From: Microbacteriaceae bacterium PS02333
Lineage (GTDB): Bacteria; Actinomycetota; Actinomycetes; Actinomycetales; Microbacteriaceae
NCBI GenBank assembly: GCA_029959665.1
Contig: JASCOI010000020.1
Span: 1-36,166, forward strand
DNA length: 36,166 nucleotides
Reading direction: 5' to 3'
A model generated the notes under the pieces. It was not told where the DNA came from and ran no database searches. It was given only the letters and a program-made list of their open reading frames with translations. Numbering within the stretch: position 1 is the stretch's first letter; each line of letters opens with the position of its first letter. Position numbers and translations under genes: made by a program. Positions 1-36,166 of this stretch are shown here, in pieces.

Positions 1-26
1 GGCCCGGTGCCAGCTGGCACCGGGCC
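1..26. terminator. Palindromic terminator 3' of ffh
   Basis: A perfect 26-bp palindrome lies just beyond the ffh stop codon. It contains the core CGGTGCCAGCTGGCACCG flanked by GGCC on both sides. The same core recurs with different but still self-complementary flanks at 3480-3523 and (one mismatch) 5877-5912, each time at a gene end. A terminator role is inferred from position and symmetry; there is no clear T-run. The left part may extend beyond the window. Confidence 0.6.
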
Positions 27-49
27 TCCCGTCCGTCTGTGGGTCGCGG

Positions 50-1600
50 CTAGCGACCCAGGAACTTCTGCAGGCTCGCCAGCTCTTCCTCGGTGGGCGC
101 CTTGCCGTTCTTGCCACCGCCGAGGCCGAGGCCGGAGCCCTTCGGCGCCTGCTGCGGCGCCGCAGCCGCGCCGGCGGCGAGGGCCGCACGCTTCGCGGGG
201 TTGCCGACCTTCTTCTTCTTGCCGCCGCCCTGCTGCTGCTTCTTGCCGCCGTGCATGCCGGGGATCGGCCCCATGCCCGGCATCTGCGGGACGCCACCAC
301 GGGCGACGGTCTTCATCATCTTCGCCGCCTGCTCGAAGCGGTTCACGAGCTGGTTGACCTCGGTCACCGTGGAGCCGGCACCGCGGGCGATGCGCAGACG
401 ACGCGAGCCGTTCAGGAGCTTCGGGAGCTCGCGCTCCTGCGGGGTCATCGACTGGATGATCGCCTCGGTGCGGACGATCTCGCGCTCGTCGAAGTTGTCG
501 AGCGCCTCTCGCATGCCCTTGGCGCCGGGGAGCATGCCGAGCATGCCCTTGATCGAGCCCGCCTTGCGGAGCTGCTGCATCTGCTGCAGGAAGTCGTTCA
601 GCGTGAAGCTGTCCGTCGCGATCTTGTCCGCGACCTTGCGGGCTTCTTCTTCGTCGAACGCGCCCTGGGCCTGCTCGATGAGGGACAGGATGTCGCCGAG
701 GTCGAGGATGCGGCTCGCCATGCGGTCCGGGTGGAACGGCTCGAAGTCGTCGAGCGACTCACCGGTCGACGCGAACATGATGGGGCGACCGGTGACGCTG
801 GCGACCGACAGGGCAGCACCACCGCGCGCGTCACCGTCGAGCTTCGACAGCACGACACCGGTGAAGTCGACGCCTTCCTGGAACGCGCGGGCGGTTGTGA
901 CGGCGTCCTGACCGATCATCGCGTCGATGACGAAGAGGACCTCGTCCGGGTCGACGGCCTTGCGGATGTTCGCGGCCTGCTTCATGAGCTCGGCGTCGAC
1001 ACCCAGTCGACCGGCGGTGTCCACGATGACGGTGTCGTACTGCTGGTCGACCGCGGCCTTGATGGCGTTCTTCGCGACCTTGACCGGGTCCCCGACGCCG
1101 TTGCCGGGCTCAGGGGCGAAGACGTGCACGCCGGCCTGCTCGCCGACGACCTGGAGCTGCTGTACCGCGTTCGGACGCTGGAGGTCCGCCGCGACGAGCA
1201 TCGGCGTGTGGCCGTCCTTCTTGAGCCACTTGCCGAGCTTGCCCGCGAGGGTGGTCTTCCCGGCACCCTGCAGACCCGCGAGCATGATGACCGTCGGCGG
1301 CTTCTTCGCGAACTCGAGCCGGCGCTGCTGGCCGCCGAGGATGCCGACGAGTTCCTCGTTGACGATCTGGACGACCTGCTGCGCCGGGTTCAGCGCACGG
1401 TTGACCTCGTCGGAGAGGGCCCGCTCGCGCACCGATGCGGTGAACGCCTTGACGACCTCGAGCGCGACGTCCGCGTCGAGGAGTGCCCGGCGGATCTCGC
1501 GGACGGTGCCGTCCACGTCCGACGGGGAGAGCCGTCCCTTCGTCCGCAGGTTGCGGAAGGTCTCGGTCAGCCGATCAGAGAGGGATCCGAATTGCGCCAT
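50..1600 (-). CDS. ffh: Signal recognition particle protein Ffh (SRP54)
   Basis: This is the GTPase subunit of the signal recognition particle, which binds 4.5S RNA and signal sequences of nascent membrane proteins and hands ribosomes to FtsY at the membrane. The 516-residue protein shows the N-domain helices (1-90), a G domain with P-loop GLQGAGKT (109-116), DTAGR (194-198) and SKLDG, and a methionine-rich M domain from about residue 310. The M domain ends in a Lys/Gly/Ala-rich tail with runs such as KKKK and GGG. Length and domain order match full-length actinobacterial Ffh. The ATG at 1600 follows a TAGAAT -10 box (1610-1615) with only 9 bases between, so the mRNA is probably leaderless or nearly so. 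It belongs to the conserved smc-ftsY-ffh neighbourhood, here interrupted by plus-strand genes. Confidence 0.97.
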
Positions 1601-1646
1601 GATCCGACGATTCTACAGGCCCTGCCGTGGCGTTCCCGCGGCCCGC

Positions 1647-1707
1647 ATCGAGGGAACAGAAAACGTCGGGTCGAGCGCGACCACCCGACGTTTTCTGCTC
1701 CCTCGAT
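1647..1707. repeat. 25-bp inverted repeat between ffh and lipB
   Basis: Two 25-base arms (1647-1671 and 1683-1707) are inverted copies with a single mismatch and an 11-base loop. The arms contain CAGAAAACGTCGGGT and its complement. Read on the minus strand the one mismatch becomes a G-U wobble, so a minus-strand RNA would be fully paired. It sits between the divergent promoters of ffh and lipB, upstream of both -10 boxes, where no gene ends; an ordinary terminator role is therefore not obvious. Confidence 0.75.
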
Positions 1708-1776
1708 CCGCCGGCGGGACGCGGGAGGGGTGGGGTGGGTGTGGGGGTGGGACGGCGGACAACAGCTTCGACGTTG

Positions 1777-1805
1777 TTGGACGGCGTCCAGAAACGTCGT
1801 ACGCT
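1777..1805 (+). promoter_or_regulatory. lipB promoter, leaderless
   Basis: A -35 box TTGGAC (1777-1782), a 17-base spacer and a -10 box TACGCT (1800-1805) are followed by only 6 bases before the lipB ATG at 1812. With transcription starting about 7 bases after the -10 box, the mRNA would begin at or next to the start codon. No Shine-Dalgarno sequence is visible, which agrees with leaderless translation. This is the best-formed promoter in the window. Confidence 0.65.
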
Positions 1806-1811
1806 CGGTGC

Positions 1812-2486
1812 ATGCCGGAACTCGAGGTCCTCCGTCCGCCCGGCCTGCTCGACTACGCCGAGGGGCTCGCACTGCAGCGAGCACTCCACGCCGACGTCGT
1901 CGCTGGCCGCTCCCCCGGGGTCCTCGTCCTCTGCGAGCACCCCTCCGTGTACACGGCCGGTCGACGCACCGAGCCGTCCGACCTGCCGACGGACGGCTCC
2001 CCCGTGGTCGAGGTCGACCGGGGCGGGCGCATCACCTGGCACGGCCCCGGACAGCTCGTCGCCTACCCGATCGTCCGGCTCGCCGACCCCCTCGACGTCG
2101 TGGCGTGGGTGCGCGACCTCGAGCAGGTCATCATCGATGCCGCGGGCACCGTCGGGGTCGTCGCGGAACGGGTCGACGGCCGAAGTGGCGCCTGGGTCCG
2201 GAACCCGACCGGCACGTTCGACAAGGTCGGCGCGATCGGCCTGCACGTCGCCGAGGGCGTCACGAGCCACGGCATCGCGATCAACTGCGGCAACGCACTC
2301 GACGCCTACGCCGCGATCGTGCCGTGCGGGATCGCCGACGCCGGCGTGACCACCCTCAGCGCGGCGGCAGCGCGCCCCGTGGCCGTCGACGACCTCGCCG
2401 ACACCGTCGCGCATCGCGTCCAGGACGCGTTCGACGGCATGCACACCGGCGTACGCATCAGTACGAACGAACGGATCCCCGCATGA
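1812..2486 (+). CDS. lipB: Octanoyl-[acyl carrier protein]-protein transferase LipB
   Basis: LipB moves octanoyl groups from acyl carrier protein to lysines of lipoyl domains in 2-oxoacid dehydrogenases and the glycine cleavage H protein. The 224-residue protein has the family signatures: [12 protein letters not shown] near residues 70-81, the catalytic lysine in FDKVGAIG (K138) and the acyl-thioester cysteine in VPCGI (C172). The open frame extends upstream, but ATG 1812 was chosen because it matches the family N terminus and lies 6 bases after a good -10 box. Its stop overlaps the lipA start (ATGA at 2483-2486), so the two are translationally coupled in one lipoylation operon. Confidence 0.96.
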
Positions 2487-3466
2487 CCCTCGCTCCAGAA
2501 GGCCGCCGCATGCTCCGCGTCGAGGCCAGGAACGCCGAGACACCGATCGAGACGAAGCCCGCGTGGATCAAGACCCGCGCGACCCAGGGCCCGGAGTTCA
2601 AGGAGGTCTCCGCCCTGGTGAAGTCCGAGCAGCTGCACACCGTCTGCCAGGAGGCCGGCTGCCCGAACATCTTCGAGTGCTGGGAGGACCGCGAGGCGAC
2701 GTTCCTCATCGGCGGCGCCCAGTGCACCCGCCGGTGCGACTTCTGCCAGATCGACACCGGCAAGCCCGAGCCGCTCGACCGTGACGAGCCCCGACGCGTC
2801 GCGGACTCCGTCGCGAGCATGGGCCTGCGCTACGCCACGGTCACCGGTGTTGCACGCGACGACCTCGACGACGGCGGGTCCTGGCTCTACGCCGAGACCA
2901 TCCGGGCGATCCACGAGCACTCCCCCGGCACCGGCGTCGAGATCCTCGTGCCGGACTTCAACGGTCGCTCTGACCAGCTCGGCCAGGTGTTCGACGCCCG
3001 CCCCGAGGTCTTCGCGCACAACGTCGAGACCGTCCCCCGCATCTTCAAGCGCATCCGTCCGGCCTTCCGGTTCGAGCGCTCGCTCGACGTGATCACGCAG
3101 GGGCGCGACGCGGGCCTCGTGACGAAGTCGAACCTCATCCTCGGCATGGGCGAGGAACGTGCCGAGATCGAGGACGCCCTCCAGCAGCTGTACGACGCCG
3201 GCACGGACATCATCACGCTGACGCAGTACCTCCGCCCGTCGCCCCGGCACCTGCCGGTCGCCCGGTGGGTCAAGCCGGAGGAGTTCGTCGAGCTCCGCGA
3301 ACTCGCCGAGGACATGGGCTTCGCGGGGGTCCTCGCCGGACCGCTGGTGCGGTCCTCGTACCGTGCCGGACGGCTCTGGGCCCGCGCGACCGTCGCGCGC
3401 GGCGGCACGGTGCCGGCGCACCTCGCGCACCTGGTCGATGCCCCGGTGGGCCGCCAGGCGGTCTAG
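2483..3466 (+). CDS. lipA: Lipoyl synthase LipA
   Basis: LipA is a radical SAM enzyme that inserts two sulfurs into protein-bound octanoyl groups, completing the lipoyl cofactor after LipB. The 327-residue protein carries both Fe-S cluster motifs: the auxiliary CX4CX5C (C55, C60, C66 in [12 protein letters not shown]) and the radical-SAM CX3CX2C (C81, C85, C88 in CTRRCDFC), plus the C-terminal RSSY motif that ligates the auxiliary cluster. It starts four bases inside the end of lipB. The open frame runs far upstream, but only this start gives the known N terminus. The gene ends facing the minus-strand small membrane protein gene, with a 44-bp palindrome between them. Confidence 0.97.
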
Positions 3467-3479
3467 GACGAGCCACGGA

Positions 3480-3523
3480 CGAACAGGAGGCACGGTGCCA
3501 GCTGGCACCGTGCCTCCTGTTCG
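3480..3523. terminator. 44-bp perfect palindrome, bidirectional terminator
   Basis: Positions 3480-3523 form a perfect, loopless 44-bp palindrome centred on CAGCTG. The outer arm reads CGAACAGGAGGCACGGTGCC. It lies between the convergent ends of lipA (3466) and the small membrane protein gene (3538), so it probably terminates transcription from both sides. It shares its core with the palindromes at 1-26 and 5877-5912. Confidence 0.7.
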
Positions 3524-3537
3524 CGGAGTGGAACGCG

Positions 3538-3696
3538 TCAGGCCTTTCGACCCGTCAGCGACCGCCAGATCCAGCCGATGATGGCAACGACGGCGATGAT
3601 GATGCCGATGTAGAGCAAGAACTTCAGCGTGGTCCCGATGCCGACGAACAGCAGGACGAGGCCGACGATGATCGCGATGACCCAGAGTGCGGGCAT
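3538..3696 (-). CDS. 52-residue membrane protein, unknown function
   Basis: I do not recognise a named family. The reading frame encodes 52 residues beginning MPALWVIAIIVGLVLLFVG and ending WRSLTGRKA. Nearly the whole length is hydrophobic and could form two short membrane segments (about 4-20 and 25-44) joined by a GTTLKF turn, with a basic C terminus. An AAGGAG ribosome binding site lies 7 bases before the ATG, which strongly favours a real gene. The stop is followed by the 44-bp palindrome, and ftsY ends 58 bases upstream. It may be cotranscribed with ftsY, whose 3' end faces its start. The function is open; small hydrophobic actinobacterial proteins of this kind are common and poorly studied. 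Confidence 0.72.
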   Translation of the reverse strand: MPALWVIAIIVGLVLLFVGIGTTLKFLLYIGIIIAVVAIIGWIWRSLTGRKA

Positions 3697-3754
3697 GTGA
3701 GGGCTCCTTCCGTGTACCTGGACGATCCCTGTACTGCCGAGACGGTACCCGGAA

Positions 3755-4624
3755 TCAGCCGACGAGGTTCTGCACGAACACGTGCGGAGTGAACCCGGTC
3801 AGGTCGTTGATGCCCTCGCCCTGCCCGATGAGCTTGATCGGGATGCCCGTCTTCTCCTGCACGCTCAGCACGAAGCCGGCCTTCGCGGAACCGTCAAGCT
3901 TCGTGATGACGAGCCCGGTGACACCCGCGCCCTCGATGAAGGCCTGCGCCTGCGCGAGGCCGTTCTGCCCGGTCGTCGCGTCGAGCACGAGCAGGACCTC
4001 GGCGATCTCGGTCTGCTTCTCGACGACGCGCTTGATCTTGCCGAGCTCGTCCATCAGCCCGGCCTTGGTGTGCAGACGACCGGCGGTGTCGATGACGACG
4101 ATCTCGGTGCCGTCCCGCATCGCCTTCTCGACCGTCTGGTACGCCACCGACGCCGGGTCCTGCCCGGGCTGCGCCGGGCGGACGACGTCGACCCCGGCGC
4201 GCTGGGCCCACGTGGCGACCTGCTCGACCGCGGCCGCGCGGAAGGTGTCCGCCGCGCCGACGAGCACCGTGCGGTCGTAGGTCTTCAGGAACTTGGCGAA
4301 CTTGCCGATCGTGGTCGTCTTGCCGACGCCGTTCACGCCGACGACCAGGACCACCGCGGGACGCGCGCTGAGCTTCAGCGTGGTGTCGAGCTTCGAGAGC
4401 CGTTCCTCGAGCACCTCGCGGAGCATGCGCTGCAGGTCGGCGGGGTCGGTCGTGCCGTAACGGTCGACGCGGGCATGCAGGTCCTCGATGATCTCCTCGG
4501 AGATGTCCGGGCCGAAGTCAGCGCCGATCAGGGCCGTCTCGAGGTCGTCCCACGTCGTCTCGTCGATGGTCTTCCGCTGGAAGAGCCCGCGCAGCCGGGA
4601 GGACAGTGACCAGGAACTCGCCAT
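3755..4624 (-). CDS. ftsY: Signal recognition particle receptor FtsY
   Basis: FtsY is the membrane-associated SRP receptor GTPase; it pairs with Ffh to deliver ribosome-nascent chain complexes to the Sec translocon. The 289-residue protein has an N domain (1-80), the P-loop GVNGVGKT (96-103), DTAGR (179-183) and TKLDGSAKAG. It is the short NG-only form: the long acidic N-terminal A domain of E. coli FtsY is absent, and only a basic, hydrophobic start (SSWSLSSRLRGLFQRK) remains for membrane contact. The ATG at 4624 faces the divergent terC leader. It stands in the smc-ftsY-ffh order on the minus strand, but terC interrupts the smc side and lipBA the ffh side. Confidence 0.97.
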   Translation of the reverse strand: MASSWSLSSRLRGLFQRKTIDETTWDDLETALIGADFGPDISEEIIEDLHARVDRYGTTDPADLQRMLREVLEERLSKLDTTLKLSARPAVVLVVGVNGVGKTTTIGKFAKFLKTYDRTVLVGAADTFRAAAVEQVATWAQRAGVDVVRPAQPGQDPASVAYQTVEKAMRDGTEIVVIDTAGRLHTKAGLMDELGKIKRVVEKQTEIAEVLLVLDATTGQNGLAQAQAFIEGAGVTGLVITKLDGSAKAGFVLSVQEKTGIPIKLIGQGEGINDLTGFTPHVFVQNLVG

Positions 4625-4664
4625 GTTCCCAGCTTAGGGCGCGGCGGCTGATGCCGGTCCCCGG

Positions 4665-4670
4665 TATGCT
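4665..4670 (+). promoter_or_regulatory. Probable -10 box for the terC riboswitch transcript
   Basis: TATGCT at 4665-4670 would place the transcription start near 4677, directly before the conserved riboswitch bases GGGGAGTA. No convincing -35 element is visible at the expected spacing. Confidence 0.45.
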
Positions 4671-4677
4671 CGGCCTC

Positions 4678-4829
4678 ACGAAGGGGAGTATTCCTCCTCG
4701 GTGACCTCGTCAGTACGGTCCGGGACGATCCGGATCCGGGGCGCCGGTCGTGATCGGTTGCAGCAGATCACGGCGGAAGAGACCTTCAGGCCTCGGCGTA
4801 CCCGGTACGCCCCCTGAAGGGAAAACTCC
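4678..4829 (+). promoter_or_regulatory. yybP-ykoY-like manganese riboswitch upstream of terC
   Basis: The leader has GGGGAGTA near its 5' end (4683-4690), GTCAGTACGG in the middle and GGAAGAGACCTT towards the 3' end, which resemble the conserved loops of the yybP-ykoY (Mn2+) class; this class often controls TerC-type exporters. AAGG (4681-4684) can pair with CCTT (4783-4786) as the closing stem P1. Alternatively CCTTCAGG (4783-4790) pairs with CCTGAAGG (4813-4820), extended by GGCGTACC with GGTACGCC. That second hairpin covers the GAAGGGA ribosome binding site (4816-4822). I infer an ON switch acting on translation: metal binding stabilises P1 and frees the ribosome binding site. A covariance-model search would decide the class. 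Confidence 0.75.
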
Positions 4830-5861
4830 TTGGACGTCCCGTTCCTCGTCTGGATCATCACCATCGCCGGCATCCTCGGCCTGCTGGTGTTCGACTTCTT
4901 CTCGCACGTGCGCAAGCCGCACGTGCCGCACATCCGCGAGTCCGCCTTCTGGTCCGTCGTGTACATCGCCCTGGCGATCGTGTTCGGCATCGGGATCTGG
5001 GTCTTCGGCGGGCACCAGGCCGGCGGTGAGTACTTCGCCGGGTGGCTGACGGAGAAGGCACTGTCGGTCGACAACCTGTTCGTCTTCCTCATCATCATGT
5101 CGTCCTTCGCGGTGCCGAAGGAGTTCCAGCAGAAGGTCCTGCTCGTCGGTGTCGCGATCGCCCTCGTGGCCCGCGGTCTGTTCATCGCGCTCGGCGTCAC
5201 GATCATCGACAACTTCTCGTGGGTGTTCTACCTGTTCGGCGCGCTGCTGTTCTGGCTCGCCTGGTCCCAGGCCCGCAGCGGGAACGACCACGGTGCAGAC
5301 GAGGGTGATTCCCGCCTCATCCGCGTCCTGAAGCGCGTCATCCCGACGTCGGACCACTACGACGGCGACCGCCTGACCACGAAGGTCGACGGCAAGCGGC
5401 TGTTCACCCCGATGCTGCTCGTCATGGTCGCCATCGGCCTCACCGACGTGCTGTTCGCGCTCGACTCGATCCCCGCGATCTTCGGTCTGACGCAGGACGC
5501 CTTCATCGTGTTCACCGCGAACGCGTTCTCGCTCCTCGGACTCCGACAGCTCTACTTCCTCATCGCCGGCCTGCTCGAGCGACTCATCTACCTCGGCCAG
5601 GGCCTCGCGGTCATCCTCGGATTCATCGGTGTGAAGCTCGTGTTCCACGCGATGCACGTCAACGAGCTGCCCTTCATCAACGGCGGCGAGCACATCGAGT
5701 GGGCGCCGGAGATCCCGATCTGGTTCTCGCTCGGGTTCATCATGCTGACGATCGCGGTCGCGACGGTGGCGTCCCTCGTGGTCTCGAACAAGCGCCGTGC
5801 GCGCGGCCTGACCCCGACGGGCTCGCAGCCCACGGTCTCCGCCGAGGCCGAGGCGAAGTAG
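4830..5861 (+). CDS. TerC/Alx family membrane protein, probable Mn2+ exporter
   Basis: TerC/Alx-family proteins are polytopic membrane proteins; several export manganese, and some are linked to tellurite resistance or metallation of secreted proteins. The 343-residue protein has eight or nine hydrophobic segments and the paired acidic motifs of the family: KALSVDNLFVF near residue 76 and GLTDVLFALDSIPA near residue 204. A hydrophilic loop (about 150-185, rich in Asp/Gly/Lys) separates the two halves. The start is TTG at 4830, supported by GAAGGGA seven bases upstream and by the family N terminus. The upstream yybP-ykoY-like riboswitch fits Mn2+ homeostasis. It ends convergent with smc. Confidence 0.93.
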   Translation: MDVPFLVWIITIAGILGLLVFDFFSHVRKPHVPHIRESAFWSVVYIALAIVFGIGIWVFGGHQAGGEYFAGWLTEKALSVDNLFVFLIIMSSFAVPKEFQQKVLLVGVAIALVARGLFIALGVTIIDNFSWVFYLFGALLFWLAWSQARSGNDHGADEGDSRLIRVLKRVIPTSDHYDGDRLTTKVDGKRLFTPMLLVMVAIGLTDVLFALDSIPAIFGLTQDAFIVFTANAFSLLGLRQLYFLIAGLLERLIYLGQGLAVILGFIGVKLVFHAMHVNELPFINGGEHIEWAPEIPIWFSLGFIMLTIAVATVASLVVSNKRRARGLTPTGSQPTVSAEAEAK

Positions 5862-5876
5862 CCCGCCGCTCTCACA

Positions 5877-5912
5877 CGGGAGGCGCGGTGACAGCTGGCA
5901 CCGCGCCTCCCG
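5877..5912. terminator. Palindromic bidirectional terminator between terC and smc
   Basis: Two 18-base arms meet at CAGCTG with one mismatch (the left arm has GGTGACAG, the right arm complements GGTGCCAG). The outer arm reads CGGGAGGCGCGG. It lies exactly between the convergent stops of terC (5861) and smc (5913), and belongs to the same palindrome family as 1-26 and 3480-3523. Confidence 0.7.
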
Positions 5913-8900
5913 CTACGCGGCGGCGTCGCGACGCTGGACGCGCTGACCGACCACGGCCGACACCCCGTCCTGCCGCATGGAGACGCCGTACAGCGCGTCG
6001 GCGATCTCCATCGTGCGCTTCTGGTGCGTGATCACGATGAGCTGCGAGGCCTCGCGGAGCCGCTCGAACACGGTCAGCAGCCGGCCGAGGTTCGCGTCGT
6101 CGAGCGCCGCCTCGACCTCGTCCATGATGTAGAACGGCGAGGGCCTGGCGGTGAAGATCGCCACGAGGAGCGCCACCGCCGCCAGGGACCGCTCGCCGCC
6201 GGACAGCAGCGTCAGCCGGTCGATCTTCTTGCCGGCGGGCTTCACCTGCACGTCGATCCCCGTCCCGAGCAGGTCGGTGGGGTCCGTCAGCGTGATCGAC
6301 CCGGACCCGCCGGGGAAGAGGATCGGGAAGATGACGTCGAAGGCCTCGCGGGTGTCGTTGAACGCCGACTCGAAGATGGTCTGCATCTTCGCGTCGAGCT
6401 CCTCGATGATCGTCATGAGGTCGGTGCGGGTCTTCTGCAGGTCCTCGAGCTGCTCGGCGAGGAACGCGTGCCGCTGCTCGAGCGCCTGGAACTCCTCGAG
6501 CGCGAGCGGGTTCACCTTGCCGAGCTGGCCGAGGTCGCGTTCGGCCGCCTTGAGTCGGCGCTCCTGTTCGGCGCGCACGTAGGGCACCGTCTCGACCTCG
6601 GTGAGGTCGACGTCGTCGGTGGCGTCGAACTCGGGGAGCGCGGGGCCGCCGGGCAGGGTCGACTCGGCATCGACGAGCTCGGGGACGTCCACGTCGACGT
6701 CGTCTTCGACGGAGTCCACGTGATCGACGTCGACGTCCTCGTCCGGGGCGACCGCAGCCGCGTCGGCCGCGGCCCGTTCGGCGTCCCGGTGCTTCCGCGC
6801 GAGCACCCGCGGGTCGATGAGCACGTCGACGGGCACGGGCACGTCAGGCCCGTACTCCGCCACGAGGACGGCCTCGACGAGCCCCAGTTCACTCTGCGCC
6901 CGGTCCAGCACGCCGGACACGTGGAGCTTCTTCTCGTAGATCTCCATCTCGAGCGAGTGCACACCGTCCGTGATGGACTGCAGCCGGTCGCGGAGCTCGC
7001 GCTCCTCGTTCCGGATCGTCTGCAGCTCGGTGTTCCGCTTCGACCGTTCGGACTCCGCGGTCGCGAGTTGCACGCGCGCCTCGGCCAGCGAGCGGTCGAC
7101 CGCGCCGAGCACCTCCGGCAGGTCCGCGAGGACACTCTCGGCCGTCGCCATCTGCCCACGTCGGATGACCGCGAGCCGTGCCGCTTCCTCGGCCGCCGCA
7201 CGCTCCGCCTCGAGCTGCCGGTCGAGCTGGTCGGCACGCGACCGTTCGGCCCGGGCCCGCTCGCGCACGGTGTCGATCTGGATGCGCTGCTCGATCTCCG
7301 CGGCACGCGCGGCCTCGAGCGCCTCCTGCAGCCCCGGCCGTTCGGTGGCGTCGACGGTCGGTCGCGGCGCCACCGCGTGCTCCTGCTGCGCCTGCTCGGC
7401 CTCGGCGAGGACACGTTCCGCGGACTCGACGGCGCCGTCCGTCTCACCGAGCGCGGCGCGCAGCCGCTCGACCTCGGCGACGGCGTTCTCCGCCTTCGCA
7501 CGGACCGACGCGCTCGTCCGGTCGTACTCCGCGACGGCTGCGGCGTGCGCGCGGCTCGTCCGGTCCGCGTCGTCCGCAGCGCGGCGCGCGTCGTCCACGT
7601 CGGTGCGTGCGGCCTGGAGGCTCGTGGCCAGCTCCGCCGCGGCCGTCGCGATGGCATCGCGGCGCGTCACCGCGTCGTCCCGTTCCGCGACGAGCTCGAT
7701 GCGCGAGGTGGTCCGCTCGCCGCCGCCGGTGACGCGGACCGCTCGGACCAGGTCACCCGACCGCGTCACGACCGTCGCCTGCGGGGCGGCGGTGAGCACG
7801 GCCTCCAGGTCGACGTCGTCGGAATCTGCGACCAACGTGTCCGCGAGGATCGCGGACAGGGCGGGCGGGCCGCTGACCAGGTCGAGGGCGCGACGGACGC
7901 CGGCGGGTACGGCGGAGCCGGCCGCGGTCCCTGCGGCGTCCGCGACGACCACGTCGATGCGACCGATGTCCTCGGCGCGGGCGTGTGCGACGGCGTCGAG
8001 GGCCGCTGCGCGGTCCTCGGCCAGGACGGCGTCGGCGAGTCCGTCGAGCGCCGCGGCGATGGCGGCCTCGAAGCCGGCCGTCACGCTGAGGTGGTCGGCG
8101 AGCCGGCCGACGATCCCGGCACGCCCCGCCTCGATGAGTGCCTGGGACCCGTCGCGGACGTCGATCGACATGCCGAGTGCGGCCACGCGCGCGTCGAGGG
8201 CATCCCGCTCGCGTTCCATGCCGTGCAGCCGGTCGCGGAGCTCGTCGCGGGCGGTCTGCGTCCGTTCGAGCCGCTCGCGGGCGGCGTCGAGCGCGGTCTG
8301 CAGGGCATCGGCGTCGGTGTCCGCGGAGGGGTCCGTCCCGACGTCCGCCAGCGCTGCCTCGGCGATCCGGGAACGTTCGGTGGCCTCGGTGAGCGCACGC
8401 TCCCGTCGCTCCCGGTCGGCGACGGCGGAACCGCGCTTGGACCTCGCGACGTCGACCGCGCTGGCGAGCCGCTCCGCGTCGAGGTCGTGCTGGGAGACGA
8501 GCGCCGCCTGCGCTGCGATCCGCTCGTCGAGCGCGTCGAGGGTCGCACGGGCCTGCAGGACCCGCTCGGCGGCCGCGGCCATCCCCTGTTGCATCGCGGT
8601 CGCCTGGGCATCGAGCCGGTCCCCCTCGGCGCGGACGCCGGCGACCTGCTCGGTGGTGATCGTGGGTCCCTGCTGCGGGGCGTCCGACTGCTGGGCGAGG
8701 AGCATCAGGCGCTGGTTGGCGAGGCTCGACAGGCCACGGAGTCGTTCCTGCACGCTCTCGAGCCGGTGGACGACCGTGCGGGCGCGGTCGACGTCGTCCC
8801 CGACCATGCTCTGCTCGACGTGCTGTTGCCGGGCGCGGGTCTGGTCGAGGCGCTCGGTGAGGACGATGCGCTCGGACTTCCGGCCGGCCGCGCCGGCCGG

Positions 8901-9632
8901 GGGCGCGTGGCGCGCGCGGCGCCGGCGGACGCCGGCGGCCGCCAGGATCCGGGCCTTTGCGTCGCGGGCGACGGCCGCGACGGACTGTGCCTTGCGTGCG
9001 ACCTCGGCCTGGCGACCGAGGGGCTTCAGCTGACGCCGGATCTCACCGGCGAGGTCGGACAGACGCGTGAGGTTCGTCTGCATGGCGTCGAGCTTCCGGA
9101 GGGTCTTCTCCTTGCGTCGACGGTGCTTGAGGATGCCGGCCGCTTCCTCGATGAACCCGCGGCGGTCCTCCGGGGTCGCGTGCAGGACCTTGTCGAGCTG
9201 CCCCTGCCCGACGATGACGTGCATCTCCCGCCCGAGGCCGGTGTCCGAGAGCAGTTCCTGCACGTCGAGCAGACGGCAGTTCTCCCCGTTGATGGCGTAC
9301 TCGCTGCCGCCGTTCCGGAACAGCGTGCGGGAGATCGTCACCTCGCTGTAGTCGATCGGCAGGAGCCCGTCGGTGTTGTCGATCGTCAGGAGCACCTGCG
9401 CCCGGCCGAGCGGGCCACGGGTCGAGGTGCCGGCGAAGATGACGTCCTCCATCTTGCCGCCACGGAGGGTCTTCGCCCCCTGCTCCCCCATCACCCATGC
9501 GAGGGCGTCGACCACGTTGGACTTGCCGGAGCCGTTCGGGCCGACGATGCAGGTCACCCCTGGTTCGAACGCGAACGTCGTCGGTTGCGCGAAGGACTTG
9601 AACCCCTTGATGGTCAGGCTCTTCAAGTACAT
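5913..9632 (-). CDS. smc: Chromosome segregation protein SMC
   Basis: SMC is the ring-shaped ATPase that, with ScpA and ScpB, organises and segregates the chromosome. The 1239-residue protein has Walker A GPNGSGKS (31-38), long coiled coils, a Gly-rich hinge around residues 500-640, the signature LLSGGERS (SGGERS at about 1144) and Walker B FYIMDE (about 1167-1172). The ATG at 9632 has GGAG seven bases upstream. Two oddities: residues about 230-252 are Ala/Arg/Gly/Pro-rich (RRRRARHAPPAGAAGRK) instead of typical coiled coil, and an Asp/Val/Glu-rich insertion lies around 957-1010 near the second coil's end. It normally follows rnc-mutM; here the toxin-antitoxin insertion cuts that link, so it needs its own promoter. 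TAGCCT on the minus strand (9696-9701) is a possible -10 box. Confidence 0.96.
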   Translation of the reverse strand: MYLKSLTIKGFKSFAQPTTFAFEPGVTCIVGPNGSGKSNVVDALAWVMGEQGAKTLRGGKMEDVIFAGTSTRGPLGRAQVLLTIDNTDGLLPIDYSEVTISRTLFRNGGSEYAINGENCRLLDVQELLSDTGLGREMHVIVGQGQLDKVLHATPEDRRGFIEEAAGILKHRRRKEKTLRKLDAMQTNLTRLSDLAGEIRRQLKPLGRQAEVARKAQSVAAVARDAKARILAAAGVRRRRARHAPPAGAAGRKSERIVLTERLDQTRARQQHVEQSMVGDDVDRARTVVHRLESVQERLRGLSSLANQRLMLLAQQSDAPQQGPTITTEQVAGVRAEGDRLDAQATAMQQGMAAAAERVLQARATLDALDERIAAQAALVSQHDLDAERLASAVDVARSKRGSAVADRERRERALTEATERSRIAEAALADVGTDPSADTDADALQTALDAARERLERTQTARDELRDRLHGMERERDALDARVAALGMSIDVRDGSQALIEAGRAGIVGRLADHLSVTAGFEAAIAAALDGLADAVLAEDRAAALDAVAHARAEDIGRIDVVVADAAGTAAGSAVPAGVRRALDLVSGPPALSAILADTLVADSDDVDLEAVLTAAPQATVVTRSGDLVRAVRVTGGGERTTSRIELVAERDDAVTRRDAIATAAAELATSLQAARTDVDDARRAADDADRTSRAHAAAVAEYDRTSASVRAKAENAVAEVERLRAALGETDGAVESAERVLAEAEQAQQEHAVAPRPTVDATERPGLQEALEAARAAEIEQRIQIDTVRERARAERSRADQLDRQLEAERAAAEEAARLAVIRRGQMATAESVLADLPEVLGAVDRSLAEARVQLATAESERSKRNTELQTIRNEERELRDRLQSITDGVHSLEMEIYEKKLHVSGVLDRAQSELGLVEAVLVAEYGPDVPVPVDVLIDPRVLARKHRDAERAAADAAAVAPDEDVDVDHVDSVEDDVDVDVPELVDAESTLPGGPALPEFDATDDVDLTEVETVPYVRAEQERRLKAAERDLGQLGKVNPLALEEFQALEQRHAFLAEQLEDLQKTRTDLMTIIEELDAKMQTIFESAFNDTREAFDVIFPILFPGGSGSITLTDPTDLLGTGIDVQVKPAGKKIDRLTLLSGGERSLAAVALLVAIFTARPSPFYIMDEVEAALDDANLGRLLTVFERLREASQLIVITHQKRTMEIADALYGVSMRQDGVSAVVGQRVQRRDAAA

Positions 9633-9698
9633 GGCGGTCTCCGGGTGTGTCGCTCGTCGCGCTGCTCGCTGGCTGATGTCTCGCTGTTCGGCGTCAGG

Positions 9699-9741
9699 CT
9701 AACGCCTGCGAGCGCGCGGACGCGGCTGGCACACGGGGCAG
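9699..9741 (-). pseudogene. Displaced original 3' end of mutM
   Basis: Read on the minus strand, 9740 to 9699 encodes CPVCQPRPRARRR followed by a TAG stop, in the same frame as the zinc-finger tail of the intact mutM (CPVCQPRPRRRRPI then stop). The first 28 bases (9714-9741) are identical to 11335-11362. This is the tail mutM had before the toxin-antitoxin cassette was inserted; it is now cut off from the gene and lies just upstream of smc. Confidence 0.85.
9714..9741 (+). repeat. Left 28-bp direct repeat (att-like) of the toxin-antitoxin insertion
   Basis: Perfect 28-bp match to 11335-11362, starting GCGCGGACGCGG and ending CACACGGGGCAG. Sequence similarity stops sharply at both ends. The two copies bracket 1,593 bases holding only the toxin-antitoxin pair. 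The pattern is that of a site-specific integration or recombination at the mutM 3' end, although no integrase gene lies between the repeats. Confidence 0.85.
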
Positions 9742-9805
9742 CCGACACATCGTCCCCCGGCGCCGCGCTCCAATCTGACGCGAACGGGTAGCGAACTGGC
9801 GCACC

Positions 9806-9838
9806 TCTCGTTACACTGATCGCACGGATGTAACGAGA
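9806..9838 (+). promoter_or_regulatory. Inverted-repeat operator upstream of the toxin-antitoxin genes
   Basis: TCTCGTTACA (9806-9815) and TGTAACGAGA (9829-9838) are perfect 10-base inverted arms separated by 13 bases. The repeat ends 15 bases before the toxin start. Antitoxins of the HigA type usually repress their own operon through such a site, so this is a likely operator for the downstream XRE protein. That assignment is inference. Confidence 0.6.
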
Positions 9839-9853
9839 TCGGTGACACCCAGC

Positions 9854-10162
9854 GTGGAAGTTCGGTACGAGGACAAAAAGCTTGAGAAGCTCTGCATCGA
9901 CGAGCGCGAGATGCGCAGGAAGCGCGCTGACATTGCAGACAAGCTTCAACTTCGCGTCAATGCTCTGAAGACCGCCAAATCGGTGGAGCACCTCCTCGTT
10001 CACGATCCACTCGGCAGGTGGCACCAGCTGAGCGAGAACCTCAACGGACTGTGGGCAGGGAGACTGAGCCCGAACTTTCGGCTCCTCGTCCGACCAGAGG
10101 AGTCCGATGACCCGCGCCTCGCTGTCACGGTAACCGTGATCGACATCGACGACTACCACTAG
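9854..10162 (+). CDS. RelE/HigB-family toxin of a type II toxin-antitoxin system
   Basis: The protein (102 residues) resembles the RelE/HigB superfamily in the form once called proteic killer protein. Members are small mRNA interferases that cleave transcripts at the ribosome. Recognisable features are the N-terminal EVRYEDKKLEKLCIDE, the central strand segment RWHQLSENLNGLWAGRLSPNFRLLV and the C-terminal VIDIDDYH. The GTG at 9854 gives the family N terminus (MEVRY); an in-frame GTG at 9842 would add four residues. Neither has a convincing ribosome binding site, so the mRNA may be leaderless. It precedes the antitoxin by 12 bases, the usual HigBA order (toxin first). Base composition is lower in GC than the surrounding genes, in line with transfer. 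Confidence 0.85.
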   Translation: MEVRYEDKKLEKLCIDEREMRRKRADIADKLQLRVNALKTAKSVEHLLVHDPLGRWHQLSENLNGLWAGRLSPNFRLLVRPEESDDPRLAVTVTVIDIDDYH

Positions 10163-10174
10163 GAAGGAGACGCC

Positions 10175-11320
10175 ATGATCGCGACCAACTATGCCGTTGC
10201 TCCGGGAGCGTATCTGGAGGAATGGATAGACGAAGAGGGCCTATCTCAGCAACAGGTGGCTGACCTATTGGGCAGCAGTCGCAAGCTCGTCAATGAGATT
10301 GTAAACGGCCATGCCCCCATCACTAGTGAAACCGCGCGACGCCTGGAACGGGTTGTAGGAATTCCAGCCGAGTCCTGGCTGCAGTACGAGGCAGCCTTCC
10401 GGGCAGACCTCGCGCGTATCACCGACGAACAGAATTTGGCCGCACACGTCGATCAGATTGATTCGAGCGCCGCTGCCTATCTGCGTAGCATCGGTGCAAC
10501 TCATGCGACGCGACGGGAACCTGGCCTGCTCGTATCAGACTTTTTGAAGTTCCATCGATGCGGCACATGGGAGGCTTACGAGCATCTTCACGAGAGAGCA
10601 TCCAGGGGAGATTACGCCCTAGCTGCCCTCAAAGAATCAGGTGCATCGATCAACGAAACGGTCCTGACAAGCTGGCTCCGAGCTGCGGAGCTCGCGGAGC
10701 CCTTCGAACGCGGGCGGCACTACCACTACTCGCCGGAGAGCTTGAGATCTGCGCTGCCAAAACTCAGGCGCCGAGCAGCAGCACCGGACGCTTCACTTCT
10801 TGCAGACGTGTCCGAAATCCTGGCGAGGGCCGGAGTGGTATTCATGGTCGTCGAGCCGCCAAAGAAGTTCCCGCTTCTAGGGATGACTCGATGGATAGAT
10901 AAGAAGGTCCCCGTGATCCAGCAGACCGGTCGCTGGGGCAAGGACGGCTTCGTGATCTGGACTCTGTTTCACGAAATTGGGCATGTCCTTAATGACCCTC
11001 GCGGCGAGATGCATCTCGAATTCAGCACGGAGAAGAAGCGAAATTCATCCGCGGAGAAAGCCGCAAATAAGTTCGCGATGGATATTTTATTCGGGGAGCA
11101 AGGTATCGAACCATTTCGAGGCCTTACAAGAGATCGTGACATCGAGGACGCGGCTCGGATCCTGGGCATATCTCCCGGCGTCGCAGTGCACCAATTGCAC
11201 AGACGCCGACTGCTCGATTACCAATTCGGCAATCGGCTCTGCGTAGATCTTGCGGGAACATTCGTCTCACAACGGATATCGCTCAAAGCTCAGGACGCCA
11301 AGCCTACCCGAATGACCTAA
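10175..11320 (+). CDS. HigA-like antitoxin with C-terminal ImmA/IrrE metallopeptidase domain
   Basis: The 381-residue protein joins two domains. Residues about 12-70 form an XRE helix-turn-helix (LSQQQVADLLGSSRKLVNEIVNG), typical of HigA. Residues about 205-310 form an ImmA/IrrE zinc peptidase with HEIGH (266-270) and a likely third ligand E294 in AEKAANKFA. The known antitoxin role is to bind and neutralise the toxin and repress the operon; ImmA/IrrE peptidases cleave repressors in response to stress. The fusion suggests regulated, possibly self-directed proteolysis, which is inference. ATG 10175 has a strong AAGGAG site. The gene is about four times longer than a minimal HigA. Its TAA overlaps the convergent mutM stop by 3 bases (11318-11319 and neighbours). 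Confidence 0.88.
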   Translation: MIATNYAVAPGAYLEEWIDEEGLSQQQVADLLGSSRKLVNEIVNGHAPITSETARRLERVVGIPAESWLQYEAAFRADLARITDEQNLAAHVDQIDSSAAAYLRSIGATHATRREPGLLVSDFLKFHRCGTWEAYEHLHERASRGDYALAALKESGASINETVLTSWLRAAELAEPFERGRHYHYSPESLRSALPKLRRRAAAPDASLLADVSEILARAGVVFMVVEPPKKFPLLGMTRWIDKKVPVIQQTGRWGKDGFVIWTLFHEIGHVLNDPRGEMHLEFSTEKKRNSSAEKAANKFAMDILFGEQGIEPFRGLTRDRDIEDAARILGISPGVAVHQLHRRRLLDYQFGNRLCVDLAGTFVSQRISLKAQDAKPTRMT

Positions 11321-12291
11321 ATAGGCCTCCGGCGGCGCGGACGCGGCTGGCACACGGGGCAGATGTGGCTGGATCGGTTCATGAAGGCCTCGCGCACGAT
11401 CGTCGTGCCGCACCGCGGGCACGGCTTCCCCTGCTGTCCGTAGACGTTGAGCCGCTGCGAGAAGTAGCCGGACTGACCGTTCACGTTGACGTACTGGGCG
11501 TCGAAGCTCGTCCCGCCGTCCTCGAGTGCCCGCGCGAGCACGCTGCGGACCTCGTCGAGGAGCAGCTGCACCGATGCCCGGGGCAGGCGGTCCGCCGGGC
11601 GGTCGTAGTGGAGCTTCGCCGCCCACAGCGACTCGTCGGCGTAGATGTTGCCGATGCCGCTCACGACGCCCTGGTCGAGCAGCACCCGCTTGATGCCGCT
11701 TGAACGCTTCCGCGCCATCTGCACGAACCGGTCGTCGTCGAACGCGGGGTCGAGCGGGTCGCGGGCGATGTGGGAGACCTGGGTCGGGATGCTCCGACGC
11801 CATGGGGCATCGGGCTGTCGGTCGTCCACGACGCCGGCGAACCCGGCGGGCGCGCCGTCGATCGTGGGCACCATCGCGTCGATCGCCATCGAGCCGAACG
11901 TGCGCTGGTCCACGAACTCGAGCTCGACGGGAGACTCCTGCGCGCCGTCGCGGGCCGACCCGCCGGGCTGGACGTCGATGACGATGCGGCGGTGCTTCGC
12001 CGCCGGACGGTCGCGGCCGAGCAGGATCTGTCCGCTCATGCCGAGGTGTGCCACGAGCGCTTCGGCCCGGCCGTCGGCACCCGGCTCGGCGAGCGGGAGC
12101 CAGATGAACTTGCCGCGGCGGACGGCTGCGGCGATGGTCCTGCCTGTCAGGCGGTGCGCGAAGTCTTCGGCGGGGCCGTCGTGGCGGGTGAGGGCCCGCT
12201 CGTCGGCGACGTGGACGGCGAGGACCCGGGCGCCGCTGACCGCGGGTTCGAGGCCGGCGCGGACGACCTCGACCTCGGGGAGTTCGGGCAC
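11317..12291 (-). CDS. mutM: Formamidopyrimidine-DNA glycosylase MutM (Fpg)
   Basis: MutM removes oxidised purines such as 8-oxoguanine and nicks the abasic site in base excision repair. After the start (GTG, 12291) the protein reads PELPEVEVVR, with the catalytic N-terminal proline and glutamate. Also visible are the helix-two-turn-helix region KRVLLDQGVVSGIGNIYADESLW and a zinc finger built from CPRCG and CPVCQ. The 324-residue length is slightly above usual because of a loop around residues 100-150. The last five residues (RRRPI) come from the inserted cassette: the original tail ARRR and stop now lies at 9699-9741. All zinc ligands are kept, so activity should be intact. It begins three bases after rnc ends, in the rpmF-rnc-mutM run. 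Confidence 0.96.
   Translation of the reverse strand: MPELPEVEVVRAGLEPAVSGARVLAVHVADERALTRHDGPAEDFAHRLTGRTIAAAVRRGKFIWLPLAEPGADGRAEALVAHLGMSGQILLGRDRPAAKHRRIVIDVQPGGSARDGAQESPVELEFVDQRTFGSMAIDAMVPTIDGAPAGFAGVVDDRQPDAPWRRSIPTQVSHIARDPLDPAFDDDRFVQMARKRSSGIKRVLLDQGVVSGIGNIYADESLWAAKLHYDRPADRLPRASVQLLLDEVRSVLARALEDGGTSFDAQYVNVNGQSGYFSQRLNVYGQQGKPCPRCGTTIVREAFMNRSSHICPVCQPRPRRRRPI
11335..11362 (+). repeat. Right 28-bp direct repeat (att-like), inside mutM
   Basis: Perfect copy of 9714-9741, lying inside mutM codons for CPVCQPRPR. Because the target duplication preserves the coding frame, insertion at this site regenerates a working gene end. Confidence 0.85.
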
Positions 12292-12294
12292 GCG

Positions 12295-13125
12295 CTAGGA
12301 CCCGGCGGGCTCTGCGGCGCCGGCGGGCTCTGCCGCGCGGTCCGGCGCCGCCGCGCCGTCCGGCACCGCCGCGCGGTCCGGCACCGTCGTCGTGCTGTCG
12401 TCGGTGCTGCGGCCGGAGAGGCGCGTCCAGGCGTCCAGCGCCGCGGCCATCTCGGCGGTCTTCTTGCTCGACCCGGAGCCCGAGGCGATGTCCTCGCCCT
12501 GCAGCACGACGGTGGCGTGGAAGGTCTTGTCGTGGTCGGGGCCCTCTTCGGTGACCCGGTAGGCCGGGTTGCCGAGGGTCAGCGACGACGCGAGCTCCTG
12601 CAGGCTCGTCTTCGGGTCCATCGCGGCACCGAAGCGGTCGGGGTCGATGAGCAGCGGCTCCACCAGGCGGAGGACGAGCGCGGTCGCTTCGTCGGGCCCG
12701 GCGGAGAGGTAGGTCGCGCCGATGACGGCTTCGACGGTGTCGGCGAGGATCGACGACTTGTCACGGCCGCCGGTCAGTTCTTCGCCCTTGCCGAGCCGCA
12801 GGTAGGCGCCGAGGCCGTTGAGCCGGGCGATCTCCGCGAGGGCGACCGTCGAGACGAGGCTCGCCCGGCGCTTGGCCAGGTCGCCTTCGTCGAGGTCCGG
12901 GAAGTCGCGGTAGAGCTTCACCGTCACGGCCTGTCCGAGGATGGAGTCACCGAGGAACTCGAGGCGTTCGTTGTGCCCGATGCCGCCGTGCTCGTACGCG
13001 AACGAGCGGTGCGTCAGGGCGAGTTGGAGCAGCTCCGGGGACACGTCGACCCGGAGCAGTGCACGCAGACGAGCGACGTCCGACCCCGCGGGGTTGGACC
13101 TCGCGGAGCCGGACGTCGCTGCCAT
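12295..13125 (-). CDS. rnc: Ribonuclease III
   Basis: RNase III cuts double-stranded RNA, including the rRNA precursor stems. The 276-residue protein has the signature NERLEFLGDS with its catalytic acidic residues, a second acidic cluster at DTVEAVIGA, and a C-terminal dsRNA-binding domain (PKTSLQELASSL ... GSGSSKKTAEMAAALDAW). Beyond the usual end, about 40 residues form a low-complexity Ala/Pro/Asp tail with near-repeats of PDRAA and EPAGA, mirrored in the DNA as imperfect GC-rich repeats at 12300-12380. The tail's role is unknown. It lies between rpmF and mutM with gaps of 13 and 3 bases. Confidence 0.96.
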   Translation of the reverse strand: MAATSGSARSNPAGSDVARLRALLRVDVSPELLQLALTHRSFAYEHGGIGHNERLEFLGDSILGQAVTVKLYRDFPDLDEGDLAKRRASLVSTVALAEIARLNGLGAYLRLGKGEELTGGRDKSSILADTVEAVIGATYLSAGPDEATALVLRLVEPLLIDPDRFGAAMDPKTSLQELASSLTLGNPAYRVTEEGPDHDKTFHATVVLQGEDIASGSGSSKKTAEMAAALDAWTRLSGRSTDDSTTTVPDRAAVPDGAAAPDRAAEPAGAAEPAGS

Positions 13126-13138
13126 GCGTGCTACCGGA

Positions 13139-13342
13139 TCAGACGTCGGCGACCTTGCGGCCCTTGTACTCCATGTACAGGGCGGTGCCGGCCGAGTCCT
13201 CGACGACCTTCGCGCGGTGCGGGAGGCTGTAGGTGACCTTGCCGTTCTCGATCGTCTTCACGAGCTGGACCGGCGCGGCCTTCCACTGCGAACGACGGGC
13301 GTGCGTGTTGGCACGGGACTGCTTGCGCTTGGGAACGGCCAT
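13139..13342 (-). CDS. rpmF: 50S ribosomal protein L32
   Basis: L32 is a small protein of the large ribosomal subunit. The 67 residues start with [20 protein letters not shown], the conserved L32 N terminus. There is no CXXC zinc ribbon, so this is a zinc-independent form, as is usual in actinobacteria. An AAGAGA-like ribosome binding site precedes the ATG. It follows the YceD/DUF177 gene, an arrangement conserved in many bacteria, and starts the rpmF-rnc-mutM run. Confidence 0.97.
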
Positions 13343-13399
13343 GGTGGTTCTCTTTCGGTTGGTCGGTGGTCAGTCGGTGGAGGTGCTGTGAGCGCAGTG

Positions 13400-13455
13400 C
13401 TCGGTCTTCAGCTGTCGTACTCGGTCTTCAGCTGTCGTACCCGGTCAGCTGTCGT
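13400..13455 (-). repeat. 20-bp tandem repeats copying the yceD stop region
   Basis: Two perfect 20-bp copies (13400-13419 and 13420-13439) follow a third, shorter copy that contains the yceD stop codon. On the minus strand each reads TACGACAGCTGAAGACCGAG, and the yceD end reads GAACGACAGCTGA. The end of the gene appears to have been duplicated downstream by slippage, so each copy brings another TGA. Function, if any, is unclear. Confidence 0.75.
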
Positions 13456-13972
13456 TCTCGTCGAACGTCAGTCCGTCGAGCGCAGCCCAGCGGGGATCCG
13501 TCGGCTCGGGAGCCGTGCGCCCCGTGTCTGCCAGGCGCTCACCCGTCACCGGGTCGAGTCCTGGGCAGTCCGGTCGGCAGACCGGCTGGAACGGCAGTGA
13601 CAGCACCACCGCGTCTCGAACGACCGGTTCAGAATCCACGTGGTCTTCGTGAACATGGAAGTCGAAATCCTCCGAGGCATCATACGCGAACAGCTCGGCG
13701 AAATCGACTTCGACCGGTTCGCTGATGTCGATGAGGCAGCGCGAGCACTGCCCGGTGGCCTCTGCGGAAGCATGCCCGGAGACGAGCACGCCCTCGTGGA
13801 GGCCCTCGAGCCGGAGCTCGATGTGGATCGGAGCACCCTCGCGAACGGCCACGACCCCTGCCCCGAGGGTCTCGGGGACGGTGATGTCGAGCGTGTGCTC
13901 GCGCATCTCGCCCGGGCGGTGCGCGAGGTCACGCACGCGCAGGGCGTAGGGGCTGTTCACGGGGGAAGACAC
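13445..13972 (-). CDS. YceD/DUF177 family protein
   Basis: DUF177 (YceD) proteins are encoded next to rpmF in most bacteria and have been linked to 23S rRNA or ribosome assembly; the exact activity is not settled. The 175-residue protein has the family pattern: a CSRCL motif (from GQCSRCLIDI) near the middle and a second metal-like pair CRPDCPGLDP near residue 140, followed by the DPRWAALDGL ending. The GTG at 13972 was chosen: it starts SSPVNSPYALRVRDLAHRPGEM, the family N terminus, and lies 8 bases after TAGGAT (13981-13986), a likely -10 box, so the transcript may be nearly leaderless. It leads the rpmF-rnc-mutM run. Confidence 0.93.
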   Translation of the reverse strand: MSSPVNSPYALRVRDLAHRPGEMREHTLDITVPETLGAGVVAVREGAPIHIELRLEGLHEGVLVSGHASAEATGQCSRCLIDISEPVEVDFAELFAYDASEDFDFHVHEDHVDSEPVVRDAVVLSLPFQPVCRPDCPGLDPVTGERLADTGRTAPEPTDPRWAALDGLTFDENDS

Positions 13973-14030
13973 GATCGACCATCCTAGCGCGGACAACGGC
14001 TGACGTCGAGGAGCGCGCTGCCGTGTCGTC

Positions 14031-14522
14031 TCAGCCGACGGCGTTCCGGAGTGCTTGGTCGACCACGGCGGGCACGTACGGCGATACGTCACCGCCGAGC
14101 GTCGCCACCTGCCGGATGAGCGAGCTCGAGACGTGGGCGCGCGACGCCTCGGGCAGCAGGAACACCGTCTCGACGTCGGCGAGGTGCCGGTTCATGATCG
14201 CCATCGGGGTCTCGTACGCGACGTCCTCGCCCGAGCGGACGCCCTTCACCAGGACCGTCGCGCCGACCTGCCGGCAGTAGTCGACGAGGAGTCCGGCGGT
14301 CCACTCCCCGACCCGGATGTTCGCCGGCGCGCCTGTCTCGGCCAACGACTCCTCGATCAGCCGGACACGGTCGACGGCGTCGAACATCGCGGTCTTCTTG
14401 TCGGGGTTGTGCACGACGAGGACGTGGACCTCGTCGAAGAGTCCTGCCGCCCGGCCGATCACGTCGAGGTGCCCGAGGGTCACGGGGTCGAAGGAGCCGG
14501 GGACGACCGCGATCTGCGTCAT
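14031..14522 (-). CDS. coaD: Pantetheine-phosphate adenylyltransferase
   Basis: CoaD catalyses the fourth step of coenzyme A synthesis, joining 4'-phosphopantetheine and ATP to give dephospho-CoA. The 163-residue length is typical. Nucleotidyltransferase motifs are clear: [10 protein letters not shown] (9-18), with the catalytic TxGH, and the later [19 protein letters not shown] is the characteristic central segment. The ATG at 14522 follows TATCGT (14530-14535) by 7 bases, pointing to a leaderless mRNA. It stands downstream of recG by 30 bases on the same strand, a gene order common in actinobacteria. Confidence 0.97.
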
Positions 14523-14552
14523 ACCCGCGACGATACCTGGCCCGCGACCGGT

Positions 14553-16790
14553 TCAGTTCTTGCCGAGGAAGGCCGCGTCGGACTCGTCCAGGCGCCGGGC
14601 GAGGGCGTCCCGGAGCTCGGGCTGTCCGTCGAGCGTCGGGTCGATCCCGAGCAGTCGTTCGGCTTCTTCCCGCGCGTCGACGATGATGTCCGCGTCCCGC
14701 ACGACACGGAGCAGGTTGAGGGACGACCGCCCACCGGACTGCCGCTCCCCCAGCACGTCGCCTTCGCGGCGGAGCTCGAGGTCCACGCGTGCCAGCTCGA
14801 AGCCGTCGTCAGAGGCCTCCACCGCATCGACCCGCTCGCGCGAGGTGCTCTCGAGCTCGGCGGAGGTGACGAGCAGGCACACGCCCGCGTACTGCCCACG
14901 ACCGATGCGGCCGCGCAGCTGGTGGAGTTGGGAGACACCGAACCGATCGGCGTCGAGGATCGCCATCATCGACGCGTTCGGCACGTCGACACCGACCTCG
15001 ATCACGGTGGTCGCGACAAGGACGTCGATCTCGCCGGCCGCGAACGCCGTCATCACGCGGTCCTTCTCGTCGCCGGTCATCCGACCGTGCAGGACCTCGA
15101 TCCGGCGGCCGTCGAGGACCGGCATCGTGCGCATCCGCTCCGCGGTCGCCAGGACCGTCGCCGGCGCACGCTTCGGCGCGTCGTCCTCGGTCCCGATGTC
15201 GGGGGACGGCTCCCCGTCGTCCTCGGCGTGGGCGTCGTCGATCGCCGGGCACACCACGAAGGCCTGTCGGCCGGCGCCGATTTCCTCGGCCATGCGGGTC
15301 CAGATCCGCGACTCCCACCCGGGGTGCTCGGCGAGCCCCACCGTGAAGGTCTCCACCCCTGCGCGGCCCGACGGCATGCCGGCGATCGTGGAGACGTCGA
15401 GGTCGCCGAAGACCGTCATCGCGACGGTGCGCGGGATCGGCGTCGCGGTGAGGACGAGCACGTGCGGCGGTCGCTCCCCCTTCGTGCGGAGGGCTTCGCG
15501 CTGCTCGACACCGAACCGGTGCTGCTCGTCGACGACCACGAGGCCGAGCTCGGCGAAGTCCACCTTGTCGCCGAGCAACGCGTGCGTGCCGACGACGAGT
15601 CGGGAACTGCCGGACGCCGCCGCGAGGAGCGCACGACGGCGTTCGTCGGTGGACTGCGACCCGGTGAGGATGACCGGACGGAGTTCGGCGGCGAGGTCGG
15701 GGCCGAGGAACTTCACGATCGACCGCAGGTGCTGCGCCGCGAGGACCTCGGTCGGGGCGATGAGTGCCGACTGCCCGCCGGACTCCGCGACCGTCAGCAT
15801 CGCCCGGATGGCGACGAGGGTCTTGCCGGAGCCGACCTCGCCCTGGACCAGCCGGTGCATCGGCCACGACTCCGTCAGGTCGTGCGCGATCTCGTCGCCG
15901 ACGGCGCGCTGGTCGTCCGTCAGGGTGAACGGCAGCGTCGCGTCGAAGCGCTCGAGGATCCCACCAGGTGACGCGGTCCGCGGGGTCGAGGCCGTCGCAC
16001 GTGCGGCGATGCGGCGCTGGACCAGGGCGGTCTGCAGCACGAACGCCTCCCGGTAGCGGAGGGCGTCCTGCGCACGCTTGAAGTCGGACACCTTCTCGGG
16101 GCGGTGCAGCAGTTCGAGCGCGCGTCGGAACGGCACCAGGTCGAGCCGGGTCCTGACGCCGGACGGGATCGGGTCGGCGATGTCGGGCAGGGTGTCGAGC
16201 ACCACCGCCATGGCCTTCGCGATCTGCCACGAGGACAGCGACGCGGTGGCCGGGTAGATCGGGATCGGCTGCCGCGAGAACCGGATCGCTTCTTCGGACT
16301 CGGGGTCGGCGGTGGCACGGGGGTCGTCCGCGTCGAAGAGTTCGTAGTCGGGGTGCGCGAGCTGCCTGGCGCCGCGGTAGTCGCCGACCTTGCCCGCGAA
16401 GATCCCGCGAGCGCCGACGACGAGGTCCTTCGTCCGCCAGCCCTGGTTGAAGAACGTCAGCGTGAGCAGGCCCTTGCCGTCGCCGATCTTCGCTTCGAGG
16501 ATGGACCCCCGGCGCTGACGCATCGTGCGTTCGCGGACGTCGACGACCTCGGCGACGATCGTCACCGATTCCCCGATGGCGAGCGAGTCGAGCGCCGTCA
16601 GGGCACCGCGCTCGGCGTAGCGACGCGGCGCGTGCTCGAGGAACTCCCCCACCGTGCGGTACCCGAACGCCTTCTCGACCGCCTTCGCCGTGCGGCCACC
16701 GAGCACGTTCGCGAGCTTCGTGTCGAGCGGCGCCGGGCCCCACTGCAGGTCGGACGGGGCGGCCGGCGCGGCGGATCCTGAGGTGACCAC
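14553..16790 (-). CDS. recG: ATP-dependent DNA helicase RecG
   Basis: RecG is a branch-migrating helicase that remodels stalled replication forks and recombination junctions. The 745-residue protein has an N-terminal wedge/OB domain, motif I GEVGSGKTL, the DEQH box (VVVDEQHRFGV), TATPIPRT and the C-terminal segments QLRGRIGRG and FELARVDLELRREGDVLGERQSG. An open frame continues 33 bases further, but GTG 16790 was chosen because it lies exactly 6 bases after TACCGT (16797-16802), the same arrangement as the leaderless starts of lipB, rsmD and thiL. It is divergent from rsmD and followed by coaD. Confidence 0.95.
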   Translation of the reverse strand: MVTSGSAAPAAPSDLQWGPAPLDTKLANVLGGRTAKAVEKAFGYRTVGEFLEHAPRRYAERGALTALDSLAIGESVTIVAEVVDVRERTMRQRRGSILEAKIGDGKGLLTLTFFNQGWRTKDLVVGARGIFAGKVGDYRGARQLAHPDYELFDADDPRATADPESEEAIRFSRQPIPIYPATASLSSWQIAKAMAVVLDTLPDIADPIPSGVRTRLDLVPFRRALELLHRPEKVSDFKRAQDALRYREAFVLQTALVQRRIAARATASTPRTASPGGILERFDATLPFTLTDDQRAVGDEIAHDLTESWPMHRLVQGEVGSGKTLVAIRAMLTVAESGGQSALIAPTEVLAAQHLRSIVKFLGPDLAAELRPVILTGSQSTDERRRALLAAASGSSRLVVGTHALLGDKVDFAELGLVVVDEQHRFGVEQREALRTKGERPPHVLVLTATPIPRTVAMTVFGDLDVSTIAGMPSGRAGVETFTVGLAEHPGWESRIWTRMAEEIGAGRQAFVVCPAIDDAHAEDDGEPSPDIGTEDDAPKRAPATVLATAERMRTMPVLDGRRIEVLHGRMTGDEKDRVMTAFAAGEIDVLVATTVIEVGVDVPNASMMAILDADRFGVSQLHQLRGRIGRGQYAGVCLLVTSAELESTSRERVDAVEASDDGFELARVDLELRREGDVLGERQSGGRSSLNLLRVVRDADIIVDAREEAERLLGIDPTLDGQPELRDALARRLDESDAAFLGKN

Positions 16791-16875
16791 ACGGCAACGG
16801 TACCCGGCACGACCGACGTGCACCGAGCCTCCAGGACGGCCTGTGGAGAACGCCGGAACCCGACCCGGCGGCCGC

Positions 16876-16881
16876 TACGGT
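16876..16881 (+). promoter_or_regulatory. -10 box of a leaderless rsmD promoter
   Basis: TACGGT lies exactly 6 bases before the rsmD ATG. The divergent recG has the mirror arrangement (TACCGT at 16797-16802, 6 bases, GTG). No ribosome binding site is visible for either. No strong -35 element is seen. Confidence 0.5.
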
Positions 16882-16887
16882 TGCTGC

Positions 16888-17451
16888 ATGACCCGCATCA
16901 TCGCCGGCGCCGCCGGTTCCACGACGCTCCGGGTGCCGAAGTCGGGTACCCGACCGACGAGCGACCGGGTGCGCGAAGCACTGTTCTCCTCGCTCGAGTC
17001 GCGCGGGCTCGTCGACGACACCGCGGTGGCCGACCTCTACGCGGGGACGGGCGCACTCGGGCTCGAAGCCGCGTCGCGCGGTGCCGTCGAGGTGGTCCTG
17101 GTGGACCGGGCTGCGGCGGCCGCGGCGGTCTGTCGCGAGAACGCGCGCACCGTGCAGCAGCGGGTCCCTGGAGTCCGCATCGACGTGCACGCGCAGCCGG
17201 CGCTGGGGTTCCTCCGCGGGACCGTCCGGACGTTCGACCTGGTGTTCATCGACCCGCCGTACGACGTCGCCGAGTCCGAGATCGGCGAGGTGCTCGACGC
17301 GCTCGTCCCCCGGCTGACGCGCGACGCCGTCGTGATCGTCGAACGCAGCAAGCGGTCGCCGGAACCGACGTGGCCCGCGGGGCTGGCGCCGTTCAGCAAG
17401 CGCAGCTACGGCGAGACCGTCGCGTGGGAGGCCGTGGTCGCCACCGCCTGA
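16888..17451 (+). CDS. rsmD: 16S rRNA (guanine(966)-N(2))-methyltransferase RsmD
   Basis: RsmD methylates G966 of 16S rRNA using SAM. The 187-residue protein shows the N-terminal MTRIIAGAAGSTTLRVPKSGTRPTSDRVREALFS region typical of the family in short form, the SAM-binding motif DLYAGTGALGLEAASRG and the catalytic DPPY (in FIDPPYD). The open frame extends upstream, but the ATG at 16888 fits the family and the leaderless promoter. Its end faces thiL with a 36-base gap. In most actinobacteria rsmD sits next to recG and coaD, as here. Confidence 0.95.
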   Translation: MTRIIAGAAGSTTLRVPKSGTRPTSDRVREALFSSLESRGLVDDTAVADLYAGTGALGLEAASRGAVEVVLVDRAAAAAAVCRENARTVQQRVPGVRIDVHAQPALGFLRGTVRTFDLVFIDPPYDVAESEIGEVLDALVPRLTRDAVVIVERSKRSPEPTWPAGLAPFSKRSYGETVAWEAVVATA

Positions 17452-17487
17452 CGGGCGAGTGGCGCCGCGCCCGCGCCCCGCGCCCGC

Positions 17488-18477
17488 TCAGCCCGCGACG
17501 CCGTCCCAGTCCGCGTACGGGTCCCACCCCGTCGTCGGGACGGCGACACCGTCACGGACGAGGTCGGCCGCACCGCGCGCCAGCACGACACCGATCTGCC
17601 GGAACCCACCGGGCAGCGCGGCGTCCGCCGGGAACGTCGCGAGCAGCCCGTGGTCCTCGCCCCCGTGCAGCGCGACGTCGTCGAGCGCCGCGGAGATCTC
17701 CAGCGTCACCCCGCTCGACCGCGCGAGCCTCCCGGCGTCGATCGCGAGCCCGTCCGACAGGTCGAGCATCGCCGTCGCGCCGGCAGCGGCAGCGAGCGGC
17801 CCGTCCGCGATCGGCGGCACCGGTCGACGCTGCCGCCCAACGTCCGGGTCCTCGTCGAGACCAGCGGCGACCACCGCGGCCCGCGACGGCTCACCGTGCG
17901 CGTCGACACCGGACCGGAACAGCCGAGCGAGCCCGCGCGCCGCGCGACCGAGCTCGCCCGAGACGGCCAGCACGTCGCCGACGCGTGCCCCCGACCGAAG
18001 CACCGCGGCACGGTCCTGCAGGTCACCGAAGGCCGTCACGGCGACCGTGAACGCCGACGACGTGGACAGGTCTCCCCCGACGACCCCGCACCCGGGAGCG
18101 AGCGCGTCGACCGCGAACCGGAACCCGTCCGCGATGCCCTCGAGCACCGCGACGGGAGTGTCCTGCGGCGCGGCGATCGCCACGACCAGTCCAGAGGGCA
18201 CCGCCCCCATCGCGGCGACGTCCGAGAGGTTCGTCGCCGCCGCCTTCCACCCGACGTCCGTCGGCGACGACCACGCCCACCGGAAGTCCGGACCGTGCAC
18301 CATCATGTCGGTCGTCACGACGAAGCGACCGTCGGGAGCCGCGACGACCGCGCAGTCGTCCCCTGGCCCGACGATCGGCGACCCCTGCGGCAGCCGCGAC
18401 GTCACCCGGTCGAGCACGACGAGTTCACCGAGCTCCCCGACGGTCGGTCCGGTCCAGGGCTCGTCCTTCGCGTCCAC
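17488..18477 (-). CDS. thiL: Thiamine-monophosphate kinase
   Basis: ThiL phosphorylates thiamine monophosphate to thiamine diphosphate, the active cofactor. The 329-residue protein has the family motifs: GPGDDCAVV with Mg-binding aspartates near residue 35, TTDMMVHGPDF, GWKAAATNLSDVAAMGA, GGDLSTSS and DLSDGLAIDAGRLA. The GTG at 18477 (VDAKDEPW) was chosen because it lies 6 bases after TACCGT on the minus strand (18484-18489) and fits the family length. A longer frame to 18708 exists but overlaps the divergent lipoprotein gene. thiL next to DUF3515 and ddl is a conserved actinobacterial order. Confidence 0.94.
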   Translation of the reverse strand: MDAKDEPWTGPTVGELGELVVLDRVTSRLPQGSPIVGPGDDCAVVAAPDGRFVVTTDMMVHGPDFRWAWSSPTDVGWKAAATNLSDVAAMGAVPSGLVVAIAAPQDTPVAVLEGIADGFRFAVDALAPGCGVVGGDLSTSSAFTVAVTAFGDLQDRAAVLRSGARVGDVLAVSGELGRAARGLARLFRSGVDAHGEPSRAAVVAAGLDEDPDVGRQRRPVPPIADGPLAAAAGATAMLDLSDGLAIDAGRLARSSGVTLEISAALDDVALHGGEDHGLLATFPADAALPGGFRQIGVVLARGAADLVRDGVAVPTTGWDPYADWDGVAG

Positions 18478-18483
18478 ACGAGA

Positions 18484-18493
18484 ACGGTAGCCT
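18484..18493. promoter_or_regulatory. Overlapping divergent -10 boxes of thiL and the DUF3515 gene
   Basis: ACGGTAGCCT (18484-18493) contains TACCGT on the minus strand, 6 bases before the thiL GTG, and TAGCCT on the plus strand, 9 bases before the lipoprotein ATG. The two boxes overlap by two bases, so the two promoters should compete for RNA polymerase. Confidence 0.5.
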
Positions 18494-18502
18494 GGACTCT
18501 CG

Positions 18503-18988
18503 ATGGACACTGTGCGCCGCCCCCTGCGGATCCTCGCCGGACTCGGCGTCGTGGTCGCCCTCGCCGCCGGGCTGACCGGGTGCACGAACGCCGTCACGAT
18601 GACCGCGGCCCCGTCGGCGAACGCCGCGGCGTGTGCCGCTGCCCAGGTCCGTCTGCCGGACACGGTCGACACGAAGTACGCGCTCCGCAACACGAACGCC
18701 CAGTCCACCGCTGCGTGGGGCGACCCCTCGGCGGCGCTCTACCACTGCGGTGTCGCGGTCCCGACGGTCTCCGACCTGCCGTGCTTCTCGAAGGGGTCGG
18801 TCGACTGGATCCGCGACGACGAGGGGAAGCAGATCGTCTACACGACGTTCGGGCGGGACCCCGCGGTGCAGGTCGTCATCGACTCCACGAAGACCACGGA
18901 CCAGGTCCTGCAGGACATCGGGAACGCCGTCGAGGCGCTGCCGAAGGACGGGCACGAGTGCCTCGACCCGTCTGACGTGCAGGGCTGA
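18503..18988 (+). CDS. DUF3515 family lipoprotein
   Basis: The 161-residue protein resembles the actinobacterial DUF3515 family, secreted lipoproteins of unknown function. The N terminus has a basic start (MDTVRRPLRIL), a hydrophobic stretch (about 9-24) and a lipobox LTGC, with the lipidated cysteine at about residue 27. Four further cysteines (in ACAAAQ, YHCGV, LPCFS and HECLD) could form disulfides outside the cell. The central WIRDDEGKQIVYTTFGRDPAVQVVI-type segment is conserved in the family. It sits between thiL and ddl, a conserved placement that hints at an envelope role. The gene ends 18 bases before the G/C homopolymer run. Confidence 0.88.
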   Translation: MDTVRRPLRILAGLGVVVALAAGLTGCTNAVTMTAAPSANAAACAAAQVRLPDTVDTKYALRNTNAQSTAAWGDPSAALYHCGVAVPTVSDLPCFSKGSVDWIRDDEGKQIVYTTFGRDPAVQVVIDSTKTTDQVLQDIGNAVEALPKDGHECLDPSDVQG

Positions 18989-19006
18989 CGCGACCCACCA
19001 CCTGAC

Positions 19007-19049
19007 GGGGGGGGGGGGGGGGGGGGGCCCCCCCCCCCCCCCCCCCCCC
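19007..19049. repeat. G21C22 homopolymer palindrome
   Basis: Twenty-one consecutive G (19007-19027) are followed directly by twenty-two consecutive C (19028-19049). The tract lies in the space between the convergent DUF3515 and ddl genes. A loopless G/C stem of this length would be a very stable cruciform or hairpin and a polymerase block, and might act as a terminator. It could equally be an assembly or sequencing artefact. Confidence 0.9.
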
Positions 19050-19065
19050 TCCGCCATGGCGTGCG

Positions 19066-19205
19066 TTCCTACCCATCGCGCCCGCAGTAGGAAGCCGGAT
19101 CGCGCGTAGGTGGCCGGAACGAACGACTTCCTACGCGCGGATCGGCACCCTACGCGCGAAACGACTGCCTACGCGCGAAACGACTGCCTACGCGCGGAAG
19201 GGCCC
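19066..19205. repeat. 19-bp tandem repeat array with inverted copies
   Basis: Four copies of a 19-bp unit begin at 19130, 19149, 19168 and 19187, each opening with CCTACGCGCG. The second and third copies are identical (CCTACGCGCGAAACGACTG); the outer two vary after the tenth base. An inverted CGCGCGTAGG (19101-19110) can pair with the first copy over a 19-base loop, and TTCCTAC/GTAGGAA (19066-19072 and 19087-19093) forms another small inverted repeat. The regular spacing, near two helical turns, looks like an iteron or protein-binding array. No gene is seen in 18989-19226. Confidence 0.8.
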
Positions 19206-19226
19206 ACCACGCGCGGTGCGACCGCG

Positions 19227-20315
19227 TCAGCGGACGGCGGCGCGACCCAGCTCGATGAGCTCGGCGACGAGCTCCGGGTAGGTGACCCCCGTGGCCGCCC
19301 AGCAGCGCGGGTACATCGAGAACGGGGTGAAGCCCGGCATCGTGTTGACCTCGTTCACGACGAAGCCGTCGTCGGTCAGGAAGCAGTCGACGCGGGCGAG
19401 ACCGGAGCCGCCGATCGCCTCGAACGCGCGGGCACCGATCGAGCGGATCTCGTCCGTCTCGGACTCGGTCAGCGGCGCCGGGCAGAGGAGCTGCTCGTCC
19501 CCGCCGAGGTACTTCGACGCGAAGTCGTAGAAGCCGTCCTCGGCGACGACGATCTCGCCGGGCAGGCTCGTGCGCGGCGTGCCGTCGCGCCCCTCGAGGA
19601 CGGCGACCTCGACCTCGCGCCCGACGACGCGGGGCTCGACGATGACCTTGCTGTCGTGCTCGAACGCCAGGTGCATGGCCGCTGCCAGCTGCTCGGGCCC
19701 GTCCACCCGGGACACGCCCATGCTCGAACCGGCGCGGGCGGGCTTCACGAAGAGCGGCCAACCGTGCGCCGCGATCGTCTCGGCCACCCCGAGCTCGTCG
19801 GCCTGCCACTGCCGACGGAGCACCGTGGTCCACGGGGCCACGCGGAGCCCGGCGTGCTCGAGCACGGCCTTCGCGACGTGCTTGTCCATCGCGAGCGCAC
19901 TCGCCAGGACGCCGTCCCCGGCGTACGGCAGCCCGGCGATCTCGAGCATGCCCTGGACGGTGCCGTCCTCGCCGAACGGACCGTGCAGGATCGGGAAGAC
20001 GATGTCGACGGGGATCGTGGTGACGGTGCCGTCCTGGTGCTCGACGGTCAGCTGCCGCGGCTCGGCGGCGCTCGGGAACCGGACGCGCGTGCCGTTGTCC
20101 GGCACCGTCGGCAGGTGCTCGCCGACGAGTGCCCACTGCTCCGGGTCGTCCGGCTGCAGCGTGAAGGCACCGTCCTTGGTGATGCCGACGGGGACGATCT
20201 CGTACGCGGCGCGGTCGACCGCGTCCATGATGCCGCCGGCGGTCACGCAGCTGATCTCGTGTTCGCTCGACCGGCCGCCGAACAGGACGACGACGGTGGT
20301 GCTGCTGCTGGTCAT
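19227..20315 (-). CDS. ddl: D-alanine--D-alanine ligase
   Basis: Ddl makes the D-Ala-D-Ala dipeptide of peptidoglycan precursors. The 362-residue ATP-grasp protein shows LFGGRSSEHEIS near the start, HGPFGEDGTVQG, KPARAGSSMGVS, and the ATP/Mg motif LARVDCFLTDDGFVVNEVNTMPGFT. The residues in the binding pocket look like those of a standard D-Ala ligase; no obvious D-Ala-D-Lac feature is seen. ATG 20315 was chosen because of a good CAGGAG site six bases upstream; an in-frame GTG at 20351 would overlap the gpsA stop. It is the last gene of the leuC-leuD-murA-plsC-gpsA-ddl run. Confidence 0.96.
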   Translation of the reverse strand: MTSSSTTVVVLFGGRSSEHEISCVTAGGIMDAVDRAAYEIVPVGITKDGAFTLQPDDPEQWALVGEHLPTVPDNGTRVRFPSAAEPRQLTVEHQDGTVTTIPVDIVFPILHGPFGEDGTVQGMLEIAGLPYAGDGVLASALAMDKHVAKAVLEHAGLRVAPWTTVLRRQWQADELGVAETIAAHGWPLFVKPARAGSSMGVSRVDGPEQLAAAMHLAFEHDSKVIVEPRVVGREVEVAVLEGRDGTPRTSLPGEIVVAEDGFYDFASKYLGGDEQLLCPAPLTESETDEIRSIGARAFEAIGGSGLARVDCFLTDDGFVVNEVNTMPGFTPFSMYPRCWAATGVTYPELVAELIELGRAAVR

Positions 20316-20347
20316 GGGCGCTCCTGGTTGCAGAGTGGCCGGACCGG

Positions 20348-21511
20348 TCACTCGCCCTGGGGCTCGTCGGTCTCGGTGAGGTGCGGCGCGATGTTGCGCG
20401 GATCGAGCCTACCGGCGAGGACCTCGCCGACCTGCCCGACGATGGGCATGTCGACGCCGTTCGCCCGCGCGAGTTCGAGGATCGGCGCGACGGACGCCAG
20501 CCCCTCCGCGGTCTGGTTCATCTGCCGGACGACCTCGTCGAAGCGGTACCCCTGGCCGAGCAGTCGCCCGGCGGTGTTGTTCCGCGACAGCGGCGACTGG
20601 CACGTCGCGATGAGGTCGCCGAGCCCCGCGAGACCGGACAGCGTCGAGGGCTGGGCGCCGAGCGACACGGCGAACTCGGTCATCTCCGCGAGCCCGCGGG
20701 TGATGATCGACGCCTTCGTGTTCTCGCCGTAGCCGACGCCGTCCACGATGCCGATCGCGACGGCGATGAGGTTCTTCAGCACCCCGCCGAACTCGGTACC
20801 GATGACGTCCGTGTTGATGAATGACCGGAAGTACGGGTTCGTCGCGACGGCGGCGACCGCGCTGGCGGTGTCCGCGCTCGTCGAGGACACCACGGCCGCG
20901 GTCGGCTGCCGCCGCGCGATCTCGAGCGCCAGGTTCGGGCCGCTCGCCACCGCGATGCGGTCCTGGTCGATGCCGAGTCCCTGGAGCAGGACCTCGCTCA
21001 TCCGGAGCCCAGTGGCCTTCTCGACGCCCTTCATCAGGCTGACGACGGGGACGTCGGCCGGGAGCAGTTCGCGGATGGCCTCGAGGTTCGACCGCAGCGT
21101 CTGCGACGGTACGGACACGTAGACCTGCTGCGCGCCCTGGAGCACGGCGGCCAACGACGTCGACGCGGTCAGGGTGCGCGGCAGGTTGATGCCGGGCAGG
21201 TAGTCCGAGTTGCGCTTGGTCTCGGTGATCTCCCGGGCGACCTCGGGTCGACGGGCCCAGATGACGGTCTCGGCGCCGCCCTCGGCGAGGACCTTCGCGA
21301 ACGTGGTCCCCCAGCTGCCGGCACCGATGACCGCCACGCGGGGCTTGTCCGTCTGCTGCATGACGACGCGGATCGCGGCGGTGTCGACCGCGCCGCGTGC
21401 CGCGGCGGTGGGGTCCGGGTGGTCGTCGTGCGGGCGGAGGCCTGGTGCGCCGGCACTCGTGCCGGTGCTGGTCGCGCCGGCGGTTGCGCCGGTGCTGGGT
21501 GCGTCACTCAA
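20348..21511 (-). CDS. gpsA: NAD(P)-dependent glycerol-3-phosphate dehydrogenase
   Basis: GpsA reduces dihydroxyacetone phosphate to sn-glycerol 3-phosphate, the backbone of phospholipids. The core has the dinucleotide fold GAGSWGTTFAKVLA, then MKGVEK, GPNLALEIA and the catalytic lysine in GGVLKNLIAVAIGI. From the conserved ATG at 21361 the protein would be 337 residues, the family's usual length, but no ribosome binding site precedes it. A TTG at 21511 has AAGGAA ten bases upstream and overlaps the plsC stop, which would add 50 low-complexity Ala/Thr/Ser/Gly/Pro residues. I give the longer form but hold the start as uncertain. plsC and gpsA together serve phospholipid synthesis. Confidence 0.93.
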   Translation of the reverse strand: MSDAPSTGATAGATSTGTSAGAPGLRPHDDHPDPTAAARGAVDTAAIRVVMQQTDKPRVAVIGAGSWGTTFAKVLAEGGAETVIWARRPEVAREITETKRNSDYLPGINLPRTLTASTSLAAVLQGAQQVYVSVPSQTLRSNLEAIRELLPADVPVVSLMKGVEKATGLRMSEVLLQGLGIDQDRIAVASGPNLALEIARRQPTAAVVSSTSADTASAVAAVATNPYFRSFINTDVIGTEFGGVLKNLIAVAIGIVDGVGYGENTKASIITRGLAEMTEFAVSLGAQPSTLSGLAGLGDLIATCQSPLSRNNTAGRLLGQGYRFDEVVRQMNQTAEGLASVAPILELARANGVDMPIVGQVGEVLAGRLDPRNIAPHLTETDEPQGE

Positions 21512-22397
21512 ACTTGCCGGTTTCCTTCTGGTTCTTCGTCGACGGGTCCCACCGGGTCGCCGGGGCCTGTTCGCCACGGAGTTGCTCGACGAGCTCGGTG
21601 ATGCGGTCCATCAGGACGGCGGTCGCCTCGGTGAGGAGCTGCTGGTCGATCGGGCGTCCACGGAACGCCGACAGGTCGACGGGGTCACCGAACACGACGT
21701 CCACGCGCGACGGCGGGAACAGCCGGAGCTTGTTCGAGTAGCGCGCCATGATCCGCTGCGTGCCCCAGTGCGCCATCGGGATGAGCGGCACGTCGTTCTC
21801 GAGCGCGATCCGCACCGCGCCGGTCTTGCCGCGCATCGGCCACAGGTCGGGGTCGCGGGTCAGCGTCCCCTCCGGGTAGACGATCACGGCGCCGCCGCGC
21901 TCCATGAGGGACCGACCGCCGCCGAGGGGATCGCTGATGCGGGTGCGTCCGGACCGCTCGACCGGGATCTGCCCCATGCCGCTCATGAGCTTGCCGAACA
22001 CGGGGACGCGGAACAGCGACGCCTTCGCCAGGAAGCGCGGCTGCCGGCGGCTGAGGTACACCGCGGTGCCCACGACGAGCGGGTCGATGTTCGTGTAGTG
22101 GTTCGGCGCGAGGACGAACGCACCCTGCTCCGGCAGCCGGTTCCGGCCGTGCCAGTGGTAGCGCGCGGTGAACCGGAAGGTCGGGATCACGAAGAACGCG
22201 GTGATCCGGAACGCCAGGTTGAGGTCGCCGCGCTTCCACCGGCGGCCGGGGTTCGGCAGGCCGGTGGTCACACGGTCGAGGTCACGGCCGGGCGTGCCGC
22301 GGTCGTCGCCGGGCTTGCCGCGGTCGTCGCCCGCGGGGGCGCCGCCCGCGGGGGCGCCGCGGTGATCGTCAGCCATCTCAGCCGGCCCTGTGCTCAT
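21504..22397 (-). CDS. plsC: 1-acyl-sn-glycerol-3-phosphate acyltransferase family protein
   Basis: Members transfer acyl groups to lysophosphatidic acid at the membrane, giving phosphatidic acid. The 297-residue protein has the acyltransferase motifs: NHYTNID (the HX4D motif), GMGQIPVER, VYPEGTLTRD and a VPLIPMAHWG segment. Residues 1-50 are a hydrophilic low-complexity leader (repeats of GDDRG and APAGG) produced by short tandem DNA repeats at 22296-22360; this suggests the true start may be later, for instance ATG 22376 or beyond. The ATG at 22397 overlaps the murA stop (ATGA). The symbol is by family; the exact acyl acceptor cannot be fixed from sequence. Confidence 0.88.
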   Translation of the reverse strand: MSTGPAEMADDHRGAPAGGAPAGDDRGKPGDDRGTPGRDLDRVTTGLPNPGRRWKRGDLNLAFRITAFFVIPTFRFTARYHWHGRNRLPEQGAFVLAPNHYTNIDPLVVGTAVYLSRRQPRFLAKASLFRVPVFGKLMSGMGQIPVERSGRTRISDPLGGGRSLMERGGAVIVYPEGTLTRDPDLWPMRGKTGAVRIALENDVPLIPMAHWGTQRIMARYSNKLRLFPPSRVDVVFGDPVDLSAFRGRPIDQQLLTEATAVLMDRITELVEQLRGEQAPATRWDPSTKNQKETGKFE

Positions 22398-23761
22398 CCC
22401 GCAAAATCGAAGTCCGCCCCGAGCTTGCGCAGCTTCGGGATGAAGTGCTCGTACCCGCGGCTGATGATGCCGACGTTCGTGATGTGCGACTCCCCCTCGG
22501 CGGTGAGTGCCGCGATGAGGTGGCTGAAGCCGCCACGGAGGTCCGGGACGCGCACGTTCGCGCCGTGCAGCTTCGTCGGGCCGGTGATCACCGCGGCCTG
22601 CTCGAACGGACGACGGGCGACCCGGCGGTCGTGCCCGGGGAGCCCCTCCTTGTGCACGACGATGTCGGCACCCATCTCGTTGAGGGCCTCGGTGAAGCCG
22701 AAGCGGTTCTCGTAGACGGTCTCGTGCACGATGCTCTGGCCGTCGGCCTGGGTCAGCGCGACGACGAGCGGCTGCTGCCAGTCCGTCATGAAGCCGGGGT
22801 GCACGTCGGTCTCGATGACCACGGGCTTGAGGACCTCGAGCTCCCGGTAGAACCGGATGCCGTCCTCCTGGATGTCGAACCCGCCGCCGACCTTGCGGAA
22901 GACGTTGAGGAACGTCATGAGCTCCTGCTGCTTCGCGCCCTCGACGAAGATGTCGCCGTTGGTCGCGAGCGCGGCGGAGGCCCAGCTCGCTGCCTCGTTG
23001 CGGTCGTTGATCGCGCGGTGGGTGTACCCACGGAGCGACTCGACGCCCTCGATGAAGATCGTGCGGCTCGGCTCGACCGTGATGATCGCGCCCATCTTCT
23101 GCAGGATCGCGATGAGGTCCATGATCTCGGGCTCGATCGCGGCGTTCCGGAGCTCGGTCGTGCCGTCGGCGAGCACCGACGACAGCAGGACCTGCTCGGT
23201 CGCACCGACGCTCGGGTACGGCAGCTCGATGTTCGCACCCTTGAGGCCGTTCGGCGCCGTGATGTGGATGCCGGAGACCTGCTTGTCGACGACGGCCCCC
23301 ATGGCCCGCAGCGCGTCGAGGTGGAAGTCGATCGGGCGATCGCCGATGCGGCAGCCACCGAGGTCGGGGATGAACGCCTCGCCGAGCTTGTGCAGCAGCG
23401 GGCCGCAGAACAGGATCGGGATGCGGCTCGAGCCGGCGTGCGCGTCGATCTCGGCGAAGTGTGCCGACTCGACGTTCGACGGGTCGAGGATGAGCTCGCC
23501 TCGTGCAGGATCCGTGATGCGCACACCGTGCACCTCGAGCAGCGCGCGGACGACCTTGACGTCGGAGATGTCCGGCACGTCCTTGAGGATCGACGGGGTG
23601 TCGCCGAGCAGGGAGGCCACCATGGCCTTCGTCGCGAGGTTCTTCGCGCCGCGGACCTCGATGCGTCCGACCAGCGGCTTGCCGCCGCGGATGACGATCT
23701 CGTCCGACTTCAACCCGACGCGTGCCCCAGCTGCTGCTGCGTCCTGTACGAGAGAGTTCAC
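22394..23761 (-). CDS. murA: UDP-N-acetylglucosamine 1-carboxyvinyltransferase MurA
   Basis: MurA adds enolpyruvate to UDP-GlcNAc, the first committed step of peptidoglycan synthesis and the target of fosfomycin. The 455-residue protein has the conserved GAKN (38-41, K40 and N41) and the active-site loop GGCRIGDRPID with the cysteine present at C137. A Cys here, rather than the Asp of mycobacterial MurA, predicts fosfomycin can react with it. The GTG at 23761 overlaps the leuD stop (TAGTG). It is slightly longer at the N terminus than usual (NSLVQDAAAAGARVG), so a start near VGLKSDEIV is possible. Confidence 0.95.
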   Translation of the reverse strand: MNSLVQDAAAAGARVGLKSDEIVIRGGKPLVGRIEVRGAKNLATKAMVASLLGDTPSILKDVPDISDVKVVRALLEVHGVRITDPARGELILDPSNVESAHFAEIDAHAGSSRIPILFCGPLLHKLGEAFIPDLGGCRIGDRPIDFHLDALRAMGAVVDKQVSGIHITAPNGLKGANIELPYPSVGATEQVLLSSVLADGTTELRNAAIEPEIMDLIAILQKMGAIITVEPSRTIFIEGVESLRGYTHRAINDRNEAASWASAALATNGDIFVEGAKQQELMTFLNVFRKVGGGFDIQEDGIRFYRELEVLKPVVIETDVHPGFMTDWQQPLVVALTQADGQSIVHETVYENRFGFTEALNEMGADIVVHKEGLPGHDRRVARRPFEQAAVITGPTKLHGANVRVPDLRGGFSHLIAALTAEGESHITNVGIISRGYEHFIPKLRKLGADFDFAG

Positions 23762-24357
23762 TACTTCACCGGCAATGTTTTCGGCCGCCAGTTTCCACGG
23801 CGGGATTCGAACTCCGTGATCGAGGTCTCGTCACGGAGGGTGAGCCCGATGTCGTCGAGCCCTTCCATCAACCGCCAACGAGTGTAAGCGTCGATCTCGA
23901 ATGCCACGTCCACATCGCCCAGCGACACGCGCTGCGCCGCCAGGTCCACCGTCGCCTCGATGCCCGGGTTCGCCTCGATGGCGGCCCACAGGCGCTCGAC
24001 TTCCGGTTCGGTCACGATTGCGGTGACCAGGCCCTGCTTGCCCGCGTTGCCCTTGAAGATGTCCGCGAACCGGGGTGAGATGACGACCCGGAACCCGAAG
24101 TCGCGGAGCGCCCACACGGCGTGTTCACGCGACGATCCGGTGCCGAAGTCGGGGCCGGCGACGAGCACCTTCGCGCGGTCGAACGGCTCCTGGTTCAACA
24201 CGAAGGACGGGTCCTGGCGCCACCCGGAGAACAGTGCGTCCTCGAAGCCCGTCTTCGTGACGCGCTTCAGGTACACGGCGGGGATGATCTGGTCGGTGTC
24301 GACGTTCGACCGCTTCAGCGGTGCCGCGATCCCGGTGACGGTGCCGATCTTCTCCAT
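23761..24357 (-). CDS. leuD: 3-isopropylmalate dehydratase small subunit
   Basis: LeuD is the small (swivel) subunit that with LeuC isomerises 2-isopropylmalate to 3-isopropylmalate in leucine synthesis. The 198-residue protein begins [31 protein letters not shown], with the family motif NVDTDQIIP, and has [17 protein letters not shown]. The ATG at 24357 overlaps the leuC TGA by one base. An open frame runs upstream into leuC but is only overlap. The downstream murA start overlaps its stop, so leucine and cell-wall genes are translationally linked here. Confidence 0.97.
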
Positions 24358-25793
24358 CAGACTGCCCCTTCCAGAGCGGTTCCTGCTTCGGTTTCCAGGT
24401 CCCACGGGCTCGACAGCGTCCCGCGCACGGCGGTGGCGGCCGCGACGAGCGGCGACACGAGGTGCGTGCGCCCACCCTTGCCCTGGCGTCCCTCGAAGTT
24501 GCGGTTCGAGGTCGACGCGCACCGCTCCCCCGGCGCGAGCTGGTCGGGGTTCATGCCGAGGCACATCGAGCAGCCGGCGAAGCGCCACTCGGCCCCGAAG
24601 TCGGTGAAGACCTTGTCGAGCCCCTCGGCCTCGGCCTCGAGCCGGACCCGTGCGGAGCCGGGCACGACCATGACGCGGACACCCTCGGCCTTGGTGCGCC
24701 CCTTGATGACGGACGCGAACGCGCGGAGGTCCTCGATGCGCGAGTTCGTGCAGGAGCCCATGAAGACCGCGTCGACGGCGATGTCCTTCATCGGCGTACC
24801 AGCGGTGATGTCCATGTACTCCAGCGCGCGCTGCGCCGCTGCCCGGTCGTTGGGGTCGGTGTAGTCCGCCGGATCGGGCACGGACTCGGAGAGCGAGACG
24901 CCCTGGCCCGGGTTCGTCCCCCAGGTGACGAAGGGCTCGAGCGCGTCGGCGTCGATGAACACCTCGGCGTCGAACACGGCGTCGTCGTCGGTGTTCAGCG
25001 TGTCCCAGTACGCGACGGCCTCGTCCCAGTCGGAGCCGGTCGGGGCGTGGTCGCGGCCCTGGACGTAGTCGTAGGTGATTTGGTCGGGGCCGACCATACC
25101 GGCGCGGGCGCCCGCCTCGATCGACATGTTGCAGATCGTCATGCGCCCCTCCATCGAGAGCGCTCGGATCGCCGAACCGCGGTATTCGAGCACGTAGCCC
25201 TGTCCGCCGCCGGTGCCGATCTTCGCGATGACCGCGAGGATGATGTCCTTCGCCGTCACGCCGGGGCGCAGGGTGCCCTCGACGGTGATCGCCATCGTCT
25301 TGAACGGCTTGAGCGGCAGCGTCTGCGTGGCGAGCACGTGCTCGACCTCGCTCGTCCCGATGCCGAACGCCATCGCGCCGAACGCACCGTGCGTCGAGGT
25401 GTGCGAGTCGCCGCAGACCACGGTGATGCCCGGCATCGTCAGCCCGAGCTGCGGGCCCACGACGTGCACGATGCCCTGCTCCTTGTCGCCGAGCGAGTGC
25501 AGGCGGACGCCGAACTCCTCGCAGTTGCGGCGGAGCGTCTCGATCTGGGTGCGGCTCGTCGGGTCGGCGATGGGCCGGTCGATCGCGAGCGTCGGGGTGT
25601 TGTGGTCCTCGGTCGCGATCGTCAGGTCGAGGCGTCGCACCGGGCGGCCGGCCTGGCGGAGACCGTCGAACGCCTGGGGGCTCGTGACCTCGTGCACGAG
25701 GTGGAGGTCGATGTAGAGGAGGTCGGGGTTGCCGTCCTCGCCCTTGACCACGACGTGGTCGTCCCAGACCTTCTCGGCGAGTGTCCTACCCAT
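24357..25793 (-). CDS. leuC: 3-isopropylmalate dehydratase large subunit
   Basis: LeuC is the aconitase-like catalytic subunit carrying a [4Fe-4S] cluster. The 478-residue protein has the family landmarks: [15 protein letters not shown], and the cluster cysteines in [11 protein letters not shown] and [10 protein letters not shown]. The ATG at 25793 has GGAAGGG (25802-25808) eight bases upstream. It heads the leuC-leuD-murA-plsC-gpsA-ddl run, and its 5' leader contains two small hairpins and, further upstream, an operator-like palindrome. Confidence 0.97.
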
Positions 25794-25801
25794 GACCTCG
25801 A

Positions 25802-25870
25802 CCCTTCCGTTCGCATCGGTTCGATGCCGCTGACGCGGCGCGATCCGGCGAGTCTAGCACTGGTATACCA
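25802..25870 (-). promoter_or_regulatory. leuC promoter, structured leader and TGGTATACCA operator
   Basis: On the minus strand TAGACT (25851-25856) is a likely -10 box. The perfect palindrome TGGTATACCA (25861-25870) covers the -10/-35 spacer and would block RNA polymerase if bound; its form agrees with FadR-type GntR sites (TNGT-ACNA). The transcribed leader holds two perfect small hairpins, GCATCG-GTT-CGATGC (25813-25827) and CCGC-TGAC-GCGG (25827-25838), before the GGAAGGG site. No leucine-rich leader peptide is seen. The regulator is unknown. Confidence 0.5.
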
Positions 25871-25975
25871 ACGCGTTCGACGCCGGTGCGGCCCGCATCG
25901 CGGCCGTTTTCCGGCCGGACTGGAGGCTCGACTCGCGTTCTCCGACACCTGTCGCGGTGGGAGAATGGCCGGGAC

Positions 25976-27043
25976 ATGACGACTCCGACGCACTCCGCCC
26001 GCACGGTCAACCTCGAGGGCGCGACGCGCGCCGCGATCGCGGGCGCGGCTCCGCTCGCACTGCTCATCGCGCTCGGGATGCCGGGCTACGCGGCCTTCGC
26101 GATGTTCGCCGGGTTCACCGCGATCTTCGGCGCCACGGAGCCCTACCGGCAGCGTGCCGTGACCACCGGTGTCGCCGGCGGCCTGCAGGCCCTGTGCATG
26201 TTCGCAGGGATCGCGGTCTCGATCGCCGGAGCGCCGCTCTGGCTGCAGGCCGTCGGGCTGGTCGTCGTGCTCGTCGTCGCGGTGTGCACCCTGAGCACGC
26301 TCCGGTCGATCCCGGCGCAGCCGATCTTCCCGACGTTCGCGTTCCTGGTGTCCTCGCTCGTGCCGCTCAAGCCGTCGGACCTGCCCCTCGTCGCGACGAT
26401 CATCGTGTGTTCCGTCGCGTGGGCCTGGCTCGTCGCGATGTCCGGGTTCGTCATCCGCCGCGTGTGGCACCCGCGCGCGCCGCACCGCTTCCGACCGCTC
26501 GCTCCGATGAAGGAGCGCGGATTCGGGATCCTCCGCACACCCGCACTGTGGGAAACCGTCGCGCTCAACGTCGTCGGTGCCCTGGTTGCCGGTGCGATCG
26601 CGGAGACCATCCCGGGGCTCGGGCACCCGTACTGGGCGGTCATCGCCGTCGTCTCGACGCTCCCGGCCATCCGCCAGCGGCACACCGTCCTCCGGGCGTT
26701 CCAGCGCTTCATCGGCACGATCGGCGGCACCGTGATCGCGGTCGGGATCCTGCTCCTCGAACCCGGAGCGTGGTGGATCGTGCTCATCGCCGTCGTCGGA
26801 CAGTTCTTCGCGGAGATCTTCGTCGCGCGGAACTACGCCGTGTGCCTGCTGTTCCTCACGCCGCTCGCGCTGGCGGTGTCCTGGCTCAGCCTGCCCGAGG
26901 CACCAGAGCTCCTCGCCCTGGACCGCGTCGCGCAGACGACGCTCGGAGCACTGGTGAGCGTCGCGCTGCTGTTCGTCGGACGCACGATCGAACGGCGCCG
27001 CGGTCGAGCCCTCGGCGCCACGACCTCGATCCGCACCGTCTGA
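25976..27043 (+). CDS. FUSC-like integral membrane protein
   Basis: The 355-residue protein resembles the FUSC (fusaric acid resistance-like) or aromatic acid exporter group: two similar blocks of hydrophobic helices. The first block runs from about residue 15 to 165 with segments such as AAPLALLIALGMPGYAAFAMF and VVVLVVAVCTL; a basic loop (RRVWHPRAPHRFRP) separates it from a second block (about 195-335). The segment HPYWAVIAVVSTLPAIRQRHTVLRAFQRFIGT-type, with the R-H-T and RxxGTxxG pattern, is the family hallmark. No substrate can be assigned. ATG 25976 is 9 bases after GAGAAT (25961-25966), so the mRNA may be leaderless. The longer upstream frame lacks a good start. A GNAT gene follows 55 bases later. 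Confidence 0.82.
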   Translation: MTTPTHSARTVNLEGATRAAIAGAAPLALLIALGMPGYAAFAMFAGFTAIFGATEPYRQRAVTTGVAGGLQALCMFAGIAVSIAGAPLWLQAVGLVVVLVVAVCTLSTLRSIPAQPIFPTFAFLVSSLVPLKPSDLPLVATIIVCSVAWAWLVAMSGFVIRRVWHPRAPHRFRPLAPMKERGFGILRTPALWETVALNVVGALVAGAIAETIPGLGHPYWAVIAVVSTLPAIRQRHTVLRAFQRFIGTIGGTVIAVGILLLEPGAWWIVLIAVVGQFFAEIFVARNYAVCLLFLTPLALAVSWLSLPEAPELLALDRVAQTTLGALVSVALLFVGRTIERRRGRALGATTSIRTV

Positions 27044-27098
27044 CCGGGGCGCCCACGTCCGGTTCGCGACTGTCGGCCGTGCCCGGCAGGATCGACAC

Positions 27099-27509
27099 AT
27101 GGACGACTACCGACTCGTCGCCGGGCCGCCGCCGCTCGACGACTACCTCCGCCTCCGTCGCGACTCCGGCCTGACCCCGGTCCGTCCCGACCAGGGCGCC
27201 GGCGCGATCAGCGGGAGCTGGTCCGCCTGTCACGCGGTCGACGCGGCGGGAACGCCCGTCGCGATGGGCCGCGTGCTGGGCGACGGTGGCTGGTACTTCC
27301 ACATCGCGGACGTCGCCACCGATCCCGGACACCAGCGGCGCGGCCTCGGTCGTCGCGTGCTCGAGTGGCTGCTCGCGGACATCCGGTCGCGGGCACCGGA
27401 GGGCGCCTACGTCTCGCTCATCGGGGACCCGCCCGGACAGCGGCTGTACCGCTCGCTCGGACTCGACGACGTCGCGCCGAGCCTCGGGATGGCCGCCGTC
27501 CTGCGCTAG
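27099..27509 (+). CDS. GNAT family N-acetyltransferase
   Basis: The 136-residue protein is a compact Gcn5-related acetyltransferase. Motif A for acetyl-CoA binding is VATDPGHQRRGLGRRVLEWLL, and the C-terminal GQRLYRSLGLDD is the usual motif B-like end. The N terminus DDYRLVAGPPPLDDYLRLRRDSGLTP suggests the common bacterial small-molecule acetyltransferase subgroup. The substrate is unknown. It is the last gene in a plus-strand pair with the FUSC-like gene and ends 12 bases from the convergent phosphatase gene, with no clear terminator between. Confidence 0.9.
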   Translation: MDDYRLVAGPPPLDDYLRLRRDSGLTPVRPDQGAGAISGSWSACHAVDAAGTPVAMGRVLGDGGWYFHIADVATDPGHQRRGLGRRVLEWLLADIRSRAPEGAYVSLIGDPPGQRLYRSLGLDDVAPSLGMAAVLR

Positions 27510-27521
27510 TCGGGATGGACG

Positions 27522-28124
27522 TCAGTCCGGCTGGACGTTCCAGGAGTCGATGACCGGACGCCCGTGCTCGTACCCCAGCGTGCTGACGGACGCGGTCCCG
27601 AGCTTCAGCACGGCACCGTCCTGCGGCGCGAGCCGGATCCATGCGGCGCCGATGGCCCGGAGCACGTGCCCGTGGGCGATGAAGACGGCGTCCTGCCCCT
27701 CGGCGAGCACCGGGCGGGCGCGGTCGAGCACCCGTTCGGCCCGGACACGGACCTCGGCGGCGTTCTCACCCGGCGTGTCCCCCGCGGGCACCCCGTCGGT
27801 CCAGAGGTCCCACGGGCCGTGCCGGAGCACCTTGATCTGCGGCGTCGTCAGGCCCTCGTACGCGCCGTAGTCCCACTCGTACAGGTCCTCGTCGACCTCG
27901 GGGTCCACGCCGATGAGCGCGGCGGTGTCCCGGGCACGCTGCAGCGGGCTCGACAGCGCGAGCGCGAAGTCGCGGTCCGCGAGGTACCGGCCGGCACGCT
28001 TCGCCTGCTCGACCCCGTTCTCGGTGAGCGGGATGTCGGTGCGGCCGGTGTGCTGCCCGCTCTTCGACCACTCCGTCTCTCCGTGACGGACGAGGACGAG
28101 TTCGCCGGGGCGTTCCGAGGTCAT
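27522..28124 (-). CDS. Histidine phosphatase family protein
   Basis: The 200-residue protein has the phosphoglycerate mutase/acid phosphatase fold: catalytic LVRHGETEWS with the phosphorylated histidine near residue 15, TDIPLTENG, SSPLQRARDTA, YEWDYGAYEGLT and the second histidine in FIAHGHVLRAIG. It is more like broad phosphatases than glycolytic GpmA, which has a longer sequence. The substrate is unknown. The ATG at 28124 overlaps the crcB stop (ATGA), so it is coupled to the fluoride-channel pair. An association with fluoride tolerance is possible, because phosphatases are a main target of fluoride, but this is inference. Confidence 0.92.
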   Translation of the reverse strand: MTSERPGELVLVRHGETEWSKSGQHTGRTDIPLTENGVEQAKRAGRYLADRDFALALSSPLQRARDTAALIGVDPEVDEDLYEWDYGAYEGLTTPQIKVLRHGPWDLWTDGVPAGDTPGENAAEVRVRAERVLDRARPVLAEGQDAVFIAHGHVLRAIGAAWIRLAPQDGAVLKLGTASVSTLGYEHGRPVIDSWNVQPD

Positions 28125-28495
28125 GTGTTCCTTCCGAGCAAGAGGCCGAGCGCGGCTGCGCCGACCGAGACGACGAGCATGCCGAGGCCGTTCAGGACGG
28201 CGAGCCGGGTCTTGCCGGATCGGAGGAGCTGCACGGTCTCGACACTCGCCGTCGAGAACGTCGTGTACCCACCCATCATGCCCGTGCCGAGGATGGCGAC
28301 CGCCGGGAGCGGGAGCGTCCCGGCCTGCCCGAGGCCCGTCAGGAGCCCGAGGACCAGCGACCCGGAGACGTTGATGACGACGGTGCCGAGCGGGAAGCCG
28401 CTGACCCTGGCCTTCACGAGCCCGTCGAGCAGGAACCGGAGCGCTGCCCCGACTCCCCCGCCGACGGCGACGAGCAGGAGTTCGAGCGCGCTCAC
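28121..28495 (-). CDS. crcB: Fluoride channel CrcB/Fluc, second subunit
   Basis: Fluc channels are small membrane proteins that dimerise in antiparallel fashion and let fluoride leave the cell. The 124-residue protein has four hydrophobic segments and the family motifs GGGVGAALRF, INVSGSLVLG and GGYTTFSTASVE. GTG 28495 was chosen since it overlaps the stop of the upstream crcB (GTGA) and gives the family N terminus. Two different subunit genes side by side suggest an obligate heterodimer, as known in many Gram-positive bacteria. No fluoride riboswitch was recognised upstream. Confidence 0.94.
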   Translation of the reverse strand: MSALELLLVAVGGGVGAALRFLLDGLVKARVSGFPLGTVVINVSGSLVLGLLTGLGQAGTLPLPAVAILGTGMMGGYTTFSTASVETVQLLRSGKTRLAVLNGLGMLVVSVGAAALGLLLGRNT

Positions 28496-28971
28496 CGGGT
28501 GGCCGCCGTTCGTGGCCGCAGCAGCGTCGACACCCAGAGCCCCGCGACGACGGCGAGGAGGCCGAGCACGACCGTGAGCAGCGCGTACCCGCTGCCGGCC
28601 GTCCACCGTCCGTCCCCGAGCAGCTGCGCGGTGTCGTCCGCGAGCGTGCTGTACGTCGTGAACCCGCCGAGGACCCCCGTGCCGACGAAGAGCCGCAGGC
28701 GCCGACGCCGACCGACGTCCGGCCCGCGGTGTGCCAACGCCTCGAGCAGCAGCCCGAGGCAGAACGCCCCGACCACGTTGATCGCGAGGATCGTCCAACT
28801 GATCCCGTCCACGGCGGGGACGAGGTCCGCCAGCACGGCACGGATCGCGGTCCCGATCGCTCCGCCGAGCGCCACGACGCCGAGGTACCCCCAGCGGAGG
28901 TGCGGCGGCCGCTCGGGGCGGGCGGCGGGCTGGTCGGCTGCGACGTCGGGGTCGATCGGGACGCTGCTCAC
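28492..28971 (-). CDS. crcB: Fluoride channel CrcB/Fluc, first subunit
   Basis: This is the partner of the downstream Fluc subunit. The 159-residue protein begins with about 30 hydrophilic residues (PIDPDVAADQPAARPERPP), longer than the usual CrcB N terminus, followed by the four membrane segments with GGAIGTAIRA, INVVGAFCLGLL and GGFTTYSTLADD. GTG 28971 was chosen (starting SSVPIDPD); an in-frame GTG at 28989 would add six residues, and neither start has a clear ribosome binding site. It leads the crcB-crcB-phosphatase operon and is divergent from the repeat-peptide operon. Confidence 0.91.
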   Translation of the reverse strand: MSSVPIDPDVAADQPAARPERPPHLRWGYLGVVALGGAIGTAIRAVLADLVPAVDGISWTILAINVVGAFCLGLLLEALAHRGPDVGRRRRLRLFVGTGVLGGFTTYSTLADDTAQLLGDGRWTAGSGYALLTVVLGLLAVVAGLWVSTLLRPRTAATR

Positions 28972-28980
28972 GCGACAATC

Positions 28981-29011
28981 TTGGACCACCGTCAGCCGGA
29001 CGTCCTACGCT
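28981..29011 (+). promoter_or_regulatory. Possible promoter of the repeat-peptide operon
   Basis: TTGGAC (28981-28986) and TACGCT (29006-29011) are the same two boxes as at lipB, but 19 bases apart instead of 17. Transcription would start near 29018, leaving a leader of about 37 bases with a GGAGAGG ribosome binding site (29041-29047) seven bases before the peptide ATG. Confidence 0.45.
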
Positions 29012-29054
29012 CGGGCACACACGGCACCCGGCCGCATGACGGAGAGGGACGCAC

Positions 29055-29312
29055 ATGAGCATCAACGACGACGACATCACCACGGATCCCCAGAGCGCGG
29101 GCGAAGGCCCCGCTGACGGCGGCGCCAACCCGAACGGACACGACGGCGGCGCCGACGGCTCCGCGGACGCCGGCGAAGGCCCGGCCGACGGCGGCGCCAA
29201 CCCGAACGGACACGACGGCGGCGCGGACGGCTCCGCGGACGCCGGCGAAGGCCCGGCCGACGGCGGCGCCAACCCGAACGGACACGACGGCGGCGCGGAC
29301 GGCTCCGCGTGA
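29055..29312 (+). CDS. 85-residue repeat peptide, putative modified-peptide precursor
   Basis: I know no characterised function. A 14-residue N-terminal segment (MSINDDDITTDPQS) is followed by three 24-residue repeats, each opening AGEGPADGGANPNGHDGG and closing ADGSAD; the last lacks the final Asp. The peptide is extremely acidic and rich in Gly, Asp and Ala; each repeat has one His, two Asn and one Pro, and there are no Cys or membrane segments. A GGAGAGG site sits before the ATG. Its TGA overlaps the start of the JmjC oxygenase gene (GTGA), so the two proteins are coupled. The leader-plus-repeats layout next to an oxygenase resembles multi-core peptide precursors; a metal-binding or structural protein is also possible. 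Confidence 0.85.
   Translation: MSINDDDITTDPQSAGEGPADGGANPNGHDGGADGSADAGEGPADGGANPNGHDGGADGSADAGEGPADGGANPNGHDGGADGSA
29097..29309 (+). repeat. 72-bp tandem repeat within the repeat-peptide gene
   Basis: Three in-frame copies (29097-29168, 29169-29240, 29241-29309, the last three bases short). The second and third copies are identical over their shared length; the first differs from the second at four third-codon positions, all silent. The pattern suggests duplication plus selection to keep the peptide sequence. Confidence 0.9.
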
Positions 29313-30556
29313 GCCGAGGACCGGAGACGACGGAGACGGCGGCCGCCCTCGAGCGGTGCATCGCCGTCCCCGTCGCTCGGTTCGCCGAGGAGTACTGGGG
29401 CACCCGCGCGCTCGTGAGCAGCGCCGCTGACCTCGGCTCGACGTTCGATGACCTGTTCTCCACCGAGGCCGCCGACGAGCTGCTCTCGGTCCGAGGACTC
29501 CGGACGCCGTTCATCCGGATGGCGAAGGACGGCACCGTGCTCCCGCCGAGCGCCTTCACCGCACCCGGTGGCTACGGCGCCGAGGTCGGCGACCAGGTCA
29601 GCTCCGAGAAGGTCCTCGCCGAGTTTGCGGCCGGCTCGACCATCGTCCTGCAGGGCCTGCACCGCACGTGGCCGCCGATCCAGGAGTTCACACGACGCCT
29701 CGTCGCGGAGCTCGGGCACCCCGCGCAGGTCAACGCCTACATCACGCCGGCATCGTCGCGCGGCTTCGACCCGCACTACGACGTGCACGACGTGTTCGTC
29801 CTGCAGATCGCCGGGGCGAAGCGCTGGGTGATCCACGAGCCCGTGCACGAGCTCCCGTTCGCCGACGAACCGTGGAGCGACCGACGCGACGAGGTCGCCG
29901 CCCGGGCAGCTGGGACACCCGCGATCGACACCGTGCTCCGTCCGGGTGACGCGCTCTACCTCCCTCGCGGTTGGCTGCACTCGGCGACCGCACTCGGCGG
30001 CACGACCATCCACCTGACGATCGGCATCCCCGCCGTCACCCGGGCCGACCTCGCGCGGGACCTCATCACCCGTGCGCTCCGATCGGACCGACTCCGCGCT
30101 TCGCTGCCCCTCGGTGTCGACCTCGGCGACCCGGACCAGATCGCGGCGGACGTCCGCGCCGCTGCCGAGGACCTCATCGGGTTCCTCGAGTCGGCGTCGG
30201 TCGGCTCGGCCGTCGACGAGGTCGCACATGCGGTGGGTTCTCGGTTCCGACGCTCCACCCGGCCGGAGCCGGTCCGCCCGCTGCAGACGGTCGACCTCCT
30301 GAGCTCGCTCTCGAGCACCGATCGGGTCCGGTGGCGCGAGGGACTGCGCGCCGAGATCCGCGACGAGGTCGAGCGCGTGGCAGTCGTCCTGCCGACGACG
30401 ACGATCCGCCTGCCGGCATCGTGCGGTCCTGCCGTGCGCGCGCTGCACGCCGGAGGGACGCACGCCGTCGGGTCCTTGCCGGGCCTCGACGAGGACGACG
30501 CCGTCGTGGTGGTCCGTCGGCTCCTCCGGGAAGGCGTGCTGGTACCGGCGTCGTGA
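29309..30556 (+). CDS. JmjC/cupin-like 2-oxoglutarate oxygenase (ribosomal-oxygenase type)
   Basis: The 415-residue protein resembles the JmjC-type Fe(II)/2-oxoglutarate oxygenases of the ROX group (YcfD/RoxA, NO66, MINA53), which hydroxylate Arg or His residues in proteins. The iron ligands are visible: HYD (H156 and D158, in FDPHYDVHDVFVLQIAGAKRW) and the distal H224 in GDALYLPRGWLHSA. Segment 20-110 is the N-terminal lid, and residues about 250-415 form a dimerisation and winged-helix-like C terminus. The start is a GTG overlapping the repeat-peptide stop. The coupling suggests the peptide is a substrate; alternatively the target is a ribosomal protein. The next gene overlaps by GTGA. Confidence 0.9.
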   Translation: MSRGPETTETAAALERCIAVPVARFAEEYWGTRALVSSAADLGSTFDDLFSTEAADELLSVRGLRTPFIRMAKDGTVLPPSAFTAPGGYGAEVGDQVSSEKVLAEFAAGSTIVLQGLHRTWPPIQEFTRRLVAELGHPAQVNAYITPASSRGFDPHYDVHDVFVLQIAGAKRWVIHEPVHELPFADEPWSDRRDEVAARAAGTPAIDTVLRPGDALYLPRGWLHSATALGGTTIHLTIGIPAVTRADLARDLITRALRSDRLRASLPLGVDLGDPDQIAADVRAAAEDLIGFLESASVGSAVDEVAHAVGSRFRRSTRPEPVRPLQTVDLLSSLSSTDRVRWREGLRAEIRDEVERVAVVLPTTTIRLPASCGPAVRALHAGGTHAVGSLPGLDEDDAVVVVRRLLREGVLVPAS

Positions 30557-31506
30557 CCGAGTGGCGACGGACGGGTCCGGCCGATCCTCGACTCCCCGAT
30601 CCTCGACTCCCCCGCTCGGCCGGTGGGCCGGCGTGCAGCGACCGCTCCCGGTCCCGCGACGAGGACCTCACCGCCACCGCGTCCCCCGGGCGCCGCTGGT
30701 TGCTCGTCGAGGTCGCGGGTGCGTGGGGCTGGAACGTCTGGGCCGACTCCCCAGCGCTCCCGCCCGAGACCGGCATCGCCCTCGCCCGTCGGGTCCAGCG
30801 TGCCGGGATGCGCATCCTCGCGATCCGCCGTCCCGGCCGTTCCCGTGGTGCCGGTCGGTGGCGCTGGGCAGTCGTCGACACCGGGCTCGCGACCGTGCGG
30901 TGGGGTGAGGCCGACGGCCCGGACGAACTCCTGTCGCTCCCGCTCGACGGCAGGACCGGGACGCTCACCGACCGGCCCGTCTTCGCGGTGTGCGCACACG
31001 GCCGGCACGACGAGTGCTGCGCCGTGCGCGGACGGTCGGTCGCTGCCCGGCTGGCGGCGGCGTTCCCTGAGGAGACGTGGGAGTGCTCGCACCTCGGCGG
31101 TGACCGGTTCGCGGCGACGACGATGCTGTTCCCGTACGGCCTGAACCACGGACGCGTCGACGAGCTCGATCCCGTCGCGATCGCCGAGGCGTCGAGGCGC
31201 GGGATCGTCCTCCCGGACGGCTTCCGCGGACGGTCCCTGCACTCCCACGTCGAACAGGCTGCCGTCGCGGCAGCCGTGGCACGCTCCGGAGACCACCGGA
31301 TCGATGCCTTTCGGCCACGCAGTGTGCGCGCACCGGAGGCGCTCGACGACCCGGCCGGATGGTCGGTCGAACTCGACTCGGATGCCGGAGCCGTGCTGGT
31401 CACGCTCGATCGCGTGCACTCGGACCCGACGTTCTCGACGTGCCGCGCGACCGTCGCCGTGGAGATCCCCCGCTTCGTCGTCCGCGAGGTGACCACCGCG
31501 GGGTGA
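30553..31506 (+). CDS. Sucrase/ferredoxin-like (Suc_Fer) protein
   Basis: The 317-residue protein belongs to the sucrase/ferredoxin-like family, thioredoxin-fold proteins with ferredoxin-like [2Fe-2S] motifs; despite the name no sucrase activity is implied. Key parts are PACSDRSRSRDEDLTATA near the N terminus, WLLVEVAGAWGWN, CAHGRHDECCAVRGR with clustered cysteines, WECSHLGGDRFAAT and LFPYGLNHGR. GTG 30553 was chosen because it overlaps the oxygenase stop; the upstream open frame is only overlap. In this operon it could supply electrons or act as a redox partner, which is inference. A hairpin terminator at 31549-31582 follows. Confidence 0.88.
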   Translation: MTEWRRTGPADPRLPDPRLPRSAGGPACSDRSRSRDEDLTATASPGRRWLLVEVAGAWGWNVWADSPALPPETGIALARRVQRAGMRILAIRRPGRSRGAGRWRWAVVDTGLATVRWGEADGPDELLSLPLDGRTGTLTDRPVFAVCAHGRHDECCAVRGRSVAARLAAAFPEETWECSHLGGDRFAATTMLFPYGLNHGRVDELDPVAIAEASRRGIVLPDGFRGRSLHSHVEQAAVAAAVARSGDHRIDAFRPRSVRAPEALDDPAGWSVELDSDAGAVLVTLDRVHSDPTFSTCRATVAVEIPRFVVREVTTAG

Positions 31507-31548
31507 CCACCGCGGTGTGACCGGCATGCACCACCGGGCCCGGAACGA

Positions 31549-31582
31549 CGAAGGTCCCCGTCCGTGTGGACGAGGACCTTCG
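31549..31582. terminator. Hairpin terminator between the Suc_Fer gene and tRNA-Glu
   Basis: CGAAGGTCC (31549-31557) pairs with GGACCTTCG (31574-31582), with an inner CGTCC/GGACG stem over a GTGT loop. It lies between convergent transcripts, 3' of the Suc_Fer gene and directly 3' of the first tRNA-Glu, so it can serve both. Confidence 0.75.
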
Positions 31583-31587
31583 GTTGG

Positions 31588-31660
31588 TGACCCCAGCGGG
31601 ATTCGAACCCGCGTTACCGCCGTGAGAGGGCAGCGTACTAGGCCGCTATACGATGGGGCC
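31588..31660 (-). tRNA. tRNA-Glu (CTC), copy 1
   Basis: A 73-base minus-strand cloverleaf starts GGCCCCATCGTATAGCGGCC and ends with acceptor strand TGGGGTC and discriminator A. The anticodon loop is CTCTCAC, giving anticodon CTC for glutamate. GGTTCGAATCC marks the T arm. The CCA end is encoded (31585-31587). The anticodon stem contains one G-U pair. It is identical to the copy at 31700-31772, 39 bases away, and the two are probably cotranscribed. Confidence 0.97.
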
Positions 31661-31699
31661 GCGGCACACGTTGTCGGACTCGGGCTAAGCCACCTGTGG

Positions 31700-31772
31700 T
31701 GACCCCAGCGGGATTCGAACCCGCGTTACCGCCGTGAGAGGGCAGCGTACTAGGCCGCTATACGATGGGGCC
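31700..31772 (-). tRNA. tRNA-Glu (CTC), copy 2
   Basis: Identical in all 73 bases to the tRNA at 31588-31660, again with an encoded CCA (31697-31699). On the minus strand it comes first. The 39-base spacer between the copies differs from the other flanks, so only the mature tRNA (and the CCA) is conserved. Confidence 0.97.
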
Positions 31773-31899
31773 GTTCCGACAACTCGACAAGTATGGCACA
31801 AGCGGTCCGACCTGCCAAAACGAGGCGTGTCGCCCGGGTGTGCCGTCATGCCGCAGCGTGCATGCACGGGCCGAGCCGAGCCTCCAGTCCGGTCCCCGC

Positions 31900-32529
31900 T
31901 CAGATCGTGAGCGACTCGCCCGGCTGCAACAGGACGAGCGAACCGGCGGGCTCGACCATCTCGCGGAGCCGGCCGGTGTGCATGCCGTAGCCGATGTCGG
32001 ACAGGGTCGCCTCGTGGACCGGGTAGGCACGTCCGGGTGCGATCGCGGCGACGTAGTCCATCATCTCGGCGACCTTGAGCCACGGGGCGCCGACGGGTGC
32101 GGCGAGGACCTCGACCGGGACGCCGGGATCGGTGTAGCTGTCGCCGGGGTAGAACAGCTGCCGGTTCACCATGACGCCGGTGTTGTCGATCACCGGGACA
32201 GACGAGTGGATGACGTTGTGCCGGGTGCCGTGGAAGGTCAGCGCGAACGGCCCGACCGACCGCGAGGACCCGTCCGTGACGACGTCCACCTCGACGTCCG
32301 GCAGCGCGGCGGCGACCCCTGCCGGGCCGAGGACCACCGCACCGGGGTTCGCGGACAGGATGCCCGACAGCTGCGCCGGCGTGACGTGGTCGGGGTGCTC
32401 GTGGGTGAGCACGACCGCGACGACACCCGTGACGTCCACGTCGCGCGTGAAGTTCCCCGGGTCGATCACCAGCCGGGCCCCGTCGACGTCGACGATCTGG
32501 CAGGCGTGCTCGAGTTTCGTGACCTCCAT
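31900..32529 (-). CDS. MBL-fold metal-dependent hydrolase
   Basis: The 209-residue protein has the metallo-beta-lactamase fold with the metal-binding HEHPDH (in LTHEHPDHVTP), later GTRHNVIH, FYPGDSYTD and PVHEATLSD. It resembles the small UPF0173-like/L-ascorbate-6-phosphate-lactonase-type hydrolases; the substrate is unknown. ATG 32529 was chosen since it starts EVTKLEHACQIVD, the family N terminus, and lies 7 bases after TACGCT on the minus strand (32537-32542), a leaderless arrangement. It follows the LacI gene on the same strand, but an inverted repeat at 32575-32634 separates the transcripts. Confidence 0.9.
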   Translation of the reverse strand: MEVTKLEHACQIVDVDGARLVIDPGNFTRDVDVTGVVAVVLTHEHPDHVTPAQLSGILSANPGAVVLGPAGVAAALPDVEVDVVTDGSSRSVGPFALTFHGTRHNVIHSSVPVIDNTGVMVNRQLFYPGDSYTDPGVPVEVLAAPVGAPWLKVAEMMDYVAAIAPGRAYPVHEATLSDIGYGMHTGRLREMVEPAGSLVLLQPGESLTI

Positions 32530-32574
32530 GCGGCCGAGCGTACGCGGCGCACTGATGTGGTTCCGTTCGCCGCC

Positions 32575-32634
32575 GCACAACCGAAATCCGTCCGCACCGC
32601 GTGTTCGCGTGGTGCGGACCGCTTTCCGTTGTGC
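32575..32634. terminator. Imperfect 24-bp inverted repeat 3' of the LacI gene
   Basis: Arms 32575-32598 and 32611-32634 are inverted with 21 of 24 matches and a 12-base loop; the outer part reads GCACAAC/GTTGTGC and the inner CCGCACC/GGTGCGG. It lies 60 bases beyond the LacI stop and before the hydrolase promoter on the minus strand, so it is probably the operon terminator. Confidence 0.6.
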
Positions 32635-32694
32635 GAAGCACCGGACGGCGGACACGCCAGGCCAGGCCAAGCCAGCCCGGCCCAACCCGCCCCG

Positions 32695-33699
32695 TCAGGA
32701 CCGCGGCGGCGACGTGGACGACCGCACCACCAGCGACGCCGTCGACGGCGGCACCGGACGGACCGCCGCACCGTCGACCTCGGCGAGCACCGCGCGGGCG
32801 GCGAGACGCCCCTGCGCCTCGGGGTCCTGCGTGATCGTCGTCAACCCGACCGCTGCTCCGTACTCGTGCCCGTCGATGCCGATCACCGACACGTCGTCCG
32901 GGACCGACAGGCCGAGCCGTGCCGCGGCGAGCATCACCCCGAGCGCCATCTCGTCCGAGGCGCAGAACACCGCGGTCGGTCGATCGGCACCCGGCCCGAG
33001 CAGCGACAGGCCGGCGTCGACCCCACCGGCGAACGAGAACCGCCCGTCCGCGATCCACGACGGCGGCACCGAGAGTCCGGCGCCGTGCATCGCGTCGACG
33101 AAGCCGTCCCGCCGCCGGTACGGCACCGCGACGTTCATGCCCGCCTCGTCCTGCCCGCCGACGTACGCGATCCGCCGGTGCCCGAGGCCGACGAGGTGCA
33201 CCGTCGCCAGGCCGGCGACCTCGACGTCGTCGATCCCGACGTTCCGGAGCCCGGGAGCCGGCCCACCGATGACGATGGTCGGCAGCGAGCTCACCTGCAG
33301 CTCGCTCCGCTCGGTCTCGTCGAGCACGAGCGACAGCAGCACGAGGGCGTCGACGCGCTGCCGCAGCATCGACCGTCGGAAGGCACGATCACGGTCTCCC
33401 CCGGGACCACCGAGGTTGTAGAGCACGAGGTCGTACCCCGCTCGCCGCAGTTCGGCGTCGACCCCGCTGAGCGCCTTGACGTAGAACCACCGGTCGAACA
33501 CCGGCACGACGACCCCGACGGCACGCTGCCGCCCGGTGGCGAGCCCGGCCGCCGCCGAGCTCGGGACGTACCCGAGCTCGTCGGCGACCCGGCGCACCTG
33601 GTCGATCGTGGTGTCGGCCACGGTGGGGAGTCCGCGCAGGGCGCGGGACACGGTCGCCTTGGACAGCCCGGTGACGGTCGCGATCTCCTGGATCCCCAT
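32695..33699 (-). CDS. LacI family transcriptional regulator
   Basis: The 334-residue protein has a LacI helix-turn-helix (IQEIATVTGLSKATVSRALRG, residues 3-22) and hinge (SSAAAGLATGR), then a periplasmic-binding-protein-like effector domain with VGVVVPVFDRWFYVKALSGVD, HRRIAYVGG and FCASDEMALGVMLAA. Such proteins repress sugar-uptake operons until a sugar or sugar phosphate binds. It is the last gene of the transporter operon, 21 bases after the small membrane protein gene, so it most likely regulates this transporter. The ATG 33699 has no strong ribosome binding site. The effector cannot be read from the sequence. Confidence 0.94.
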   Translation of the reverse strand: MGIQEIATVTGLSKATVSRALRGLPTVADTTIDQVRRVADELGYVPSSAAAGLATGRQRAVGVVVPVFDRWFYVKALSGVDAELRRAGYDLVLYNLGGPGGDRDRAFRRSMLRQRVDALVLLSLVLDETERSELQVSSLPTIVIGGPAPGLRNVGIDDVEVAGLATVHLVGLGHRRIAYVGGQDEAGMNVAVPYRRRDGFVDAMHGAGLSVPPSWIADGRFSFAGGVDAGLSLLGPGADRPTAVFCASDEMALGVMLAAARLGLSVPDDVSVIGIDGHEYGAAVGLTTITQDPEAQGRLAARAVLAEVDGAAVRPVPPSTASLVVRSSTSPPRS

Positions 33700-33720
33700 C
33701 GGACGCAGCCGGGAGGCCGG

Positions 33721-34158
33721 TCAGCCGTCCGCGCCGTGCGTCGCGTCCCCCGCGTCCCGGGTCACGGGCCCGGCGCCGGTCCGCGCGACGGCTCGCGTGC
33801 GATGCGGGCGCGGTGCTCGCTCGTCGAAGCCGACGTGCACGTGGTCGCGGAAGACGGTCTCGACGGGCGCGTGCCCACCGGGGACGTGCACCCCGACCGG
33901 GTGCTCGTCCCGACGGAGGACGTGGCCGGCGGCCAGGGCCTCGGCGGCCTCCGACCGACGGACCACCCGGACCCGCCAGCGGTCGAGCACGACGAGGACG
34001 AGCACGCATGCCAACAGCGTGAGCGCCCAGCCGAGTGCCGGTCGCCCGGTGAACTCGCAGAACACGGTGACGGCGAGGAACGCGACGCCGAAGAAGCCGA
34101 CGAAGCCCATGGCCTCCTCGATCGGTGCCGACGGTCGACGCGGTGCGCGGTACGCCAT
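33721..34158 (-). CDS. Small two-helix membrane protein of the transporter operon
   Basis: I recognise no named family. The 145-residue protein has a short basic N terminus (MAYRAPRRPSAP), two hydrophobic segments (about 15-36 and 43-62, with FVGFFGVAFLAVTVF and WALTLLACVLVLVVL), then a hydrophilic, His/Arg/Gly-rich tail. The ATG at 34158 comes 5 bases after the permease stop, with GAAGGG as ribosome binding site inside the permease end. Its position between permease and LacI gene suggests an accessory role in the same transporter. The C-terminal half looks disordered and may be poorly conserved. Confidence 0.78.
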   Translation of the reverse strand: MAYRAPRRPSAPIEEAMGFVGFFGVAFLAVTVFCEFTGRPALGWALTLLACVLVLVVLDRWRVRVVRRSEAAEALAAGHVLRRDEHPVGVHVPGGHAPVETVFRDHVHVGFDERAPRPHRTRAVARTGAGPVTRDAGDATHGADG

Positions 34159-34163
34159 GGCGA

Positions 34164-35075
34164 TCAGCCCTTCACGCCGCCGGCGGTGAGGCCGGCCACG
34201 ATGCGCCGCTGGAAGACGAGCACGAGGATCACGAGCGGGATCGTGACGATCGTCCCCGCTGCCATCACCGCCGTGTACGGCTCCTGGTGCGGCTGGGTCC
34301 CGGCGAACGACGCGATGGCGACGGTGACCGGCTGGGTGGCGTCCGAGGACAGCTGGGACGAGATGAGGTACTCGTTCCAGGACGAGATGAACGCCAGGAT
34401 CGCGGTGGTGAACACGGCGGGTGCGGCGAGCGGCAGGATGATCCGCCGGAACGCCTGCACGCGGGTGCACCCGTCGATGCGCGCCGCTTCCTCGAGGTCC
34501 CACGGCATCTCACGGAAGAACGACGCGAGCGTGTAGACGGTCAGCGGCAGCACGAACGAGATGCTCGGCAGGATGAGCGCCTGGTACGTGCCCATCCACC
34601 CGATGTCCGTGAAGAGCTGGAACAGCGGGGAGATGAGCGCGACGCCCGGGAACATCGACGCCGCAAGGATCGCGCCGGCGATGAGGGACTTGCCCTTGAA
34701 CTCCAGCCGGGCCAGCGCGTACGCCGCCGAGGTGCCGACGAGCAGCGCGATGATCGTCACGACGCCGCCGATCAGCAGGCTGTTGAGCAGCGCCCGACCG
34801 AGGTGGTTGCCGAGCTCGGTGGAGAACGCCGTCGCGTAGTTGTCGAGCGTCACGTGCGTCGGCCACGGGGTGGCGTCGAACGTGAACCCGACATCGCGGA
34901 AGCTCGTCACCACCATCCAGTAGAACGGCAGGAGGCACCACACCGCGATGATGATCGCCTGGATCGCGGTGCGGACCCGCGGGCCGGTGTGCCGCTGGAC
35001 ACGCACGTCGGCGCGGTCGGTCGACCGCTCGCGCGAACGCGTCGACGACCGGGGACGGTCTGCTGCGAGGGTCAC
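34164..35075 (-). CDS. Carbohydrate ABC transporter permease (MalG/SugB-like)
   Basis: The 303-residue protein is one of the two inner-membrane permeases of a CUT1-type sugar importer. A basic cytoplasmic N terminus (about 1-38) precedes six membrane segments, the first AIIIAVWCLLPFYWMVVTSF. The EAA loop that contacts the ATPase is EEAARIDGCTRVQAFRRIILPLAAP. The start is GTG 35075, overlapping the stop of the preceding permease (GTGA). No ATPase gene is in the window; such systems often share a MsiK-type ATPase encoded elsewhere. The likely substrate is a disaccharide or oligosaccharide, not resolved. Confidence 0.93.
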   Translation of the reverse strand: MTLAADRPRSSTRSRERSTDRADVRVQRHTGPRVRTAIQAIIIAVWCLLPFYWMVVTSFRDVGFTFDATPWPTHVTLDNYATAFSTELGNHLGRALLNSLLIGGVVTIIALLVGTSAAYALARLEFKGKSLIAGAILAASMFPGVALISPLFQLFTDIGWMGTYQALILPSISFVLPLTVYTLASFFREMPWDLEEAARIDGCTRVQAFRRIILPLAAPAVFTTAILAFISSWNEYLISSQLSSDATQPVTVAIASFAGTQPHQEPYTAVMAAGTIVTIPLVILVLVFQRRIVAGLTAGGVKG

Positions 35076-36094
35076 TTGAGTTCACCCTTCTGCTGGGCTG
35101 CCTGCGTCTGCACGACGTTCGCGCCGAGGAACCGCACGAACAGGAACGCGACGACGAAGATGATGAGGAAGGTGATCGTCGACAGCGCGGAGGCGGAGTT
35201 GAACCCCTGCCTGATCTGGTCGACGACGAGGATCGACAGGGTCGTCGTGGCGTTGCCGGAACCGCCGCCGCCCCCCGTGAGGATCGCCGGGAGGTCGTAC
35301 ATGCGCAGCGCGTCGAGCACGCGGAACAGGATCGCGACCATCAGCGCCGGCTTCAGGAGCGGGAGCGTGATGAGCATGAAGCGCTGCACGGTCGAGGCGC
35401 CGTCCATCTTGCCGGCCTCGTAGACCTCCTCCGGGATGAGCTGCAGGCCCGCGAGGATGAGCAGCGCCATGAACGGCGTCGTCTTCCATGTGTCGGCGAT
35501 GATGACCGCGAACCGCGACGCCCACTCGCCGCTCGTCCAGAGGATCTGGTGGCCGATGACGTGGTTCAGCACGCCGTTCGCGTCGAAGATGAAGTACCAG
35601 AGCTTCGCGGTGACGGCGGTCGGGATCGCCCACGGCACCAGGATCGCGGCGCGGACGAGCGCGCGGCCCTTGAAGTTGCGGTTCATGATGATCGCCATCC
35701 AGACGCCGATGAGCGTCTCGGCGAGCACGGTGACGACCGTGAAGAAGAACGTGTTGCCGAACGACACCCAGAACTGGGCGCCGAGGCTGCCAGGGGGGCA
35801 CGTGACGTTGCCGCACTGCTGGCCGAGCCAGTGCACGTAGTTCGTGACGCCCGCGAAGCCGCCCTCGACGAACAGGCCCGTCGCTTTGTCGAGTCCGGCG
35901 TCGAGCTGGAACGACTGGATGATCGCGCTGACGACGGGGTAGCCGATGACGACGGCGAGGAGCACGATCGTCGGGCCGATCAGGTACACGGCCCATCGGC
36001 CGTGTTCGGCGTTCAGTCCGCCGCGCCGCCGCTTGGGCGGCTCCAGACCCTGGGGGTTCGGGATGGCGGCTGGGATCTCGGTTGCTGCTGACAC
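35072..36094 (-). CDS. Carbohydrate ABC transporter permease (MalF/SugA-like)
   Basis: The 340-residue protein is the partner permease. After a basic N terminus it has six membrane segments; an extracytoplasmic stretch after the first holds two cysteines (QQCGNVTCPPGS) that may form a disulfide. The EAA loop is EEVYEAGKMDGASTVQRFMLITLPLLKP. Segments such as LVPWAIPTAVTAKLWYFIF and ADTWKTTPFMALLILAG resemble mycobacterial SugA of the trehalose importer, so trehalose or a related alpha-glucoside is possible. The GTG at 36094 has a strong AAGGAGG site six bases upstream. The sugar-binding protein gene is expected just beyond the right edge. Confidence 0.94.
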   Translation of the reverse strand: MSAATEIPAAIPNPQGLEPPKRRRGGLNAEHGRWAVYLIGPTIVLLAVVIGYPVVSAIIQSFQLDAGLDKATGLFVEGGFAGVTNYVHWLGQQCGNVTCPPGSLGAQFWVSFGNTFFFTVVTVLAETLIGVWMAIIMNRNFKGRALVRAAILVPWAIPTAVTAKLWYFIFDANGVLNHVIGHQILWTSGEWASRFAVIIADTWKTTPFMALLILAGLQLIPEEVYEAGKMDGASTVQRFMLITLPLLKPALMVAILFRVLDALRMYDLPAILTGGGGGSGNATTTLSILVVDQIRQGFNSASALSTITFLIIFVVAFLFVRFLGANVVQTQAAQQKGELK

Positions 36095-36141
36095 TGACGG
36101 CCTCCTTGCCGGTGTCGGGACGCAAGTAGGGGCGGACGGGA

Positions 36142-36166
36142 GGCACGGGTACGGATGACCCGTGCC
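36142..36166. terminator. Partial hairpin upstream of the permease genes
   Basis: GGCACGGGT (36142-36150) and ACCCGTGCC (36158-36166) form a 9-bp stem with a 7-base loop; the stem would probably lengthen (GGGAGG on the left) beyond the window. It may be an attenuating terminator between an upstream binding-protein gene and the permeases. The GGGAGGCACGG arm recalls the palindromes at 3480 and 5877. Confidence 0.5.

Follow-up and report, generated by a model that had tools for sequence, protein, structure and literature searches.

A putative peptide-hydroxylating operon of actinobacteria that pairs an aspartate-rich repeat peptide with a ROX-type JmjC oxygenase

What might a ROX-type JmjC oxygenase act upon when a small repeat peptide is encoded immediately in front of it? 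The known members of this group (NO66, MINA53 and YcfD) modify ribosomal proteins at His or Arg residues. In the window, by which is meant the whole 36,166-nt stretch of DNA analysed here, an entire contig from a Curtobacterium-like genome, three plus-strand genes form an operon encoding an 85-residue repeat peptide, a JmjC oxygenase and a Suc_Fer protein, with neighbouring genes overlapping at GTGA (Table 1). The three reading frames and both overlaps are as an earlier note on this DNA had described them. That note had also proposed that the oxygenase modifies the repeats of the peptide, each with one His and two Asn within NPNGHDGG, and that the Suc_Fer protein acts as redox partner. No sigma-70 promoter or terminator consensus was found at positions 28900-31800.

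Table 1 Coordinates of the operon and its features in the window
Feature	Position	Strand	Basis
Shine-Dalgarno-like GGAGAGGG before peptide gene	29041..29048	+	sequence reading
Repeat peptide gene, ATG start, 85 aa	29055..29312	+	ORF; profile match directly upstream of JmjC in 41/41 peptide-bearing class genomes
Peptide leader, residues 1-15, D-D-D-I-x-T motif common to relatives	29055..29099	+	comparison with relatives
Peptide repeat 1, 24 aa	29100..29171	+	sequence, Tandem Repeats Finder
Peptide repeat 2, 24 aa	29172..29243	+	sequence, Tandem Repeats Finder
Peptide repeat 3, 22 aa, runs to C terminus	29244..29309	+	sequence, Tandem Repeats Finder
GTGA overlap, peptide stop/JmjC start	29309..29312	+	sequence reading
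ROX-type JmjC oxygenase gene, GTG start, 415 aa	29309..30556	+	ORF, Pfam
JmjC iron ligand H156	29774..29776	+	kept in 160/160 + 21/21 further loci
JmjC iron ligand D158	29780..29782	+	kept in 160/160 + 21/21 further loci
JmjC iron ligand H224	29978..29980	+	kept in 160/160 + 21/21 further loci
GTGA overlap, JmjC stop/Suc_Fer start	30553..30556	+	sequence reading
Suc_Fer gene, GTG start, 317 aa; thioredoxin-like [2Fe-2S] domain, residues 141-227 (modelled)	30553..31506	+	
Suc_Fer CX8C motif, C147 to C156, His152 within (31006-31008)	30991..31020	+	His152: 132/134 operonic vs 1/18 non-operonic copies
Suc_Fer HX3D motif, H180 to D184, where Aim32 has HX3H	31090..31104	+	Asp184: 132/134 operonic copies
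CrcB-to-tRNA-Glu stretch holding operon; in congeners shorter, operon-free	28990..31584	.	congener comparison

The peptide consists, as first described, of a short leader (15 residues) and three repeats, here of GEGPADGGANPNGHDGGADGSA(DA), and Tandem Repeats Finder returned a 72-nt unit in 3.0 copies with 97% matches. It is very acidic and glycine-rich. Pfam has no family for it; NCBIfam likewise gave nothing for the window's peptide, and no meaningful match for any of the peptides scanned. Across 75 loci, codon positions 1, 2 and 3 take respectively 17%, 9% and 74% of the nucleotide differences in the first repeat unit, and the share of position 3 is 74-75% in all three units, with 75 loci compared for the first two and 65 for the third. 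Within the repeat units frame 0, with 87% mean amino-acid identity, is the sole stop-free frame of the six; in the other five the identity is lower, and between 1 and 33 units contain stops. This codon-position pattern, together with the frame, rules out a chance ORF or an RNA or DNA element; an antisense reading fails likewise, since in the reverse frame whose identity is 80% stops interrupt 13 of 75 units. The repeat peptide is coding. Identity to the window's version is 71-91% for the peptide (27 relatives), 51-82% for the oxygenase (27 relatives) and 43-75% for the Suc_Fer protein (25 relatives), the sets used for the two proteins being similar to that used for the peptide, so that by sequence comparison the peptide is better conserved than both of its partners.

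A search of actinobacterial genomes for co-occurrence of peptide and oxygenase had been set beforehand as the test of their association. Of 394 genomes from the window's class, 41 match the peptide profile, and in every one of these the peptide lies directly upstream of the oxygenase on the same strand, so that its conservation beside the enzyme was upheld. The oxygenase itself is found at 1e-98 or better in 64 of the 394. Among the 23 of these 64 that lack a peptide-profile match, 21 have an Asp-rich upstream peptide when inspected by eye, and in the other two (loci L155 and L157) the upstream peptide is acidic but without repeats. A second set, of named genomes, comprised the best 80 of at least 116 oxygenase relatives: here a script placed the peptide beside the oxygenase in 78 of the 80 loci, including two with a broken peptide frame (L064 and L090) and one with its peptide truncated where the contig begins (L024). 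Of the remaining two, L014 is masked mid-way through a visible peptide and L054 starts about 60 nt upstream of the enzyme. The genera represented among these best 80 include Mycobacterium, Gordonia, Rhodococcus, Dietzia, Leifsonia and Curtobacterium, the last providing the nearest named relatives of the oxygenase. When the called ORFs that lie no more than 5 kb from these 80 loci and reach 100 aa were clustered, a procedure for which the peptide is too short to count, the oxygenase cluster covered 80 loci and the Suc_Fer cluster 59 (by crude calling); no further cluster appeared in more than seven loci, and no exporter or protease cluster recurred around these loci of the window's clade.

Within the window's genus the system is sporadic, the peptide being present in 8 of 60 genomes (one of them a part match only), and in the 36 congeneric genomes searched for both, peptide and oxygenase co-occur in the same four. 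Ten operon-free congeners were chosen for comparison. All ten retain the CrcB neighbour, and in the seven where tRNA-Glu is visible the intervening gap is about 36 to 193 nt (four genomes) or about 590-624 nt (three genomes), against about 2.6 kb in the window; each of the three longer gaps holds one unrelated ORF, which we take to be RidA-like. No convincing oxygenase or Suc_Fer remnant was detected in the 11 stretches searched, the best Suc_Fer match having an E value of 0.7. On this comparison of sequences the operon is gained or lost as a unit. Among 140 plasmid records, only relatives of less than 60% identity were found. The link between peptide and oxygenase is real, and the two form one system, as had been proposed.

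The JmjC protein matches the Pfam families JmjC_2 (3.3e-27) and Cupin_8 (2.4e-10); its PF08007 score is 95 bits against a cut-off of 22, and all 28 aligned oxygenases match PF08007 at the E-value limit used. The iron ligands H156, D158 and H224, which the earlier note had called intact, are kept together with K171 in all 160 oxygenase loci first examined (156 distinct proteins) and in 21 of 21 loci from the search of the phylum. The modelled structure is that of a full ROX-type hydroxylase, a single chain comprising the catalytic, dimerisation and winged-helix parts; in VIA-align comparisons, which were also used for the Suc_Fer model, NO66 is closest, and the nearest solved structures are histidyl hydroxylases. 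In the model the C-terminal domain has four strands followed by helices with short strands between them. A profile comparison of this domain with PqqD, made to look for a RiPP recognition element, used 22 PqqD rows, of which one was misframed, and was null, with a probability of 0.3%.

The third protein has a Suc_Fer-like Pfam match (2.6e-12; 47.6 bits for PF06999, cut-off 34.9), and the model places a thioredoxin-like [2Fe-2S] domain within it. The CX8C motif is kept, but the canonical HX3H is replaced by HX3D in 132 of 134 operonic copies: position 184 is Asp in those 132 and Cys in two, compared with His in 12 and Asp in 6 of 18 non-operonic copies. His152 shows the same division, occurring in 132 of the 134 operonic and only one of the 18 non-operonic copies. 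Given the change from HX3H to HX3D, the operonic protein is better regarded as kin to the family than as a canonical bis-histidinyl member. A Suc_Fer gene was found in 77 of the best 80 of at least 116 relatives, none being seen in L021, L046 and L061. Outside the class it follows the oxygenase in 17 of 20 loci, and one of the other three (L279) ends directly behind the oxygenase. Among the 64 class genomes it was found next to the oxygenase in 53 (50 adjacent in the rows, together with G079 and G036, and with G324, in which the oxygenase frame is split); it was not found in cis in the other 11 of these close oxygenases, and L155 and L157 have none alongside. The idea of an Fe-S redox partner is supported in part, by the modelled cluster domain and the 53 neighbours; as it was not found beside 11 of 64 oxygenases, this putative partner looks like a helper, not an essential component.

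Further from the window the peptides change in character. Beside some distant oxygenases of the class the repeat is reduced to (ADGG)n, as at L114, L117 and L152 (the core of L152 being (GGAD)n); the core of L273 is almost pure Ala and Asp; those of L179-L188 resemble GGDADGTDGDATDTTDGDAS; and at L189-L196 there is a micro-peptide, some 35 aa long, whose end resembles GGDSDGTDSSSDFI. In both f35 micro-peptide loci tested an S9 oligopeptidase gene lies upstream. Because eight of the ten loci L189-L198, whose oxygenase matches are weaker, carry this micro-peptide, they cannot serve as the negative controls for which they had been considered. There is no clear peptide at L163, L197, L198 or L288. 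Of 246 genomes from the phylum, 35 have an oxygenase match at 1e-40; 24 of the 35 lie outside the class, and the loci of 20 of these 24 were examined: 18 have an Asp-rich upstream peptide, L280 begins inside the oxygenase gene, and at L288 none was found. On these sequences the system is present in more than one actinobacterial class.

Two controls bear on these distant assignments. A motif test was weak for the window's type of peptide (a score of 2 in 70 of 135 targets and in 71 of 1810 controls), and a test of Asp density, which covers the distant types, was therefore preferred. Of the 34 distant oxygenase loci tested, 30 have at least 10 Asp in 30 residues upstream, a density reached by 1 of 511 control stretches from the same loci; the four below this density are L009, L158, L184 and L288. 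The 34 comprise L009, L010, L158, L161, L165, L179-L188 and 19 loci from the phylum search, with genome G036 entering twice (L010 and L281). Mapped on the enzyme tree for 81 chosen rows, peptide type changes 15 times, compared with a mean of 38.5 after shuffling and with none of 200 shufflings as low; peptide type in this sense follows the enzyme tree, the test being one of clustering only, which near-copies help.

The comparison of cores also bears on which residue is modified. Many catalytically intact relatives adjoin cores without His or Asn, in which Asp, Ala, Gly, Ser and Thr predominate, and of 21 listed peptides three have His, and two have Asn, within their final 45 residues. His is thereby ruled out as a universal target, and since enzymes with the same intact residues pair with cores mostly lacking both His and Asn, Asp is the better candidate; the proposal that His or Asn is the target is not supported in the form in which it was made. 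Judged from the sequences Asp is the one plausible target kept across the cores, its universality arising partly by construction, since the distant peptides were chosen as the most Asp-rich upstream ORF. 2-Oxoglutarate oxygenases are chemically ill suited to act on Ala or Gly, and Asp is kept, which makes beta-hydroxylation of Asp the best reading, and Asp is probably the modified residue. Against this stand the best solved relatives, which act on His or Arg and not on Asp, and the near-invariance of His in the window's clade. In the window's clade the picture may be richer. Of the two Asn in NPNGHDGG, the first is kept in 215 of 218 repeat units from the best 80 of at least 116 relatives; the second is Asn in only 32 of the 218, the position otherwise holding G, E, D, Q or others, and the earlier emphasis on two Asn holds for the first alone. 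The His too is kept in 215 of these 218 units. In this clade His and the first Asn may also be modified, or bind metal. It is unlikely, in our view, that His or the conserved Asn of NPxGH is itself what is hydroxylated in each repeat, as a speciality of the clade: such near-invariance would fit, as would the kinship in structure to NO66 and MINA53, which act on His, but the same catalytic residues are paired elsewhere with cores that have neither residue, and within the clade itself the third-repeat His is replaced by Ala in two Dietzia loci (L065 and L068) and a repeat His by Gln in one Mycobacteriaceae unit (L088).

Some other oxidation, at Asp or at the backbone, might be imagined, such as one that yields aminomalonate, forms a cross-link or cleaves the chain at Gly, the Fe-S protein taking part in it. 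We consider this quite improbable, as the closest folds are plain hydroxylases and 2-oxoglutarate hydroxylases work without an electron carrier. The frequent Fe-S neighbour nevertheless suggests more than one step, and in another RiPP cluster SmaO/SmaX beta-hydroxylate Asp and convert it to aminomalonate (as cited in the available part of PMC13097080). Very improbable indeed is that the peptide is an unmodified, intrinsically disordered metal or stress protein that is merely co-transcribed, the oxygenase being directed at a ribosomal protein. The E. coli and human ROX enzymes do have ribosomal-protein targets, and the acidic, glycine-rich composition of the peptide would suit such a role; against this stand the tight linkage within and outside the class, the common leader motif and the divergence of peptide type in parallel with the enzyme, and a distribution limited to 8 of 60 congeners would be odd for a ribosome modifier. 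That the repeat peptide is the substrate of the oxygenase is, on this evidence, highly probable.

The reading that we favour, with moderate confidence, is of a RiPP-like arrangement in which the oxygenase is an Asp beta-hydroxylase dedicated to the repeat substrate encoded beside it. What has been observed here are the genes, their conserved linkage, the coding constraint, the catalytic residues and the predicted folds. An encoded leader-core precursor beside a modifying enzyme, the mark of a RiPP, is present, with adjacency in 41 of 41 genomes and a shared leader motif. It is proposed that the short acidic leader (D-x-D-[IM]-x-T) would be bound by the ROX-type oxygenase, which uses Fe(II) and 2-oxoglutarate and would then hydroxylate the beta carbon of Asp in the Asp-Gly-Gly repeats, at several positions per molecule; the variant thioredoxin-like [2Fe-2S] protein would help, perhaps by keeping the iron reduced or in a second oxidation. 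The modified peptide would be intracellular and, with its abundant beta-hydroxyaspartate, would make a good metal-ion ligand; that no exporter or protease cluster recurs around the loci of the window's clade is reason to think that it may stay in the cell, unlike most RiPPs. That it binds metal is a guess, and a doubtful one. It is tempting to suggest, if only tentatively, that ROX-type oxygenases, helped by a [2Fe-2S] protein with a Cys/His/Asp motif, make poly(beta-hydroxyaspartyl) repeat peptides in more than one actinobacterial class, and that within the cell these peptides might bind metal (iron or calcium) or report on oxygen, iron and 2-oxoglutarate. If the favoured reading is right, ROX oxygenases have a widespread branch with dedicated repeat-peptide substrates, and Asp joins the list of their targets. 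The operon would then offer a defined pair of enzyme and substrate, and would hint at what the unannotated peptides do, and likewise the Suc_Fer subfamily whose cluster motif is altered.

No description of this combination was found in the open-licence literature, and the strings GHDGGADG, GHDGGADGTA, DGGADGS, DDDDITT and ADGGSNP are absent from the open-licence papers searched. The system differs from the ROX-type JmjC enzymes already known (NO66, MINA53 and YcfD; PF08007) in that a dedicated repeat peptide is encoded alongside. With FIH, the asparaginyl hydroxylase of ankyrin repeats, the shared region is smaller (residues 17-246 of the model), and to our knowledge FIH is not encoded next to a substrate gene of its own. 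RiPP clusters with JmjC or other 2-oxoglutarate oxygenases have been described (PMC12257519, PMC12707348 and PMC13097080, each as available in part): BipG of the biphenomycin pathway is a JmjC oxygenase, the corallotide enzyme CorC is a 2-oxoglutarate oxygenase acting in a peptide with five repeated motifs, and SmaO/SmaX provide a precedent for Asp beta-hydroxylation. The portions of these accounts available show the same juxtaposition of a small leader-core peptide and a peptide-modifying oxygenase; in contrast, the core here is an Asp-Gly-Ala-rich repeat, usually with a Suc_Fer protein, and in the window's clade there is no recurrent exporter, protease or other enzyme cluster. The nearest published hint is PMC12710340, which in the part available describes PF08007 proteins of fish and algae to which RRE-like domains are fused, and places the closest bacterial JmjC homologs (about 30% identity) in RiPP-like contexts; its section 6 gives no peptide, operon, Suc_Fer partner or target. 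The Suc_Fer protein shares with yeast Aim32 and Apd1 the CX8C and HX3 motifs and the thioredoxin-like [2Fe-2S] fold (available part of PMC8482512, and the model here), and departs from them in having Asp for the second His of HX3H and in its new His152, each in 132 of 134 operonic copies. RiPP-like hydroxylation of peptides is already known, and what is new in the present system is a ROX enzyme with a putative repeat substrate dedicated to it and a variant Fe-S protein as putative helper.

The operon in the window, in which a repeat-peptide gene is followed by genes for a JmjC oxygenase and a Suc_Fer protein, has a pair of CrcB-like genes immediately upstream, oriented divergently from it, and the interval between this pair and the tRNA-Glu genes is the site of operon presence or absence among congeners.

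Features flanking the operon, and a small gene on a plasmid of S. clavuligerus
Feature	Location	Strand	Remarks
Two neighbouring CrcB-like genes	window 28121-28989	(-)	Pfam PF02537
tRNA-Glu(CTC), tandem pair	window 31585-31660 and 31697-31772	(-)	immediately past operon
48-aa hypothetical protein (annotated)	L170:2757-2903		DNDP and DPDP motifs; S. clavuligerus plasmid

At two Dietzia loci (L065, L068) the third repeat reads GADGG instead of GHDGG, while the His is retained in repeats 1 and 2; this loss, confined to repeat 3, offers a natural test of the importance of the His.

In three genomes of family f47 (G102, G119, G148) the oxygenase has no adjoining Suc_Fer gene, and Suc_Fer is encoded elsewhere in the genome (L258-L260); these copies contain the HX3D-type motif, yet have Lys at position 152, which is His, within the CX8C motif, in 132 of 134 operonic copies. 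Suc_Fer is likewise missing beside the oxygenase at L155 and L157, where all catalytic residues are kept and the upstream peptide is acidic and lacks repeats.

Eight f35 loci (L189-L196) carry, upstream of the JmjC gene, a closely similar micro-peptide of about 35 aa whose C-terminal end resembles TSRDITAGGDSDGTDSSSDFI; an S9 oligopeptidase gene lies farther upstream of this pair in both f35 loci tested. On the S. clavuligerus plasmid, a cupin/JmjC gene immediately follows that for the 48-aa protein, with an S9 family peptidase downstream.
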